From the NCBI RefSeq assembly GCF_006738645.1, contig NZ_AP019700.1, forward strand, positions 3,640,001 to 3,704,000: 64,000 nucleotides of DNA, written 5' to 3'. This document shows, piece after piece, positions 1 to 64,000 of this stretch (its first letter is position 1; every line of letters begins with the position of its first letter). The notes under the pieces are model-generated. The model saw only the letters and a list, made by a program, of their open reading frames with translations, did not search any database and was not told the origin of the DNA. This DNA is from Stella humosa. Lineage in GTDB: Bacteria; Pseudomonadota; Alphaproteobacteria; ATCC43930; Allostellaceae. The position numbers were made by a program, and so were the translations under genes.

Positions 1-1331
1 AGCAATATGGTCGGCACGAGGACGGCCAGCGAGACGCGCGCCGCCTGCCCCATGCGCACGCGGCCCAGTTGCAGGGCGACCACGATCGGCGGCGCCTGGT
101 AGGGCAGGATGACGGTCGAGAAGCCGATCACCTGCGTCATCAGCACGGTCAGCAACGGCAGGCCGGAGGCAGCCGCCAGGTCGGTCGCCAGCGGCGTCAT
201 CACCGCCGGCACGCCCGGAAAGGTCGTCGCGAGCGCCAGCAACGCAGCCGAGGCCGACAGCGACACGAAATTGGTGAAGTCCGCCCCCGGCTGCAACGGC
301 AGGATCGACAGCAGCCCGCCGCTGACCAGGGCCCCCACCCCGCTTTGCGCCACCATGGTGCCGAGGCCGAGGATCCCCGCCACATACAGGGTCGATGCGA
401 AATTGACCTCCTTGGCGAAGGCCGGTGCGGGCAGCAGGTTGATCCCGGGCAGCAGGCACGCCACCCCCGCCGCCATGCCGATCCAGCCGGCATTGATGCC
501 GTGCAGGAAATCCGTCACCCAGAAGCCGAGGGCGACGGCCAGGATGACCGATAACTTCTTCTCGTCCAGGCTCATGGGCCCACGCCCGGGCAGCGGCGCC
601 GGCGCCACCGGGCGATCGCGGAACAGCATGCGCACGGCCAGGACGATGCAGACCGCCTTCAGCAGGCCGGTTATCGGGAAATGCAGCTTCAGGTACTGCC
701 CGTAGGTGAGCGTGACGCCGTGCAGGGCTTCGGCCGCCCCCACCAGCACCATGTTCGGCACATTGGCCGGCAGGATCGTGCAGGGCACCATGAAGCTGGT
801 AATGGCGAGCGTGACCGCCATGCCGGTACGCCCCGGCCGCCCCTCCACGAAGCCCATGCGGTCGGCCAGCGCCAGGATGACCGGCATCAGCAGGATGATG
901 CGCCCCATTGTGGATGGCATGACGAAGGCCAAGGCCACCGCGACGGCCGCCACGCCGGCCAGCGCCCGGGTATAGGACGCGCCGAACAGGGGCAGGATGG
1001 CGACGGCCAGCCGTTCCCCCAGCCCCGTTCGCTGCATCACCGTACCGATGATGAGGCCGCCGAAGACCAGCCACATGGCCGTCGCCTCGAACCCGGCGAA
1101 GGCAACGCCGGGCGGGGCCACCTTCAGCAGGACGGCCAGCGTCATGAACAGCAGCGCCGTCACGTGCTCGGGCATGGCGCCCGTCGCCCACAGGCCGATG
1201 GTGAAGAAGGCGAGCGCGCCCGCATGCATGGTGGCGGCCGTGGCCCCGACAGGCGGCGGCAGGAACGCGATGATGAGCGCCAGTACCGCCAGGAACGGGA
1301 TGACGCGGCCGGGAAGCAGAAGACGGCTAAT
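1..1331 (-). CDS. DASS/SLC13-type anion transporter, 3' end beyond the window
   Basis: A long reverse-strand frame stays open from the left edge to about 1331 and is almost entirely hydrophobic, with repeated membrane segments. It resembles divalent anion:sodium symporters (DASS, CitT/SLC13), which import di- and tricarboxylates through the inner membrane. Signs are [14 protein letters not shown], the proline-serine motif [15 protein letters not shown] and the related C-terminal [14 protein letters not shown]. The C-terminus lies outside the window. The start is unresolved: the first hydrophobic stretch (near 1260-1325) has no ATG, GTG or TTG ahead of it, the first in-frame ATG at 1229 would remove that segment, and an ATT at 1331 overlaps the HMG-CoA lyase stop. 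Its position directly behind the leucine-degradation genes suggests it may supply or export a related organic acid, but the substrate is unknown. Confidence 0.75.
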
Positions 1332-2232
1332 GACGTTTGCTCGCCAATGCGCGGGCCACGCGGGACCCGCTGGGACGCCCGAGATGGGCCGATATCCGGT
1401 CGCCCGCAGCGGCCAGCCGGTCGATGTCGACCCCGGTCGAGATGCCGAGACCGTTCAGCAGATACAGCACGTCTTCGCTGGCGACGTTGCCGGTCGCCCC
1501 CTTGGCATAGGGGCAGCCGCCCAGCCCGGCGACCGAGCTGTCGACGACGGCCACGCCGCGCTCCAGCGAGGCCAGGATGTTGGCCAGTGCCTGGCCATAG
1601 GTGTCGTGGAAATGCACCGCCAGGCGATCGACCGGCACCAGGGGGGCGACCGCATCCAGCATCGCCAGCACCTGGGCCGGCGTACCGACGCCGATGGTAT
1701 CGCCGAGCGACACCTCGTAGCAGCCGAGTGCCGCCAGCCGGTCCGCGACCATCGCCACGTCGGCCGGCGCCACCGGGCCTTCATAGGGACAGGCGACGAC
1801 ACAGGAGATGTAGCCCCGCACCCGCAGCCCGGCTGCCAGCGCACGCTCGGCCACCGGCGCAAAACGGGCGAAGCTCTCGTCGATGGAGCAGTTGGTGTTG
1901 CGCTGCGCGAAGGATTCCGAGGCCGCGGCAAAGATCGCGACCTCCTCCACTCCGGACTTAAATGCCTCTTCCAAGCCTTTGATATTCGGCACCAGAACGG
2001 GATACGACACCCCCGGTCGCCGCTGGATGCCGGCCAGCACCATCGCGGTATCGGCCATCTGCGGCACCCACTTCGGCGACACGAAGCTGCCGGACTCGAC
2101 GACCGCAAGCCCGGCATCGGCCAAAGCGTCGATCAGGGCGATCTTGACGGCGGCGGGCACCGGCTGGGCCTCGTTCTGCAGGCCGTCACGCGGCCCCACC
2201 TCCACCATCCGTACAGACTTCGGCAGCATCAT
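1327..2232 (-). CDS. mvaB: Hydroxymethylglutaryl-CoA lyase
   Basis: Cleaves HMG-CoA to acetoacetate and acetyl-CoA, the last step of leucine degradation, in the cytoplasm. The TIM-barrel HMGL domain fills the protein: it starts with [12 protein letters not shown] (metal and substrate site) and carries the family signature [14 protein letters not shown] with the catalytic cysteine near the C-terminus. Start chosen at the first of two adjacent ATGs (2232), which overlaps the stop of the upstream GST gene as ATGA; a longer frame to 2313 exists but its extra N-terminus is not HMGL-like. It lies last in a run with a GST, the MCC biotin subunit and an enoyl-CoA hydratase, so it is liuE-like in context. 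About 301 residues, normal for the family. Confidence 0.93.
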
Positions 2233-2867
2233 GCTGAAAACCCCACGACTTCGACGGCCGATTCCTGGAGCAGCCCGATGTGCCCCGGCAGCGCCTCCAG
2301 CCGCGCCATCCATCGGGCGATGCCCGGCATTCCGTCGAGGCTGAAGCCCCCCTCGGCCGCCACATGGGTATAGGCGTAGAGCGCAATGTCGGCGATCGTC
2401 GGGGCATCCCCGACCAGCCAGCGGGCCCGGCCCAGCCGCTCTTCCATCACCGCCAGTGCCTGGACGCCGCGCGGGTGGTTGCGGCGCACCCGCTCGTCGT
2501 CGAAGGCGTCGCGGCTGGGGGCATAGGCGAGCAGATAGCGATTCACCGCGATATAGGGCTCGTGGCTGTACTGCTCGAAGAACATCCAGCGCAGCACCTC
2601 CGCCTGGTCCCAGGCCGCGTCCGGCCAGTAGCGCGTGCCGTTGGCGAAGAATTGCAGGATCGCACCCGATTCCGCCAGCAGCCGGCCATCCTCAAGCTGC
2701 ACCGCCGGCACCTTGCCGATCGGGTTGAGGACACGGAAGGCTGCGGTCGAGGGCTCCCCCCGGGTCTGGGCGACGTCGACCCGGCGATGGGCCAAGCCCA
2801 GCCACGACCAAAGGAGGCGCACCTTGTAGACGTTGCCCGAGTCGAGATTGCCCCACAGGGTCAGCAC
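2229..2867 (-). CDS. Glutathione S-transferase family protein
   Basis: A 212-residue two-domain GST-like protein. The N-terminal thioredoxin fold (residues about 1-80) has the family proline loop NPIGKVPAV and the glutathione-contact segment [11 protein letters not shown]; the rest is the helical domain ([13 protein letters not shown]). Such proteins conjugate or bind glutathione; the true substrate is not visible. It overlaps the upstream carboxylase gene by 7 nt and the downstream HMG-CoA lyase by 4 nt, so it is translated inside the leucine-degradation operon, which is an unusual partner for those genes. It might handle electrophilic enoyl-CoA side products, but that is inference. Confidence 0.88.
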
Positions 2868-4885
2868 GCCCCGCCCCCGTTTGACGCATCGGTCGCCGAA
2901 TCCGGCGCCGCCAGTTCGACCAGTTCGGCGCCCTCGTCCACCAGGTCGCCCTCGCCGTAGCGCAGCCGGCCGACCACGCCGTCGGCCGGCGCGCGGATAG
3001 TATGCTCCATCTTCATCGCCTCCAGCACCAGGAGGGCCTGCCCGCGCGCCACGGCATCGCCGGCCGCCACGAGCAACCGCGTCACCCGCCCCGGCATCGG
3101 TGCCGTCAGCCGGCCGGTGCCGGCCTCTGCGGCAGCCGGCGGCGCCAGCGGGTCGATGACGACGAAGCGCCGAGACCCGGCCGGGCCAAAGACATGCAAC
3201 TGGTCTCCGGTCGCGACAACGGACCGGCTGAGCCGCCGGCCATCGAGCGTGATGGCCAAGCGACCGTCGAGCCCCCGTGTCGCGGTCGCCTCCCCGCCCT
3301 GCCCGCCGATCTCCAGCCGCCAGCCGTCCTCGCGATAGACGACATCCACGGCCACCCGCTCGTCGCCATCCTGCAACAGGATGCGCCGGCGGGCCCGCTC
3401 GCCGATCCGCCAGCCGTCGCGCATCGCCCAGGGCGACGGATCGGCCGCCGCGGCCGCCTGCTCGGACAGCAACACGTGCAGGACGGCCGCCGCCACCTCC
3501 TCGCGGGCGGGCGGGTCAGACGCGGGCAGCAGGTCGCCGGCATGGCGGGCAATGAAGCCGGTGTCGAGTTCGGCTGCGGCAAAGGCCGGATGACCGACCA
3601 GTCGCACCAGGAAATCCCGGTTGGTGGTGACCCCGGCGATCTCGGTCGCCGCCAGCGCCGCCCCCAGCCGGCGGATCGCCTCGCCACGGTCGCGGCCGTG
3701 GGCGACGATCTTGGCGATCATGGCGTCGTAGTGGACCGAGACCGCATCGCCCGCGGCCACGCCGGCATCGACCCGCACGCCCTCGCCCGCCACCGGCAGC
3801 CGCAGATGGGCGAGCCGACCGGTGGCCGGGCGGAAATCATGGGCCGGGTCCTCGGCATAGAGCCGCGCCTCCACGGCATGGCCGTGGATGGCCAGATCGG
3901 CCTGGCCGAGCGGCAAGGGCTCGCCCGCCGCCACCCGCAGCTGCCATTCGACGAGGTCGAGCCCGGTGATCATCTCGGTCACCGGGTGTTCCACCTGCAG
4001 GCGGGTGTTCATCTCCATGAACCAGAACTGCTCGCCCTCGGCGATGAACTCTACCGTGCCGGCGCCGCGATAGCCGATGGCGCGCGCAGCGGCCGTCGCA
4101 GCCGCCCCCATGGCCTGTCGGCGTTCGGCGGTCATGCCGGGTGCCGGCGCCTCCTCGATCACCTTCTGGTGGCGGCGCTGGATGGAACAGTCGCGCTCGA
4201 ACAGGTGGATGGCCGCTCCGTGGCCGTCGGCGAAGACCTGCATCTCGATATGGCGGGGCCGGGTCAGGTACTTCTCGATCAGCAGGCGGCCGTCGCCGAA
4301 GGCGGACGCTGCCTCGCGCGCCGCCCCCTCGATGGCAACCGCCAGGTCGTCCGGCCGCTCCACCACGCGCATGCCGCGACCGCCGCCGCCGGCCGATGCC
4401 TTCACCAGGATGGGATAGCCGATGTCTTCGGCCGCGGCCGCGATCACCGCCAGGCTCTGGTCACTGCCATGATAGCCAGGCACCACCGGAACGCCGGCCG
4501 CCTCCATCAGAGCCTTGGCGGCACTCTTGGAGCCCATGGCGCGGATCGCACCCGGCGGCGGGCCGACGAAGACGGCGCCGGCGGCGGCCACCGCCTCGGC
4601 GAAGTCCGCGTTCTCGGACAGGAAGCCATAGCCGGGATGGACGGCCTCTGCCCCCGAAGCCCGGATCGCCGCCACCAGGGCCGGGATCGACAGGTAGCTG
4701 TCGCGCGCCGGCGCGGGCCCGATCGGCCAGGCCTCGTCGGCCACGCGGACGTGGAGGGCGTTGCGGTCGGCCTCGGAATATACGGCGATGGTGCGCAGCC
4801 CCATGCGCCGGGCCGTCGCCATCACCCGGCAGGCGATCTCGCCGCGATTGGCGACCAGGACCGAGCGGAACATGTCGGCGGCCAC
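2861..4885 (-). CDS. mccA: Methylcrotonyl-CoA carboxylase biotin-containing alpha subunit
   Basis: Biotin carboxylase/biotin carrier subunit of 3-methylcrotonyl-CoA carboxylase, an ATP- and bicarbonate-dependent step of leucine breakdown. Domains in order: biotin carboxylase N-domain (LVANRGEIACRV, first 20 residues), ATP-grasp (glycine loop KASAGGGGRGMRVV near residue 160, EKYLTRPRHIEMQV), carboxylase C-domain, linker/BT region, and a C-terminal biotinyl domain with the biotin-accepting motif EAMKMEH near residue 625. At 674 residues it has the length usual for MccA/PccA. Choice of MCC over acetyl- or propionyl-CoA carboxylase rests on the adjacent HMG-CoA lyase and enoyl-CoA hydratase. Start could be Met1 or Met5. 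Its beta partner is not adjacent but encoded at 14198-15805. Confidence 0.92.
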   Translation of the reverse strand: MAADMFRSVLVANRGEIACRVMATARRMGLRTIAVYSEADRNALHVRVADEAWPIGPAPARDSYLSIPALVAAIRASGAEAVHPGYGFLSENADFAEAVAAAGAVFVGPPPGAIRAMGSKSAAKALMEAAGVPVVPGYHGSDQSLAVIAAAAEDIGYPILVKASAGGGGRGMRVVERPDDLAVAIEGAAREAASAFGDGRLLIEKYLTRPRHIEMQVFADGHGAAIHLFERDCSIQRRHQKVIEEAPAPGMTAERRQAMGAAATAAARAIGYRGAGTVEFIAEGEQFWFMEMNTRLQVEHPVTEMITGLDLVEWQLRVAAGEPLPLGQADLAIHGHAVEARLYAEDPAHDFRPATGRLAHLRLPVAGEGVRVDAGVAAGDAVSVHYDAMIAKIVAHGRDRGEAIRRLGAALAATEIAGVTTNRDFLVRLVGHPAFAAAELDTGFIARHAGDLLPASDPPAREEVAAAVLHVLLSEQAAAAADPSPWAMRDGWRIGERARRRILLQDGDERVAVDVVYREDGWRLEIGGQGGEATATRGLDGRLAITLDGRRLSRSVVATGDQLHVFGPAGSRRFVVIDPLAPPAAAEAGTGRLTAPMPGRVTRLLVAAGDAVARGQALLVLEAMKMEHTIRAPADGVVGRLRYGEGDLVDEGAELVELAAPDSATDASNGGGAC

Positions 4886-4891
4886 GGTCGA

Positions 4892-5677
4892 TCAGGCCGG
4901 GCGCCAGGATGGGCGCCGCTTCTCCAGGAAGGCGGCCACGCCCTCCCGCCCTTCCTCGCCCGCGCGCAGGCCGGCTATGCGGCCGGCCGTGTCCTCGACC
5001 AGGGCATCGTCGACGGGGGCGCCCGCCACCCGCGCGATCAGCCGCTTGGAGGCCGCCTGGGCCAGGGTGCCGCCCTGGGCCAGCGATTCCAGCAGTCGCC
5101 GGCCGGTCGCTTCCAGTTCCTCGCGGGCGGCGATCTCATGCACCAGGCCGATTCGTCGCGCCTCGCCGGCGTCGAAGCGCTCCGCGGTCAGGAAGTAGCG
5201 CCGCGCCTGGCGGGCGCCGATGGCCGCCACGACATAGGGGCTGATGGCGGCCGGCAGCAGGCCGAGCCGCACTTCGGAGAGGGAAAAGGCGGCCTCCGGC
5301 ACCGCGACCGCGATGTCGCAGCAGGCGACCAGCCCGACTCCGCCGCCATAGGCCGGCCCCTGGACCAGCGCCACCGTCGGCTGCGGCAGGCCATCCAGGG
5401 TCCGCAGCATGCGGGCGAGCGCGCGCGCATCCCCGAGGTTCTGGGCCTCGGAGTATCCGGCCGTGCGCTTCATCCAGTTGAGGTCGGCGCCGGCCGAGAA
5501 GCTGCGGCCGTTGGCGCACAGCAGCACCGCGCGCACGGCCGGGTCGGCCGCCAGCCGCTCGAATATGCCGGTCAGCTCGGCGATCAGCCGGTCGTCGAAG
5601 GCGTTATGCACCTCGGGCCGATTGAGGGTGACGCGGGCGACATGCCCGCTGACGGAGACGAGGACGGTGCCGGCCAT
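4892..5677 (-). CDS. liuC: Enoyl-CoA hydratase/isomerase family protein (probable methylglutaconyl-CoA hydratase)
   Basis: A 261-residue crotonase-fold enzyme. The first oxyanion-hole segment is SFSAGADLNWMKR and the second is the AYGGGVGLVACCDIAVA region, where crotonases place their backbone NH groups and one catalytic glutamate. Lying 6 nt upstream of the MCC biotin subunit, it most likely hydrates 3-methylglutaconyl-CoA to HMG-CoA, which the downstream lyase then splits. The paralogous family is large and substrate specificity cannot be read from the sequence alone, so the liuC assignment is contextual. It is the first gene of the reverse-strand operon running to the transporter at the left edge. 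Confidence 0.85.
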   Translation of the reverse strand: MAGTVLVSVSGHVARVTLNRPEVHNAFDDRLIAELTGIFERLAADPAVRAVLLCANGRSFSAGADLNWMKRTAGYSEAQNLGDARALARMLRTLDGLPQPTVALVQGPAYGGGVGLVACCDIAVAVPEAAFSLSEVRLGLLPAAISPYVVAAIGARQARRYFLTAERFDAGEARRIGLVHEIAAREELEATGRRLLESLAQGGTLAQAASKRLIARVAGAPVDDALVEDTAGRIAGLRAGEEGREGVAAFLEKRRPSWRPA

Positions 5678-5785
5678 CGCTGCGCTTGCCCTTCGACAAG
5701 GGAGAAACCCTCGATCGTCGGGCCGGCGCGCCGTCCACCGGTGCCACCCGCCCTCGATCGCCCCGGACGATGTTCGCCCAAGGGG

Positions 5786-5814
5786 GACGCGTCAAGAGGA
5801 TGACGCGTCAAGAG
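5786..5814. repeat. 13-bp direct repeat
   Basis: The sequence GACGCGTCAAGAG occurs twice (5786-5798 and 5802-5814), a 16-bp period, in the 159-bp gap between the enoyl-CoA hydratase start and the small hypothetical gene. It could be a regulator site for the leucine-degradation operon or a simple slip-strand duplication; nothing decides between these. Confidence 0.4.
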
Positions 5815-5836
5815 CGGGCGACGAACCGGCGCCGGT

Positions 5837-6187
5837 TCAGCCGGCGGCGATCTTGTCGCCGCAGGCCGATGCGACCTGGCGGCTCGGATCCTTGCTGCCC
5901 GGCATGGTCGCCCAGCCGTTCTTCATCACGATATCGGCCCGGCCATAGGAGGAGGCTGCCTTCAGCGCGGTCACCCGCTCGGCCACCTGGGGATCGCGCT
6001 TCGACTGGTCGACACAGATGTTGGTCAGGGCCGATACCACGGCGGTGTCGGAACGGTCGGTCGCCTGCTGGCGCGCCGTGCCGCCGGTCACCCAGCCGCC
6101 CCAAGAGAAACCCACGATCGCGACCGCGACGGCACCGATAAAGGCACCATAGACACCAGGACGAACCCAGTCGGGAGTCTTCATCAT
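5837..6187 (-). CDS. Small membrane-anchored hypothetical protein
   Basis: A 116-residue protein with one N-terminal hydrophobic segment (VYGAFIGAVAVAIVGFSWGG, residues about 11-30) followed by a soluble domain with a lone cysteine in NICVDQSK and another near the C-terminus (ASACGDKI), which could pair in the periplasm. It looks like an uncharacterised small alphaproteobacterial protein; no function recognised. Start chosen at the first ATG of an ATGATG pair (6187) because an AAGGA ribosome site lies 7 nt upstream; a longer frame reaching 6403 has no such site and shows unconstrained composition. A TATGAT -10-like box at 6240-6245 (reverse strand) may drive it. Confidence 0.7.
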   Translation of the reverse strand: MMKTPDWVRPGVYGAFIGAVAVAIVGFSWGGWVTGGTARQQATDRSDTAVVSALTNICVDQSKRDPQVAERVTALKAASSYGRADIVMKNGWATMPGSKDPSRQVASACGDKIAAG

Positions 6188-6582
6188 CTGCAATCCTTCA
6201 AAAAAAGCATCAAGTAGAATGTGCGCATCTACGTCGGCGATCATAGCACGCCGCGGGCTGGTACTTATGGTACTATTTGGCAAGGCGCACCCGGCGCCGT
6301 CGCGACCGGGCGTGGCGGCGCGCCCCCGATCGCCGGGCGATTGCACGGGCCGGCCCCTGGAATTGCGGGTTCGGCTTGCAACCGCGGCGGCGACGTGCCA
6401 CATGCTGCGCCAGCTTCGGGTGACAGGTCCGCGGTCGGTATCTCCGTGGCTGTTCGATCCGTTGCACCCCTATGGCGGGGCACCCGTTCCCGCCGGCGTC
6501 CTTCCCCAGGATCGATGCCCCACCTACCGGGCGCCCGCCGGGCGCCTGCGTCGCCGATGGCGGCGCCGACAGAAAGGCGAAC
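6188..6582. other. 395-bp intergenic region between divergent small gene and rpsU
   Basis: Contains the promoters and leaders of the divergent small membrane gene and rpsU. The only structure I see is GGTACT repeated in GGTACTTATGGTACTATTT near 6260, in the locally AT-richer stretch 6190-6290, where a promoter is expected. Open frames crossing it look like random GC-rich translations and I do not call a gene. Confidence 0.4.
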
Positions 6583-6786
6583 ATGCAGGTTTTTGTTCGG
6601 GATAACGACGTCAACGGCGCCCTTCGCGTCCTCAAGAAGAAGATGCAGCGCGAAGGCGTCTTCCGGGAGATGAAGCAGCGCCGGGCCTACGAGAAGCCCT
6701 CCGAGCGCGCCGCGCGGGAAAAGGCGGAAGGCGTTCGTCGCCGCCGCAAGGCCCTGCGCAAGCGTCTGGAGCGCGAGGGCTACTGA
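6583..6786 (+). CDS. rpsU: 30S ribosomal protein S21
   Basis: A 67-residue, very basic protein matching bS21: [20 protein letters not shown] at the start, a [20 protein letters not shown] middle and an arginine-rich [10 protein letters not shown] end. S21 joins the 30S subunit platform near the anti-Shine-Dalgarno region. Start set at 6583 from alignment with the family and an AAGG site 6-7 nt upstream; the frame runs open further upstream to 6472 but that extension is not S21-like. Confidence 0.96.
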
Positions 6787-6812
6787 GCCGCGGTCGGTAG
6801 GAGGCCGCCGGC

Positions 6813-7361
6813 ATGGCTCCCCCACCGAAACCGCGCGGCCGCGGTGCGATCCAGCCCCGGCCGTCCCGCGCCTTCGAGGCCCCGGCGGCGATCGAGCTGT
6901 TCCGGGTCATCGGACGGCGCCCGAGCGCCGTGTGGGTCGACAATTCGGGCGCACTCGCCAGTGCCGGGCCGAACAGCCAGCGGCTGCGCGAGCCGGTGTG
7001 CTGGCGCACGCGCACCAATGCGGGCGACCAGATCCAGGAACGGGTGGGCGGCTTCTTCGTCGTGACGGCGAGCGATTCCTGCCATCCGATCCTGCTGTGC
7101 CCGCCAGAGCCGTTGCAGCCCGACACGGCCTTCGTCCATGCCCAGGCGGCCCAGGCGCGCGATGTCGCCCGGGTAGCCGAACTGGTCGCCGAGGGCAAGC
7201 TGATCGAGGTCGTCGGGCGCCGCCCGAAGACCCCGCCATCGCGTCCCGGCGACACGTTGCTGCCCGAGGACCACCCGCTGATCGTCGAGCAGCGGCCGGA
7301 CGTGCTCGACGAGACGCCGGCCTTCCCGCGCCGCGCCGGCAGCGGCCGAAGCTGGTCCTGA
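6813..7361 (+). CDS. Hypothetical protein, 182 residues
   Basis: I do not recognise this protein. The case for it being real is a perfect AGGAGG ribosome site 8 nt before the ATG, its position 26 nt after rpsU in the same direction, and a clean convergent end exactly against the desaturase stop. It is a soluble, proline-rich protein with basic ends, a central stretch with three cysteines (VCWRTRTNAG, SCHPILLCPPE) and an Ala/Arg helical region (QARDVARVAELVAEGK). A competing reverse frame over the same DNA shows repetitive arginine-rich translation typical of a shadow frame. Confidence 0.6.
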   Translation: MAPPPKPRGRGAIQPRPSRAFEAPAAIELFRVIGRRPSAVWVDNSGALASAGPNSQRLREPVCWRTRTNAGDQIQERVGGFFVVTASDSCHPILLCPPEPLQPDTAFVHAQAAQARDVARVAELVAEGKLIEVVGRRPKTPPSRPGDTLLPEDHPLIVEQRPDVLDETPAFPRRAGSGRSWS

Positions 7362-8408
7362 CTATCCGCCGGCCGCCGGCATGACCGGCGCCGGCCGGAC
7401 GGCGGCGAACGGCACCATCCGTCCCGCCGCCTCGTCCCATAGCGCATAGCGCCAGGCGCCGAGCCCGTCGCGCAGCGACAGCGTGGCGACGCCGTGCAGG
7501 GCGGGGTTCGCCTCGTGGCACGCGCGCAGCCGATAGTTCGGGATGCGCGGGTTCAGGTGGTGGACGTGGTGGAAGCCGATATTGGCCGTGAACCAGCGGA
7601 GCACCATCGGCAGGCGCAGGAACGACGAGCCCGCCACCGCCGCGTCGCGCGCCGTCCAGTCCCGCCCCCGCGCCCACAGGGTGCGCTCGAAGCGGTGCTG
7701 CACCGAGAAGAGCCAGACCCCGACGATCGAGGCCACCACCATCACCGGCAGGTGGACCAGCGCCACCCGGCCGAAGCCGAACGCCATCCCCGCCGCCCCC
7801 AGCACCGCCAGCAGCGCCAGGTTGGTGGCGTGGACGCCCCGCCGCTCGGCCCGCCAGTCCGCCGGCGCGTCGAACGGCAGGCGGTAGAGCACGAGGAAGA
7901 CGATCGGCGGCAGCAGCAGGTTGGCAACCAGCGGGTGCCGCAGCAGCCGATGGTTGCGCCGGGCGCGCGGCCCCAGGCGGGCATATTCGTCCACGGTCAG
8001 GCACGAGGAATAGATGTCGAGCCCGCTGTCGCGCCGGTCGAGGTTGTTCCAGACCGCGTGATGGCCGGCATGCTGGCGGCGCCACATGCGGTACGGCGTC
8101 ATCGTGCACAATCCGCACACGGCCCCCAGCCAGTCGTTCGCCCGCCGCGAGCGGAAGAAGGCGCCGTGCCCGCAATCATGCTGGATGATGAATATCCGCA
8201 CGAGGAAGCCCGCCGTCGGGACCGCCAGCAGCAGCAGGATGGGCCAGGCCGCCGGATAGGCCCCGGCCAGCCAGTACATGGCCGCCAGCAGCAGCAGGAA
8301 ACCGCCAAAAGAGGTCGCCACCTGGGCGAGGCTGCGCCGCAGGACCGGCGCTCGGAACGGCTGGAGGTCGAGTGCCGGATGGGTCCCGGCCTTCGTCGCT
8401 GCATCCAT
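7362..8408 (-). CDS. Membrane fatty-acid desaturase
   Basis: An integral-membrane di-iron desaturase of 348 residues. The three histidine boxes are all present in order: HDCGHGAFF (near residue 77), HAGHH (near 113) and HHVHHLNPRIPNY (near 278), with paired hydrophobic segments before and between them. It would insert a double bond in membrane-lipid acyl chains using O2 and an electron donor such as ferredoxin. The histidine spacing resembles the acyl-lipid desaturases (DesA-like) rather than the soluble acyl-ACP type. Monocistronic; it converges on the hypothetical gene at 7361 with no spacer. Confidence 0.9.
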   Translation of the reverse strand: MDAATKAGTHPALDLQPFRAPVLRRSLAQVATSFGGFLLLLAAMYWLAGAYPAAWPILLLLAVPTAGFLVRIFIIQHDCGHGAFFRSRRANDWLGAVCGLCTMTPYRMWRRQHAGHHAVWNNLDRRDSGLDIYSSCLTVDEYARLGPRARRNHRLLRHPLVANLLLPPIVFLVLYRLPFDAPADWRAERRGVHATNLALLAVLGAAGMAFGFGRVALVHLPVMVVASIVGVWLFSVQHRFERTLWARGRDWTARDAAVAGSSFLRLPMVLRWFTANIGFHHVHHLNPRIPNYRLRACHEANPALHGVATLSLRDGLGAWRYALWDEAAGRMVPFAAVRPAPVMPAAGG

Positions 8409-8559
8409 GGATTGTCATCCGATCCCGGACCCGGCGGCCGATGATCGTGGCACCGCCCTTGTCCGATGGCAGGCAGCATACTTCATAAGCAGGACGGATG
8501 GCGCGGGAATGCCGATCGGCTGCATTCCGCCGCCTGCCGGGGAGAGGACCATCCATCCG

Positions 8560-9231
8560 ATGACCGTCGAAATCCACTGGGGCAGTGGCAGCCCCTACGC
8601 CTGGCGCGTGCTGCTGGCAGCCGAATTGAAGGGCGTGCCCTACGAGTCGCACCTGCTGTCCTTCCAGGCCAAGGACCACAAGGCACCGGCCTTCCTGGCG
8701 ATGAACCCGCGCGGCAAGGTCCCGGTCCTGAAGGACGGCGGCCGCGTCGTCACCGAGTCCATGGCGATCATGCACTACATCGACGGTCTGGCGACCGGGC
8801 CGTCCTTGTTCGGCGACAGCATCGACGAGCGCACGGCCGTGTGGGAATGGACCAGCCGGGTGATCTACGAGCTGGAAGACCCGGTGAATGCGTTCGCCCG
8901 GCCGCTCGTCTTCGGCAAGCCCGGCGACGACGTGCCGGGCGAAGTGGCGGCCGCCCTGCCCAAGCTGCAGGCCGAACTGGAGCAGTTCGAGGCCGGGCTG
9001 GCCGGCCGCGACTGGCTGTGCGGCGGTGCGGGACCGAGCGCCGCCGACCTTGCCGCCTTCCCCCACATCAAGTTCATCGAGCGCGCGGTCGGCAAGCCGG
9101 CGGCCAAGGCGCTCGACCTGCCGCTGCTGCCCTGGTCTGCGCACTATCCCAACATCGGCGCCTGGGTCGCGCGCATCGAGGCCCTGCCCGGCTACGAGCG
9201 GACCTATCCGCCGCACTGGCGCGAGGGCTGA
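8560..9231 (+). CDS. Glutathione S-transferase family protein
   Basis: A 223-residue GST-like protein. The thioredoxin domain shows GSGSPYAWRVLLAAELKG (serine-containing active-site helix), the cis-proline loop NPRGKVPVLKDG and the glutathione-binding ESMAIMHYID; the helical domain follows with GAGPSAADLAAFPHI. It differs clearly from the GST at 2229-2867. Start chosen at the ATG that begins MTVEIHWGSG, where the fold starts; an AGAGGA lies somewhat far (11 nt) upstream. The 3' end overlaps the convergent MFS gene by 28 nt. Confidence 0.88.
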   Translation: MTVEIHWGSGSPYAWRVLLAAELKGVPYESHLLSFQAKDHKAPAFLAMNPRGKVPVLKDGGRVVTESMAIMHYIDGLATGPSLFGDSIDERTAVWEWTSRVIYELEDPVNAFARPLVFGKPGDDVPGEVAAALPKLQAELEQFEAGLAGRDWLCGGAGPSAADLAAFPHIKFIERAVGKPAAKALDLPLLPWSAHYPNIGAWVARIEALPGYERTYPPHWREG

Positions 9232-10448
9232 TCTAGCCGGCGCAGCAGTGCCACGGTCAGGAACACGGCGGCACCCGAGATGACCGTGGCCGACAGGAAC
9301 AGGGCCGGATAGCCGAAGCGGTCGGCGATGGCACCCGCCATCGCCGATCCCGCCAGATAGACGATGACCTGGGCGCAGGCGAGAATGGTGAAGTCCGTCC
9401 CCGGCTGGTCCTTCGAGGCAACCGACATGAACAGGCTGTAGAGCGCCACGATCTCCATGTAGCGGATCATGGTCTGGAAGCCGGCCGCCCCCAGCAGCGC
9501 CCACAGCCCACCCATCTGGCCCAGCGCGTGCAGCGAGAACATCAGGAAGCAGATGGTGCGCAGCACGCCCAGCAGCGCCAGGGTGCCGCTGGTGCCGGTG
9601 CGCCGCACCAGGATGGCCGCCACCACCGAGCCCGCCAGCCCCGCCGTCGTGGCCGAGATGCCGCTCAGATAGCCGATCGCCGACAGGGGCAGGCCGGCAT
9701 CGACGAGGTAGGCCCCCTCCATCGACTTCACCAGCCCTTCGCTCGCGCGATAGGTCAGCGCCACGACGAGCACCGTCACGGCCTGGGGCTGGCGCAGGAA
9801 GCGCCGCAGCGACGGGCGCGGCCCGGCTGCGGCGCCGCTGCGGGTGTCCGCATCCTCGGGCATGAAGACGATCGCGACCAGCGGCAGGGCCGCAATCGCG
9901 GCCATCGCCAGCACCATCGTCTGCCAGCCGAAATGCTTGTAGAGGATGAGCGATCCGGTGCCGCCGACGATGACGCTGGCGGCGACCGCCCCACCCTGGA
10001 TGGCGTTGCCAACGGCACGGTCCTCCGCCCGCAGCGCCAGCGTGGCATAGCCGTCGGTCGCGATGTCCTGGGTCGAGGTCAGGATGGCAATGACGAGGCC
10101 GATGGCGAAGATCCAGCCGAGGTCGGTGGGCTGCACCAGGGCCAGGGCGGCGATCGCGACGACGGTGCCCAGTTGCGTCGGCAGGATCCAGCCGCGGCGG
10201 TGGCCGATCGCCATGGGCCGGACGCGGTCTACCAGCGGCGCCCACAGGAACTTGATGGTGAGCGGAATCATCAGGACCGCCAGCAGCCCGATCGCCGTGC
10301 GCGACACGCCCAGTTGGCGCAGGATCGGCGGCACCGCCGCTACCAGGAGGTATCCCGGGATGCCCTGGGCCAGGTAGAGCCCGGCCAGGACGGCGAAGAG
10401 GCGCAGCGGCTGGCGCCGCCGGACCGTGACCACGGCAGCGGCTGCCAT
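9204..10448 (-). CDS. MFS permease, AmpG/RhtX-FptX-like (probable siderophore importer)
   Basis: A 414-residue major-facilitator protein with about 12 membrane segments. It carries LAQGIPGYLLVAAVPPILR in TM1 and STQDIATDGYATLAL in TM4-5, the pattern shared by AmpG muropeptide permeases and by RhtX/FptX inner-membrane siderophore transporters. Because it follows a TonB siderophore receptor and small gene in one reverse-strand operon, uptake of a ferric siderophore across the inner membrane is the better guess. Start at 10448 forms a TGATG overlap with the preceding gene; upstream extension in frame is not MFS-like. Confidence 0.82.
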   Translation of the reverse strand: MAAAAVVTVRRRQPLRLFAVLAGLYLAQGIPGYLLVAAVPPILRQLGVSRTAIGLLAVLMIPLTIKFLWAPLVDRVRPMAIGHRRGWILPTQLGTVVAIAALALVQPTDLGWIFAIGLVIAILTSTQDIATDGYATLALRAEDRAVGNAIQGGAVAASVIVGGTGSLILYKHFGWQTMVLAMAAIAALPLVAIVFMPEDADTRSGAAAGPRPSLRRFLRQPQAVTVLVVALTYRASEGLVKSMEGAYLVDAGLPLSAIGYLSGISATTAGLAGSVVAAILVRRTGTSGTLALLGVLRTICFLMFSLHALGQMGGLWALLGAAGFQTMIRYMEIVALYSLFMSVASKDQPGTDFTILACAQVIVYLAGSAMAGAIADRFGYPALFLSATVISGAAVFLTVALLRRLDQPSRQCGG

Positions 10449-10822
10449 CACCCCGCCGCCGCCAGATGACCGCGCAGGAAGGCCAGCGCCCCCGCCCGGT
10501 CCGCGGTCACCTGCACCGGGAAGGACCAGAAGCGCTGGAAGGACGACAATGTCCGCGGGTCGGGGTTCTCGCGCAGGATGGCAAGGCCCCGGCACATCCG
10601 GTTCAGGTGGCTGCGCGTCGCCTTGGCCCAGGCGGCCTGCGCCACCTCCCCCTCCCGGGTCAGGTGGCGGTAGCCGGCGATCTCGACCAGCAGGGCGAAC
10701 GGGCGCTCCAGTTCGCCGATGGTGCGCAGGGCATCCAGATAGCGGCCCTCGTCCGCCTCCTCCTGCGGCAGGCGCAGGGCCAGGCGGACGATGCCGTCCT
10801 GGTCGATCTCCAGCAAGATCAT
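10448..10822 (-). CDS. Small soluble hypothetical protein (possible STAS/SpoIIAA-like fold)
   Basis: A 124-residue protein of unknown function between a TonB receptor (1-nt gap) and an MFS permease (TGATG overlap), so it is co-translated with them. Its layout, a strand (GIVRLALRL), a helix (YLDALRTIGE), a strand (FALLVEIAG), a long helix ending near RMCRGLAIL and a final helix (AGALAFLRGHL), is reminiscent of STAS/SpoIIAA-like domains, but I see no signature residue and hold this loosely. Its constant closeness to receptor and permease suggests a cytoplasmic role in siderophore uptake. Confidence 0.68.
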   Translation of the reverse strand: MILLEIDQDGIVRLALRLPQEEADEGRYLDALRTIGELERPFALLVEIAGYRHLTREGEVAQAAWAKATRSHLNRMCRGLAILRENPDPRTLSSFQRFWSFPVQVTADRAGALAFLRGHLAAAG

Positions 10823-10823
10823 C

Positions 10824-13037
10824 CTAGAAGGTCGCCTTGTAGCCGAGCGAGACCATGCGGCCGAAACCGTTGATGCCGATGGTGCGGGTCGCCGTCGCGG
10901 TCGGGTTCACATAGTCGGTGTCGAACAGGTTGTGGATGCCCAGCGTGACGCTGCCGGGCCCGACGGGGAAGCTGGCCAGCATGTTCACCAGCACCGCGCC
11001 GTCGATCTCCGACGCCTCTCCGGTGCGGTCGCGGCCGGAGAAGAACTCCAGCTCCGGCCGCAGGTTCAGGCCGTTGTCGAAGACGTAGGTGCCATAGACG
11101 AGGCCGCGCCAGGGCGTGGCGATGCGGTTGTTGGGCAGCCAGGAGTCGATGCTGCCATTGCCGTCCCGGTCGTAGCGCCCCTCGCGGTAGGAGAGGATGG
11201 TGCCGAAGGTGAGCTGGTCCGTGACGTGCCACCAGCCGGTGCCTTCGAAGCCCCAGATCCGCTCCTTCTGCTGCGACACGCGGTTGGAGGCGACGTCGTA
11301 GTTCACGCCCTCGTCGGAGGTGGACAGAAAGGCCGACAGCGAGCCGCCGACCTTGGCCCACTTGCCGCGCAGGCCGATCTCGTAGTTGTCGACGATCTGC
11401 GGCCGGGGCGCGAAGTCGGCATAGCTGACGGCATAGTCGGGCAGGCCGGCGCCGGGGCACACGAGGCTGCCATAGGCGTCGCACAGCTCGGCACTGCTGT
11501 TGGCCCCGGCACGCCGGGTGAAGCCGCCGATGTCGGTCAGCGAGAACCCCTGTGAGAAGCCGCCGAACGCCTGCACGTTGGCCGTCACGTCATAGGTGGC
11601 GCCGAGGTTGAAGGTGAGCGCGTCATAGTCGAACTTGCCGCCGATCACGTCGATCGCCGGGTAGACCCGGTTGATGTAGTAGATCGCCGGCCGCTCGTAG
11701 TTGTCGACCGTCAGGAAGAACTTCTCGTAGCGCGCGCCGCCGCGCACGGTCAGGCGGTCGGTCACCGGCACGTCGAGCTGGGCGAACGCGGCCAGCCCGT
11801 GCTGCTTCATCGGGCTGATGATGTCGATGCCGTTGGTCAGCTTCTGGGTCGTCGTGTCGTGGGTGTAGTCCGCGCCCCAGCTCAGCCGCATGCCCTGCAG
11901 AGCGAAATCGAGCGGCGTGTCGACGGTGACGTTGATGCCCAGCCGCTCGCTGAACAGCGTGCCCTGGGCATAGTCGGCCGCCGGCGACAGCTTGTTGCCG
12001 GAGTAGTAGACCTGATTGTTCACCAGCGCGTCGAAGCGGGTGTAGGGCGAGCGCTTGGCCATGTCGTTGTAGAAGGCCTTCACCTCGAGCGCGCCCAGCG
12101 CGAAGTCGCTCTGGCTGTAGCGCGCCGTCAGGTACTTGGAATCCTCTTGCAGCGACTTGCCCTGGTAGGGGCTGCCGAAATCCGGCCGGGCCGGGCTCGA
12201 CGTGTAGTTCGTGAACCAGTCGGATCGCTGGTCGAGATAGGTCCATTCGCCTGTCAGCTCGAACCGCCGGGTGTCGGCCTGGTAGCCGACGCGGCCGTAG
12301 AGGTTCGCATACTCGTAGCGGTCGCCGCCGCCCTGCCCCAGCATGCCGTCGGACGGCAGCTCCCGGCCCTTGCCGTCATAGGTGCGGCGCTGCTTGCGGC
12401 CGGTCGCCGAGACGAGATAGTCGAAATTGTCCACCTTCTGGGCAACCGAGACCGAGGCCTCCGGCGCCAGCGACTTGCCCGGCTGGGTGGTGAAGGCACG
12501 CAGCGTGGTGCCAGCCGTGATGGTCGGCTTGTCCGAGGTGGCGCGGCGGGTGATGAAGTTGATCGTGCCGCCGGTGCCGCCCGTGCCGTTCAGGCTGCTG
12601 GCGCCGTTCAGCACCTCGATCCGTTCGACCGTGTTGAGGTCGATCAGCGACAGGGTGCGCGAGACGTCGCGCAGCGGCGTGTTGCGCGGCACGCCGTCGA
12701 CCATGATCAGGACGCTGCGGCCGCGGAAGGTCATCGACGCGCCGGAGATGGTCTGGTTGGCGACCGAGAACCCCGGCACCAGCTTGGCCACCAGCACGGC
12801 GGCATCACTGCTGATCGCGGCCTGCTCGCGGATCTCCTCCGGCCCGATGATCTGGACCGAGCCGGGGATGCTGGAGACGGGGCGCTCGGCGCGGGTCGCG
12901 GTCACCGTCACCGGATCCAGCGCGATGGCGCCGTCGGTAGATTGGGCGGCAACGGCCCAGGGCAGCAGGGAACCGGCGGCCGCGAGGCCGAGCGGAAGCA
13001 GGGCGCGGCTGCTCGCCGTCGCCAGGGTACGACGCAT
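10824..13037 (-). CDS. TonB-dependent siderophore receptor
   Basis: Outer-membrane gated channel of 737 residues, about the family norm. It has a signal peptide (about residues 1-31, ending AVAAQS), a TonB box DPVTVTATR just after it, a plug domain (SVQIIGPEEIREQAA, MVDGVPRN, VERIEVLNGASS, GGTINFITRRA) and a 22-strand barrel ending in a C-terminal phenylalanine (MVSLGYKATF). The plug and barrel match ferric-siderophore receptors (FhuA/FptA-like), though the ligand cannot be read. AGGAGAAGG precedes the ATG. Divergent from an AraC regulator and followed by a small protein and an MFS permease. Confidence 0.93.
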   Translation of the reverse strand: MRRTLATASSRALLPLGLAAAGSLLPWAVAAQSTDGAIALDPVTVTATRAERPVSSIPGSVQIIGPEEIREQAAISSDAAVLVAKLVPGFSVANQTISGASMTFRGRSVLIMVDGVPRNTPLRDVSRTLSLIDLNTVERIEVLNGASSLNGTGGTGGTINFITRRATSDKPTITAGTTLRAFTTQPGKSLAPEASVSVAQKVDNFDYLVSATGRKQRRTYDGKGRELPSDGMLGQGGGDRYEYANLYGRVGYQADTRRFELTGEWTYLDQRSDWFTNYTSSPARPDFGSPYQGKSLQEDSKYLTARYSQSDFALGALEVKAFYNDMAKRSPYTRFDALVNNQVYYSGNKLSPAADYAQGTLFSERLGINVTVDTPLDFALQGMRLSWGADYTHDTTTQKLTNGIDIISPMKQHGLAAFAQLDVPVTDRLTVRGGARYEKFFLTVDNYERPAIYYINRVYPAIDVIGGKFDYDALTFNLGATYDVTANVQAFGGFSQGFSLTDIGGFTRRAGANSSAELCDAYGSLVCPGAGLPDYAVSYADFAPRPQIVDNYEIGLRGKWAKVGGSLSAFLSTSDEGVNYDVASNRVSQQKERIWGFEGTGWWHVTDQLTFGTILSYREGRYDRDGNGSIDSWLPNNRIATPWRGLVYGTYVFDNGLNLRPELEFFSGRDRTGEASEIDGAVLVNMLASFPVGPGSVTLGIHNLFDTDYVNPTATATRTIGINGFGRMVSLGYKATF

Positions 13038-13126
13038 GGACCTTCTCCTGACCGCCCGGCCCGCTCGATCGGTGCGCTTGTCCGGAGCAGGCGGACATCG
13101 GCACTCGCCGCAGGTCGGGAAGTCGT

Positions 13127-13155
13127 CTAAACAGGTGGCTCTGGGTCTGTTCTAA
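13127..13155. promoter_or_regulatory. Imperfect inverted repeat between TonB receptor and AraC regulator
   Basis: Within the 158-bp divergent gap, CTAAACAG (13127-13134) and CTGTTCTAA (13147-13155) form a near-palindrome with a 12-nt centre, in the AT-richest part of the region. It is a plausible binding site for the adjacent AraC-type protein. I found no convincing Fur box. Confidence 0.3.
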
Positions 13156-13195
13156 AGCGTCGTGTCTGGGCAAGCTTGGACGAGAGCGTCAACGA

Positions 13196-14158
13196 ATGGG
13201 TCTGGAGCGAACTCCGGCCGCGATCATCGCGGCCATGCACTATTCCGCGGCCGATCACGCCGTGCCGGAGGGCGAGCGCGCCTTCCGCCGCCTGCTGGCC
13301 GAGATCGTCGGCGAGGTGGACATCGAGGCCGAGGGGCTTGGCCCGATCTGCAGCCGCGGCATGCTGTGCAAGCTGTCCCAACTTTGCGTCGCCACCTGCT
13401 TCCTGGGCGGCAGCCGCACGGCGGTGCGCCATCCCGGGCAGGCGGAGCCGGCCGGCGACATCCTGATGGTCCGCGCCATGGAAGGGCCGCTCATCGTCCG
13501 CCAGGGCGGGCGCGAGGTCGCGGCCGGGCCGGGCGAGCTGGTTTTCCTGGCGGCATCTGTTGCCTATGAATGGGACCTGCCGCTGGGCGGCCGCATCGAC
13601 TGCGCGCGCCTGCCGGCGTCGGCCATGCGCATGGCCGATGGCCAGCTTGGCCGGGTGCTGCTGCGCAGCATCCCGCGCGACTTCCCGCCCTTGCAGTTGC
13701 TGGTCACCTATGGCGCCTATCTGCTGATGCGCGGCCCCCACTCCGTCCAGGAGGCGGAGATGGCCCAGACGCATTTCAACGAGTTGCTGCCGCTGGTCAC
13801 CGGCTACCTGAAGGCGCCGGTGCCCGACGCCCGGGCCAGACGGCTCGCCCGGATCAAGGCCGACATCGACGCCCATCTGGCCCACCCGGACCTGACGGCG
13901 GCCATGATCGCCCGCATGCACGGCGTCACGCCGCGCTACATCCAGCGCCTGCTGCAGGAAGAAGGGACCACCTTCTCGCGCGTCGTGCTCGACCGCCGCC
14001 TGGCCGCCGCCCGCCGGATGATCGAGCAGCCGGGCGACCGCCGGCCGATCAGCGCCGTCGCCTACGAGGTCGGCTTCGGCGACCTCTCCTATTTCAACCG
14101 CGCCTTCCGCCAGCGCTATGGCGAGGCGCCGTCGGCGGTGCGGGCGGCCGTCGCGTAG
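13196..14158 (+). CDS. AraC-family transcriptional regulator
   Basis: A 320-residue regulator: an N-terminal effector/dimerisation domain (about 1-215) and a C-terminal AraC DNA-binding domain with two helix-turn-helix motifs (LTAAMIARMHGVTPRYIQRL and ISAVAYEVGFGDLSYFNRAF). The second motif ends in the classic GF-x-(D/S)-x-SYF-RxF pattern. Divergent from the TonB receptor by 158 bp, it is probably the local activator that senses the siderophore, as AraC proteins of the PchR kind do elsewhere, although its N-terminal domain is not obviously PchR-like. Start uncertain: Met1 at 13196 or Met14 at 13235. Confidence 0.88.
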   Translation: MGLERTPAAIIAAMHYSAADHAVPEGERAFRRLLAEIVGEVDIEAEGLGPICSRGMLCKLSQLCVATCFLGGSRTAVRHPGQAEPAGDILMVRAMEGPLIVRQGGREVAAGPGELVFLAASVAYEWDLPLGGRIDCARLPASAMRMADGQLGRVLLRSIPRDFPPLQLLVTYGAYLLMRGPHSVQEAEMAQTHFNELLPLVTGYLKAPVPDARARRLARIKADIDAHLAHPDLTAAMIARMHGVTPRYIQRLLQEEGTTFSRVVLDRRLAAARRMIEQPGDRRPISAVAYEVGFGDLSYFNRAFRQRYGEAPSAVRAAVA

Positions 14159-14172
14159 CGCACGCGCGCAGC

Positions 14173-14194
14173 CCGAGGGCAGTGCGTCCCTCGG
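14173..14194. terminator. Bidirectional hairpin between convergent araC-type gene and mccB
   Basis: CCGAGGG (14173-14179) pairs perfectly with CCCTCGG (14188-14194) around an 8-nt loop, in the 39-bp gap between two converging stop codons. There is no clear T-run, so it is a candidate rather than a textbook intrinsic terminator. Confidence 0.45.
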
Positions 14195-14197
14195 ACC

Positions 14198-15805
<1,608 letters not shown>

Positions 15806-15893
15806 GGGACGACCCCGGCGCTGTGGCACGACAGGGCGCCAGTGTGCCGCCGCATGGGCGGCGGCGGCAAGGTGGACGCTTTGGCCCGCCCCG

Positions 15894-16016
15894 TCAGACC
15901 AGCAGCAGGCCGGGCAGCGCCAGTAGCAGGGCGGTAGCGAAGGCGACGAGCGCGATCGGGGTGCGACGCGCGCCGAAGCGCGATGCGGGACGGTGGCCGT
16001 AGTCGATGGCGGTCAT
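15894..16016 (-). CDS. 40-residue single-pass membrane protein
   Basis: A tiny gene with strong initiation signals: GGAGG lies 5-6 nt upstream of an ATG at 16016, and the frame closes after 40 codons. The product has a short basic N-terminus ([16 protein letters not shown]) and one transmembrane helix ([20 protein letters not shown]) to the very C-terminus, so it would sit with its N-terminus inside. Function unknown. It shares an upstream region with the divergent XRE-cupin regulator, so it may be under the same control. Confidence 0.6.
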
Positions 16017-16092
16017 TCTATCCTCCGACCGGGGGTTGCGGAGCCATACGGATTGAACGCGGCCCCGCCGCGCCGGTTCCGCCAACCCGCGG

Positions 16093-16120
16093 TTGACATG
16101 AATGTTCAATTGGATTGAAC
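16093..16120 (+). promoter_or_regulatory. Promoter -35 box with perfect palindromic operator
   Basis: A consensus TTGACA (16093-16098) is followed by GTTCAAT-tgg-ATTGAAC, a perfect 7-bp inverted repeat with a 3-nt centre (16104-16120). The palindrome fills the spacer and reaches the expected -10 position, an ideal site for repression. It lies 12-39 nt before the preferred ATG (16132) of the XRE-cupin gene, so autoregulation is likely. A half-site ATTGAAC also occurs at about 16051 on the same strand. Confidence 0.6.
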
Positions 16121-16131
16121 TTGCTGCCGTC

Positions 16132-16755
16132 ATGATCGCGCGATCGACCGCCGCCCTGCCGGCCGACGACCTTCCCACCGACGACGAAACGCGGCTCGGC
16201 CTGCGCTTGCGTGCGTTCCGCCAGCAGCGCGGCCTGTCGCTGAAGCAATTGTCGGAGCGGTCGGACCTGTCGGTCGGCATGTTAAGCCAGATTGAACGCG
16301 GCATGGCGACGCCGTCGTTGCGCGCTCTGGGCCGTCTGCGCGACGTCTATGGCGTGCCGCTCGCCCGGTTCTTCGACGACCAGGCGACACCTGACGCCAC
16401 CGGCGACGACGTGGTGCAGCGGGCGGGCCAGTGCCGGCGGGTGGAGTTCGCCCAGCAGCGCATCGCCAAGGAACTGGTGTCGCCGCCCTCGGCCGGTGCC
16501 TTGGAGATGATGGTGATCGTCATGGAGCCGGGCGGCGGCTCGGGCGCCGAACCTTATTCTCATGAAGGGGAGGAATGCGGCCATGTGCTGGAAGGCCGCT
16601 TCGACCTCTGGGTCGGCGACCGCACCTGGCGCCTGGAGCGCGGCGACAGCTTCCAGTTCGCCAGCCACAATTTGCACCGCTTCCACAATCCCGGCCCAGG
16701 AACCGCGCGCGTCCTCTGGACCGTGACCCCGCCCTTCTACGGGCGGAAAGTCTGA
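16132..16755 (+). CDS. XRE-family regulator with C-terminal cupin sensor
   Basis: Cytoplasmic repressor-like protein: an N-terminal HTH_3 domain (LRAFRQQRGLSLKQLSERSD then LSVGMLSQIERG) and a C-terminal cupin (SHEGEECGHVLEGRFDLWVG, ending FHNPGPGTARVLW), the architecture of PuuR/SutR-type regulators that bind small metabolites such as amines. The next six forward genes encode a polyamine-type ABC importer and two FAD oxidoreductases, its likely regulon. I place the start at 16132 (MIARSTAAL); an ATG at 16102 would put the operator inside the coding region and make no sense with the -35 box at 16093. Without a visible ribosome site, near-leaderless translation is possible. Confidence 0.88.
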   Translation: MIARSTAALPADDLPTDDETRLGLRLRAFRQQRGLSLKQLSERSDLSVGMLSQIERGMATPSLRALGRLRDVYGVPLARFFDDQATPDATGDDVVQRAGQCRRVEFAQQRIAKELVSPPSAGALEMMVIVMEPGGGSGAEPYSHEGEECGHVLEGRFDLWVGDRTWRLERGDSFQFASHNLHRFHNPGPGTARVLWTVTPPFYGRKV

Positions 16756-16788
16756 ACGATGAAGCCGACAATCAACAAGGAGACAGGG

Positions 16789-17841
16789 ATGAACCTCACC
16801 CGCCGCGCCCTGCTGGCCGCCGCCTCGACGTTGGCGCTGACCGCATTGCCCGCCGCCGCCCAGGAGCCGCCCAAGCCGCGCCAGATCGTCATCAACGCCT
16901 CGGGCGGCGCGCAGGCGGCCTCGCTGCGCGCCTCCTACTGGGCAGACTTCGAGAAGGAAACGGGGATCAAGGTGGTCGACACCAGCCCGGTCGATTTCGG
17001 CAAGCTGCGCGCCATGGTCGACAGCGGCAACATCGCCTGGAACATCTCCGAGATCGGCGGCCAGGACGGCTTCCGCGTGACACAGATGGGCTTGGCCGAG
17101 CCGATCGACGCCAAGATCGTCGATCGCAGCACATTCGTGCCGGCGGCCAAGGAGATGACCCACGTCTTCTCGCCCAGCAGCTATTCGACCGTCATCGCCT
17201 ATCGCACCGATGCCTTCCCCAAGGGCGGGCCGAAGAACTGGGCCGACTTCTGGGACGTGAAGAAGTTCCCCGGGCCGCGCTCGCTGCGCAACCACCCGGT
17301 CGACAATCTCGAGGCCGCCCTGATGGCCGACGGCGTGGCCAAGGATAAGCTCTACCCGCTCGACGTCGACCGTGCCTTCAAGAAGCTGGATGAGATCCAC
17401 CGCCATATCTCGGTCTGGTGGACGACCGGCCAGCAGCCCGCCCAGATGCTGATCGACAAGGAAGTCGTGCTGGCGACCGGCTGGAACGGCCGCTTCTACG
17501 GCCTGATCCTGGAGAAGGCGCCGCTCGCCATCGAGTGGGAGGGCGGCGTCCTGAAGCAGAGCAGCTGGGTGGTGCCCAAGGGCGCCAAGGACCAGTACTG
17601 GAGCATGAAGCTGCTGGCGATGATGACCGACCCCAAGCGGCAGGCCGAGAACGCCATGAAGCTGGGCTATTCCGGCACCAACACCCTGTCGGAACAGTAT
17701 GTCACCGCCGACAAGAAGCCCCACCTGCCGCTGGAGCCGGGCAACCTCGCCAAGCAGATCTGGCTCGACCAGGAATGGTGGACCAAGAACGGCCAGGCGA
17801 TGGCCGAGCGCTGGAACAAGTGGATGCTGAGCAAGCAGTAG
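16789..17841 (+). CDS. ABC transporter periplasmic binding protein, polyamine/putrescine type
   Basis: Captures a small cationic or amine-like substrate in the periplasm and hands it to the permeases encoded downstream. The signal peptide (MNLTRRALLAAASTLALTAL, cleaved near residue 24) is followed by an SBP_bac_8/PotD-like fold: INASGGAQAASLRASYWADF, then WNISEIGG and ATGWNGRFYGL. The paired arginines before the hydrophobic core could also make it a Tat substrate. Start set at 16789 because AAGGAG lies 7 nt upstream. 350 residues, normal for PotD-like proteins. First structural gene after the XRE-cupin regulator; ligand not determinable by reading. Confidence 0.88.
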   Translation: MNLTRRALLAAASTLALTALPAAAQEPPKPRQIVINASGGAQAASLRASYWADFEKETGIKVVDTSPVDFGKLRAMVDSGNIAWNISEIGGQDGFRVTQMGLAEPIDAKIVDRSTFVPAAKEMTHVFSPSSYSTVIAYRTDAFPKGGPKNWADFWDVKKFPGPRSLRNHPVDNLEAALMADGVAKDKLYPLDVDRAFKKLDEIHRHISVWWTTGQQPAQMLIDKEVVLATGWNGRFYGLILEKAPLAIEWEGGVLKQSSWVVPKGAKDQYWSMKLLAMMTDPKRQAENAMKLGYSGTNTLSEQYVTADKKPHLPLEPGNLAKQIWLDQEWWTKNGQAMAERWNKWMLSKQ

Positions 17842-17849
17842 GCCCGGCG

Positions 17850-17873
17850 CCGGGCGGCGGCAGCGCCGCCCGG
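17850..17873 (+). promoter_or_regulatory. Strong intercistronic hairpin after the binding-protein gene
   Basis: CCGGGCGGCG (17850-17859) pairs perfectly with CGCCGCCCGG (17864-17873) around GCAG: a 10-bp GC stem with a tetraloop, 9 nt after the binding-protein stop and 24 nt before the ATPase start. Such hairpins in ABC operons usually protect the upstream mRNA and lower downstream expression, giving an excess of binding protein. No T-run follows, so full termination is less likely. Confidence 0.6.
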
Positions 17874-17897
17874 CATCCACTCTCAACGGCGGGGATC

Positions 17898-18998
17898 ATG
17901 GCATTGGCATCGACGACGGGGGAGCGCGCCTCGCGCTCCGGCGACCTTTCGGTCACCGGCATCCACAAGCGGTACGGACAGGTCCGTGCGTTGTCCGACG
18001 TGTCGCTGACGGTGGCCGCGGGCGAGTTCCTGACCATCCTCGGCCCCAGCGGTTCGGGCAAGACGACGCTGCTCAAGGTCGTCGCCGGCTTCGAGACGCC
18101 GGACGAGGGCGACGTGCGCGTGGGCGGCCGCGACGTGACCGACCTCGACCCCGCCCAGCGCAACATCGGCATGGTCTTCCAGAACTACGCGCTGTTCCCG
18201 CACCTGACGGTCGAGCGCAACGTCGCCTTCCCGCTGGAGATGCGCCGTGTCGCCAAGGCCGAGCTGCGCACCCGGGTGGCGGAGGCGCTGGCACTGGTCG
18301 AGTTGACCGGCTTCGAGCATCGCCTGCCGCGCCAGCTTTCTGGCGGACAGCAGCAGCGCGTGGCATTGGCCCGCGCCATCGTCTTCCGCCCCACCCTGCT
18401 TTTGCTGGACGAACCCTTCGGCGCGCTCGACCGCAAGCTGCGCGAGGCGATGCAGCTCGAGGTGCGTCGGCTGCAGCAGCGCCTGGGGCTGACCACCCTC
18501 TTCATCACCCACGACCAGGAAGAGGCCCTGGTCATGTCCGACCGCATCGCCGTCATGGACAATGGCCGGCTCGAGCAGGTGGGCGCGCCGCGCGACATCT
18601 ACGAGGCGCCGCAGAGCCCGCTCGTCGCCGACTTCGTGGGCGAGAGCAATATCCTGTCGGGCACGGTCGAGACCGCCGGCGCCACGCCCGCCATCCGTCT
18701 CGAAGGCGGGCCCGTGGTTCAGGTCAACGGCGATGGCGCCACCGTGTCGCCCGGCAGCCGCGTGCGCATCCTGCTGCGGCCGGAGCGCCTGGGCGAGGGC
18801 GGCGACAACCGCATCGAGGGCACCGTGGTCGAGGCGATATATCTGGGCCTCTCCGACAAGTACCGCATCCGCGCGGCGGGGGGCGTCGAGCTGCTGGCGC
18901 GCATCGCCGCATCGCGGGATGCCCGGCGCTACCAGGCGGGCGATGCGATCGCCGTCGGCTTCCACGCCGCCGACGCCCGCATCATCGAGGTGCGCTGA
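17898..18998 (+). CDS. ABC transporter ATP-binding protein, PotA-like
   Basis: 366-residue ATPase energising the importer. All nucleotide-binding motifs are present: Walker [10 protein letters not shown]-loop [15 protein letters not shown] signature LSGGQQQR, Walker [13 protein letters not shown], and H-loop [13 protein letters not shown]-terminal TOBE-like domain (about 250-366, with [11 protein letters not shown]) matches the spermidine/putrescine and sugar importers of the CUT1/PotA type. Starts 56 nt after the binding-protein stop and overlaps the next permease gene as TGATG. Confidence 0.92.
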
Positions 18999-19870
18999 TG
19001 GCCATGGCCGGATCGGCACGCGTCGCCGCGTCCGAACGGCGGGCGGCGCTGGGCGCCTTCCTGCTGACGGCGCCCGGCATGATCTTCCTCGGCCTGCTGT
19101 TCGCTGTGCCGCTGCTGCAGCTCTTCGCCCTCAGCGTCGAGGGCGGCACCACGGAATGGTACGCCAAGGTCTTCGCCGACGGCCTCTACACCACCATCTT
19201 CCTGCGCACCTTCCAGATCGCCTTGATGGTGACGGCGGCCGCCCTGCTGATCGGCTATCCCGTCGCCTTCTTCCTGGCCACCACCACGCCCGGCTGGCGG
19301 GCGCTGGGCTTCGCGCTCGTCATGCTGCCGTTCTGGACCAGCGTCCTGGTGCGCACCTATGCCTGGATGATCATCCTCGGTCGCAACGGCATCGTGAACC
19401 GCTTCCTCATCGACTACGGCTTCATCGACCGCCCGCTGACGCTGCTCAACACGCGTTTTGCCGTCGTCCTGGGCATGGTCCACGTCATGCTGCCCTTCAT
19501 GATCCTGCCGCTCTACAGCGCGATCGCCCGCGTCGACCCCGACTTTGCGCGCGCCGCGCGCGGCATGGGCGCGTCCCGGTTCCAGATCTTCCGGCGGATC
19601 TACCTGCCGCTGACGCTGCATGGCGTGGTGGCCGGCGTGACGCTCGTCTTCGTCGTCTCGCTCGGCTTCTACATCACGCCCGCCCTGCTGGGCGGCGGCA
19701 AGGTGACGATGATCGCCATGGTGATCGAGCAGCAGGTGCGCGAGTTCCTGGCCTGGAACTTTGCCGGCGCCTTGTCGGCCGTGCTGCTGGCGATCACGCT
19801 GGCGGTGTTCTGGCTGCTGAACCGCTGGGTGGCGGCGCGCGTGCCACCCGCCGCCGGCCAGGGGCGCTGA
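18998..19870 (+). CDS. ABC transporter permease, PotB-like
   Basis: 290-residue inner-membrane permease with six predicted membrane helices. The EAA loop that docks on the ATPase is ARAARGMGASRFQIFRRIYL near residue 185, and the N-terminal half has the LLTAPGMIFLGLLFAVPLL first helix typical of PotB proteins. It pairs with the PotC-like permease encoded 3 nt downstream. Coupled to the ATPase gene by TGATG overlap. Confidence 0.92.
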   Translation: MAMAGSARVAASERRAALGAFLLTAPGMIFLGLLFAVPLLQLFALSVEGGTTEWYAKVFADGLYTTIFLRTFQIALMVTAAALLIGYPVAFFLATTTPGWRALGFALVMLPFWTSVLVRTYAWMIILGRNGIVNRFLIDYGFIDRPLTLLNTRFAVVLGMVHVMLPFMILPLYSAIARVDPDFARAARGMGASRFQIFRRIYLPLTLHGVVAGVTLVFVVSLGFYITPALLGGGKVTMIAMVIEQQVREFLAWNFAGALSAVLLAITLAVFWLLNRWVAARVPPAAGQGR

Positions 19871-19873
19871 GCC

Positions 19874-20686
19874 ATGGCCACCCGCCGCCGCGCCCGCCGC
19901 GATCCCGCCCGCATCCTGCTGCGCAGCTTCGCCGCCATCGTCTTCCTGTTCCTGATGCTGCCGCTGGTGGTCGTTTTCCCGATCTCGTTCAGCGCCGGCA
20001 GCTATCTGCGCTTTCCGCCGCCCGGCTTCTCGATGCAGTGGTACCTGCGCTACTGGAACGACCCGATCTGGATCGATGCCACCATCCAGAGCCTGCAGGT
20101 CGGTGCCGCCACCACCGTGCTGGCGCTGGCCATCGGCATTCCGCTGGCGTTCGGGCTGACGCGCGCCCGCTTCTTCGGGCGCGGCGCCATCGAGCAGTCG
20201 ATCTCCGCGCCGATGATCGTGCCGCACATCGTGCTGTCGATCGCGATCTACGGCCTCTTCTCGAACCTGGGGCTGATCGGCGAGTGGTACGGCATCGCCA
20301 TCGCCCACACCGTGCTGGCCCTGCCCTTCGTCGTCATCGTGCTGGTGGCGGGCCTGCGCAACTTCGACCTCAACCTGGAACTGGCCGCGCGCGGCATGGG
20401 CGCGAGCCGGGTGCAGGCGATCCGCCGCGTGACCCTGCCGATGGTGGCGCCCAGCGTCTATTCGGCGGCCTTCCTCGCCTTCATCACCTCCTTCGACGAA
20501 CTGGTCGTGGCGATGTTCCTGTCGGGCGCCAACATGACCCTGCCGAAGAAGATGTTCGACAACATCCTGACCGAGATCGAGCCCACCGTGGCCGCGGTCT
20601 CGGCCCTGAAGATCACCTTCATCGGCCTGCTCCTGCTGCTGTCGCTGCGCTTCCGCAAGGCGACCGACGCGCCGATGGCGCACTGA
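19874..20686 (+). CDS. ABC transporter permease, PotC-like
   Basis: 270-residue second permease of the importer, six membrane helices. Its EAA loop is LAARGMGASRVQAIRRVTLP near residue 172, followed by SFDELVVAMFLSG, a motif characteristic of PotC/YdcV-type subunits. The basic N-terminus (MATRRRARRDPAR) faces the cytoplasm. It completes a binding protein-ATPase-permease-permease set. Confidence 0.92.
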   Translation: MATRRRARRDPARILLRSFAAIVFLFLMLPLVVVFPISFSAGSYLRFPPPGFSMQWYLRYWNDPIWIDATIQSLQVGAATTVLALAIGIPLAFGLTRARFFGRGAIEQSISAPMIVPHIVLSIAIYGLFSNLGLIGEWYGIAIAHTVLALPFVVIVLVAGLRNFDLNLELAARGMGASRVQAIRRVTLPMVAPSVYSAAFLAFITSFDELVVAMFLSGANMTLPKKMFDNILTEIEPTVAAVSALKITFIGLLLLLSLRFRKATDAPMAH

Positions 20687-20735
20687 GCAGGCCCCGCTCT
20701 TCCCCTCCCTCGCCCCAACCTCCGAGGTTCCTGCC

Positions 20736-22052
20736 ATGTCCGGCGGCGACGTCTTCCATCGCGACTTCAAGCCTGCCCCCTACTGGTGGGAAGCCTTCAC
20801 CCCGACGCCCGGGCCCATCGTGGACGTGCCCAGGACCAGCCGCGTCGTCATCGTCGGCGCCGGCTATGCCGGCATCTCGACCGCGATCGAGCTTGCCAAT
20901 GCCGGTATCGAGGCCACCGTGCTGGAGGCGCGCGAGCCCGGCTGGGGCGCCAGCACGCGCTCTGGCGGGGCGGTCAGCGGCGGCGTCAATGTCGGCAAGA
21001 GCTTCAGCGGCCGCACCTTCCAGGGCACGCCCGAGCAGATCACGGGCGTGTTGAATTCCGCCGCCGACGCCTTCTCGCTGATCGAGACCATCATCGAGCG
21101 CGAGAAGATCGACTGCTTCTGGGAAAAGCGCGGCCGCTTCGTCGGCGCCTGGACGCCCGCCCACTATGCCAAGCAGGCGGCCCGGGTGGAGACGCTGAAT
21201 GCCGGCGCCAAGTCCGGCAGCTACATGGTCCCGCGCGAGCGCCAGCGCGAGGAGATGGCGTCGGACTATTATTACGGCGGCATGGTGGTGGAGCGCTCTG
21301 CCAAGCTGCACCCGGCGCTCTACTACAAGGGCCTGCTGGAGGCCGCCCGGCGGCGGGGCGTCACCATCTGTTCCCAGGCCCCGGTCGAGCGCATCACGCG
21401 CCAGGGCAGCGGCTGGGTCGTGCAGACTGGCCGCGGCACGGTCGAGGCGGGCGACGTGGTGATCGCCACGAACGGCTATACCGGCGACGCCACGCCGAAG
21501 CTGAAGCGACGCATCATCCCCGTCGCCAGCCACATCATCGCCACCGAGGAACTGCCGCCCGACCTGGCGCAGTCCCTGATCCCCAAGGGCCGGACCCTGT
21601 CCGACACCCGCCGCGTCCTCTGCTACTACCGCATGTCGCCGGACAACAAGCGGGTGATCTTCGGCGGCCGCGCGCGCTTCACCGCCGTCACGCCGGAGAC
21701 GGCCGCCCCCATCCTGCACGGCTTCATGACCGACCGCTTCCCGCAACTGAAGGGCACGAAAGTCACCCACGCCTGGAACGGCAACGTCGCCTTCACCTTC
21801 GATGCCCTGCCCCATACCGGCCGCGAGGACGGGATGCACTATGCGCTGGGCTGCAACGGCAGCGGCGTCGCCATGATGACCTATCTGGGGTACCAGACCG
21901 CGCGCCGCATCGTCGGCGGCGCCAACCAGCCCTGCGGCTTCGAGCTGCCGGAGTTCCCCGACCATCCGCTCTATTTCGGCAATCCGTGGTTCCTGCCGGT
22001 GGTGGGCGGCTACTACCGCTTCCGCGACTGGTACGACCGGCGGGCCGCCTGA
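20736..22052 (+). CDS. FAD-dependent amine oxidoreductase, PuuB/DadA-like
   Basis: A 438-residue DAO-type flavoprotein. The Rossmann FAD motif VVIVGAGYAGISTAIELANAG begins near residue 38 (shown in part), followed by LEAREPGWGASTRSGG and a C-terminal FAD segment ALGCNGSGVAMMTYLG. The N-terminal Trp/Tyr-rich stretch (PAPYWWEAFTP) is typical of gamma-glutamylputrescine oxidase (PuuB)-like enzymes that oxidise secondary or primary amines. Placed 49 nt after a polyamine-type importer and in the same direction, it probably oxidises the imported substrate. Exact substrate unknown. Confidence 0.85.
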   Translation: MSGGDVFHRDFKPAPYWWEAFTPTPGPIVDVPRTSRVVIVGAGYAGISTAIELANAGIEATVLEAREPGWGASTRSGGAVSGGVNVGKSFSGRTFQGTPEQITGVLNSAADAFSLIETIIEREKIDCFWEKRGRFVGAWTPAHYAKQAARVETLNAGAKSGSYMVPRERQREEMASDYYYGGMVVERSAKLHPALYYKGLLEAARRRGVTICSQAPVERITRQGSGWVVQTGRGTVEAGDVVIATNGYTGDATPKLKRRIIPVASHIIATEELPPDLAQSLIPKGRTLSDTRRVLCYYRMSPDNKRVIFGGRARFTAVTPETAAPILHGFMTDRFPQLKGTKVTHAWNGNVAFTFDALPHTGREDGMHYALGCNGSGVAMMTYLGYQTARRIVGGANQPCGFELPEFPDHPLYFGNPWFLPVVGGYYRFRDWYDRRAA

Positions 22053-22053
22053 G

Positions 22054-23619
22054 GTGGCGCTGGAACCGCTCGCCACGCTTGACGGCCGGCGCTTCGACGT
22101 CGCCGTCATCGGTGCCGGGGTCAACGGCGCCAGTGCCGCCCAGCATCTCCAGGCGGCCGGGTATACGACGCTGCTGGTGGACAAGGGCGATTTCGGCGCC
22201 GGCTCCAGCAGCCGGTCGAGCCGCATCCTCGGCAACGGCCTGCGCTACCTGGCGCCCGGCCGGTCGATGTGGGATTTCGTGCGCCACCCCTCCCGCTTCC
22301 GCACCGCCTGTCGCATGGCCAGCTATGCGCTGGCCAGCCGGACGCAGATGGTCGAGGAGACGGGCGAGCGGGTGCGCGCGATCAACTTCTGCTACCCGAT
22401 CTACAGCGACAGCCAGTACGCGCCCTGGCAGATCCGGGCGGCCTTCGGCCTGCTGGGCGTGCTGAACCGCGGCGGCACCTCGCTCGGCTATCGCATGGTG
22501 CCGGCGGCCGAGGCGCTGGCCATGCCGCTGGTGCGCTGGATCCGCACGCCCGACAAGCTGCGCTCGGTGGCCCTCCACCACCAGTACCAGTTCGACTGGC
22601 CGGAGCGGGTCGTGCTCGACACCGCCTTCGATGCCGCCCGCATGGGGGCCGAGGTGCGCAACTACACCGCCGTCCGCGGGCTGGAGCGGTTGTCGCCCGG
22701 CGGCTGGCGCATCGGCCTGGCCGACGCCGCAGATCGCGGCCACGGCATCGGTCAGGCCACGGTCCAGGCGGCCATGGTCATCAACGCCGCCGGCATCTGG
22801 ATCGACCGGGTGAACGGCCTGGGCAAGCCCGGCGCGAAGCGGCGGATCACCGGCACCAAGGGCGTTCATATCGCCGTCCGCCTGCCGCCGGAATGCCAGG
22901 ACTATTGCGTCGTCAGCCTGAACCGCGACAACGAGCAGATCTACTGCGTGCCGTGGCGCGGTGGGCTGCACTACATCGGCCCGACCGAGTCCCTCTATGA
23001 CGGCGACCCGGACGACATCCGCCCGACCGAGCCCGAGATCGAGTGGCTGCTGGAGGAGTTCGCCCACCTGGTGCCGGGCGCCGGCATCCGCCGCCAGGAC
23101 GTGCGCTATGCCTGGGCCGGCGTGCGCCCACTGACCCACGACCCGGCCATGCCCAAGGGCAACCGGTCGCGCCGCATCCACGACCAGGCGGACGATGGCA
23201 TGGACGGCATGCTGTCGATCACCGCCGGCCCGATCATGAGCCACCGGGTGGCCGGCCGCGACCTGGCCGCTGCCGTCGCCGGCCGCATCCGTCCGTCGGC
23301 TGCCCCGCAGCCACTGTCCTATGCCGCCCGCGCCCTGCCCGACGAACCGGGATCGCCGGCCGTCCTGAACCAGGAGCCGGGCATCAGCATCGCCCAGCTC
23401 CGCCATGCCGCCCGGACCGAGCAGCCGCACGACCTGGTCGACCTGCTGTTCCGCCGCGTCGGCCTGGGCTGGGGCGACAGCATGGCGCGCGAGGGGGCTG
23501 CCACGGCAGCCCACGCGGTGGCCGACATCCTGGGCTGGGACGAGGCGCGGATCGCCCGGGAAGTGGCCGGATATCGCGACTATCTCGACCGCATGCACCT
23601 GCTGCGCGAGGCAGGCTGA
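22054..23619 (+). CDS. FAD-dependent oxidoreductase, GlpD-like
   Basis: A 521-residue flavoprotein starting at a GTG 1 nt after the preceding stop. The FAD-binding motif DVAVIGAGVNGASAAQHLQA is followed by VDKGDFGAGSSSRSSRILGN and GLRYL, the glycerol-3-phosphate dehydrogenase (GlpD) signature region, then NAAGIWIDRVNGL, GTKGVHIAVRLP and the active-site-like YIGPTESLYDGDPDDI. The C-terminal helical domain is present. GlpD proper is one option; in this operon it may act on an amine- or choline-derived alcohol instead. No glycerol genes are near. Confidence 0.82.
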   Translation: MALEPLATLDGRRFDVAVIGAGVNGASAAQHLQAAGYTTLLVDKGDFGAGSSSRSSRILGNGLRYLAPGRSMWDFVRHPSRFRTACRMASYALASRTQMVEETGERVRAINFCYPIYSDSQYAPWQIRAAFGLLGVLNRGGTSLGYRMVPAAEALAMPLVRWIRTPDKLRSVALHHQYQFDWPERVVLDTAFDAARMGAEVRNYTAVRGLERLSPGGWRIGLADAADRGHGIGQATVQAAMVINAAGIWIDRVNGLGKPGAKRRITGTKGVHIAVRLPPECQDYCVVSLNRDNEQIYCVPWRGGLHYIGPTESLYDGDPDDIRPTEPEIEWLLEEFAHLVPGAGIRRQDVRYAWAGVRPLTHDPAMPKGNRSRRIHDQADDGMDGMLSITAGPIMSHRVAGRDLAAAVAGRIRPSAAPQPLSYAARALPDEPGSPAVLNQEPGISIAQLRHAARTEQPHDLVDLLFRRVGLGWGDSMAREGAATAAHAVADILGWDEARIAREVAGYRDYLDRMHLLREAG

Positions 23620-23623
23620 GGGG

Positions 23624-24721
23624 TCAGCCCGCCAGCGCCGGCAGGATCACCTCCCGCACCAAGTTGGTCGGCGGCCGCCACTGTTCCGGCTGGTCGTAGT
23701 TGCCGGCGGTGATGGCCACCACCAGGTCGATCCCCGGCCAGACGAACAGGCGCTGCCCGCCATTGCCGATGGCGCCGCGCCAGAAGCCGCCCGCCTCGAA
23801 GCGGCCGAGATACCAGTGGTAGCCGTAGCCGCGGCCATCCTCCAGCCGTGCCCGCGGCTGGAAGCTGGCCGCCAGCCAGTCGGCCGGGACCACCTGCCGG
23901 CCACCCGCCTGCCCCTTGGCCAGGATCATCCGGCCGATCCGCGCAAGGTCGCGCGGCACCATGCGCAGGCCGGACGCCGCCGACGGCGTGCCGTCATGCC
24001 CGCGCGTCCATTGCGTCGCCCCGATGCCGAGCGGGTCGAACAGCGCGGCCCGGGCGAAATCCGGCAGTGCCTGGCCGGTGCCGCGCTCGATCAGGCGGCC
24101 GAGCAGCGTCGTCGCGCCGCCATTGTAGGTCCAGTGCTGCCCCGGCTCGGCCAGGATCGGCCGGTCCAGCACGAAGCGGTAGCGGTCGGCCGCCATCTCC
24201 ATGGCGATCTCGCTGTTGGCGGCACTGGTATAGGGCAGGCTCTCGTTCCATTCGGTCCCGAGCGTCATGGTCAGGACATGGCCGACCGTCAGCCGCGCCC
24301 GTGCCGGGTCGGCCGCCAGGTCGGGATATTCGGGGAACTGCGCCAGCAGCGGCTGGTCGGGCGCCGGGACCATGCCGCGGTCGAGCGCGATGCCATAGAG
24401 CAGCCCGACGATGCTCTTGGTCACCGAGCGGAGGTCGTGCAGCGTGTCCGGCCCGAACGCGATCTCGCCCAGGGGCGTGCCCCAACTGGCATCCGGCCCG
24501 CGAAAGTAGCGTTCGAAGAAGATGCGCCCGCCGCGCAGCGCCACGATGCCGTGCAGCCCATCCAGCCGCCCGGCCGCCTGCGCGGCCGCGAGCCGCTGGT
24601 CGAGGTCCGGCTGAAAGCCGGCAGCCGCCGGCGAGACGGTCTCCAGCGCCGTGGCGGATGCGGTGGTTCCGGTCATCAAGGCGGCTCCGGCTAGGGTCAG
24701 GATCTGGCGGCGCGTCGGCAT
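23624..24721 (-). CDS. Serine hydrolase, beta-lactamase class C family
   Basis: A 365-residue secreted hydrolase. N-terminal MPTRRQILTLAGAALMTG is a Tat-like or Sec signal. The catalytic SxxK box is SVTK in DLRSVTKSIVGLLYG near residue 100; the YNG in HWTYNGGATTLLGRL is the second element; HWYLGRF and GNGGQRLFVWP form the third region. Family members act as esterases, peptidases or beta-lactamases, usually in the periplasm. GGAG lies about 7 nt before the ATG. It converges on the GlpD-like gene with a 4-nt gap. Substrate unknown. Confidence 0.85.
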   Translation of the reverse strand: MPTRRQILTLAGAALMTGTTASATALETVSPAAAGFQPDLDQRLAAAQAAGRLDGLHGIVALRGGRIFFERYFRGPDASWGTPLGEIAFGPDTLHDLRSVTKSIVGLLYGIALDRGMVPAPDQPLLAQFPEYPDLAADPARARLTVGHVLTMTLGTEWNESLPYTSAANSEIAMEMAADRYRFVLDRPILAEPGQHWTYNGGATTLLGRLIERGTGQALPDFARAALFDPLGIGATQWTRGHDGTPSAASGLRMVPRDLARIGRMILAKGQAGGRQVVPADWLAASFQPRARLEDGRGYGYHWYLGRFEAGGFWRGAIGNGGQRLFVWPGIDLVVAITAGNYDQPEQWRPPTNLVREVILPALAG

Positions 24722-24869
24722 TCCCGTCTCCGATCGAACGTCCCAGCGTAGCCGACCGGCCTTTGCCGCGCTTGCGGATATGCGGGGGAGAACGGCCATT
24801 TTGGCCCTGGCCAGCCGCGCCCAGGCGGCTATCATCGGCGCCAAACCATCCCGGCGGGGCAATACCATC

Positions 24870-26477
24870 ATGGCGGCAGAAGAATACGGCGCGGGTTCCG
24901 GCGTCGGCGAGGAACGCATCCGCAAGCTGAACGCCGCGGGCCTGCCCGCGGTGGAAAAGGCGACGAGTCGCGACCGTGGCGCCGGGCCGTTCGGCCGGCT
25001 GGTCCTGCGCGGTGCCACCATCATCGACGGCACCGGCGCGCCGCCGATCAGCCCCGTCGACATCGTCGTCGAGCAGGGCCGGATCACCGCCATCGAGAAG
25101 GTGGGCCTGCCGCGCCGCCTGTCGCGCGACGCCCTGCGGCCCGCGGCCGGCGACCACGAGATCGACTGCACCGGCAAGTATGTGACGCCGGGCTTCATCG
25201 ACTGCCACGGCCATGTCGGCACGCCCTACCACGCCATGTCGGGGCCGATGGCCCCGGCCGACTATGTCTACAAGCTGTGGCTGGCGCACGGCGTCACCAC
25301 GGTGCGCGAGATGGGCTGCCTGAACGGGCTCGCCTGGACGCTGGACCAGCGCGACCGGGCGGCCCGGCACGAAATCGCGGCGCCGCGGATGGTGGCCTAC
25401 GCCTACTTCCCGGCCGTCAACGACATGATCAAGACCATCCACACGCCGGACCAGGCGCGGAGCTGGCTGCAGGCGGTGAAGGCGCTGGGCGCCGACGGCA
25501 TCAAGTTCTTCGGCGCCCCGCCGCAGATCATGGAGGCCGCCCTCGACGAGTGCCGCAAGGTCGGGCTGCGCTCGGGCTGTCATCACGCCCAGCAGGCCGT
25601 GACCCGCATGAGCACGATGACGACGGCGCGCTGGGGCCTCGGCAGCCAGGAGCATTATTACGGCCTGGCGGAATCCCTGTTCGAGAACCGGGTGATCCAG
25701 GACTACACGCCCGACTACGACTATGGGGACGAGTATTTCCGCTTCGCGTTTGCCGGCCAGACCTTCCGCCAGGCGGCCCAGCCCGGCAGCGCCAAGTGGA
25801 ACGCCGTCATGGACGAGTTCCTGGAGCTGGGCTTCTCGTTCGTGCCGACCTTCTCGATCTACGACGCCAACCGCGACCTGATGCGCACCAGGCGGGCCGA
25901 CTGGCACCGCGACTACACCTGGGCTGGCCTGTGGAACTACTACCAGCCCGCCAGCGGCGGCCATGGCAGCTACTGGCACCGCTGGTCGACCAGCAACGAG
26001 GTCGACTGGAAGCAGAACTACCGGCTGTGGATGCAGTTCATCAACGAGTTCAAGAACCGCGGCGGCCGGGTCTGCACCGGGTCGGATTCGGGCTTCATCT
26101 TCCAGACGTTCGGCTTCGGCTACATCCGCGAGCTGGAGCTGCTGCAGGAGGCGGGATTCACGCCGCTGGAGGTGCTGCGCGCGGCCACCATCCAGGGCGC
26201 CGAGCTGCTGGGCTTGCAGGAGGAGACCGGCAGCATCGAGGTCGGCAAGTCGGCCGACCTCTTGATCCACGACCAGAACCCGCTGGCGGACTTCAAGCTG
26301 CTCTACGCCACCGGCGCCATGCGCCTGAACGAGGAGACGCGGCAGGTCGAGTGGCCGCGGGTGCTGCGCTACACCATCCGCGGCGGCGTCATCTACGACG
26401 TGGAGGAACTGCTGGCCGACGTGCGGGAGATGGTGGCCGGCAGCCGAGCCGCCTCGCCCGAGCTGCCGGTGCCCTGA
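24870..26477 (+). CDS. Amidohydrolase family protein
   Basis: A 535-residue metal-dependent hydrolase. The N-terminal beta-sandwich leads to the strand VTPGFIDCHGHVG whose HxH binds the metal; SGCHHAQQAV and CTGSDSGF provide the later histidine and aspartate ligands, and the end shows the usual AAT-xG-AE-LGL (AATIQGAELLGL) and GSIEVGKSADLLIHD. Start at 24870 (MAAEEYG) is the best placed ATG but its ribosome site is weak. The CobW-type GTPase starts 8 nt downstream and may load its metal. Substrate not readable. Confidence 0.88.
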   Translation: MAAEEYGAGSGVGEERIRKLNAAGLPAVEKATSRDRGAGPFGRLVLRGATIIDGTGAPPISPVDIVVEQGRITAIEKVGLPRRLSRDALRPAAGDHEIDCTGKYVTPGFIDCHGHVGTPYHAMSGPMAPADYVYKLWLAHGVTTVREMGCLNGLAWTLDQRDRAARHEIAAPRMVAYAYFPAVNDMIKTIHTPDQARSWLQAVKALGADGIKFFGAPPQIMEAALDECRKVGLRSGCHHAQQAVTRMSTMTTARWGLGSQEHYYGLAESLFENRVIQDYTPDYDYGDEYFRFAFAGQTFRQAAQPGSAKWNAVMDEFLELGFSFVPTFSIYDANRDLMRTRRADWHRDYTWAGLWNYYQPASGGHGSYWHRWSTSNEVDWKQNYRLWMQFINEFKNRGGRVCTGSDSGFIFQTFGFGYIRELELLQEAGFTPLEVLRAATIQGAELLGLQEETGSIEVGKSADLLIHDQNPLADFKLLYATGAMRLNEETRQVEWPRVLRYTIRGGVIYDVEELLADVREMVAGSRAASPELPVP

Positions 26478-26485
26478 TACCAGGG

Positions 26486-27454
26486 ATGGCCGGGACCGAC
26501 TTCCACATCCTCTGCGGCTTCCTGGGCAGCGGCAAGACGACCCTGCTGCTCGACTTCCTGGCGGGCCAGGATGCCGCCGACACCGCCGTGCTGGTGAACG
26601 ACGTCGGCCGGATCGACGTGGACGGTGCCGTCGTCGGCCGCTCGTCGACCGGCCTGCCGGTCGCCATGCTGCCCAATGGCTGCGTCTGCTGCTCGATCGG
26701 CAACGAGCTGGTCGCCAGCGTCGAGACGCTGGTGGCCGACCGCGACGACGCCGGCCTGCCGCCCTTCCGCCGGATGATCCTGGAATGCAGCGGCCTGTCG
26801 CGGCCGGGACCGATCGTCCGTTCGCTGGGCGACCTCGGCCGGCACGATTTCCGGGTGCGGGTGCTGGCGACCTTCGATGCCGGCCAGGGTGCCGCCCACG
26901 CCGTCCATTTCGAGGAAGCCGCCGCCCAACTGGCCGCCGCCCAGACCATCGTACTGAGCAAGCTCGACCTGGACGGCGCGGGGCCGGTCGAGGCCGCCGC
27001 GGCCGCTGCGCGCGCGATCAACCCCTTCGCCCGTCTGGTCGCCGAGCCCGATCGCGCCGCACGGGCGGCAGCCGCCTTCACCGGCCACGGACCAAGTGCG
27101 GCAGTCCCGCCGGCGCCGACCGTCGTCGGGCTGCGCGGCCTGCTGCACCCGCGGATCGCCGTCTTCCTCGCCACCGTCCCGCCCGGCCGCCCGTGGGAGG
27201 CGATCGCCCACTGGATCGAGGACCTGGCCGCCCGCTGCGGCGACCGGCTGCTGCGGGTGAAGGGGCTGGTCGCGGTGGCAGGCGTCGACGGGCCGGTGCT
27301 GGTCCAGGGGGTCGGCACCATCTTCTCCCCGCCCGTGCGCATGCCACCCGGCAGCGGCGGCGACCTCGGCTCGGTCGTCGTCATCGCCCACGACCTGTCG
27401 GCGGTCGACCTGGCCGCCACCTGCGCGCCTCATGGGGTGACGATCGGCCAGTAG
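26486..27454 (+). CDS. CobW/UreG-like GTPase (putative metallochaperone)
   Basis: A 322-residue COG0523-type protein. Walker A GFLGSGKTT starts at residue 11, the metal-binding CxCC motif is NGCVCCSIG near residue 65, Walker B-like LECSG follows and the guanine motif is SKLDL (variant of NKxD). These proteins deliver zinc, cobalt or iron to target enzymes. The gene lies 8 nt after a metal-dependent amidohydrolase, the obvious candidate client. The C-terminal CobW_C domain is present (LLRVKGLVAVAG). A second, different CobW-type gene is at 50381-51391. Confidence 0.86.
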   Translation: MAGTDFHILCGFLGSGKTTLLLDFLAGQDAADTAVLVNDVGRIDVDGAVVGRSSTGLPVAMLPNGCVCCSIGNELVASVETLVADRDDAGLPPFRRMILECSGLSRPGPIVRSLGDLGRHDFRVRVLATFDAGQGAAHAVHFEEAAAQLAAAQTIVLSKLDLDGAGPVEAAAAAARAINPFARLVAEPDRAARAAAAFTGHGPSAAVPPAPTVVGLRGLLHPRIAVFLATVPPGRPWEAIAHWIEDLAARCGDRLLRVKGLVAVAGVDGPVLVQGVGTIFSPPVRMPPGSGGDLGSVVVIAHDLSAVDLAATCAPHGVTIGQ

Positions 27455-27546
27455 CGATCCCATCGAATTGGCGCAGATCGTCCGCCGCCGCAAATGCCGC
27501 CGAACCTATAGTGGTGTATCCGGCACCATGCCGGCGGGAGGCGAGG

Positions 27547-28293
27547 ATGCTGAAGCGCGGTTCGACAGGGCCGGCCGTGGCCGCACTGGCCGGCAAGCTG
27601 GCCCAACTCGGCTATCACGGCGGCGCCATCACCGAGACCTTCGACGACGCCCTGGCCCGGGCGGTCAAGGCGTTCCAGATGCAGAACGCCGACAGCGCCG
27701 GCCGCCCCCTGGTGGTGGACGGCGTCGTCGGCCCGGTCACCGCCTGGGCGATCGAGCAGCGGCTGGGCAACACAGCGCCTGCTGCTGCGCCCCCCGCGCC
27801 GCCCGGGCTTGCCATGCCGGCCACCGGCGGGTCGGCCACGGCGCGTGGCGCGCTGAAGGCGGCACTGGCGGAGATGGCGGCCGGCCATGGCGAGGTCGGC
27901 GGCAACAATCTGGGCCCGCACGTCGCCCGCTACCTGAACGGCATCCTCGCGCCGCCGGCCGACTGGTGCGCCGGCTTCGTGTCCTGCTGCTTCAAGGATT
28001 GCGGCCAGCCCATGCCCTTCGCCTACACGCTGGGCGCGCGCGACGTGCTGCAGAAGATCCGCGCCAAGGGGTGGGAAATCCGCCCGACCGACGCCGACCC
28101 GCCGTTGCCGGGCGACATCATCGTCTGGTGGCGCGGCACGCCGTCGGGCTGGCAAGGCCATGTCGGCTTGGTCCATTCCTACGCCAACGGCATCGTGCGG
28201 ACGATCGAGGGCAACAAGACGCCCAAGGTGAACAGCTTCACCTACACGCTGGCCAGCATCGACCGGCTGCTGGGCTTCGGCCGGGTGCCCTGA
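27547..28293 (+). CDS. Peptidoglycan-binding/CHAP-domain protein
   Basis: A 248-residue protein with an N-terminal PG_binding_1 domain (MLKRGSTGPAVAALAGKLAQ, VDGVVGPVTAWAIEQRLG), an Ala/Pro linker near residue 85-95 and a C-terminal CHAP/NlpC-like domain in which DWCAGFVSCCF carries the nucleophilic cysteine and GHVGLVHSYANG the catalytic histidine. It would cleave peptidoglycan peptides. No signal peptide is visible, which fits a phage-endolysin-like or non-classically exported enzyme. Start supported by GGGAGG 4-6 nt upstream. Confidence 0.82.
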   Translation: MLKRGSTGPAVAALAGKLAQLGYHGGAITETFDDALARAVKAFQMQNADSAGRPLVVDGVVGPVTAWAIEQRLGNTAPAAAPPAPPGLAMPATGGSATARGALKAALAEMAAGHGEVGGNNLGPHVARYLNGILAPPADWCAGFVSCCFKDCGQPMPFAYTLGARDVLQKIRAKGWEIRPTDADPPLPGDIIVWWRGTPSGWQGHVGLVHSYANGIVRTIEGNKTPKVNSFTYTLASIDRLLGFGRVP

Positions 28294-28310
28294 TCAGCCG
28301 GGTACCCTGA

Positions 28311-29834
28311 TCAACCCTGGGCGGCGACGAAGGCCGTGAGGTCCGCCGCCAGGCCGCCGTCGTTGATGATGCGCGGCACCTTGTTCTGCCCGCCCAGGCG
28401 CCCGCGCCGCTTCATCCAGGCAGCGAAGGTGCCGGGCGGCACGGCCAGGACGACCGGCGCCGCCATCCCGGCCCGGTGGGCGCGATAGTCGTCGTTGAGG
28501 TCGGCCAGCGTCGCATCCAGCACCGTCGTGAAGCGCTCGACCGCCCCCGGCGACGGCAGCGTCGCGAACTCCACCACCCAGCGGTGGCCGCCGAGTGGCG
28601 TCGTATCGTCCGGGAAGACGGCCATCATCGAGAAGTCCGTCAGGTCGGCGTCGATCGCGAGCGCCGCATCGGTCGCCGCGCGCTCCACCTCCTCGCCGAT
28701 CAGGTGCTCGCCGAAGGCGGACATGCCGTAGGACGTCCGCCCCGTGATCAGCACCCGCGGCGGGTCGAGCGAGACGAGCCGCACGGTGTCGCCGATGACA
28801 TAGCCGAAGAGCCCGGCGCAGGTCGTCAGCACCAGGGCATAATCGACCCCCAGCTCGGCGTCGGCAACCCAGTGGCGGGAGGGCCGCGGGCTGTCCAGCT
28901 CGGCCACCGGGACGAACTCGAAGAAGAGGCCATGGTCGAGGTTCAGGCGCATCCCCTGCCCCGGCCCGCGGTCGGCCGCCGCGATGAAGCCCTCGCTGGC
29001 CGGATAGACCTCGCGCAGCTCTGCCGCGGTGCCGGCCAGCAGCGCCTCGAAACGCCGGCGATAGCCCTCGAAGCGCACGCCGCCATGGATCAGCAGGTCA
29101 AGGTCGGGATAGGGCCGGCCGTCAGCCCCTTGTTCCCGCCGCAGCGCTGCCACCCGGTCCAGCAGCATCAGCAGCCAGCTCGGCGTGCCGGTCAGCGCCC
29201 GGATCGGCTGCGAGAGGGATTCCCGCGCGATGCGCTCCAGCTTCTCCTCCCAGTCGGCCAGCAGGGCCAGTTCCGGCCCGGGAAAGGAGAAGGGCCGCGC
29301 CCAGGGCGGCAGGGTCCTGGCGGCGATGCCGCTGAGGTCGCCCGACAGCACGCCCGGCGCCTCCTCCACCAGGGCCGTGCTGCCGCCCAGCATCAGGCTG
29401 CGCCCGGCGAACATCCGGCTGGCCGGGCGGGCCGCCAGGTGGTGGACGACGGTGTCGAAGCCGGCGCGGACGTTCGACCGCCGCATCTCCGGCGTCAGCG
29501 GCAGGTACTTGGTGCGCCCCGCAGTGGTGCCGGAGCTGACGGCCAGGAAGGCGATCAGCCCGGGCCAGGAGACGTCGACCAGGCGGGGAAAGGCCGGCTC
29601 CCAGTAGTCGGTCCAGAACTGCTCGTAGCGGCGCAGCGGCACGGCCGCCTGGAACTCCGCCACGTCGGTCACGCCGGTGAAGCCATGATCGCGGCCGAAG
29701 CGGGTATGTTCGGCCCGCCGCAGCAGGCGCAGCAGTGTCCGGCGCTGGGTCGCAACCGGGTCCATCCGCGCGAGCTGGCGCCGCCGCAGCGCCGCCAGCG
29801 CCCGGAAGACCCGCGTCGCGTCCGGCCGCGCCAT
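28311..29834 (-). CDS. GH3 auxin-responsive-promoter family protein (acyl-adenylate enzyme)
   Basis: A 507-residue member of the ANL-related GH3 family. The ATP loop SSGTTAGRTKYLPLT lies near residue 95, followed by VYPASEGFIAA (motif II-like), GYVIGDTVRLVS (motif III-like) and LITGRTSYGMSAFGEHL. Plant GH3 enzymes conjugate carboxylic acids to amino acids; bacterial homologues are poorly characterised. Start at 29834 (MARPDATRVF) overlaps the upstream dienelactone-hydrolase-like gene as TGATG, so the two are translationally coupled. Substrate unknown. Confidence 0.85.
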   Translation of the reverse strand: MARPDATRVFRALAALRRRQLARMDPVATQRRTLLRLLRRAEHTRFGRDHGFTGVTDVAEFQAAVPLRRYEQFWTDYWEPAFPRLVDVSWPGLIAFLAVSSGTTAGRTKYLPLTPEMRRSNVRAGFDTVVHHLAARPASRMFAGRSLMLGGSTALVEEAPGVLSGDLSGIAARTLPPWARPFSFPGPELALLADWEEKLERIARESLSQPIRALTGTPSWLLMLLDRVAALRREQGADGRPYPDLDLLIHGGVRFEGYRRRFEALLAGTAAELREVYPASEGFIAAADRGPGQGMRLNLDHGLFFEFVPVAELDSPRPSRHWVADAELGVDYALVLTTCAGLFGYVIGDTVRLVSLDPPRVLITGRTSYGMSAFGEHLIGEEVERAATDAALAIDADLTDFSMMAVFPDDTTPLGGHRWVVEFATLPSPGAVERFTTVLDATLADLNDDYRAHRAGMAAPVVLAVPPGTFAAWMKRRGRLGGQNKVPRIINDGGLAADLTAFVAAQG

Positions 29835-30877
29835 CAGCCGCGCGGCCGGGCAAACACGCTGTTGAGGAAGTTGCCGACCTCCTGGTTGGAGCGCTCGCGC
29901 ACCGCGTCGTCGCGCCCCATCAGGTAGCCCTCGGAGCCGACGCAGAGCGCCAGCATCAGCTTGCGGGTGAAGGGGTTGGTCATCGGCACGCCGATGCCAT
30001 CGGTGCGCACCACCAGGTCGTTGTCGACGCGGAAGCCGCAGCCATCGAGCAGCCGGCCGATGCGCCGCGGGCCGGCCCAGTTGCCGTCCCACTGGTGATA
30101 GGCGCCGGGATAGACGACCGTGCGAACAGCCGACCCGCCGGCCCGCAACTCGTCGGCCAGCGCGTTGCAGCGCACCGGGTTCATTAGCTCGTCGCCATCG
30201 CCCCAGGCCATCAGCACCGGCGCGCCGGTCGTGCGCTCGTCGTCGAAAGTGGTGATGCAGGGGCCGTAGAAGGCGACATGGCCGGCAAAGCGCGTCGGCC
30301 CCAGCCCGAACCGCCCCGCCGCCCGGTCGGCGATGCCGGCATTGGCGGCGAAGATGCTGGACATGGCGCCATAGGAGAAGCCCCACAGCGCCACCCGGTC
30401 GGCGTCGATCTCCGGCCGCGCCTTCAGCCAGGCCAGCGTCGCATAGGCGTCCGCGATCGCCATGGTCTCGGTGATCTCGATGATGCGGTCGACGAAGCTG
30501 GTGGCCAGGTCGCGCCGGGCGGCAAAGACGTCGACCACGGCGGCGCCGATGCCCATGGCCGCCAACTGCCGGCCATAGGTCAGCTCGCGCGCGTCCAGCA
30601 CCCCGCCCGATCCGTGCAACAGGACGACCGCCGGCGCCTTGCGCCCGGGCGTGGCGCCGGCGGGCGGGAACCAGGTGACTTGCGCCTGCGCATCCGGCAC
30701 CTGCGGCCCGCCCAGGTCGCGCGGCACGAAGGGACTGCTGCTGGGAACGGTGACCGCCTGGCCCGCCATGGCGGGCGGCGCGTCTGGCCACCGCTCGGGC
30801 ACGGTGGGCGATGCCAGCGCGGCGAACGGCGCCACCGCGGCGAGGGCGAAGATCGAGGCACGGAGGCGGAACGGCAC
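29834..30877 (-). CDS. Secreted dienelactone-hydrolase-like alpha/beta hydrolase
   Basis: A 347-residue protein with a signal peptide (VPFRLRASIFALAAVAPF, cleaved near residue 21-23). The alpha/beta core shows VVLLHGSGGVLDARE, the nucleophile elbow GFSYGAMSS with catalytic serine, AWGDGDELMNP with the acid and AYHQWDGNW with the histidine. Start set at GTG 30877 because GGAG lies about 6 nt upstream and the signal peptide begins there; a longer frame to 30961 lacks both. Likely periplasmic carboxyl-ester or lactone hydrolase, coupled to the GH3-like gene by TGATG. Confidence 0.82.
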   Translation of the reverse strand: MPFRLRASIFALAAVAPFAALASPTVPERWPDAPPAMAGQAVTVPSSSPFVPRDLGGPQVPDAQAQVTWFPPAGATPGRKAPAVVLLHGSGGVLDARELTYGRQLAAMGIGAAVVDVFAARRDLATSFVDRIIEITETMAIADAYATLAWLKARPEIDADRVALWGFSYGAMSSIFAANAGIADRAAGRFGLGPTRFAGHVAFYGPCITTFDDERTTGAPVLMAWGDGDELMNPVRCNALADELRAGGSAVRTVVYPGAYHQWDGNWAGPRRIGRLLDGCGFRVDNDLVVRTDGIGVPMTNPFTRKLMLALCVGSEGYLMGRDDAVRERSNQEVGNFLNSVFARPRG

Positions 30878-31066
30878 GGTCTCTCCCCTGGTGTCGGGCC
30901 GCCCCGGTCGGGGCGGACGGCCGACTACAGATAGGAAGCCGCCGGCCGTCCCGCCCCTCAATTTTCCGCGAGCTAGTTAGGCGACAGTGCGCAATAGGAC
31001 GACGTTGGATCGACGCCGAAATTGGGACATTCGCATTTTTGGGCTCAACGTCCGAAGGCTGCCGCT
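30878..31066. other. Intergenic region at the downstream edge of the SPARTA operon
   Basis: 189 bp between the hydrolase start and the Argonaute stop. The part after 30960 is clearly less GC-rich than the genes to its left. I see no gene, no tRNA and no clear repeat of the opposite flank; the composition change near 30960 probably marks the left boundary of the acquired segment. Confidence 0.35.
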
Positions 31067-32587
31067 TCAGATGTAGTGCTTGAACGGCAGCGGGGGCAGA
31101 TCCTCGATGGGCGCGGCCGTCAGTATCTCGCCCACGTCGTCGGCGAAGCGCAGGGTCACCGGAATGCCGTCACCATAGATGCAGGCGTTGAAGTTGAGCT
31201 TCGTGAGCCCAAGAACATCCCGCATTACCTGCGTCAGGTCGCCCTCGCCACGGGTGATCTCGACCGAAAGCGGATTTGGCGCCTCTCGACCAGGATAAGT
31301 CTGCAGGTCGGGAATGAAACCCACAGTCCATAGGTAGCCCTTGCGCCGACTTATCGCTAGGGCAGTCCCGCGCAAGACCGGGCTGCGCGTTCGACGGTAG
31401 AGCTTGATCTCGCGCGTCGTCTGGATCCGCACCCCGACTAGGGTCGTCTCCGGGCCGACCGCGCTGCTGAATCCCTGCCACTCCGCGTCACTGAAATTCT
31501 GTTTGGCGTGGATGAAGAGCTCCTTTGGTGGACACCCGTGCCTATCCGTGTAGGCCTCCACCACGAGGCCTGCGATTTCCTTTGCCTTCGCTTCGTCGAG
31601 ATGAAATTCCAAGGTGGTGGGCGAGTACCAAGGCCCTACGGCCCCCTTGAAAACGACGCCGTCACCCGACCCCAAGAACATCTGAGCGCCGCAGCAAGCA
31701 TTTCCGGGCGCACCGTCCGCATCGGTTTTCTTGAAGACCAAGCCGATGTAACAGACATCCTCACGCACTCCCGCGAGGGCCCACGGTCGGCCGCCGGCCT
31801 TGAAGAAGGCGGTGGTGGACAGATTCCAAGCGACATTGGCCGGGTCTTGCAGCAGTCGCTGCTGCCCATTCTCGGCGTTCACGCCTTCTGGGTCTAGGGT
31901 CGATTCCCGAACTATCTGCAGCACGACCTTCTGGTCGAGGAGGCGCGCTTTAAGCTGGTTATGGAAATCGACCTCATAGCGATACGGCTCGGTGGCAATA
32001 TTGTCCTCAGCGAACAGGGAGGGTGCCCGAAGGAACCCCTTCGCCATCTTCGCCGAGAGACGCTCGGTCGTCGCTGTGCGTTCGGGAGTGGGGATGGTCG
32101 ACTTGGGTCGGCAAAACCTGTGTACCTCGTCCGGGATGACGACGAACCACACGGCTGGCACGCTGTCTTCCTCTCGAAGGAATTTGCGGATCGCACGGTC
32201 GAAGAGATCGACGGTCTTATAAACTCGCTCGTGGGCGTCAGAGATACGGACTGTGCTCGACAATGAGGGGCCCGAAAGTTCTATCGCCGCGACCGGCATC
32301 AGGGGCCACCGTGTCTTGAAGGCGGCTTCAAAGCCTGGGAATGCGAGGTGGTGCTGCTCGGCCCGGGCAGCCGGGATGTAGCCCGTAATTTTGCTGACCC
32401 ACAATTTGTACCGGGCGATTCCTTGGCGGGTGCCGATCACCCCGACCCGCATCTCCGCCGGCTTGCCTTCATCAATCATCGGGCCGAAGAGGAACAGGCC
32501 GTCCTTGGGATCGGGTAGTCTTTGGTCGTGACCAAACAACAACAGAGGCTCTTCGATCATCTGCAGGGCATGATCGTGCTCAGTCAT
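31067..32587 (-). CDS. Short prokaryotic Argonaute (MID + inactive PIWI) of a SPARTA system
   Basis: A 506-residue short pAgo without N or PAZ domains, the length expected for the Ago half of SPARTA systems. It opens with EEPLLLFG-x-D and DGLFLFGPM, typical of short pAgos. The MID domain spans about 90-270 and contains YEVDFHNQLKARLL (near residue 205) and QIVRESTL, the guide 5'-end pocket region. PIWI (about 275-500) lacks catalysis: the first aspartate position reads YIGLVF, and the usual HRDG-like segment reads FIHAKQNF (near residue 360). It therefore should bind a guide and target but not cut. Start at 32587 overlaps the TIR-APAZ gene end by 8 nt, giving a coupled two-gene operon. In known systems guide/target binding activates the TIR NADase. 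Confidence 0.9.
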   Translation of the reverse strand: MTEHDHALQMIEEPLLLFGHDQRLPDPKDGLFLFGPMIDEGKPAEMRVGVIGTRQGIARYKLWVSKITGYIPAARAEQHHLAFPGFEAAFKTRWPLMPVAAIELSGPSLSSTVRISDAHERVYKTVDLFDRAIRKFLREEDSVPAVWFVVIPDEVHRFCRPKSTIPTPERTATTERLSAKMAKGFLRAPSLFAEDNIATEPYRYEVDFHNQLKARLLDQKVVLQIVRESTLDPEGVNAENGQQRLLQDPANVAWNLSTTAFFKAGGRPWALAGVREDVCYIGLVFKKTDADGAPGNACCGAQMFLGSGDGVVFKGAVGPWYSPTTLEFHLDEAKAKEIAGLVVEAYTDRHGCPPKELFIHAKQNFSDAEWQGFSSAVGPETTLVGVRIQTTREIKLYRRTRSPVLRGTALAISRRKGYLWTVGFIPDLQTYPGREAPNPLSVEITRGEGDLTQVMRDVLGLTKLNFNACIYGDGIPVTLRFADDVGEILTAAPIEDLPPLPFKHYI

Positions 32588-34022
32588 TCTCGAGCTCCGC
32601 GGGTTCGCCCACAAGCAGATCCTCGCCGACCTCCACGGGAGGGTCAGTCGGCGTTTCGTCATCATCCCCGGTTGCGAGCGTCCGAGTCTTGACAAATGGG
32701 TCCGGACAAGTGATGGGAGAAGTAAAGAGAATTGGAAGAGACCCGACATACACTCGGGCAAAATCGCCCATTGGTAGGACGATCTGAAAGGCGTCGCCCC
32801 CAATCCACGTCGCGTAGGCCAGCAGGAGGTCGCGCCACTGATCATTCCACCAGTTGCGGCAAAATCCCCGCCGAAGCCTGTGCATCTTCTCCACGCTATC
32901 GAGAGGCGTCCGGCCGTCTTCCGAGAAGACAATGGTGGCCTTCATCACGAAGTGTGATTGCACGCCGATCACGGGCTTGGCGATGAACCCGAGATGCCAG
33001 TAGACGCTGCGCTTCTCGCTTCGCCCAACCATAGCCTTGCGCCGCCGCTTGCCGGTGTGATCGACGAAATGGGCCGTGTCCTTTTCGATCAGATGCCTAG
33101 GAAAGAACCAAGCGACGGAGTTGTCCGCCATCTCGAACGGCAGGAGCCCTTTGGCGGCCATGGTGTTGTTCCAACCCTGCCGAAGCATATTGACCACCAA
33201 ACGACGCGCATCTGCGCGGCGAACGGCCGGCATTGCAGGCGGCGTGCCGGCCAGCATGGCGTCGAGCGTCAGTAGGTAGTGACGTTCGATGTGTTGATCG
33301 GGCAGACCGAGCGCGAGATCGACCGCGTTCCCGAACGTCCCAACCAGTCGGTGATATGGAAACCAGGGGAGTCGGGTCCCAGCCATAAGGCCCTTCACGG
33401 CCGATTGGGGAACCCCGATCGAAAAGAGCGAGACCTCCTCCGGCATGGCCGTTATCGGAAGCCAATTCGACACGACCGTCTCCGGTTCGGCCACCGGCAT
33501 CTGCGTCGCCTCGAACCGCCGTGCGCACCAAGAGGCAACATCCGCCGACTGGATCGCGCCCTTCGGTACGCCGTCGCGTTCGAGAACCTCGAAGACTCGG
33601 GCGAGCGCTGGAGCCCAGCCTGTTGTGAAATCGATAGCGTTCTTGCGGGCGATGTTGGCCTTGAAGTCGGAGAACGGCACATCCTCGATCCGAACCGGGA
33701 GGACGAAGCGATCGACCTTGTCCGAGCGCTCGACCATGACGGCCAGATTGATCTCGTCCTTCACCCCCTCCTTCCGAAGCGCTGCATTCGAGACCACGAG
33801 AATAAACTTCGCCGTATGCCGGCGTATCGCATCCTCAATATCGTCCCAGAATACCTCCCCGCCGATCAAGCGAGTGATATCAGACCAGACCTCGTAGCCG
33901 GCGCTGGCGAGCTGCACTCCGAGCCAGCGAACAAAGTCGTTCTCCTCTGGGTTGGCATGGCTGATGAAGACGAGCCGACGCGCAGGTTGTGGAGACGATG
34001 ACTGTGTCGATGATGGACTCAC
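32580..34022 (-). CDS. TIR-APAZ protein (NADase effector of a SPARTA system)
   Basis: A 480-residue effector. N-terminal TIR domain (about 15-150): RLVFISHANPEENDFVRWLG, GYEVWSDI and FWDDIEDAIRRH, whose Glu63 is the likely NAD-hydrolysis residue, then FILVVSNAAL. The C-terminal APAZ domain (about 190-450), found only with short Argonautes, shows SVYWHLGFIAKPV and the hallmark RRGFCRNWWNDQWRDLLLA near residue 385. Starts at GTG 34022 with AGGA 7 nt upstream; a TTGACA at 34073-34078 (reverse strand) may be a -35 box but no good -10 follows. A short acidic tail (after about residue 450) overlaps the Ago gene. By family knowledge this kills the infected or plasmid-bearing cell by NAD depletion. 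Confidence 0.92.
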   Translation of the reverse strand: MSPSSTQSSSPQPARRLVFISHANPEENDFVRWLGVQLASAGYEVWSDITRLIGGEVFWDDIEDAIRRHTAKFILVVSNAALRKEGVKDEINLAVMVERSDKVDRFVLPVRIEDVPFSDFKANIARKNAIDFTTGWAPALARVFEVLERDGVPKGAIQSADVASWCARRFEATQMPVAEPETVVSNWLPITAMPEEVSLFSIGVPQSAVKGLMAGTRLPWFPYHRLVGTFGNAVDLALGLPDQHIERHYLLTLDAMLAGTPPAMPAVRRADARRLVVNMLRQGWNNTMAAKGLLPFEMADNSVAWFFPRHLIEKDTAHFVDHTGKRRRKAMVGRSEKRSVYWHLGFIAKPVIGVQSHFVMKATIVFSEDGRTPLDSVEKMHRLRRGFCRNWWNDQWRDLLLAYATWIGGDAFQIVLPMGDFARVYVGSLPILFTSPITCPDPFVKTRTLATGDDDETPTDPPVEVGEDLLVGEPAELEND

Positions 34023-34268
34023 TCGGAAATCCTAGCGTGATTCAGCGGAGGTTTCCTGTTTTGCTCCGGTATTGTCAAACGTCGATCACAAGGTATGCGA
34101 GAGATGTGTTTTAACCGCTGCACTTATCGCTAAGCTGGTGGGACGCTTATATGGCTTGACCTTCGGAGCTATCGAGAGCGCCCATTGAAATGGCCCGATG
34201 CTGCTCGCGCTCACGCCGCAAAATCACTTGTCCATTTGCATACTCCAAGAATGGCAGATGTCCGACCC
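34023..34268. other. AT-rich upstream region of the SPARTA operon
   Basis: Non-coding as far as I can see. A direct count gives 57 G+C of 120 bases at 34021-34140 and 63 of 120 at 34141-34260, against about 48 of 60 in a typical flanking gene line such as 36001-36060. It must hold the SPARTA promoter. This compositional break suggests foreign origin. Confidence 0.6.
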
Positions 34269-34524
34269 AGCGGGCTGTTGAAGAAGGTTCACGAGCGGCC
34301 TAGCCGACGTGCGGGCGCACGTTTTCGAGAAGGCGAGTGGTTCCACATCCGTTCGTCCACCCCCGGCGGACGAACCAGCGGAACATCAGATCGTACTACA
34401 GCCCTTCCATCAATTGACGCTCCGAGCGGAATGCAACGCCGGCAGCAGCATCGCCCGTCCAATCCCGAACGAGATGGAATCTCTCACCCAGCCGATAGGC
34501 CAGCGGGTCCTTCAACAGCCTGCT
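34269..34524 (-). mobile_element. Decayed IS5-family insertion-sequence relic with inverted ends
   Basis: The ends AGCGGGCTGTTGAAGAA (34269-34285) and, on the other strand, AGCAGGCTGTTGAAGGA (34508-34524) form a 17-bp inverted repeat with two differences. Inside, the reverse strand encodes broken pieces of an IS5-family transposase N-terminal region in shifting frames: GRAMLLPALHS, then ERQLMEGL (34399-34422), a TAG stop at 34396-34398, YDLMFRWFV, VDERMWNHS and FSKTCAR. These match the family pattern R-AMLLQA, ERQLMEQLDYNLLFRWFVG, W-HS-FSK-R. The catalytic DDE part is deleted, leaving a 256-bp MITE-sized remnant next to the SPARTA operon. Confidence 0.78.
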
Positions 34525-34527
34525 AGT

Positions 34528-35631
34528 CTAGCTGCGCGCCCGCAGCTCGGCCTGGGCGCGGGCGATGATCCCGGGATAGCGCTTGCCCGGATACATCGGC
34601 ATCTTGCCCAGCGAATCGAAGCCGGGAATGCCCTCCATGTGGCGGACCATGCGGTCGCGCATCGCCTGGTCGGGCAGTGGGCCGGTCAGCGCGCCCATGT
34701 TGTCGCGCAGATGGTCGGGATTGGTGGTGGCCGGCACCGCGCAGGTGATGGCCGGGTTCGAGATCACCCATTTCAGGAAGAACTGCGCCCAGGTCGTGGC
34801 GCCGAACTCCTTGGCGAAATCCGGCAGGGGCCGGCCCTCGACGATCTTGAACAGTCGCGCCTTCTCGAACGGCATGTTCACCAGCACCGCCGTGCCCTTC
34901 TCGGCCGCCGCCGGGATGATGCGCTCCTCGGCGACGCGGGTGTGGATCGAGTAGTGGACCTGAACGACGTCCAGCCCGCCGCGCTCCACCCACTGGGCCA
35001 TCGGCTCGAAATATTCGAGCTGGTGGTGCGAGACGCCCAGGTGGCGGATGCGGCCTTCCTTCTTCCACGCCATCATGATCGGCAGGATGACGTCGACATT
35101 GACCAGGCTATGGCACTGCATGGCGTCGATCTGCGAGCGCCACAGGCGCTGCATCGAGCGGTCGAGGCTGCGCTTGGCGTGGCTATCGTCGGCCAGGAAT
35201 TCCCCCGTCGACCAGACCTTGTTGGTGATGAAAAGCTGGTCGGCGATGCCCAACGTGGCGGCGAAATGGCCGAGATTGACCTCGCCCGTGCCATAGAGCG
35301 GCGAGGTGTCGACCAGCCGGCCGCCGGCCTCCCAGAACTGCTTGGTCACCTGGAACAGGTGCTCGCGCTTGTCGCCCGGCAGCAGGTCGAAGGTGAGATA
35401 GGTGCCGAGCCCGATCGCCGGCACCCGCTCGCCGGTGCGCGGGAAGGCGCGCGTGATCGCACCCTCGCGCAGCCAGCCTTCCGGCCGGACCTGCGCGGTT
35501 GCCGCCGGTGCCGGCGCCTGTGCCATCGCCCGGCCGATGCCCAGGGCGCCAACAGGGGCGGCCGCCGCGGCCACGCCCAGTCCAAGCCCACCCGCCATCA
35601 CGCTTCTGCGCGAGAACTGCCCCTGCTGCAT
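34528..35631 (-). CDS. Tat-exported aldo/keto-reductase-family protein
   Basis: A 367-residue protein. Its N-terminus has a twin-arginine signal (SRRSVMAGGLGLGVAAAAA), so it is probably folded in the cytoplasm and exported. The mature part is an AKR barrel: VPAIGLGTYLTFD, RLVDTSPLYGTGEVNLG (aspartate and tyrosine of the active site), LFITNKVWS (lysine) and QCHSLVNVD (histidine position). AKRs reduce aldehydes and ketones with NADPH; export of a pyridine-nucleotide enzyme is odd but seen in this subfamily. AAGGA precedes the ATG at 35631 by 7 nt. It begins the conserved genomic background right of the IS relic. Confidence 0.85.
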   Translation of the reverse strand: MQQGQFSRRSVMAGGLGLGVAAAAAPVGALGIGRAMAQAPAPAATAQVRPEGWLREGAITRAFPRTGERVPAIGLGTYLTFDLLPGDKREHLFQVTKQFWEAGGRLVDTSPLYGTGEVNLGHFAATLGIADQLFITNKVWSTGEFLADDSHAKRSLDRSMQRLWRSQIDAMQCHSLVNVDVILPIMMAWKKEGRIRHLGVSHHQLEYFEPMAQWVERGGLDVVQVHYSIHTRVAEERIIPAAAEKGTAVLVNMPFEKARLFKIVEGRPLPDFAKEFGATTWAQFFLKWVISNPAITCAVPATTNPDHLRDNMGALTGPLPDQAMRDRMVRHMEGIPGFDSLGKMPMYPGKRYPGIIARAQAELRARS

Positions 35632-35815
35632 GTTCCGTCCTTCCCTGCCGGCCGGGATCGCCCCGGCCCCCGTGGTGGCGCCAATATGACGGCGGCACGC
35701 GCCCGCGGCGCTTCCTTTCGTGATGCCATGCGCAGGATTCTGACAGGAATCCGCGCGGCGCGGCCCGATCCGTGCTCCTCTCGGGATGTCGCCGCCAAAG
35801 CGACCGGAGGGGCCG

Positions 35816-36673
35816 ATGGCGCAACGGGTGCTGGAACCGAGATCGCAGGGTTGGCGCAGCTTCGGCTGGGGCCAGGGCTCGTTCGACACCGCCCATCGCC
35901 CGCCGACGCCGCTGGTCGAGGGCACGATCCACACGCCCGACCACCTGGTCCTCGTCACCCTGCGCGGCGGCGCGCGAAGGATCGAGGTGAGCGCTGCCGG
36001 CGGCCACCGCTATGCCGGCCCCGACCGGCCGGGGGCCGTCTCCTTCGTGCCGGCCGACTGCGAACGCCGTCTGGTGCTGCGCGACGTGGCCACGGAGTGG
36101 GCCTCGATCGCGCTCGTCCCAGACGCCATTCCCGACCTGCTGGACGGCGACGGGCGGATGCTGGACCTGCCGGCCTTCAGCAATGGCGAGGACCCCTTCG
36201 TGGCTGGCATGGTGGGCGAGATGGCCCGCCTGCATGCGGCCGACGGGAATCTCCAGCCGCTCTATTGCGAGACCATGTCGCGGGCGCTGGCCTGCTATCT
36301 CGTGCGGCGCTACGGCACGCCGCGCCCGGCCGCCGCCACAGTCGCCTGGCACCTGCCGGCCTGGCGCCTGCGCCGCATCGAGGACTATGTCGAAGCCAAC
36401 CTCGCCGCCGACATCCGGGTGGCCGACCTGGCGCGGCTGGTCGGCCTGTCGGCCGGCCATCTGCACCGCGCCTTCCGGGCGACCACCGGAACGACGCCGC
36501 TGGAGTTCATCAACCGCCGCCGCATCCATCGCGCCAGCGCCATCCTGGCAACCGAGGGGCCGACCGTCGCCGAAGTCGCACTGCGGGTCGGCTTCCTCAG
36601 TCCCAGCCACTTCACCCGCACCTTCCGCCGGGTGACGGGCCGCGGCCCATCGGCCCGCCGGCCGGGTCCCTGA
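35816..36673 (+). CDS. AraC-family transcriptional regulator
   Basis: A 285-residue regulator divergent from the exported aldo/keto reductase, whose gene it may control. The C-terminal DNA-binding domain has both helix-turn-helix motifs: IRVADLARLVGLSAGHLHRA and VAEVALRVGFLSPSHFTRTF, ending with RRVTGRGPSARR. The N-terminal half is an unassigned sensor domain. Start at 35816 (MAQRVLEPRS) is backed by GGAGG 5-6 nt upstream; the earlier ATG at 35786 has none. Confidence 0.87.
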   Translation: MAQRVLEPRSQGWRSFGWGQGSFDTAHRPPTPLVEGTIHTPDHLVLVTLRGGARRIEVSAAGGHRYAGPDRPGAVSFVPADCERRLVLRDVATEWASIALVPDAIPDLLDGDGRMLDLPAFSNGEDPFVAGMVGEMARLHAADGNLQPLYCETMSRALACYLVRRYGTPRPAAATVAWHLPAWRLRRIEDYVEANLAADIRVADLARLVGLSAGHLHRAFRATTGTTPLEFINRRRIHRASAILATEGPTVAEVALRVGFLSPSHFTRTFRRVTGRGPSARRPGP

Positions 36674-36690
36674 ATGATCTGCCGCCGCCC

Positions 36691-37176
36691 TCACCCACCT
36701 TCGCGGTCGTAGTAGTCGACCGTAGCCTCCGCCCGGAACATCTTGCGCAGGCCCCGGTCCCCCCGCTTGCCCGCGACGACCAGCACCTTGCCGGAATCGG
36801 GGTATTCGCAGGCCTCGACCGCGACCAGGGTCGACAGCGCCAGGTAGCGCATGGTCGTCCTGCCGGTGTTGATGATCTGGTGCGCCACTTCCGGCCCGCC
36901 GGGCGGGCAGGCGACGACGTCGTGCGGGCGCAGCGGATAGCGCCGGTCGCCAAAGCGAAGCTCGCCCTCCCCCTCCAGGATGAGGAACATCTCCTCCTCG
37001 CCATGGTGGTTGTGGAAGGGGCACTGCACCTTGCCGGGCGGCAGGACGGTCAGATTGTAGCCGAGGTGCCGGGCGCCGATATGGTCGCCGATGGTGGCCC
37101 GGCTCGAGGTGTAGATGCCGTTCTCCTCGACATCGTCGAACTCGACCTCGTCCAGGTTGATGACAGGCTTCACCAT
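36691..37176 (-). CDS. Cupin-domain protein
   Basis: A 161-residue single cupin. Motif 1 is CPFHNHHGEEEMFLILEGEG (metal-binding His/His/Glu) and motif 2 is PPGGPEVAHQIINTG (last His). The rest (YRALSTLVAVEACEYPDSGK-like segment) matches uncharacterised cupins that store or isomerise sugar-like metabolites. It is 27 nt downstream of the enolase-superfamily gene start side, i.e. second in the reverse operon binding protein - enolase-superfamily enzyme - cupin. Precise role unknown. Confidence 0.8.
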   Translation of the reverse strand: MVKPVINLDEVEFDDVEENGIYTSSRATIGDHIGARHLGYNLTVLPPGKVQCPFHNHHGEEEMFLILEGEGELRFGDRRYPLRPHDVVACPPGGPEVAHQIINTGRTTMRYLALSTLVAVEACEYPDSGKVLVVAGKRGDRGLRKMFRAEATVDYYDREGG

Positions 37177-37203
37177 GCGGGGTCTCCCGTTCGCGGTTGC
37201 CGT

Positions 37204-38343
37204 CTAGACGTATCCCGGCCCGTCGATCAGCGGGTGGGCGGCCAGGAAGTCCTCGTCGATCTCCACACCCAGGCCCGGCCCTTCCAGCGGGCGCACGGTG
37301 CCGTCGACCTCCAGCGTGAAGGCATCCGAGCAGAGCCGGTCGCGGAACAGGTTCACCTTCGCGGTATCGGCCTCGAAGTAGCCGCCATTCTCGATCGCCG
37401 CCAGGAAGTGGACCGAGGCGGCCATGTTCAGGCCCGTTACCGACGTGTGCGGGTTGATCGGCAGCCGCCAGGCCGAGGCGAGGGCCGCGATCCGCAGCCC
37501 CTCGGTGATGCCGCCGCACTTCGACAGGTCGGGCTGCAGGATGGTGATGCTGCGATCTTCCACCAGGCGGGCGAACTCGTAGCGGGTGTAGTGGTTCTCG
37601 CCGGCCGCCAGCGGCACGGTGCCGAACCGCCGGGCCTCGGCATAGGAGCGATGATCGTGGGCCGGGAACGGCTCCTCCAGCCAGGCCACCGCGTTGGCAT
37701 CCAGCACCGGCATCACGGCGCGCGCGTCGGCCAGGCTGTAGGCGGTGTTGGCGTCGGTCAGGATGGCGACGTCGGCCCCCAGGCCGCGGCGCACGGCCGC
37801 CACCCGGGCGCCGTCGAGCGCCGCCGTGTCGCCGATCCGCAGCTTGAGTGCCCTGTAGCCGCGCGCGACCATGCCGTGCGCCTCCTCGACCAGCTCGTCC
37901 GGCGGCTGGTAGCCGAGCGAGATGCCGCCGGCATAGGCCGGCACCGCGCGCGCCGAGCCGCCCAGCAGGCGATAGAGCGGCCAGCCGACCGCCTTGCCGC
38001 GGATGTCCCACAGCGCCATGTCGAGCCCGCTCATGGCCATCGCGGCGGCCGCCCCCATGCCGTGGCTGGCGAGCTGCATCTTGTAGATGCGCGCACCCAC
38101 GCCCGACACGTCGGCCGCGTCCATGCCCATCACCAACGCCTTCAGGGTCGTCTCGACCAGGCGGGCGATGGCGCCGGGCGAGCGGCCGGCATGGGCCTCG
38201 CCCCACCCGACCAGCCCGTCGTCGGTCGTCACCTTCACCAGCACCGCGTCGCGCTTGACGGTACGGCCGATGCCAAGCGTGACCTGCCCGTCCTCGGGCA
38301 AGGGGAACGAGATGGGGAAGGCGCGGACGTCGGCGATACGCAT
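37204..38343 (-). CDS. Mandelate racemase/muconate lactonizing enzyme family protein
   Basis: Enolase-superfamily enzyme of 379 residues: N-terminal capping domain, then a barrel with the base-bearing strand ALKLRIG, metal ligands Asp in AILTDANTAY, Glu in WLEEPFP and Glu in LAAGENHYTRYEF, and the C-terminal histidine in INPHTSVTG. It abstracts a proton alpha to a carboxylate to racemise or dehydrate a sugar acid or similar. The KxR (rather than KxK) at the base strand is a departure worth noting. AGGAG lies 9 nt before the ATG. Flanked by a binding protein and a cupin, so it probably acts on an imported organic acid. Confidence 0.87.
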   Translation of the reverse strand: MRIADVRAFPISFPLPEDGQVTLGIGRTVKRDAVLVKVTTDDGLVGWGEAHAGRSPGAIARLVETTLKALVMGMDAADVSGVGARIYKMQLASHGMGAAAAMAMSGLDMALWDIRGKAVGWPLYRLLGGSARAVPAYAGGISLGYQPPDELVEEAHGMVARGYRALKLRIGDTAALDGARVAAVRRGLGADVAILTDANTAYSLADARAVMPVLDANAVAWLEEPFPAHDHRSYAEARRFGTVPLAAGENHYTRYEFARLVEDRSITILQPDLSKCGGITEGLRIAALASAWRLPINPHTSVTGLNMAASVHFLAAIENGGYFEADTAKVNLFRDRLCSDAFTLEVDGTVRPLEGPGLGVEIDEDFLAAHPLIDGPGYV

Positions 38344-38369
38344 GGCGAGGGGCTCCTGGGCGCTTGGAT

Positions 38370-39905
38370 CTAGCGAAACGAAAGGTTGGCCGGGCGCAGC
38401 TCCATCAACTCCACCGGCAAGGCCTGCCAGGTGATGTCGCGGCGCTTGCCGTAGAAGATGGCGAACTGGTGCAGGACGGCGGCCGGCGGGTCGTCCTCCT
38501 CCAGGATGGTCAGCATGCGCGACCAGGCGGCGAGCCGCGCGGCGGGGTCGAGGCTGCCTTCCAGCACCGTCCCCAGCCGGTCGAACTCGTCGTTGGCCCA
38601 TTCCGGCGCCCCGCGGCGCACCGGGCTGCCGGGACCATAGAGGCGCCAGACATGGCCGGCCGGGTCGGGATAGATCATGGCGTTCGACCAGTTGCGGATG
38701 CCGCGCCCGGCCGGCTCCAGGATCTGGGTCCAGTTCTCCTTGAGCAGCAGCACGATGTTGAGGCCGACCGCCTTCCACATCTCGGCCAGGGCCTCGGCCG
38801 TGGCGATCTCGGTCGCGTAGTAGTTGTTGTTGATGCGGTACTCGATCGGCTGGCCGCGATACCCGGCCTCCCGCAGCAGGGTGCGGGCGCGGGCGGGGTC
38901 ATAGGCCGGCTCCGGCCTGTCGGCCAGGTAGAGCGGGCCGAAGGCCGGGAACTGGTTCCCGCGGGGGATGCCGACGCGGCCATCCCACAGCGTCTCCACC
39001 AGCAGGCGGCGGTCGATCGCCAGCGACAGGGCGCGGCGCACGCGCACGTCGCGCAGCACCGGGTTGTTCTGGTCGAAGACGATGACGCGGGTGTTGGTGA
39101 TCGGCCCGCCCGCCACCTCCAGCCCCGGGCGGCCGGCGACGCGGGCCAGCTGGTCGGGCGGCAGGTCGGTGACGATGCCGTAGCGGCCCGTCTCGAGCCC
39201 GGCCAGGCGGGCCGCGACCTCGGGGGCCGCCTCGAAGCGGACGGTGGAGGCCGTGGGGCGGCCGCCCCAGTAGGCGTCGTGGGCGGCCAGTTGCACGAAG
39301 TCGTTGTCGCGCGAGTCGACCAGTCGATACGGGCCGGTGCCGACCGGCCGGCGGGCCCATGCCTGGAAATCGGGCGCCGCCCGATAGGCCGCGGCCGACA
39401 CGATCTGCGCCGGGAAGGTCGCCAGCCGCTGCTCGATCAGCGGGTCGGGCCGGCGGGTGACGACGCGGATGGTCGATTCGTCCACCGCCTCCACCCGCTC
39501 GATGCCGCCCAGCAGCGGCCGGGTCTGGGCGCGCAACGGCGCGGTCTCGCCCGACATCCGCTCCGGCCCGAAGGTGAAGACGACATCGGCCGCCGTCAGG
39601 GCCGTGCCGTCGTGGAAGCGCACGCCGGGCCGCAGGGTCAGTTCAAGCGTGCGCTCGTTGACGCGGTGCCAGGCGGTCGCCAGGGCCGGGACCAGCTTGA
39701 AGCCGTCGGTGGGGTCGAGCCCGATCAGCGTGTCGAACAGGTTGTGGTTCACCCGCCAGGCGACGTTGCTGACGCTGTGGGCCGGGTCGAACAGCGGCGG
39801 GTTGCGCTGCACGCCGATGCGCAGCGCCGGGCGGTCGTCGGCCGCGGCCGCTGCTGCGGCGACGGCAAGAAGGGCAGCCAGCAGGGCCGCGACTGGCCGG
39901 ACCAT
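38370..39905 (-). CDS. ABC transporter substrate-binding protein, family 5 (peptide/opine type)
   Basis: A 511-residue periplasmic protein of the SBP_bac_5 family (DppA/OppA-like). It has a signal peptide (VRPVAALLAALLAVAAAAA) and family signatures: RPGVRFHDGTALTAADVVFT, RPVGTGPYRLV, RVRRALSLAIDRRLLVETL and EPAYDPARARTLLREAGY. No permease or ATPase gene adjoins it, so it relies on subunits encoded elsewhere. Start set at 39905 (MVRPVAALL), where the signal peptide begins; the frame is open up to 39995 but would overlap the divergent methyltransferase. Located 26 nt upstream of the enolase-superfamily gene. Confidence 0.88.
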   Translation of the reverse strand: MVRPVAALLAALLAVAAAAAAADDRPALRIGVQRNPPLFDPAHSVSNVAWRVNHNLFDTLIGLDPTDGFKLVPALATAWHRVNERTLELTLRPGVRFHDGTALTAADVVFTFGPERMSGETAPLRAQTRPLLGGIERVEAVDESTIRVVTRRPDPLIEQRLATFPAQIVSAAAYRAAPDFQAWARRPVGTGPYRLVDSRDNDFVQLAAHDAYWGGRPTASTVRFEAAPEVAARLAGLETGRYGIVTDLPPDQLARVAGRPGLEVAGGPITNTRVIVFDQNNPVLRDVRVRRALSLAIDRRLLVETLWDGRVGIPRGNQFPAFGPLYLADRPEPAYDPARARTLLREAGYRGQPIEYRINNNYYATEIATAEALAEMWKAVGLNIVLLLKENWTQILEPAGRGIRNWSNAMIYPDPAGHVWRLYGPGSPVRRGAPEWANDEFDRLGTVLEGSLDPAARLAAWSRMLTILEEDDPPAAVLHQFAIFYGKRRDITWQALPVELMELRPANLSFR

Positions 39906-39993
39906 CGGTCGGCTCCCCGGGGGTGGATGGGCAAGGCCGGCATCCTTTGGCATCATGGCCATCCTGGCAACCCGTCCCGGTGCATAGATCGCC

Positions 39994-40659
39994 ATGTCCG
40001 CCCGCCTTCTGCCGATGACCGAGCATCTTCGCGACTATCTCCTGTCCGTGTCGCTGCGCGAGACGGACGCACAGCGCGAACTGCGGGAGGCGACCCTGTC
40101 CGTGCGGGGCGCGCTGATGCAGATATCGCCCGAGCAGGGGCAGTTCATGGCCCTGCTGGTGGAACTGACCGGCGCCCGTCGGGTGATCGAGGTCGGCACC
40201 TATACCGGCTATTCCGCCCTGTCGGTCGCCCAGGCCCTGCCCGCCGACGGCAAGCTGATCTGCTGCGACATCAGCGAGGAGTGGACTTCCATCGGCCGTC
40301 CCTATTGGGAGAAGGCCGGCGTCGCCGGCCGCATCGACCTGCGCATCGGCCCGGCCATGGCGACACTCGACGACCTGCTGGGCCAGGGCTTCGGCGGCGA
40401 TTTCGACATGGCCTTCATCGACGCCGACAAGGCGAACTATGATGGCTACTACGAGCGCTGCCTGCTGCTGCTGCGGCCGGGCGGGCTGATCCTGATCGAC
40501 AACGTGTTGTGGAGCGGCGCCGTCGCCGACCCGGCCAAGGTGGACGCCGACACCCAGGCGCTGCGGGTCCTGAACCGCAAGCTGCACGGCGATCCACGGG
40601 TCAGCCTGTCGATGCTGCCGATCGGCGACGGCCTGACGCTCGCCCGCAAGCGGGCCTGA
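39994..40659 (+). CDS. Class I SAM-dependent O-methyltransferase
   Basis: A 221-residue cation-dependent O-methyltransferase (caffeoyl-CoA/catechol type). SAM motif I is [20 protein letters not shown], followed by [10 protein letters not shown] (motif II), [18 protein letters not shown] (metal-binding aspartates) and [16 protein letters not shown] (metal Asp-Asn). The final [20 protein letters not shown]-like region is family standard. Lies 17 nt upstream of the nitrile hydratase alpha gene in the same direction, so it may be co-transcribed, but no link in function is evident. Confidence 0.9.
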
Positions 40660-40676
40660 CGCAAGGGAGGGGAAGG

Positions 40677-41357
40677 ATGAGCGGCCACCATCACCACCAT
40701 GGTCATGGTCATGGGCATGGGCATGACCATGACCACCACGACCACGACCACGACCATGGCGAAGAGCAGCACTGGACCGAGGTCGAGCTGCGGGTGAAGG
40801 CGCTGGAATCGTTGCTGGTCGACAAGGGCCTGGTCGACCCGGCGGCGATGGACGTGCTGATCCAGACCTACGAGACCAAGGTCGGCCCGCGCAACGGCGC
40901 CCGCGTCGTGGCGCGCGCCTGGGCCGACCCCGCCTACAAGGCACGCCTGCTGGCGGACGGCAGCGCCGCCATCGCCGAGTTGGGCTACACCGGCCGCCAG
41001 GGCGAGGACATGGTGGTGCTGGAGAACAGCGAGGCCGTCCACCACATGGTCGTCTGCACGCTCTGCTCCTGCTATCCGTGGCCGGTACTGGGCCTGCCGC
41101 CCGCCTGGTACAAGGCCGCCCCCTACCGCGCGCGGGCCGTGCGCGAGCCCCGCGCCGTGCTGGCCGAGTTCGGCGTCGACGTGCCGGCCGACCGCGAGGT
41201 GCGGGTGTGGGATTCGACGGCCGAGCTGCGCTACCTCGTCCTGCCGCAGCGCCCGCCCGGCACCGAGGGGATGGACGAGGAGGCCCTGGCCGGCCTCGTC
41301 ACCCGGGACTCCATGATCGGCGTCGGCCAGCCGCTGCCGCCGGGGGACGCATCTTGA
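40677..41357 (+). CDS. nthA: Cobalt-type nitrile hydratase alpha subunit with His-rich leader
   Basis: Hydrates nitriles to amides. The metal site is [14 protein letters not shown]; the threonine in CTLCSC marks the cobalt type (iron enzymes have serine). Flanking APPAWYK-like and [17 protein letters not shown] segments match the family. Unusually, the first 27 residues contain 15 histidines arranged as HHHHH, then GH and DH repeats, before the normal subunit begins at [16 protein letters not shown]. Such a leader could buffer or deliver cobalt. GGAAGG lies just before the ATG at 40677. 226 residues. Beta subunit and accessory genes follow with overlaps. Confidence 0.93.
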
Positions 41358-42013
41358 ACGGCGCCCACGACCTGGGCGGCGTCGACGGCTTCGGCCCCGT
41401 CCTGCGCGAGGTCGACGAGCCCCTGTTCCACCACCCGTGGGAGCGCCGGGCCTTCGGCATTACCCTGGCGGCCGGCCTGCTCGGGCGCTGGAACATCGAC
41501 ATGGCCCGCTTCGCGCGCGAGGACACCAGCCCCGTCACCTACCTGAACGCCACCTACTACGAACAGTGGCTGCGCGGGCTCGAACGGCTGCTGGTCGAGC
41601 GCGGGCTGGTGGGCGCGCAGGAACTGGCGACCGGCGTGGCCGAGGGCCCGGGCGCGGTTCCCGCCGTACCAGCCGAACGGGTGCCGGAGATCCTGGCCCG
41701 CGGCCGGTCGTCGCTGCGCGCGCCGCCCGAATCCGCCCCGCCTCGCTTTGCCGTCGGGACCCGCGTGCGGGTGCGCAACCTCCACCCGCGCGGCCACACC
41801 CGCATGCCGCGCTACTGCCGGGGCCAAGTGGGCACGATCGCCCGCGACCACGGCGTCCATGTGTTCCCCGACAGCAACGCCATGGGCCATGGCGAAGCCC
41901 CCCAGCGCTGCTATGCCGTGGGCTTCGCCGCGCGGACCCTGTGGGGGCCGGATGCGTCGCCCGTGGATCAGGTCATGGTCGACCTGTGGGACCCCTATCT
42001 GGAGGCCGCGTGA
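41354..42013 (+). CDS. nthB: Nitrile hydratase beta subunit
   Basis: Partner of the alpha subunit, helping shape the active site. It begins at a TTG (41354) overlapping the alpha stop, giving [15 protein letters not shown], the invariant N-terminus of NHase beta. Middle: [30 protein letters not shown]. The C-terminal SH3-like barrel shows [30 protein letters not shown] and [21 protein letters not shown]. The TTG start is decided by this conserved N-terminus; no upstream in-frame start fits. 219 residues. Confidence 0.93.
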
Positions 42014-42369
42014 TGGCCGATCTCGCCCAGTCCCCCGACCTGCCGCGCGATGCCGACGGCCCGGTCTTCCGCGAGCCCTGGGAGGCCACGGCCTTCGCCA
42101 TGGCCGTGCGCCTGCACCAGCAGGGCGTCTTCACCTGGACGGAATGGGCCGAGGCCCTGGCCGGCGAGATCACCGCCGCCCAGTCCGCGGGCGATCCCGA
42201 CCTGGGCGACACCTACTACCGCCACTGGCTGGCCGCGCTCGAACGTCTGGTCCGGGCCAAGGGCGTGCTGACGACCGAAGAAATGACCGACCGCCGCGAC
42301 GCCTGGAACCGCGCGGTCCGGGCGACGCCGCACGGGCAGCCGATCGAACTGGGGCGCGGGTTGGTCTGA
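42013..42369 (+). CDS. Nitrile hydratase accessory/activator protein
   Basis: A 118-residue protein resembling the N-terminal half of NHase beta (PVFREPWEATAFAMAVRLHQ, YYRHWLAALERLV), as the cobalt NHase activators (P14K/NhlE type) do. These swap with beta to bring in metal-loaded, oxidised alpha. It overlaps the beta stop as TGATG and closes the alpha-beta-activator operon. No cobalt transporter and no amidase are encoded next to it. Confidence 0.87.
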   Translation: MADLAQSPDLPRDADGPVFREPWEATAFAMAVRLHQQGVFTWTEWAEALAGEITAAQSAGDPDLGDTYYRHWLAALERLVRAKGVLTTEEMTDRRDAWNRAVRATPHGQPIELGRGLV

Positions 42370-42398
42370 GCCCCCGCCCCCAATAGACGCTGGCCGAT

Positions 42399-42830
42399 CT
42401 ATTCACGCTTCACGGCCCTAAGGCCGTTCCGGACACGATCCGCGATCGCCTGCCGGGCGTAGGCGAAAAGACGGGGCGGCAGGTAGCCATAGTCGGGACG
42501 CCACGGCCGGATCCCGGGGACCGCACGGAGATCGGGTCCAGGCCATCGAAAGCGATTCACTTCCGTGACGACTATCCAGGACCGTGCGTGATCCAGCCCC
42601 AGCCGCTGCTTTACAACCGGCGGAATCTCCACGGCTGTCGAAGGGTCGACCGGCGCACTATGGGTGATCGGAGCGACCGTCACCTCCAAGCCCCCGTCGC
42701 GATCCTCGATGGTCAGGATCACCGCGCATGGGCGGTCCTTCGTCCCCTGCTCCATGCCCCGGCGCTGTTCGTCCCACCAGAGGTAGCTGTAGCGGATTAC
42801 CAATCCAGGCTTCGGCTCCGGCAGGCTCAC
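42399..42830 (-). CDS. PemK/MazF-like toxin of a toxin-antitoxin pair
   Basis: A 143-residue protein that resembles the PemK/MazF-like growth-inhibitor group: GLVIRYSYLWWDEQRRG, DRPCAVILTIED (the conserved RPxxVI strand), VTVAPITHSAP and an IPP-x-VKQRLGL segment, then SWIVVTEVNRFRWPGPDL. MazF proteins are mRNA interferases. It begins inside the upstream antitoxin gene (ATGA overlap), the usual order. The exact subfamily and activity are inferred; it is somewhat longer than MazF. Confidence 0.7.
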   Translation of the reverse strand: MSLPEPKPGLVIRYSYLWWDEQRRGMEQGTKDRPCAVILTIEDRDGGLEVTVAPITHSAPVDPSTAVEIPPVVKQRLGLDHARSWIVVTEVNRFRWPGPDLRAVPGIRPWRPDYGYLPPRLFAYARQAIADRVRNGLRAVKRE

Positions 42831-43093
42831 GGCCGCCAGTCACCAAGTTCCGCATCCAGATGCGCATGCTCCGCAGGGACTTCCGCAGTGGCAAGCGCCT
42901 GTAGGAAATCTTCGCCCATGTCTTCGACGCGCCGCACCTCCCGGTCGCGGCGCTTCAGGCGCTCATATTCCTTTGCCGACAACAGGACCAATCCGCCCTG
43001 GTCATCGCTCGTGATCGACACCGGTTCGTTCTGCGCAGCTTCCTGGTATTGCCCGAACCTCTTCCGAAGCTCGGCGGAGGTCACGACTAGCAT
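42827..43093 (-). CDS. Phd/YefM-family antitoxin
   Basis: An 88-residue antitoxin: the N-terminal Phd/YefM DNA-binding fold (MLVVTSAELRKRFGQYQEAA, SITSDDQGGLVLLSAKEYER) followed by a charged, acidic C-terminal tail (RRVEDMGEDFLQALATAEVP) that would wrap the toxin. Start at 43093 is favoured over an upstream TTG (43099) because GAGG lies 7 nt ahead. It overlaps the toxin gene by 4 nt. A Phd antitoxin paired with a PemK-like rather than a Doc/RelE toxin is a mixed pairing. Confidence 0.85.
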   Translation of the reverse strand: MLVVTSAELRKRFGQYQEAAQNEPVSITSDDQGGLVLLSAKEYERLKRRDREVRRVEDMGEDFLQALATAEVPAEHAHLDAELGDWRP

Positions 43094-43117
43094 TGCCAAA
43101 CCTCATCCTTTGCCGTC

Positions 43118-43136
43118 ACCAATATATGGGTACCAA
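43118..43136 (-). promoter_or_regulatory. Putative promoter/operator of the Phd-PemK-like pair
   Basis: On the reverse strand TTGGTACCCATATATTGGT contains a TATATT -10-like box (43121-43126) flanked by two direct TTGGT copies, about 25 nt before the antitoxin start. It is the only AT-rich patch in this gap. A likely autoregulation site, unproven. Confidence 0.35.
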
Positions 43137-43153
43137 GCCGGCGGCGCAGCCCC

Positions 43154-43909
43154 CTACCGCCCGCCACCCACGTCGAACAGCGCGCCGGTGACGTAGGCGG
43201 CGGCATCCGACAGCAGCCAGAGCACGGTCGATGCCACCTCGTCCGGCGTGCCGGGGCGGCCGGCGGGGATCTGGGGGCCGAAGCCGGCCAGGAACTCGGC
43301 GCCCCCATGCACGTCGTGGATATCGGTCGCGATGATACCGGGGCGCACCGCGTTGACGCGGATGCCCTCGGGCGCCAGTTCGCGGGCAAGGCCCAGGGTC
43401 AGGCTGTCGACGGCACCCTTGCTGGCGGCGTAGTGGGTTTCCTGTGGCAGACCGCCGGTGCGCGAGACGATCGAGGACAGGTTGACGATCGCCCCGCCCG
43501 CCCCGCCGCGACTGGTGGCCATGCGGCGGGCGGCCTCGGTCATGGCGTGGTAGGTGCCGGCCACGTTGACCGCCAGCACCCGCTCCAGGGCGCCGGCCTC
43601 GGGCTCCAGGACCGGGAACCGTCCACCGATGATGCCCGCATTGTTGACGAGCCCGCCGAGCGGACCCAGGGTGCGGTCGACGGCCGCGAACAGGCTGGCG
43701 ACTTCGGCCGGATCGGCGATCTCCGCCTGGAAGGCGGCGGCCGTTCCGCCGGCGGCGCGGATGTCGGCCACGACCTTGTCCGCCGCCACGGCCTGGCCCG
43801 CGAAGTGGACGGCGACGTGCCACCCGGCCGCCCCGGCCTGGCGGGCAACGGCGGCACCGATGCCGCGGCTGGCGCCGGTGACCACGAGAACCCTGCCCTG
43901 CGCTGCCAT
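43154..43909 (-). CDS. Short-chain dehydrogenase/reductase
   Basis: A 251-residue classical SDR using NAD(P)H. Cofactor motif TGASRGIGAAVARQAG, structural NNAG in LVNNAGIIGG, catalytic serine in NLSSIVSRTG and YxxxK in HYAASKGAVD, with the usual IRVNAVRPGIIATDIH and GALFDVGGGR ends. Most resembles 3-oxoacyl-ACP reductase/glucose-dehydrogenase-like SDRs; substrate unknown. Start at ATG 43909 or the GTG two codons earlier (43915). Confidence 0.9.
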   Translation of the reverse strand: MAAQGRVLVVTGASRGIGAAVARQAGAAGWHVAVHFAGQAVAADKVVADIRAAGGTAAAFQAEIADPAEVASLFAAVDRTLGPLGGLVNNAGIIGGRFPVLEPEAGALERVLAVNVAGTYHAMTEAARRMATSRGGAGGAIVNLSSIVSRTGGLPQETHYAASKGAVDSLTLGLARELAPEGIRVNAVRPGIIATDIHDVHGGAEFLAGFGPQIPAGRPGTPDEVASTVLWLLSDAAAYVTGALFDVGGGR

Positions 43910-43995
43910 CGCCACCCCCGGATAGTCGTCCGGCCGATTATCCGTCGCCGCGGCCGGGCAGGCGAGGCAGAATTGGCGGCACTGGGAAGGAGACC

Positions 43996-44817
43996 ATGAC
44001 CATGGCCAAAAAGAAGAGCCCGCCGCCGACCGCGGCCGAGCTGAAGGACCTGGCGCAGCGCCTGGAGACCCTGCTGCGGCTGCGCACCCTGCCTATCGGC
44101 ATGCGCCATTTCGACGACCACGACAGCATGGCCGCCGTGCCCGGCCTGCGCCGGCCGCGCGCCGGCCGGGCCTTCTCGACCTGCCAGATCGTGACGCAGG
44201 CGCGGGTCGCCGGCCTCACCATCGGCATCACCCACGACAATGTCCGCCCCTGGAGCAATTGCGGCGGCGTCATCGGCCTCAACGCGCCGTCCGACGACTA
44301 CCTGTCGGGCCGCAAGATGGAGGGCGTGTGGTTCGCCGACCGCGAGAACGCCCGCCTGCACCAGGCGCAGATGCCGCGCGTGGCGCCCGGCCGGCATGTC
44401 GGGCTGGTAGTGTCGCCCCTGCGCTCGGCCCGGCTCGACCCGCCGGACATCTGCCTCTTCTACGGCACGCCGGGGCAGACCATCCTCTTCGTCAACGGGC
44501 TGCAGCATGGCCGCTACAAGCGGTACGACATGAGCATCACCGGCGAGAGTGCCTGTGCCGATTCCTGGGGCCGGGCGCTGGCCACGCGCAAGACCTCCAT
44601 CTCCATCCCCTGCTATGCCGAGCGGCGCTATGGCGGGGTGGCCGACGACGAAATGCTGGTCGCCTGTCCGCCCGACGAGTTCCGCCGCGGCGTCGAGGGG
44701 CTGGAGGCGCTGTCCAAGGTCGGGTTGCGCTATCCGATCCCCCCCTATGGCGCCAACATGGATCCGGGCGAGGGCATGGATGTCAGCTACGGCGACGGCG
44801 GCAAGCGGTCGGCCTGA
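43996..44817 (+). CDS. DUF169 family protein
   Basis: A 273-residue protein matching the DUF169 pattern: ELKDLAQRLETLLRLRTLPI near the start, a cysteine in FSTCQIVTQARVAG, another in NCGGVIGLNAP, a FADRENARLHQAQMPRVAPG middle, SGESACADSWG-like and SIPCYAERRYGGVADDEMLV regions. Conserved cysteines suggest a metal or redox role, but the family has no settled function. Lies 74 nt upstream of leuC with a hairpin between. Confidence 0.78.
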   Translation: MTMAKKKSPPPTAAELKDLAQRLETLLRLRTLPIGMRHFDDHDSMAAVPGLRRPRAGRAFSTCQIVTQARVAGLTIGITHDNVRPWSNCGGVIGLNAPSDDYLSGRKMEGVWFADRENARLHQAQMPRVAPGRHVGLVVSPLRSARLDPPDICLFYGTPGQTILFVNGLQHGRYKRYDMSITGESACADSWGRALATRKTSISIPCYAERRYGGVADDEMLVACPPDEFRRGVEGLEALSKVGLRYPIPPYGANMDPGEGMDVSYGDGGKRSA

Positions 44818-44822
44818 TGCCG

Positions 44823-44848
44823 GGCGGGGTTCCCATCGCCACCCCGCC
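44823..44848 (+). terminator. Hairpin between DUF169 gene and leuC
   Basis: GGCGGGGT (44823-44830) pairs with ACCCCGCC (44841-44848) around a 10-nt loop, just after the DUF169 stop. It lacks a T-run; it may end the DUF169 transcript or sit in the leuC leader. I see no leucine-rich leader peptide. Confidence 0.4.
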
Positions 44849-44891
44849 GATGCACAATGCATGAAATAAGCAGTCTTGGGAGGAGAGCGGC

Positions 44892-46316
<1,425 letters not shown>

Positions 46317-46319
46317 GCC

Positions 46320-46919
46320 ATGGAGCGCTTCCAGCGGCTCGACGCCATCGCCGTGCCGATCGCGCGGCCCAACGTCGACACCGACCAGATCACCCCTGCC
46401 CGCTTCCTGCACAAGCCGCGCAGCGACAACCATGGCAACTACCTGTTCCATGACGTCCGCCGCCTGCCGGACGGGACCCAGGACCCGGACTTCGTGCTGA
46501 ACCGCCCCGCCTATGCCGATGCCCGCATCATCGTGGCCGAGCGCAACTTCGCCTGCGGCTCGTCGCGCGAGAACGCGGTCTGGGGCCTCTACGACTATGG
46601 CTTCCGGGCCGCCATCGCCCCCAGCTTCGGCGACATCTTCGCCGCCAACGGGCTGAAGAACGGGTTGCTGCCGGTGCGCCTGCCCGAAGAGGTGGTGGCG
46701 GGGCTGATCGAGACCTTGCAGGCCGAGCCCGGCGCCAGCGTCGCCATCGACCTGGAGGCGCAGACGGTGACCCTGCCGGACGGCACGGTGCACCCGTTCG
46801 AGATCGACCCCTTCTCGCGCCACTGCCTGCTGAACGGGGTCGACGAGCTGGAATACACCCGCGAGCTCGCCCCTGAGATCGACGCCTTCATGAACCGCTA
46901 CGGCCGCGAGAACCGCTGA
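46320..46919 (+). CDS. leuD: 3-isopropylmalate dehydratase small subunit
   Basis: The 199-residue swivel-domain partner of LeuC. Typical sequence: [36 protein letters not shown] and the loop [20 protein letters not shown], then [13 protein letters not shown]. It begins 3 nt after leuC and ends 31 nt before leuB. Confidence 0.95.
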
Positions 46920-46950
46920 GCCGCCCCACCCCATCTTCGAGGAAGCCCCC

Positions 46951-48033
46951 ATGAAGATTCTTCTGCTGCCGGGCGACGGCATCGGCCGGGAAGTGACGTC
47001 CCAGGCGGTCAAGGTGCTGCGCGCGGTATCGGCCAACGGCCCCCAGTTCGAGATCGCCGAGGCCGCGATCGGCGATGCCGGCCTAGCCGCCGCCGGCGAC
47101 CCGCTGCCGGCCGAGACGCTGGAAGCCGCGCGCAAGGCCGACGGCATCCTGTTCGGCGCCGCCGGCACCTATGAAAGCGACCTGCTGCCGCCGGAGAAGC
47201 GCGGCGGGCACGGGCTGCTGCGGCTGCGCAAGGCGCTCGACCTCTATGCCAACTTCCGCCCGGTCTTCGCCTTCCCGGAGCTGCTGGGGGCGTCCACCCT
47301 GCGGCGCGAGGTGGTCGAGGGCGTCGACCTGGTGGTCCTGCGCGAGCTGACGGGTGACATCTATTTCGGCACGCCGCGCGGCATCCATCGCGACGAGGCG
47401 ACCGGCGAGCGCGTGGGCATCAACACCATGCGCTACACGGAATCGGAGATCCGCCGCGTCGCCCATGCCGCCTTCAAAGCCGCCCGCCTTCGGCGCAGCA
47501 AGGTGTGCTCGGTCGACAAGGCCAACGTGCTGGAGACGACCGCGCTGTGGCGCGAGGTCGTGACCGAGGTCGGCCGCGAGTATGCCGACGTGGCGCTGAC
47601 CCACCTCTATGTCGATGCCGCCGCCATGCACCTGATCCGCAGCCCGCGCGACTTCGACGTGATCGTCACCGGCAACATCTTCGGCGACATCCTGTCGGAC
47701 GCGGCCGCCATGCTGACCGGATCCATCGGCATGCTGCCGTCGGCCTCCATCGGCCCGACCGGCAAGGGGCTCTACGAGCCGGTGCACGGCTCCGCACCCG
47801 ACATCGCCGGCAAGGACCTGGCCAACCCGCTGGCCTCGATCCTGTCCTTCGCGATGATGTTGCGCCTGTCGCTGGGCCAGCCCGAGGCGGCCGAGGCCGT
47901 CGAACGCGCCGTGCGCACGGTGCTGGCCGAGGGCTACCGCACCGGCGACATCATGGAGCCGGGCGCCCGCCTGGTCGGCACGGAGGCGATGGGCGACGCC
48001 GTCACCCGGGCCGTGCACGGGCAGAAGGTCTAG
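46951..48033 (+). CDS. leuB: 3-isopropylmalate dehydrogenase
   Basis: Oxidatively decarboxylates 3-isopropylmalate with NAD. 360 residues; [12 protein letters not shown] at the start, [32 protein letters not shown], the metal site [14 protein letters not shown] and the NAD-binding [12 protein letters not shown] then [19 protein letters not shown]. Completes leuCDB. It ends one base before the convergent stop of the nucleotidyltransferase gene. Confidence 0.95.
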
Positions 48034-49524
48034 CTAGGCCAGCCGCGGCACCGCATCGGGGAAGCCCGTCCAGCCCGAGAGCATCGGCGTCGGCAGCACG
48101 TCGTCGACGCCGAGAATGCCGGGATGGAGGAAGGCCATAGCCGCATTGCAGCGAAAGACGACCGCGCCCGTCGGCCAGTCCGCGAGCGACGTGTCGAAAG
48201 CGCGCATGGCCCACTTGCCGTCGCCGGCCGGACGGATCGAGACATAGACCTGGGCCGGCGGGCTGCCCTGGGCCACATGCTGGAAGTCGCACCGGAAAAG
48301 CCCGTCCAGCGATCGCTCGAACCGCTGCCGCCAAGCGGAGGATGCAAGCACGGCGGCACGGACGGCAGCCCCGGTCGGCGATTGCGGCGCGTGTTCGCAG
48401 ATGAGATCGAGGCCCAGCGAACGCACCCAGGCCCGCATGGCGGGCGTCGCCAGGTCGTCGGGCAGGAAGGCGATCCGGCGGCGACCTGGCAGGCGTTCGG
48501 CGGCAATGGCGAGGTAGCCGGGCAATAGCGCCCGAACCTCCTCGATCCGCACGGCCGCCCCCCACGAGCGCGCCCGCAGGGCGAAGGTCGCATACTCGGC
48601 CGGGCCATAGGGCACGGCCAGCGCGGCCAGCACGAAGTCCGGCACGGGGGCTGAAAATTTGCGGCGGAGATAGGCGAGCGCTGTGCGCACCACGATCCGC
48701 TGCTCCTGCCGCCCGGCCAGATCGACCAGGCGCTGCCAGTCGATCCGTTCCTCCTCCAAGGCGAGGATGTCGAGCGAATCCGATATCCAGCGAATAGTCG
48801 GCACCGGGTTGCGCGGAATGCCGTGCACGATGCCGTGGTAGAGCAGTTCGGTCGGCGCCAGCGTCAGCGCCGGGATGCCGAACAGCTCGAACCGCTCGGC
48901 CGTGTCCCAGAACGGCCGGTCGGGGTCCGGCCCGGCGGCCCAGGTGCCGGCCAGGCGCCAGTGCAGGTCGATCTCCAGCCGGTTCTCGTCCATCACCGAA
49001 TAGCCATGGCGCAGTTCGAGATGCAGGTCGCCCAGCAGCGGGTCGTCCAGGACGGGGCGGAAGCGCGCATCGGCCACGGCCATGGCGCGGCGCGCATCGG
49101 CCGGGCGGACCAGCAGGTCGACATCGGCCATCGGCCGGAAGCCGGCCGACATCGTGGTCGACTGCACCAGTGCAGCCCCCTTCAGGAAGATGCACTCGAT
49201 GCCTTCGGCCCGGAACCGCCGAAGGATCTCGCACGCCCAGCCGAACAGCAGATTGTTGCGGTAGTAGGAGCGCCGGAACATCCCCTTCAACCGGCCAAGG
49301 AAGGGATGGTCGGGCGCGACATCGCGCAGGCGCTGGTAGAGCAGCGGGTAGAGGCGGTAGCAGCCATCGTCCATGGCCGTCATGTCGACGTTCGCATCCC
49401 AGTCCGCGAACAGGGCCGCGGCCTCCTCGCGCGGGCCATAGATGATGGCCAGCAGCTGCTCCTGGACGGGCGTGATCATTCCGGGCGGCAGGATGCCGCT
49501 GTCGCCGGCGTCGTGTGCACTCAT
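48034..49524 (-). CDS. Nucleotidyltransferase family protein (copy 1)
   Basis: A 496-residue protein whose first half looks like the uncharacterised NTase_5-type nucleotidyltransferases: ECIFLKGAALVQ followed by SAGFRPMADVDLLVRPADAR, in which the DVD pair would bind catalytic metals, then RLEIDLHWRLAG and LLYHGIVHGIPRNPVPTIRW. The C-terminal third is not assignable. It has a clear paralogue in the same operon (51400-52881). Family members are often found near peptide or polysaccharide modification genes; the substrate is unknown. Starts inside the protease gene with an ATGA overlap. Confidence 0.8.
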   Translation of the reverse strand: MSAHDAGDSGILPPGMITPVQEQLLAIIYGPREEAAALFADWDANVDMTAMDDGCYRLYPLLYQRLRDVAPDHPFLGRLKGMFRRSYYRNNLLFGWACEILRRFRAEGIECIFLKGAALVQSTTMSAGFRPMADVDLLVRPADARRAMAVADARFRPVLDDPLLGDLHLELRHGYSVMDENRLEIDLHWRLAGTWAAGPDPDRPFWDTAERFELFGIPALTLAPTELLYHGIVHGIPRNPVPTIRWISDSLDILALEEERIDWQRLVDLAGRQEQRIVVRTALAYLRRKFSAPVPDFVLAALAVPYGPAEYATFALRARSWGAAVRIEEVRALLPGYLAIAAERLPGRRRIAFLPDDLATPAMRAWVRSLGLDLICEHAPQSPTGAAVRAAVLASSAWRQRFERSLDGLFRCDFQHVAQGSPPAQVYVSIRPAGDGKWAMRAFDTSLADWPTGAVVFRCNAAMAFLHPGILGVDDVLPTPMLSGWTGFPDAVPRLA

Positions 49525-50384
49525 TGCGGCTTTTCCACCAGTCGGCCCAGAGCGGCCATGGAGGGAACGGGGACCGGCTGGCGCAGCCTGAGCGCCAGCG
49601 CGCGCACGGTGGCGGTCGGCACGGGGTCGAGCCCAGCACGGGCCGGCGGCGGGTGCGATTCCGGCCAGTCTGCCGCGGCATCCCGGAAAGCCGTCGCCGG
49701 GACGGCGACCCCGATGGTGCCCTTCGGCCCCTGGCCATGGCCGGAATGGACGCCCAGCAGGTGGATGCGGCCATCCACGATCGCCAGGATGGGCGACCCG
49801 GAATCGCCGCGAACGGCGTCGCAGTCATGTGCCAGCAAGGGACGCCCGCCCCCGGCCGGCCGGACATTGCAGCCCAGCACCGCCATCGGCAGATGGGCCC
49901 GATCCTGCCCGTAGCCCGCCCGCAGGATCGCGGCATCGGCACTCGGCAGCGCGAAGGCGGGCGCGATCCAGCCGACCTGGTTGCCGACGGGCTGGGCCAG
50001 GGTGACGATCGCCCAGTCGCCGGCAGGATCGCCGGGCGGGCCATCGTGGCCGCGACGGATGGCGATGGCGGGCGCTGTCGCCGCCCATTCGCCGCGGCCG
50101 TAGCCGGCCAGGAAATGCACGGCTTCCGGCCGCAGCGGTTGCCCGGTGCGGCGGTTGTAGAGGCAGTGGGCCGCCGTCGCGACCAGGCGCGGGGCGATCA
50201 TCGTGCCGGTGCAGCGCTGGCCGATGCTGGTGTTGAGCCGGCCGATGGCGCTCCAGGGATATTCCCCCGGCTCCACCACCCGGCGATCGTCGGTGCCGAC
50301 GATACCGGGGAGCGTCGCCTTCTGGGCGTAGGCCGGGCCGGAAGCGGCCAGTGACAGCAGTGCCGCGACGATGGCGAGCCTCAT
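49521..50384 (-). CDS. Secreted trypsin-like serine protease
   Basis: A 287-residue S1-family protease with a signal peptide (RLAIVAALLSLAASGPAYA, cut before QKATLP). The catalytic triad is complete: ATAAHCLYN (His), GDWAIVTLA (Asp) and RGDSGSPILAI (Ser). Cysteines in QRCTGTM and AHC can form the usual disulfide. There is a C-terminal extension after about residue 235. Inserted between a CobW GTPase and a nucleotidyltransferase, both by ATGA overlap, an unexpected place for an exported protease. Confidence 0.9.
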   Translation of the reverse strand: MRLAIVAALLSLAASGPAYAQKATLPGIVGTDDRRVVEPGEYPWSAIGRLNTSIGQRCTGTMIAPRLVATAAHCLYNRRTGQPLRPEAVHFLAGYGRGEWAATAPAIAIRRGHDGPPGDPAGDWAIVTLAQPVGNQVGWIAPAFALPSADAAILRAGYGQDRAHLPMAVLGCNVRPAGGGRPLLAHDCDAVRGDSGSPILAIVDGRIHLLGVHSGHGQGPKGTIGVAVPATAFRDAAADWPESHPPPARAGLDPVPTATVRALALRLRQPVPVPSMAALGRLVEKPQ

Positions 50385-51391
50385 GCCGCCACCGCCGCCC
50401 GCCAGCCGGGTTCGAGCGCCGCGCGATCGAGGTCGCGGCCGATCATGACGAGGGCAGACCGGCGCGGCCCCGGCGGCCAGGCGGCCAGCAGGGTCGGCGG
50501 ATGGAAGACATGGTGGACGCCGTGGACGGCCAGGGGCGTCGCCTCGCCCGCGATGTCGAGGATGCCCTTCACCCGCAGCAGGTCCGGGCCGCGGGCGGCG
50601 CGCAGCCCCGCCAGCCAGGCCGAGAGGGCCATCCAGTCCAGCGGCGCATCAGCCTGGAGGCAGACGGCCTGCACGGCCGGGTCGTGCCGCACGCCGGCAA
50701 AGGCATCCAGCGCCAGCCAACGGACCGTATCCGGCACCGGCCGCGACGGATCGTGGAGGCCGGCGCCGAACAGCCGATCGGGGTCGATCTCGCCCTGCAA
50801 GGCGTGGAAGATCGGGGCGGCCGGGTTCAGCCGATGCAGCCTGTCGCGCAGCGCGTCCACGACCGCCGTCGTCGCCAGGTCGGCCTTGGTCAGGACCAGG
50901 CGGTCGGCGATCGCCACCTGCTTCACGCTCTCCGCATGGCGGGCGAGCTGGTCCGCGCCATGCAGCGCATCGACGGTGGCGACGACCGCGTCCAGGCGAT
51001 AGGAATGCAGGATCAGCGGGTTGGCCAGCAGCAGTTGTACCAGCGGCGCAGGGTCGGCCAGGCCCGTCGTCTCGATCAGGACACGGGCGAAGGGCGGCAC
51101 CAGGCCTGCCTCGCGCCGGGCCAGCAGGTCGCGCAAGGTCGTCTCCACGTCGCTGCGCACCGCACAACAGATGCAGCCCGACGGCAGCACCAGCACCTCG
51201 CCCGCGACAGCCTCGACCAGCAGATGGTCGAGCGGGACGTCGCCGAACTCGTTCACGATCACCGCGCTGTCGGCCATCCCCGGCTGGCGCAGCAGCCGGT
51301 TGACCAGGGTCGTCTTGCCGCTGCCGAGGAAGCCCGTCATCAGCGACACCGGCAGGCGACCGGCGGACTTGTCGCGATCGAACAGGCTCAT
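50381..51391 (-). CDS. CobW/COG0523-type GTPase (putative metallochaperone)
   Basis: A 336-residue GTPase. Walker A is TGFLGSGKTTLVNRLL, then VIVNEFGDVPLDH, the metal-binding CxCC in PSGCICCAVRSDVETTL, Walker B LIETTGLADPAPL and the guanine motif LTKADL; the C-terminal CobW_C domain ends with HHVFHPPTLLAAWP. It is closer to the YjiA/ZigA-type than the copy at 26486-27454. Starts 9 nt after the upstream nucleotidyltransferase stop and overlaps the protease start by 4 nt. Confidence 0.9.
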   Translation of the reverse strand: MSLFDRDKSAGRLPVSLMTGFLGSGKTTLVNRLLRQPGMADSAVIVNEFGDVPLDHLLVEAVAGEVLVLPSGCICCAVRSDVETTLRDLLARREAGLVPPFARVLIETTGLADPAPLVQLLLANPLILHSYRLDAVVATVDALHGADQLARHAESVKQVAIADRLVLTKADLATTAVVDALRDRLHRLNPAAPIFHALQGEIDPDRLFGAGLHDPSRPVPDTVRWLALDAFAGVRHDPAVQAVCLQADAPLDWMALSAWLAGLRAARGPDLLRVKGILDIAGEATPLAVHGVHHVFHPPTLLAAWPPGPRRSALVMIGRDLDRAALEPGWRAAVAA

Positions 51392-51399
51392 CGGCCGGC

Positions 51400-52881
51400 T
51401 CAATCCGGCTGGAACGTGCGCGACGCGAAGAAATCCGGCCAGATCGGCAGGCCGCGGATCGGCACCGTGCCGTGCGCGCCGACGATCGACGGAAACGGCA
51501 GGCCGCCCAGGTCGTCGACGCGGAACACGACCGCGCCCAGCGGCCAGGCGGTGAGATTGGTGAAGAAGAGCCGCATGCCCGACTGCCCCTGCGCGTTGCG
51601 GTAGACCCGGGCATAGAGCGAATTCGTCGGCAGGTCGATGGGCGCGTCGAAGCGGTAGAGCCGCCCCTGGCCGGCGGCGGGCGGCCGGGCCGTTTCGGGT
51701 TGCGCCTGGAGCTGTGCCCAGGCCATGCGCCAAAGGGCAGCTTCCCGGTCGAACTCGCAGACGAAATCCGCGCCGATGCTTTCCAGCCACGCGAACATGC
51801 CGGGATCGGCGTCGCGCCCGTTCAGGTAGATGAGGCGTCGGCGCCCGGGCAGCCGGGCATCGACCATCGGCAGGCGGGCCTCGACCAGGCGACGGGCATC
51901 GGCCTGGTCGGGCCTGGTCCGCTGCTCGGCCGTTACCATGCGGAACTCCGCCTCCTCGTCGGCCTCGACGTCGCCCGCCAGCAGGTCGAGGGCATGCGCC
52001 GGGACGACGCCGGGAAAGCGGGCGTGGAGATAGGCAAGCCCCCGGCGCAACAGCAGCCGCCGGCGATAGTGGGTCGCCAGGAAGGCCAGCCGGTCCCAGT
52101 CGATGCGGGTCGGGCCGGCGGCGATCAGCTCCAGCGAATCCGACACCCAGCGGATCGCCGGGACCGGGTTGCGCGGGATGCCATGGACGATGACGTGGTA
52201 GAGCAGTTCGGTCGGCGCCAGCGCCAGCACCGGCCGATCCTGCAGCGTGACCGGGCGGGCCGTCTCCCAGAAGGGTGCGTCGGGCGCCTCGCCCGGGGCC
52301 CAGGCGCCGGCCAGGCGCCAATGCAGGTCGATTTCCAGCCGGTTCTGGTCGAAGACCGTGAAGCCGTGGCGCAGCTCGACATGGGCGTCGGTGGTGGTGC
52401 GGTCGACCAGCAGTTCGGCGAAGCGCGGATCGGCCACCGTGAGCGCGCGCCTGGCATCGCCCGTGCGCACCAGCAGGTCGACATCGGCCATCGGCCGGAA
52501 GCCCGAGGAAAGGCCGGTCGCCGGCACCAATGCCGCCCCCTTCAGCATCAGGCAATCCATGCCCTGCGCCTCCAGCCGCTCGACCACGGCGAGTGCCCAT
52601 TGGAACAGGAGCTGGTTGCGATAGTAGGTGCGTCGGAAATAACCCTTCATGCGCCCGATGAAGGGGTGGCCGCCCGCGAACCCGCGAATGCGGCGATAGA
52701 GCTGCGGATAGAGGCGGTAGCACGCGTCGTCGAGATCGGTCAGGTCAATGCCGGCCTGCCAGGCGTGAAAGCGGTCCGGCGCCTCTGCCTCGGGGCCGTA
52801 GATGATCGTCAGCAATTCTTCCTGGAGGGGCGTGATCAGGCCGGCCGGCAGAATGGCGTCGACGAGGGGAACGCTGCTCAT
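51400..52881 (-). CDS. Nucleotidyltransferase family protein (copy 2)
   Basis: A 493-residue paralogue of the protein encoded at 48034-49524; the two align along the N-terminal two-thirds (LITPLQEELLTIIYGPEAEA, DCLMLKGAALVPATGLS, GFRPMADVDLLVRTGDAR, RLEIDLHWRLAGAW, YHVIVHGIPRNPVPAIRW). The DVD metal pair is conserved. The C-terminal parts differ more, though both end with a jelly-like beta region (LTAWPLGAVVFRVDDLGG versus LADWPTGAVVFRCN). First gene of a four-gene reverse operon. Function unknown. Confidence 0.8.
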   Translation of the reverse strand: MSSVPLVDAILPAGLITPLQEELLTIIYGPEAEAPDRFHAWQAGIDLTDLDDACYRLYPQLYRRIRGFAGGHPFIGRMKGYFRRTYYRNQLLFQWALAVVERLEAQGMDCLMLKGAALVPATGLSSGFRPMADVDLLVRTGDARRALTVADPRFAELLVDRTTTDAHVELRHGFTVFDQNRLEIDLHWRLAGAWAPGEAPDAPFWETARPVTLQDRPVLALAPTELLYHVIVHGIPRNPVPAIRWVSDSLELIAAGPTRIDWDRLAFLATHYRRRLLLRRGLAYLHARFPGVVPAHALDLLAGDVEADEEAEFRMVTAEQRTRPDQADARRLVEARLPMVDARLPGRRRLIYLNGRDADPGMFAWLESIGADFVCEFDREAALWRMAWAQLQAQPETARPPAAGQGRLYRFDAPIDLPTNSLYARVYRNAQGQSGMRLFFTNLTAWPLGAVVFRVDDLGGLPFPSIVGAHGTVPIRGLPIWPDFFASRTFQPD

Positions 52882-53165
52882 GCGGGTCGGTGTCTCCTGC
52901 CGGTCGGCCCAGGCGAAGGGCGGATTCTGCGCAGATCGTTATACGGAACCCCGAGGCCGAGCGTCGACCAGGATCGGCCGCCACGCGATTGGCTATCGGT
53001 GGCGAGAATGGTGTGGATTCTTCGCCGATTGCCGCCCGCGCCATATTGACATCGGCCGGGCCGCCGCCGAGCCTTCGCCCCAGGCGCGAGGCCGGCGTCC
53101 GAAAATGCCGCGAAAGCGCCGTTCAGCATCCGAATCAATCGGATACCCGCAAGGAAGGAACGACC
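52882..53165. other. Divergent intergenic region, 284 bp
   Basis: Holds the promoters of the reverse nucleotidyltransferase operon and of the forward cyclase gene. I see moderately AT-rich patches around 52935-52950 and 53120-53150 but no convincing operator or RNA structure. Confidence 0.35.
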
Positions 53166-54212
53166 ATGAGCGACACGCGCGACGAAGGTCCTGCCCGGCG
53201 AGACTTCCTGAAGACGGCCGGGCTGGCCGGTGCCGCCGGGCTGGCGGTCGGCAAGTTCGCCGCCGCCCCCATCGCCACCGCCCAGGCGCAGACGCCGGCG
53301 GCCACGACGCCGCCCTGGTGGCCGTCGCGCTGGGGTGCCGACGACGAGAAGGGCGCCAGCAACTGGATGACGCCGCAGAACGTGCTGCGCGCCGCCCGCA
53401 CCATCCAGGACGGCCGCATGTACCGGCTGGGCCGCACCTACGAGACCGGCATGCCGATGTTCGGCGCACGCGCCTTCGCCCTGCGCATCCCGGGATCGCC
53501 GACCGGCGGCCCGTTCGGCTCGAACAAGCTGATCTACCATGACGAGTTCCTGGCGACCGAGATCGGCCAGGTCGGCACCCAGTTCGACGGGCTGGGCCAT
53601 ATCGGCCTGCAGCTCGGCCGCGACGGCGACAAGAACGAGATGCGCTACTACAACGGCCACAGCGAGCAGGACATCGCCGATGCCTATGGCCTGAAGAAGC
53701 TAGGGATCGAGAAGCTGAACCCGATCTTCGCGGTCGGCACGCTGATCGACATGGTGGCGGTGAAGGGCGGCATGATGGACGCCGGCCAGGAGATCACCAT
53801 GGCCGACGTGCGTGCCGCCCTGGCCCTGCAGCAGATGAGCGAGAACGACATCGGCGAAGGGGCGGCCGTCTGCTTCAACACCGGCTGGGGCAGCCTGTGG
53901 ATGAAGAACAACGACCGCTACAATGCCGGCTGCCCCGGCATCGGCTTCGAGGTCGCGCGCTGGCTGATCAGCCGTAACGTGACGCTGGTGGGTGCGGACA
54001 CCTGGCCGGTCGAGGTGATCCCCAACCCCGACAAGAACCTGGCCTTTGCCGTGCACGCCGAGATGCAGACCAAGAACGGCATCTTCTTCCACGAGAACCT
54101 GACGTTCGACACGCTGCTGGCCGACCGCAAGCACCGTTTCGTCTATTCCTTCACGCCCGTGCCGATCAAGGGCGGCACCGGATCGGCCGGCTGCCCGGTT
54201 GCCATTACCTGA
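53166..54212 (+). CDS. Tat-exported cyclase/kynurenine-formamidase-like metal hydrolase
   Basis: A 348-residue protein with a twin-arginine signal (ARRDFLKTAGLAGAAGLAVG). The mature part is a PF04199-type cyclase: RLGRTYETGMPMFG at the start of the fold, and the metal-binding line QVGTQFDGLGHIG, where the usual HxGTHxDxPxH has Gln in place of the second His. Later NTGWGSLWMKN and GADTWPVEV fit the family. AAGGAA lies 8 nt before the ATG. The Gln substitution may change metal or activity. Relatives hydrolyse amides or lactones of small metabolites. Confidence 0.83.
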   Translation: MSDTRDEGPARRDFLKTAGLAGAAGLAVGKFAAAPIATAQAQTPAATTPPWWPSRWGADDEKGASNWMTPQNVLRAARTIQDGRMYRLGRTYETGMPMFGARAFALRIPGSPTGGPFGSNKLIYHDEFLATEIGQVGTQFDGLGHIGLQLGRDGDKNEMRYYNGHSEQDIADAYGLKKLGIEKLNPIFAVGTLIDMVAVKGGMMDAGQEITMADVRAALALQQMSENDIGEGAAVCFNTGWGSLWMKNNDRYNAGCPGIGFEVARWLISRNVTLVGADTWPVEVIPNPDKNLAFAVHAEMQTKNGIFFHENLTFDTLLADRKHRFVYSFTPVPIKGGTGSAGCPVAIT

Positions 54213-54288
54213 GGCGCCGTTGCCTGAACCGCGATCCCGGGGTGGCCGCGCGGGCCCGCCCCGGGCTTCCCCTGCCCGGAGACCGCCG

Positions 54289-54759
54289 ATGACCGCACGA
54301 TCGGGCTTCGACCCGAAATCGCTGCCCGAAAGCAATTCGACCAGCTACCCCGCCCCCTATCGCGACGGCAACATGCAGCGCTGGTACACGCGGGTGGGCG
54401 ACCATGCCGGGCTGACCGCCTTCGGCGTCAACCTGACCCGGATCGTGCCCGGCGGGCAGTCGTCGCACCGCCATTGGCATACGCGCCAGGACGAGTTCGT
54501 CCATGTGCTGGAGGGCGAGGCCGTGCTGGTGACCGATGCCGGCGAAGAGGTGCTGACGGCCGGCATGTGCGCGGGCTTCCCGGCCGGCACCGGCAACGGC
54601 CACCATTTCCTCAACCGCTCGGACGCCGACGTGCTGCTGCTGGTGGTGGGCGACCGCACCCCCGACGAGGAGGTGGGCTATCCCGACATCGACATGCACG
54701 GCAAGACCGATGCGGCCGGCCGCTTCCGCTACTATCGTAAGGACGGCACCCCCTACTGA
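54289..54759 (+). CDS. Cupin-domain protein
   Basis: A 156-residue single-cupin protein. Motif 1 SSHRHWHTRQDEFVHVLEGE binds metal through two His and Glu; motif 2 is GFPAGTGNGHHFLNRS. It begins 76 nt after the cyclase, same strand (GGAG 8 nt upstream), so the two may act on one metabolite. Converges on the aminotransferase gene with a 3-nt gap. The function is not known. Confidence 0.82.
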   Translation: MTARSGFDPKSLPESNSTSYPAPYRDGNMQRWYTRVGDHAGLTAFGVNLTRIVPGGQSSHRHWHTRQDEFVHVLEGEAVLVTDAGEEVLTAGMCAGFPAGTGNGHHFLNRSDADVLLLVVGDRTPDEEVGYPDIDMHGKTDAAGRFRYYRKDGTPY

Positions 54760-54762
54760 GGT

Positions 54763-55674
54763 TCAGGCGCCCTCTGCCGCCAGCAGCGTGCGGTAGAGGG
54801 CGTCCAGCCGCTGCGTCACCGGCCCGCCGGGGCCGCCGCCGATCACCCGCCCGTCCACCGCCGACACCGGCGTCACCCCGCCGAAGGTGCCGGTGACGAA
54901 GGCCTCGTCCGCCGTGGCGACCTCCGCCAGCGTGAAGTCCTTCTGGTGCATGGGGATGCCGTTGGCCTCGGCCAGCGCGATGACGTTGCCGCGGGTGATG
55001 CCGTTGAACGAGAAGCGCCCGGTCGAGGTCCAGACCTCTCCCCGGCGCACGATGAAGAAATTGGTGGCGTTGCAACTGGCGACGAAGCCGTGCGGGTCCA
55101 GCATCAAGGCCTCATCGGCGCCGGCCTTCAGCGCCTGGATCAGGGCGGTGATCAGCGGCAATCGGCTGTGCGAGTTGATCCGCATGTCGAACATGTCGGG
55201 CGGGGTGGTGCGGATGGCCGAGGTGAAGAGGCGCAGGCCCTTCTTCTTCACCTCCGGGTTCGGCTCCTTCCATTCCGCGACGATGACGATGGTGGCCTGG
55301 CCGATAGTGTAGCGCGGGTCCTGGTTGGGCGTGCGCTTGATGCCGCGCGTCACCATCAGCCGAATATGGACGCCATCCACCATGTCGTTGGCGGTGATGG
55401 TGCGATAGAGCGCGCCCGCCAGCGCCATGCGGTCCATGCCGATGTCGATGTCGATGGCGGCCGCCCCCTCGTAGAGCCGGTCGAGATGCCGGTCGAGAAA
55501 CGCGATCTTGCCCCCGACCAGGCGGAAGCCCTCCCACACCCCGTCGCCCAGCACGAAGCCGGCGTCGAACACGGACACCGTCGCCTGCGCGCGCGGAACC
55601 ATGTCGCCGTTGACGTAGAGCAGCACGCGGTCGTTGCGCGGATCCTCGACGAAACCCTGGGAGCCCTGGACCAT
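54763..55674 (-). CDS. Class IV aminotransferase (BCAT/D-amino-acid transaminase type)
   Basis: A 303-residue PLP enzyme. Shows SVFDAGFVLGDGVWEGFRL, HLDRLYEGAAAIDI, the catalytic lysine region LITALIQALKAGADEALML (Lys in ALKAG), NATNFFIVRRGEVWT and ITRGNVIALAEANGI. It transfers amino groups between branched-chain or D-amino acids and 2-oxo acids. Lies 3 nt downstream of a sulfotransferase-like gene, a pairing typical of a less-studied subfamily. Confidence 0.9.
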   Translation of the reverse strand: MVQGSQGFVEDPRNDRVLLYVNGDMVPRAQATVSVFDAGFVLGDGVWEGFRLVGGKIAFLDRHLDRLYEGAAAIDIDIGMDRMALAGALYRTITANDMVDGVHIRLMVTRGIKRTPNQDPRYTIGQATIVIVAEWKEPNPEVKKKGLRLFTSAIRTTPPDMFDMRINSHSRLPLITALIQALKAGADEALMLDPHGFVASCNATNFFIVRRGEVWTSTGRFSFNGITRGNVIALAEANGIPMHQKDFTLAEVATADEAFVTGTFGGVTPVSAVDGRVIGGGPGGPVTQRLDALYRTLLAAEGA

Positions 55675-55677
55675 CTG

Positions 55678-56460
55678 TCACCCGGTAAGGCGGTGGCGGT
55701 GAAGTTCGCGATAGTATGGCTCGGCCGCGGCCGCCAGCGGAAGCAGCCCGTCGGCGAGCGCGGCACGGCCGGGCCGTGGCGGATCGAAGCCGGTCGAGCG
55801 CCAGACCGATGCGTACCAGTGGGTGGCCCAGACGCCGTCGCTGTCGCGCGGGCCCGCCGGCCAGGACAGCATCCGCTCGTCCCACGGCACGTCCAGCGCC
55901 CGGCAGAGGGCACCCAAGACGCCGGCCGGGTCGGCCAGGATGTCGGCCGCGTCCACCACCGGCGGCACGCGGCCGGTGCGCGCCCGCTCGCGATGGAACA
56001 GCTCAGCCTGCACCTCGTAGCCCAGGTCCTCGAGCGCGACGGCCTCGCGCGAGCGGACGTAGGAGGCAACGACCGCGCCCGGATCGCGGATCAGAAAGCA
56101 GTTGTCGAGCGCATCGATCCAGCCCCGGTCGACCTCGGGCAGCAGGTGATGGGCCATGTGCTTCTGGTAGAAGACCGACCGACCCTGGCGGCAACCGCCG
56201 GCCAGGCCATCGGCCACGGGCCGCCAGTCCGTCGGCTGGCTCGCGATCACGGCATCGCGGCCCGGATGATCCTTGCCCGTCCGGTCGAGGTAGAAGGCGT
56301 AGAGCGGTTCGTCCACCACCCAGGCATCCGGCCGGTTCTCCCACGCCCGCATCAGGGCCGTTGACAGGTTGCGCGGGCCCGACCACATGGCGATGCGCCG
56401 CACCACCGGCGATCTCCCCACGCTCGCATCCTCGTCCGCCGCAACAGGCTGGCCCGCCAT
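55678..56460 (-). CDS. Sulfotransferase-like protein paired with the aminotransferase
   Basis: A 260-residue P-loop sulfotransferase-type protein. The 5'-phosphosulfate loop is MWSGPRNLSTALMRAWEN and the 3'-phosphate site FLIRDPGAVVASYVRSRE. The WSGPRNLSTALM form is characteristic of a group found beside class IV aminotransferases. Expected to bind PAPS or a similar nucleotide; acceptor unknown. Start could be 56460 (MAGQPVAADE) or a longer form at 56496. Confidence 0.78.
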   Translation of the reverse strand: MAGQPVAADEDASVGRSPVVRRIAMWSGPRNLSTALMRAWENRPDAWVVDEPLYAFYLDRTGKDHPGRDAVIASQPTDWRPVADGLAGGCRQGRSVFYQKHMAHHLLPEVDRGWIDALDNCFLIRDPGAVVASYVRSREAVALEDLGYEVQAELFHRERARTGRVPPVVDAADILADPAGVLGALCRALDVPWDERMLSWPAGPRDSDGVWATHWYASVWRSTGFDPPRPGRAALADGLLPLAAAAEPYYRELHRHRLTG

Positions 56461-56576
56461 CGCTTCCCCGGCACTACGAAAAACATCCGCGCGCACGGTA
56501 CTTTGCGCCCAGATCCTGTCAATCGGCCGTGGCGGCGGGCATTGCCGGGGTCCGGTCCGCCAGCCATAGTTGCGCC

Positions 56577-57686
56577 ATGGACACGATCAGCCCCCTGCCG
56601 CTCGTCCCCGCCGACCGTCTGCATCGGCAGATCGAGACGATCCTCGTCGCCTGGGGCATGGACCAGGCCATCGCCGCCGCCACCGCAGGTGTGATGGTCG
56701 ACACCGACCTGCGTGGCATCGATTCGCACGGCGTCACCATGCTGCTGGGCTATGAGGAGCGGCTGCATGCCGGCCGCCTGAACATGCAGGCGGTGCCCCG
56801 GGTGGTGCGTGAGAGCCCGGTGACGGCGCTGATGGATGCCGGCGGCGGCCTTGGCCACTATCCGTCCCTGTCGGCGATGGACCTGGCGATCGACAAGGCA
56901 CGGCGGATGGGCGTGGCGCTGGTGGCCGTGCGCAACAGCAACCACTATGGCGCGGCCGGCGCCTATGCCTTGCGCGCGGCCGAGGCCGGGCTGATCGGCA
57001 TCACCGGGACCGGGTCGCGCACCCGCTGCGTCGTGCCGACCGGCGCGCGCGACGCCATGTTCGCGACCAACCCCATCGCCTTCGCCGCGCCCACCCGGCG
57101 CAACCGGCCCTTCGTGCTGGACATGGCGACCAGCACGGTCGCCGTCGGCAAGGTCAACATCTGCTGGCTGAACGACCGGCCGGTGCCGGCCGGCTGGGTC
57201 GTCGACGAGCAGGGCCGGGCAGTGACCGACGCCGAGGCGGCGCGCCGCTACTGCCTGCGCCTGGTCGAGGGCGGGGTGACGCCGCTGGGCGGGCTGCCCG
57301 CCATGTCGAGCCACAAGGGCTATGGCCTGGCGGCGATGATCGAGATCCTGTCGACCCAGTTGTCGGGTGCAATCTATTGCGGCACGGCCGCCGACGACCC
57401 GCGCGCCAAGGCCACCCCCTATGACGACCTCGGCCATTTCTTCCTGGCGGTCGACCCCCGGGCCTTCCGCCCCGACGGCGCCTTCGAGGACGAACTGGAC
57501 GAGATGATGGACCTGCTGCGCGCCGCCCCGCCGGTCGACCCGGCCAAGCCGGTGCTGGTGGCCGGCGACCCGGAATGGGCCAATTTCGACCGCCGCCGCG
57601 TCGACGGCATCCCCATGCCGGTGAAGCTGGTGGAGCATGTGCAGGCGATCGCCGAACGGGCGGGGGTGGCGTTCGTGCTGGGGTGA
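56577..57686 (+). CDS. Ldh-family NAD(P)-dependent 2-hydroxyacid dehydrogenase
   Basis: A 369-residue member of the malate/L-lactate dehydrogenase family (PF02615; AllD/ComC/YbiC-like). Motifs: TDLRGIDSHGVTMLLGYEER (His base), VRNSNHYGAAGAYALRAA, FATNPIAFAAPT and PAMSSHKGYGLAAMIEILS. Reduces or oxidises 2-oxo/2-hydroxy acids with a cytoplasmic nicotinamide cofactor. Monocistronic; divergent from the sulfotransferase-like gene by 116 bp. Confidence 0.9.
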   Translation: MDTISPLPLVPADRLHRQIETILVAWGMDQAIAAATAGVMVDTDLRGIDSHGVTMLLGYEERLHAGRLNMQAVPRVVRESPVTALMDAGGGLGHYPSLSAMDLAIDKARRMGVALVAVRNSNHYGAAGAYALRAAEAGLIGITGTGSRTRCVVPTGARDAMFATNPIAFAAPTRRNRPFVLDMATSTVAVGKVNICWLNDRPVPAGWVVDEQGRAVTDAEAARRYCLRLVEGGVTPLGGLPAMSSHKGYGLAAMIEILSTQLSGAIYCGTAADDPRAKATPYDDLGHFFLAVDPRAFRPDGAFEDELDEMMDLLRAAPPVDPAKPVLVAGDPEWANFDRRRVDGIPMPVKLVEHVQAIAERAGVAFVLG

Positions 57687-57701
57687 GGCCCGGGCTGGCG
57701 G

Positions 57702-58124
57702 CTATGCAGCCGGCGTCCAGGGATCGATCACGGAGAGCCCGGCGGCGGCAAAAGCACTGGAATCGCGAGACGCCACGGCAAGCCCATGGGCAGCGGCGAT
57801 CGCCGCGATATAGCCATCGGGCGTTGGGAACCCCCTTCCAGCGGCACGCGCCCGGACGGCAAGATCGGCATAGAGGCGTGCTGCCCTCATGTCGAACGGC
57901 AGGATGCGGCCCACGAAGATTTCCAACACACCGTCGAGCGCAGCCGCGAGCTTGGCCTTGCGCTTGCCCATCGGTAGCGCGCCGATGCCAAACAGCAACT
58001 CGGCGATGGTGACGCTGGATAAATACAATGTCTCCGCCGCCTGATCGTCGAGCCATTCGCGGACCGCTGGATCCGGCTCAGGCTTCATGGCCTCGCAGAT
58101 GACATGGGTGTCGAGCAGGATCAT
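57702..58124 (-). CDS. vapC: VapC-type PIN-domain toxin
   Basis: A 140-residue PIN-domain ribonuclease toxin. The acidic residues are in LLDTHVICEAMKPEPD (first Asp and Glu), SSVTIAELLFGIGAL (Glu) and FPTPDGYIAAIAAAHGLAVA (Asp), with a final SRDSSAF Asp. It overlaps the antitoxin gene by 4 nt (ATGA) and is downstream of it, the usual VapBC order. It most resembles FitB-like PIN proteins. Confidence 0.9.
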   Translation of the reverse strand: MILLDTHVICEAMKPEPDPAVREWLDDQAAETLYLSSVTIAELLFGIGALPMGKRKAKLAAALDGVLEIFVGRILPFDMRAARLYADLAVRARAAGRGFPTPDGYIAAIAAAHGLAVASRDSSAFAAAGLSVIDPWTPAA

Positions 58125-58375
58125 CGGAAGCCCATAGGGTCGGCGGGCTTGTCGTCCCGGACCTGGTCAAGAGCCTCGACATCGGCATTGGTCAACCCGA
58201 CCTTGCGGCTCAAGTCGGCCAGCGCACTACCGACGCGCAGCCGGTCGGCAGGACGCACGGCGGCCTCCAGGATGGCCCGCATTTCCGCTTCGGCGCTGCG
58301 ATTGTGCTGTGCGGCCCGGACTTTCAGGGCACGATGCACCGCCTCGGGGAGATTGCGGATGGTGACGGCAGCCAT
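58121..58375 (-). CDS. vapB: FitA/VapB-type ribbon-helix-helix antitoxin
   Basis: An 84-residue antitoxin: N-terminal ribbon-helix-helix AAVTIRNLPEAVHRALKVRA with the following Arg/Ser/Glu-rich RSAEAEMRAILEAAV typical of FitA, and an acidic C-terminal tail that neutralises the toxin. Start at 58375 lies next to GGGGG about 8 nt ahead; longer in-frame starts lack a site and family similarity. Confidence 0.88.
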   Translation of the reverse strand: MAAVTIRNLPEAVHRALKVRAAQHNRSAEAEMRAILEAAVRPADRLRVGSALADLSRKVGLTNADVEALDQVRDDKPADPMGFR

Positions 58376-58393
58376 GATGGCACCCCCTGGGAA

Positions 58394-58428
58394 CGATAGC
58401 GATGATAGCACTGGTGACAAGATGATAG
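58394..58428 (-). promoter_or_regulatory. Direct-repeat operator upstream of vapBC-like pair
   Basis: GATGATAG occurs at 58401-58408 and 58421-58428, exactly 20 bp apart (two helical turns), and the first is preceded by a related CGATAGC (58394-58400). Spaced repeats on one DNA face are the pattern bound by ribbon-helix-helix antitoxins, so this is the likely autorepression site about 20-50 nt ahead of vapB. Confidence 0.45.
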
Positions 58429-58496
58429 TTCTGTACCCGATCGTCAAACTGGCCGAATGTCGGACTTCCAGAACCATGAAGCAGTAGACCCGTCCG

Positions 58497-59642
58497 ATGC
58501 GCCTGAAGGACTGCCACAACTTCCACGATTTCCGCCGGATGGCCGAGAAGCGCCTGCCGGGGCCGATCTTCAACTACATCGACGGCGCCGCCGACGACGA
58601 GGTCACCCTGCGGCGCAACACGGCGTCCTTCGACAGTTGCGACCTGGTGCCGAACGTCCTGCGCGGCGTGACCGAGGTCGACATGTCGGTGACGGTGATG
58701 GGGCAGAAGCTGGCGATGCCGGTCTATTGCTCGCCGACGGCGCTGCAGCGGCTGTTCCACCATCAGGGCGAGCGCGCGGTGGCCGCCGCCGCCGCCCGGT
58801 ACGGCACCATGTTCGGCGTCTCGTCGCTCGGCACCGTCAGCCTGGAGGAGGCCCGGCGGATCAGCAACGGGCCGCAGGTCTACCAGTTCTATTTCCACAA
58901 GGACCGCGGCCTGAACCGGGACATGATGACCCGCGCCAAGGAGGCCGGGGTCGAGGTGATGATGCTGACGGTCGACAGCATCACCGGCGGCAACCGCGAG
59001 CGCGACAAGCGCACGGGCTTCGCCATCCCCTTCAAGCTGAACCTCGCGGGCATGGCCCAGTTCGCGATCAAGCCGTCCTGGGCGATCGACTACCTCACCC
59101 ATGAGCGCTTCAAGCTGCCGCAGCTCGACGCCCACGTCTCGATGGGCGGCGGCGTCATGTCGATCAGCCGCTACTTCACCGAGATGCTGGACCCGTCGAT
59201 GACCTGGGACGACGTGGCCGACATGGTGCGCCACTGGGGTGGGCAGTTCTGCCTGAAGGGCGTGATGTCGGTCGAGGACGCCCGGCGCGCGGTCGAGATC
59301 GGCTGCACCGGCATAGTGCTCTCCAACCATGGTGGCCGCCAGCTCGACGGCTCGCGCAGCGGCTTCGACCAGCTCGCCGAGATCGTCGACGCGGTCGGCG
59401 ACCACATCGACGTGATCATGGATGGCGGCGTGCAGCGCGGCACCCACGTGCTGAAGGCCCTGTCGCTGGGCGCCAAGGCCGTCGGCGTCGGCCGCTACTA
59501 CCTTTTCCCGCTCGCCGCCGCCGGCCAGGCCGGCGTCGAGCGCGCGCTGGAACTGATGAAGACGGAACTCGAGCGGGGCATGCGGCTGATGGGCTGCACC
59601 TCGGTCGACCAGCTAACGCGGGAGAACCTGCGCTTCCGGTAA
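58497..59642 (+). CDS. lldD: FMN-dependent alpha-hydroxy-acid dehydrogenase (L-lactate dehydrogenase type)
   Basis: A 381-residue FMN barrel enzyme (LldD/glycolate oxidase family). Motifs: FNYIDGAADDEVTLRRN near the start, YCSPTALQRLFHHQGERAV, QVYQFYFHKDRG, LTVDSITGGNRERDKR and the active-site signature VLSNHGGRQLDGSRSG with catalytic His, then IMDGGVQRGTHVLKAL. It feeds electrons from a 2-hydroxy acid to quinone or oxygen. No clear ribosome site. The symbol is by family; substrate could be lactate, glycolate or mandelate. Confidence 0.88.
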   Translation: MRLKDCHNFHDFRRMAEKRLPGPIFNYIDGAADDEVTLRRNTASFDSCDLVPNVLRGVTEVDMSVTVMGQKLAMPVYCSPTALQRLFHHQGERAVAAAAARYGTMFGVSSLGTVSLEEARRISNGPQVYQFYFHKDRGLNRDMMTRAKEAGVEVMMLTVDSITGGNRERDKRTGFAIPFKLNLAGMAQFAIKPSWAIDYLTHERFKLPQLDAHVSMGGGVMSISRYFTEMLDPSMTWDDVADMVRHWGGQFCLKGVMSVEDARRAVEIGCTGIVLSNHGGRQLDGSRSGFDQLAEIVDAVGDHIDVIMDGGVQRGTHVLKALSLGAKAVGVGRYYLFPLAAAGQAGVERALELMKTELERGMRLMGCTSVDQLTRENLRFR

Positions 59643-59658
59643 GGGAACGCGCTGCCCG

Positions 59659-60069
59659 TCAGGCCGCCTTCGGGTCGGTGCGGATAGATCGCAGGACTTC
59701 CAATTCCTCCGGATGGCGATGAAGGATCTCTATAAGGCCGACCGCCGCGTCGCTGGGCGGCGTGGCCCCGCTCTCATACTTCTGGAACGCCCGCCGCCCG
59801 CCGCCGATCAACCGCCCAGCTTCTTCCTGGGTCAGGTTCAATTGCTTGCGCACCTTCCGCACGTGCGCAGCATAGGCGGCCCGCAATGCCTGGAAGACCC
59901 GATCGGATTCAGCGAGGTCTGTCCCCGAATGAATGGAATCGCCTTCATCGTCCGGATACCAGCCCGGCACTTCAACAGCGCGCGACATCGAACCGAAGAC
60001 GATGGTCCGGATACGGGTGCCCCGTCGCAGAAGCTGGCCGGTTTCGGGGTGGATGCGGGTCTCAACCAT
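59659..60069 (-). CDS. mqsA: MqsA-like HTH antitoxin lacking the zinc-binding cysteines
   Basis: A 136-residue antitoxin. The C-terminal half (from about residue 70) is an XRE-type DNA-binding domain, RKVRKQLNLTQEEAGRLIGG then RRAFQKYESGATPP, matching the GGG-x-x-AF-x-x-YE-G pattern of MqsA. The N-terminal half, which in classical MqsA holds two CxxC zinc pairs, contains no cysteine at all here, so it must fold or bind toxin differently. Overlaps the MqsR gene by 8 nt and follows it, the order seen in mqsRA. Confidence 0.85.
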   Translation of the reverse strand: MVETRIHPETGQLLRRGTRIRTIVFGSMSRAVEVPGWYPDDEGDSIHSGTDLAESDRVFQALRAAYAAHVRKVRKQLNLTQEEAGRLIGGGRRAFQKYESGATPPSDAAVGLIEILHRHPEELEVLRSIRTDPKAA

Positions 60070-60391
60070 TGTCCATCTCTTTGAACGACGTGAGCGTGAT
60101 GTCGATCAGGGTTTCGCCTGCAAACTTGAGATAGAGCACCAACTCCTCCCAAGGGAGGTTGTAGGTATCGTGCCACACCCTGGGATTGGGTGGGCTATGC
60201 GCAGTCTCGGACTTGATAAAGTCACGAGGCTTGAGGGCCTGGACGACGGCCACTACGTCGGACAGCGTGAAACCCAGGGCGTGTGCGCCCTGGGCAGCGC
60301 TGCGCGTGAGTTCCAGCGTTTCGACGCGCGCAAACTTCGCCTGGACGGCGGTCAAATCGTGATGCGGCCGGCGCTTGATCACCGGCCGCAA
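60062..60391 (-). CDS. mqsR: MqsR-type mRNA-interferase toxin
   Basis: A 109-residue MqsR/YgiU-like toxin: RRPHHDLTAVQAKFARVE, the ATRSA-like LTRSAAQGAHALGFTLSDVV, the FIKSETAHSPPNPRVWHDTY segment (matching FYKSM-x-x-x-x-x-IWQDVY) and the C-terminal VLYLKFAGETLIDITLTSFKE. MqsR cleaves mRNA at GCU sites. Begins at a TTG (60391) with AAGG 6 nt upstream; the adjacent GTG has no ribosome site. Toxin first, then antitoxin. Confidence 0.87.
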   Translation of the reverse strand: MRPVIKRRPHHDLTAVQAKFARVETLELTRSAAQGAHALGFTLSDVVAVVQALKPRDFIKSETAHSPPNPRVWHDTYNLPWEELVLYLKFAGETLIDITLTSFKEMDNG

Positions 60392-60396
60392 TGTAC

Positions 60397-60407
60397 ACCT
60401 TAAAGGT
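60397..60407 (-). promoter_or_regulatory. MqsA-type palindromic operator ACCT-N3-AGGT
   Basis: ACCT-TAA-AGGT (60397-60407) lies between the TTG start of mqsR and a TAGAAT -10-like box at 60410-60415 (reverse strand), and includes the AAGG ribosome site. Classical MqsA binds an ACCT/AGGT palindrome with a short spacer, so this fits autorepression. Confidence 0.55.
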
Positions 60408-60431
60408 CCATTCTACAATATCGAGCGGCGC

Positions 60432-61418
60432 TCAATAGATCCCCAGCGCCTTCGCCCGGCCGACAGCCAGGGCGGCCACCGAATCCAGGTTCGGCGTGGC
60501 GATGCCGAGCTCGCGAGCGAAATCCTGGACGGCCAGCACGATGGCGTCCAGCTCGGTCGGGCGCTTCAGCTCGAAGTCCTGCAGCATCGAGGGCTTGTGG
60601 CCGCCGGTGGGGCCGGGCTTCAGGATGTTGTTGAGGCGGGTCTCGGCGTCGGTGTCGAGCGTCAGGCCGAGGGCCTCGGCGACGCGCTGGCCTTCCTGGA
60701 GGATGCCGAGCGCGATCGGGCGCAGCGCCGGGTCGCCGGCGATGTCGGGGATCGACAGGCCCGTCAGGGCGCACATCGGGTTCCAGGCGAGGTTGCCCAT
60801 CAGCTTGATCCACACCTGGGCGCGGATGTCGTCGAAGACCGGCGCCTCGATGCCGGTGCCATCGAATGCCTTGGAGATGGCCTCGACACGCGCCGTCCGG
60901 CTGCCGTCCGGTTCGCCAAGCAGCAGGCGGTTGCGGACCGACTTGTTGTCGACGACGCCCGGCGCCACGATCTCGTTGGCCGAATAGATGACCGAGCCGA
61001 CGACGCGCGAGATCGGCAGCCGGTCCCAGAGGACCCCCTGCGGGTCAAGCCGGGTCAGCCGGCGCTCGGCCTGCGGGCCGGGATGGCCGTGGAAATACCA
61101 CCAGGGCACGCCGTTGGTGGCGAAGACGACGGCCGTGTCCGGCCCCAGCAGCGGCGCCATGCCATCGACCGCGGCCGGCAGTGCCGGCGCCTTGAGGGTG
61201 ACGATGATCGCATCCTGCGGCCCGGCCCGGCGCGGGTCGTCCGTGGCGAACGGGCGGACATGGATGCGGTCCTCGCGCGTCTGGACGGTCAGCCCGCGGG
61301 CCTGGATCGCCTCGAGGTGCGGACCACGGGCGATCATCGTCACATCGATGCCGGCCTTCGCCAGGCGCGCGGCGAAGTTGCCGCCGACCGCGCCGGCGCC
61401 ATAGATACAGATACGCAT
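60432..61418 (-). CDS. 2-dehydropantoate 2-reductase (ketopantoate reductase) family protein
   Basis: A 328-residue NADPH-dependent reductase. The Rossmann motif is MRICIYGAGAVGGNFAARLA; further IIVTLKAPALPAAVDGM, FATNGVPWWYF, YSANEIVAPGVV and the C-terminal IKLMGNLAWNPMCALTG (catalytic Lys and Asn) then GGHKPSMLQDFELKRPTELD. PanE of pantothenate synthesis is one member; the large family includes oxidoreductases with other substrates, so the symbol is withheld. Start at 61418 is the Rossmann-proximal ATG. It lies 59 nt downstream of the urt genes. Confidence 0.88.
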   Translation of the reverse strand: MRICIYGAGAVGGNFAARLAKAGIDVTMIARGPHLEAIQARGLTVQTREDRIHVRPFATDDPRRAGPQDAIIVTLKAPALPAAVDGMAPLLGPDTAVVFATNGVPWWYFHGHPGPQAERRLTRLDPQGVLWDRLPISRVVGSVIYSANEIVAPGVVDNKSVRNRLLLGEPDGSRTARVEAISKAFDGTGIEAPVFDDIRAQVWIKLMGNLAWNPMCALTGLSIPDIAGDPALRPIALGILQEGQRVAEALGLTLDTDAETRLNNILKPGPTGGHKPSMLQDFELKRPTELDAIVLAVQDFARELGIATPNLDSVAALAVGRAKALGIY

Positions 61419-61477
61419 GGGAGAAGCCTCCGCCCGGACAGGAAGAACGCGGGCCAGCGAGGGGGTGGCGGGAAATT

Positions 61478-62173
61478 TCAGACGCTGAGATAGCGGCGAA
61501 CCGCGGCCTCGTCCATCCCCTCGCCGGTCCCCGCCAGCACCACCTCGCCGCGGTCCATGACGACGAAATCGTCGGCCAGCTCGCGCGCGAAATCGAAGTA
61601 CTGCTCGACCAGGACGATCGCCATCGTGCCGACTTGGCGCAGGTGGACGATGACCCGGCCGATATCCTTGATGATCGAGGGCTGGATGCCCTCGGTCGGC
61701 TCGTCCAGCAGCAGCAGGCGCGGCCGCATGACCAGGGCGCGGGCCAATGCAAGCTGCTGCTGCTGCCCGCCCGACAGGTCTCCGCCGCGCCGGCCCAGCA
61801 TCGAGCGCAGGACCGGGAACAGGTCGAATATCTCCCCCGGGATGGTGCGCTCGGACCGCGGCAGGCAGGAAAAGCCGGTGCGCAGGTTCTCGTCGACCGT
61901 CAGCAGCGGGAAGATCTCTCGCCCCTGCGGCACCAGCGCGATGCCGCGCCGCGCGCGCTCGTGTGGGGGCGCGTTCGCCAGTTCCCGCCCCTCCCAGACG
62001 ATACGCCCGCCGGTCGTCGGCCGATGGCCGGCGATCGCGCGCAGGAGCGAGGTCTTGCCCACCCCGTTGCGGCCCATGACGCAGGTGACGCGTCCGGGCG
62101 CCGCTGCCAGGGAGACCTTCTTCAGGGCCTGCGCTGCCCCGTAATGCACGTCGACCGCTTCGACCGTCAGCAT
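61478..62173 (-). CDS. urtE: Urea/branched-chain amino acid-type ABC ATPase, UrtE-like
   Basis: A 231-residue ATPase. Walker A GRNGVGKTSLLRAIAG, Q-loop LVPQGREIFPLLTVDENL, signature LSGGQQQQLALARAL, Walker B LLLLDEPTEGIQPSII, H-region VLVEQYFDFAR. The NGVGKT and PTEGIQPSI forms match the UrtE branch of LivF-like proteins, which serve urea or related amide uptake. Lies 2 nt after the UrtD-like gene. Substrate identity rests on subfamily resemblance. Confidence 0.88.
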   Translation of the reverse strand: MLTVEAVDVHYGAAQALKKVSLAAAPGRVTCVMGRNGVGKTSLLRAIAGHRPTTGGRIVWEGRELANAPPHERARRGIALVPQGREIFPLLTVDENLRTGFSCLPRSERTIPGEIFDLFPVLRSMLGRRGGDLSGGQQQQLALARALVMRPRLLLLDEPTEGIQPSIIKDIGRVIVHLRQVGTMAIVLVEQYFDFARELADDFVVMDRGEVVLAGTGEGMDEAAVRRYLSV

Positions 62174-62175
62174 GG

Positions 62176-62931
62176 CTAGCGTCCCAGATAGACTTCGACG
62201 ACGCGCTCGTTGGCGCTGACGGCATCAAGCGACCCCTCGGCCAGGACCGAGCCCTCGTGCAGCACGGTGACGCGCACGCCCAGCGCCCGCACGAAGCTCA
62301 TGTCGTGCTCGACGACGACGACCGAGCGGGTGCGGTTGATGTCGCGCAGCAGCTCGGCCGTCTGCTCGGTCTCGGCATCCGTCATCCCGGCCACCGGCTC
62401 GTCGACCAGCAGCAGGGCCGGCTCCTGCGCCAGCAACATGCCGATCTCCAGCCACTGCTTCTGCCCGTGCGACAGGGTGCCGGCCGACCGGTCGCGCAGC
62501 TCGGTCAGTCGGGTGATCGCCAGGATCTCGTCCAGCCGGTCGCGCTCGGCCCCGGTGAGACGGGCAAAGAGCGTGGTGAAGACGCCGCGCCGCTGCTTCA
62601 CGGCCAGCACCAGATTGTCCCACACCGTGTGCATCTCGAACACGGTCGGGCGCTGGAACTTGCGGCCGATGCCGAGGTCGGCGATCGACGCCTCGTCCAT
62701 GCGCGACAGGTCGTGCCGGCCGCCGAACAGGACCGTGCCCGTGTCGGGCTTGGTCTTGCCGGTGACGACGTCCATCATCGTCGTCTTGCCCGCCCCGTTG
62801 GGTCCGATGATCGCCCGCATCTCGCCCGGCTCGATGAAGAGCGACAGGCCGTTCAGCGCCCGGAAGCCATCGAACGACACCGAGACGCCGTCGACATAGA
62901 GGATGGCCGTGGTTTCTACGGTGGCGTTCAT
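62176..62931 (-). CDS. urtD: Urea/branched-chain amino acid-type ABC ATPase, UrtD-like
   Basis: A 251-residue ATPase. Walker A IIGPNGAGKTTMMDVVTGKT, then GIGRKFQRPTVFEMHTVWDN, the UrtD-style signature TLSHGQKQWLEIGMLLAQ (in place of LSGGQ), Walker B LLLVDEPVAGMTDAETEQT and VVEHDMSFVR. The LSHGQKQWLEIGM variant distinguishes UrtD from LivG. Starts inside the UrtC gene (ATGA overlap at 62928-62931). Confidence 0.9.
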   Translation of the reverse strand: MNATVETTAILYVDGVSVSFDGFRALNGLSLFIEPGEMRAIIGPNGAGKTTMMDVVTGKTKPDTGTVLFGGRHDLSRMDEASIADLGIGRKFQRPTVFEMHTVWDNLVLAVKQRRGVFTTLFARLTGAERDRLDEILAITRLTELRDRSAGTLSHGQKQWLEIGMLLAQEPALLLVDEPVAGMTDAETEQTAELLRDINRTRSVVVVEHDMSFVRALGVRVTVLHEGSVLAEGSLDAVSANERVVEVYLGR

Positions 62932-64000
62932 GGGCCCTGCTCCGCCGTGACGGGTGCGGTTGCCGGCGGCGGTGCCGGCTTGCGCCAGCGGATCGCCCGG
63001 ATGGTGCCGAGGATGCCCTTGGGCAGGAAGAGCGTGACGACCACGAAGAGGGCACCCAGCGCGAACAGCCACACCTCCGGCATCGCCCCCGTCATCCAGG
63101 TCTTGAAGGCGTTGACGACGACCGCACCCAGTGCCGCCCCCACCAGCGTGCCGCGCCCGCCGACCGCCACCCAGATCACCGCCTCGATCGAGTTGGTGGG
63201 GGCGTACTCGCCGGGGTTGATGATGCCGACCTGCGGCACGTAGAGGGCGCCCGCCACGCCCGCCATCATCGCCGAGACGACGAAGACGAACAGCTTGTAC
63301 TGGTGAACGCGATAGCCCAGGAACCGCGTCCGGCTCTCGGCGTCGCGGACCGCCACCAGCACCAGCCCGAAGCGCGAGGTGACGATGAAGCGGGCTATCA
63401 GGAAGCCGCCCGCCAGCGCCACGCAGGTGGCGGCGAAGAGCGCTGCCCGCGTCCCGCGTTCGCGCACGCCGAAGCCCAGGATCTCGCGGAAGTCGGTCAG
63501 CCCGTTGTTGCCGCCGAAGCCCATGTCGTTGCGGAAGAAGGCCAGCATCAGCGCGAAGGTGAGCGCCTGGGTGATGATCGAGAGATAGACCCCCGTCACC
63601 CGCGAGCGGAAGGCGAGCCAACCGAAGACGAAGGCCAGCAGCCCCGGAACCGCCACCACCATGATGGCCGCGAACCAGAACTGGTCGAAGCCCCACCAGT
63701 ACCAGGGCAGCTCCTTCCAGTTGAGGAACACCATGAAGTCCGGCAGCGTCGGGTGGCCATAGACCCCGCGCGTGCCGATCTGGCGCATCAGGTACATGCC
63801 CATCGCATAGCCGCCCAGCGCGAAGAAGGCGCCGTGGCCGAGCGAGAGGATGCCGCAATAGCCCCACACCAGGTCGAGCGCGATGGCCAGCAGCGCGTAG
63901 CACAGCCACTTGCCCACCAGCACCACGACATGGGTCGGCACGTGCCAGGGCGAGCTGACCGGCATGGTCAGGTTGGCGAGCGGCACCAGGATGGCGGCGG
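62928..64000 (-). CDS. urtC: Urea/branched-chain amino acid-type ABC permease, UrtC-like, 5' end beyond the window
   Basis: A multi-pass inner-membrane permease. KWLCYALLAIALDLVWGYCG then LSLGHGAFFALGGYAMGMYL matches UrtC, followed by FFRNDMGFGGNNGLTDFRE and RFLGYRVHQYKLFVFVVSA. The C-terminal QVGIINPGEYAPTNSIEAVI and GRGTLVGAALGA loop docks on the ATPases. A GTG at 63986 could start it, but the frame is open to the window edge (reading AAIL before it) and homologues usually have extra N-terminal sequence, so I treat it as partial. urtA and urtB are expected beyond 64000. Confidence 0.87.
   Translation of the reverse strand, partial: AAILVPLANLTMPVSSPWHVPTHVVVLVGKWLCYALLAIALDLVWGYCGILSLGHGAFFALGGYAMGMYLMRQIGTRGVYGHPTLPDFMVFLNWKELPWYWWGFDQFWFAAIMVVAVPGLLAFVFGWLAFRSRVTGVYLSIITQALTFALMLAFFRNDMGFGGNNGLTDFREILGFGVRERGTRAALFAATCVALAGGFLIARFIVTSRFGLVLVAVRDAESRTRFLGYRVHQYKLFVFVVSAMMAGVAGALYVPQVGIINPGEYAPTNSIEAVIWVAVGGRGTLVGAALGAVVVNAFKTWMTGAMPEVWLFALGALFVVVTLFLPKGILGTIRAIRWRKPAPPPATAPVTAEQGP

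Follow-up and report, generated by a model that had tools for sequence, protein, structure and literature searches.

Paired PF14907 nucleotidyltransferases of Stella humosa and their possible relation to dispersed PqqD/GT2 modules

A four-gene run with two paralogous nucleotidyltransferases

The window, the whole stretch of 64,000 nucleotides analysed from the chromosome of Stella humosa ATCC 43930, contains a run of four genes between positions 48034 and 52881, all found on the minus strand in the ORF listing. Positions were taken from the ORF list and tblastn, and the features are as follows:

52882..53162, no strand: divergent intergenic region upstream of NTA, by its position the probable place of the operon promoter
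51400..52881, minus: NTA, 493 aa, PF14907 nucleotidyltransferase-like protein with a genus-restricted C-terminal domain (Pfam 98.0 bits; conserved K-G, R, DxD and IDxHWR residues)
51400..51915, minus: C-terminal domain of NTA, counterpart of that of NTB by alignment
50381..51391, minus: CobW/COG0523-type GTPase, 336 aa, GCICC motif (Pfam cobW and CobW_C)
49521..50384, minus: trypsin-fold serine protease, predicted secreted, 287 aa, motifs AAHC, DWAIVTL and GDSG (Pfam Trypsin 56.9 bits)
48034..49524, minus: NTB, 496 aa, PF14907 nucleotidyltransferase-like paralogue of NTA (Pfam 111 bits; structure model)
48034..48567, minus: C-terminal domain of NTB, residues 320-496, with no confident PDB match

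The ORF coordinates bear out the initial annotation in its description of four same-direction genes with operon-like packing, including the 4-nt overlaps (ATGA) of CobW with the protease gene and of the protease gene with NTB, while the gap of 9 nt given between NTA and CobW is in fact 8 nt. Besides CobW and the protease, the neighbours are a convergent leuB, whose stop directly abuts that of NTB, and a divergent cyclase gene. Promoter scanning upstream of NTA showed no sigma-70-like site, and terminator-like sites numbered 1 against 1.2 expected.

The GTPase belongs to the COG0523 metallochaperones, as it carries both Pfam domains and the CxCC motif in the form GCICC. YjiA is its only solved sequence relative found (E 4.1e-48), and it scored below the NCBIfam equivalog cut-offs of ZigA (96.8 against 600 bits), CobW (140.1 against 332.1) and YjiA itself (202.6 against 361). 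The protease exceeds the Trypsin cut-off of 20.6 bits and possesses the S1 His-Asp-Ser motifs, with DWA and GDSG present in all four genomes of the genus and AAHC read in the translations; its best solved sequence relative is the S1 serine protease 7uxg_A (E 5.6e-19), and a signal-peptide-like stretch was read by eye at its N-terminus.

NTA and NTB were rightly described as clear paralogues, sharing 47% identity and both belonging to PF14907 (NTP_transf_5, gathering cut-off 31.2 bits). In a 13-row alignment of six Stella-group and seven outside sequences, with L026 left out, K115, G116, R130, D134, D136, I185, D186, H188, W189, R190 and D249 (NTB numbering) were invariant in every row. These include the acidic residues D134, D136 and D186, a DxD plus a third carboxylate that we take to be the PF14907 active-site motif.

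The NTB structure model (pLDDT 83.3, pTM 0.85) predicts a minimal-nucleotidyltransferase (MNT) fold, as the nucleotidyltransferase core of the predicted model superposes on solved MNT enzymes with VIA. MenT1 was the best structural match (Z 13.1, rmsd 2.8, 176 aligned); the others include TM1012 (Z 10.7, rmsd 2.9, 135 aligned), ANT(2'')-Ia (Z 10.6, rmsd 3.9, 171 aligned), FKRP (Z 8.7, rmsd 4.1, 140 aligned), MenT3 and MenT4. A PDB sequence search with the nucleotidyltransferase profile gave no match. Structure prediction had been proposed as a check on the C-terminal thirds; in the model of NTB the C-terminal domain found no confident PDB match (best VIA Z 4.6, rmsd 5.0, 130 aligned; best Foldseek E 0.034), and we assign it no fold.

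The profile of this domain matched one of 398 sampled genomes, its own, with the best 4 to 8 candidates scored per genome; among the sampled genomes it is thus seen solely in Stella, and it probably recognises an acceptor or a partner. PF14907 proteins themselves are common, occurring in 71 of 372 sampled genomes of the class on the same scoring of the best 4 to 8 candidates per genome. Literature searches found no paper under PF14907 and none joining NTP_transf_5 with nucleotidyltransferase. No match was obtained in a plasmid search, and a related-locus search with NTB alone found no relative.

Separability of the genes within and outside the genus

The genus comparison covered four genomes, one of them a metagenome-assembled genome (MAG). 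The four-gene run is real and more than chance, because the order NTA-CobW-protease-NTB is kept in Stella sp. ATCC 35155 at 52-72% amino-acid identity, so that the genes do occur together elsewhere, in one sister genome. S. vacuolata has CobW and the protease at the same place with no nucleotidyltransferase, the gap between the two genes being ~335 nt if the protease starts at the signal-peptide Met and 160 nt with the longest ORF, and the MAG SJ646 has protease-NT-NT without CobW. The nucleotidyltransferases are therefore either paired, as in three of the four Stella-group genomes, or wholly absent. Their trees disagree, with the two copies of genome G002 grouped together in one and apart in the other (p-AU 0.221 when held together).

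The gene-neighbourhood check put forward in the initial annotation revealed no association of the nucleotidyltransferase family with CobW or the protease outside the genus. Neither CobW nor a nucleotidyltransferase lay beside the protease in any of 28 protease loci with flanks of up to 1.5 kb. Among 40 PF14907 neighbourhoods, drawn from 40 of the 69 genomes outside Stella in which PF14907 had been matched (mostly the best-scoring, several on contigs of <7 kb), CobW occurred in two (nearest ~3 kb off) and the protease in one (~5 kb off). One outside locus (L121, genome G134) holds a protease, a nucleotidyltransferase, an HprK-like gene and CobW within 16 kb, which was set aside as coincidence given distances of ~5-6 kb and intervening genes. 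No literature was found joining CobW with a nucleotidyltransferase and a trypsin-like protease.

A claim that one obligate system joins all four genes is thus not supported, because S. vacuolata lacks the nucleotidyltransferases and SJ646 lacks CobW. Together with the missing association outside the genus, these genomes ruled out a single four-gene system as the best reading, and on present evidence the operon does not in itself amount to a new system. It is very improbable that the four genes form one pathway, in which the nucleotidyltransferases would modify an exported peptide, the protease would process it and CobW would supply metal, even with the tight packing in S. humosa and the identical order in ATCC 35155. 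CobW and the protease look like independent neighbours of the nucleotidyltransferases.

PqqD/GT2 genes beside relatives and elsewhere in Stella

PqqD-like and GT2 genes adjoin the nucleotidyltransferase in all five of the closest outside loci (L074, L075, L076, L077 and L021), three of which also have an HprK-like kinase. PqqD was confirmed by Pfam in L075, L076 and L077, and the PqqD-like gene of L021 is matched by the iterated profile only, with no PqqD by Pfam. Three further loci (L161, L162 and L163) carry two nucleotidyltransferases with PqqD and GT2 between them; their kinases were detected by iterated profiles only, that of L163 being without a Pfam family. The idea that such pairs occur only in Stella was discarded, as genomes G380, G304 and G208 each have two PF14907 matches close together and the two-NT loci were confirmed.

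Among the 40 wider PF14907 neighbourhoods, 15 had none of HprK, PqqD and AsnB, and none had GT2; the neighbourhood profiles were seeded from L014, L075 and L076 and then iterated, so that the counts are approximate, although the same on repeat. Two of five tested kinases beside PF14907 genes in other genomes pass the cut-off of HprK-related kinase A (TIGR04352). No literature was found joining HprK-related kinase with nucleotidyltransferase. For PqqD, HPr kinase, glycosyltransferase and nucleotidyltransferase together, the one paper listed was a survey of rumen lasso peptides (PMC7533575).

At the Stella operon no PqqD-like or GT2 genes are contiguous with the nucleotidyltransferases. Each of the three genomes with nucleotidyltransferases (G000, G001 and G002) contains two PqqD/GT2 loci elsewhere, without a nucleotidyltransferase and orthologous by synteny, namely module A (L164, L167 and L170) and module B (L165, L168 and L169); for L164 and L165, Pfam confirmed both the PqqD and the GT2 assignments. 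Module A consists of two GT2 genes, a PqqD-like gene and a group-1 glycosyltransferase gene, with a PMT-like (PMT_2-like) membrane glycosyltransferase and a small secreted protein of 9-residue repeats (DEGKxGxN) nearby, the latter in all three genomes. Module B comprises GT2 genes, an HprK-like kinase gene and a PqqD-like gene. The module kinases lie below every curated cut-off (≤20.9 bits in L165 and L169), with no kinase family in L168, and the module PqqD proteins reach 39.1 and 30.5 bits against the cut-off of 80 of the lasso PqqD model NF033536. The only PqqD of S. vacuolata lies beside PqqB (379.3 bits, cut-off 245) and is that of PQQ biosynthesis, so that by the PqqD search of that genome modules A and B are absent. 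The view of the nucleotidyltransferases as orphans without partners was dropped once PqqD/GT2 loci were seen beside their relatives and in Stella.

Interpretation and comparison with known systems

The nucleotidyltransferases appear to belong with the modules because S. vacuolata, which lacks the pair, by the PqqD search also lacks both sets, a co-absence that comes from one genome and could be chance. The most likely reading, to which we give a probability of about 0.5, is that NTA and NTB are displaced transferases of two dispersed modules of peptide-tailoring type, acting in trans. From the four genomes we infer that a PqqD-like protein would present the acceptor peptide to the nucleotidyltransferase, whose two-metal carboxylate site (D134, D136 and D186 of NTB) would transfer a nucleotidyl, sugar or sugar-phosphate group onto it; in one module the HprK-like kinase perhaps phosphorylates the peptide first, and GT2 enzymes could extend the added group. 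CobW and the exported protease would be separate genes sharing a transcript with the pair. The suggestion of a peptide-modification system hence survives for the nucleotidyltransferases through the PqqD/GT2 neighbourhoods, and is not supported for all four genes together.

The fold suits a toxin as well as any transferase, with MenT1 as the best match and MenT3 and MenT4 also listed, and a role as MenT-like nucleotidyltransferases that target tRNA or protein, whether for defence or for competition, would fit both the varying presence of NTA and NTB between species and their being the fastest-diverging genes of the block (52% and 61% identity against 94% for the aminotransferase). However, no antitoxin-like neighbour of the kind adjacent in MenAT and AbiE is seen, the closest relatives adjoin PqqD/GT2 genes, and neither protein was matched in PADLOC or PHROGs, which makes this reading distinctly improbable. 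In the same searches PADLOC gave nothing for CobW and a 16.1-bit match of the protease to part of LmuA, and PHROGs gave no match for the protease.

FKRP among the fold neighbours, and the GT2, group-1 and PMT_2-like glycosyltransferases of module A, would also fit a reading in which the modules are polysaccharide genes and the pair decorates a surface glycan by FKRP-like nucleotidyl or sugar-phosphate transfer without a peptide acceptor. We consider this unlikely, since module A includes the small secreted repeat protein and PqqD-like proteins bind peptides in known systems. The DEGKxGxN protein is a possible acceptor in its own right. It is rather improbable, as a more specific proposal, that the modules and the pair together form a dispersed system building a nucleotidyl- or sugar-phosphate-linked glycan on this protein, which would give the star-shaped Stella a glycopeptide of their own, at the cell surface or outside the cell. 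For tailoring in trans by NTA and NTB, S. vacuolata offers a natural comparison, without nucleotidyltransferases and, by the PqqD search, without PqqD/GT2 modules, and two nucleotidyltransferases matched to two modules with a candidate acceptor render PF14907 chemistry directly testable.

With MenT1, MenT3 and ANT(2'')-Ia, NTA and NTB have the MNT core fold in common, but they are 6-13% identical to them, show no antitoxin partner and bear an extra C-terminal domain. In the pairs of TIGR04352 kinase A with PF14907 proteins the nucleotidyltransferase is of the same Pfam family, whereas the Stella kinases of L165 and L169 score below the TIGR04352 cut-off. In the available portions of the literature found, PsmN, annotated as a nucleotidyltransferase and presumably a PF14907 member, is the only protein of this type with an in vivo role. 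The cluster of PsmN is of lasso type and contains B and C genes, in contrast to the Stella nucleotidyltransferases, which are encoded at a distance from the genes of their candidate partners, carry a further C-terminal domain of ~175 residues and occur in a genus with no B2 leader peptidase (PF13471) in any of four genomes. According to the accessible parts of the reports on pseudomycoidin from Bacillus pseudomycoides, PsmN together with the kinase PsmK yields a phosphorylated and hexosylated peptide, PsmN being the enzyme reported to attach hexoses to the phosphopeptide (PMC9266682, PMC8498205).

The loci L074-L077, L021 and L161-L163 of other Alphaproteobacteria and Balneolaceae have the same kinds of genes as Stella, namely PqqD, HprK-like, GT2 and PF14907 genes. 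The Stella-type C-terminal domain was not found in these loci by tblastn, and they are contiguous, whereas the genes of Stella are dispersed. In L161-L163 the paired nucleotidyltransferases stand at both ends, like the pair of Stella.

The four-gene run and its conservation in Stella

The run encodes two paralogous nucleotidyltransferase-like proteins, NTA and NTB (493 and 496 aa), around a CobW-type GTPase and a secreted trypsin-fold serine protease. The S. humosa ATCC 43930 genome is a single contig of 5,832,650 bases, and those of Stella sp. ATCC 35155 and Stella vacuolata ATCC 43931 have 5,339,096 and 5,834,761 (PMC6687932).

Genes of the run
52881-51400, minus: NTA, PF14907 the sole Pfam match
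51391-50381, minus: CobW-type GTPase, Pfam cobW/CobW_C
50384-49521, minus: protease, Pfam Trypsin
49524-48034, minus: NTB, PF14907 the sole Pfam match

The tight packing described in the initial annotation was confirmed, with 4-nt overlaps at the CobW/protease and protease/NTB junctions, except that the NTA-CobW gap is 8 nt and not 9 nt. NTA, NTB and the protease had no NCBIfam match, and CobW fell below every curated NCBIfam cut-off. A further CobW-like GTPase (26507-27352, plus) shares 34% identity with that of the operon.

Four genus genomes were compared. Stella sp. ATCC 35155 retains the order NTA-CobW-protease-NTB with identities of 52, 72, 69 and 61%, respectively; CobW and the protease overlap, with gaps of 22 nt before and 35 nt after this pair. 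In the metagenome-assembled genome SJ646, the protease (66%) is followed by two nucleotidyltransferases adjoining the same DUF169 gene as in S. humosa; CobW is absent from this site, its best matches elsewhere in the genome reaching 53% and 49%. S. vacuolata carries CobW (77%) and the protease (74%) inside the same flanks, about 335 nt apart from the signal-peptide start of the protease or 160 nt with its longest ORF. Its genome gave no match to NTB and none to PF14907 at E ≤1, and the best nucleotidyltransferase hit in the 19-kb stretch had an E of only 0.037. Nucleotidyltransferase copies thus number 2, 2, 2 and 0 in S. humosa, Stella sp., SJ646 and S. vacuolata, while the CobW orthologue occurs in three of four genomes and the protease in all.

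Since the whole block is syntenic in the genus, togetherness by itself is little informative, and the separations in S. vacuolata and SJ646 indicate that CobW and the protease do not require the nucleotidyltransferases, and that these do not require CobW. The four-gene run is confirmed; the single system proposed for it is not, and the protease and the YjiA-like GTPase (CobW) are best treated as passengers on the same presumed transcript.

Several side observations concern this region. About 1 kb at the expected NTB position in S. vacuolata (L073, 6570-7570) has 56.5% GC against 71.2% for the stretch. The genes leuC, leuD and leuB (44892-48033, plus) separate the DUF169 gene from NTB in S. humosa only; the equivalent region of each of the other genus genomes lacks them. 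The window also holds toxin-antitoxin-like ORFs, all on the minus strand:

57702-58573, minus: VapBC/FitAB-like pair, in which a FitA-like RHH antitoxin ORF comes before the PIN-domain ORF
42399-43099, minus: Phd/YefM antitoxin ORF, then a 143-aa ORF lacking a Pfam match, perhaps its partner
59659-60069, minus: MqsA-like antitoxin/HTH ORF

Neighbourhoods outside the genus

A search of 372 sampled class genomes found PF14907 in 71, including two Stella genomes; 40 neighbourhoods were fetched from the other 69. They contained HprK-like kinases (23/40), PqqD-like proteins (11/40) and AsnB-like proteins (8/40), with at least one of the three kinds in 25 and GT2 in none; CobW occurred in two and the protease in one. 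These counts were reproduced on repeat. Searching 385 class genomes for the protease gave relatives in 69, including two Stella genomes, and among the 30 loci fetched, none of the 28 outside the genus had CobW or a nucleotidyltransferase within flanks of ≤1.5 kb. Five HprK-like kinases were compared with NCBIfam TIGR04352 (cut-off 200): two passed (394.9 and 274.8 bits) and three failed. In one genome of the same order (G013; L014, 2555-10824), genes for PqqD, an HprK-like kinase and asparagine synthase share a stretch with a PF14907 gene and with ORFs that by eye resemble tail-collar proteins.

The nearest relatives of the Stella nucleotidyltransferases depart from the average of the 40: in each of their five loci (L074-L077 and L021) the nucleotidyltransferase has GT2 and PqqD-like genes next to it, and three of the loci have an HprK-like kinase. 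For PqqD, Pfam was applied to L075, L076, L077 and L021, confirming it in the first three and not finding it in L021; Pfam also confirmed GT2 in L076. Three further genomes (L161-L163) have two nucleotidyltransferases per locus with PqqD and GT2 in between, and an HprK-like kinase in two of these loci.

Remote PqqD/GT2 modules

A search of the four genus genomes for PqqD (PF05402) gave two matches in S. humosa, three in Stella sp., two in SJ646 and one in S. vacuolata, and stretches around all eight were fetched. The sole S. vacuolata match and one from Stella sp. belong to PQQ biosynthesis loci, with adjacent PqqB (379.3 and 359.8 bits, respectively; cut-off 245) and, in Stella sp., PqqE (520.6 bits). 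The remaining six form two syntenic sets, all six lacking a nucleotidyltransferase.

Module A (L164 S. humosa, L167 Stella sp., L170 SJ646): GT2, GT2, PqqD-like, group-1 glycosyltransferase, with a PMT_2-like protein farther along (Pfam on L164)
Module B (L165, L168, L169, same genomes): GT2 genes, HprK-like kinase, PqqD-like (Pfam on L165 gave PqqD and GT2; kinase matches weak)

Genomes with two nucleotidyltransferases therefore carry two modules, and S. vacuolata, with no nucleotidyltransferase, carries none as judged by the PqqD search. As the nearest relatives have the same gene kinds contiguous with the nucleotidyltransferase, the most economical interpretation is a single system whose nucleotidyltransferases were relocated to a distant operon, for which the pattern across four genomes is suggestive rather than proof.

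A small protein encoded divergently from module A begins with a signal-peptide-like segment and carries 9-residue repeats of the type DEGKxGxN; it is conserved in three Stella-group genomes (ends approximate):

L164, 9219-9587: seven motifs, period 9
L167, up to 9196: eight motifs
L170, 5221-5496: six motifs

It was found in only these three of 172 loci searched and in none of 60 shuffled loci (five shuffles of 12), and its matches to collagen-type models were below cut-offs. Speculatively, it might be an acceptor modified by the system.

The nucleotidyltransferases and their putative reaction

Lasting interest lies in the nucleotidyltransferase pair with its extra C-terminal domain, co-occurring with two remote PqqD/GT2 modules. 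The NTB model, built from 13 sequences (mean pLDDT 83.3, pTM 0.85), has a predicted core (residues ~76-309) that superposes on MNT-fold proteins, namely MenT1 (Z 13.1, rmsd 2.8, 176 aligned), TM1012 (Z 10.7), ANT(2'')-Ia (Z 10.6), TglT/MenT3 (Z 9.5) and FKRP (Z 8.7). Foldseek alone gave a single match below E 0.001 (5uvd). The expected active-site residues are invariant in all 13 aligned rows.

The structure prediction suggested for the C-terminal third yielded a model of NTB residues 320-496 (pLDDT 73.4, six sequences) and no confident match to a solved fold. A profile of this domain matched one of 398 sampled phylum genomes, S. humosa itself, and the four NTB relatives outside the genus among 385 class genomes all align within residues 17-320.

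By likeness to PsmN of the pseudomycoidin lasso-peptide cluster, the nucleotidyltransferases would most likely use D134/D136/D186 to hold metals and a nucleotide donor, from which a nucleotidyl, sugar or sugar-phosphate group would pass to a peptide delivered by a PqqD-like protein. In passages of PMC9266682 and PMC8498205, PsmN reportedly adds one or two hexoses to the phospho-Ser of pseudomycoidin; according to the review, nucleotidylation with later glycosylation by the host had not been excluded. An analogous role is proposed for the Stella proteins.
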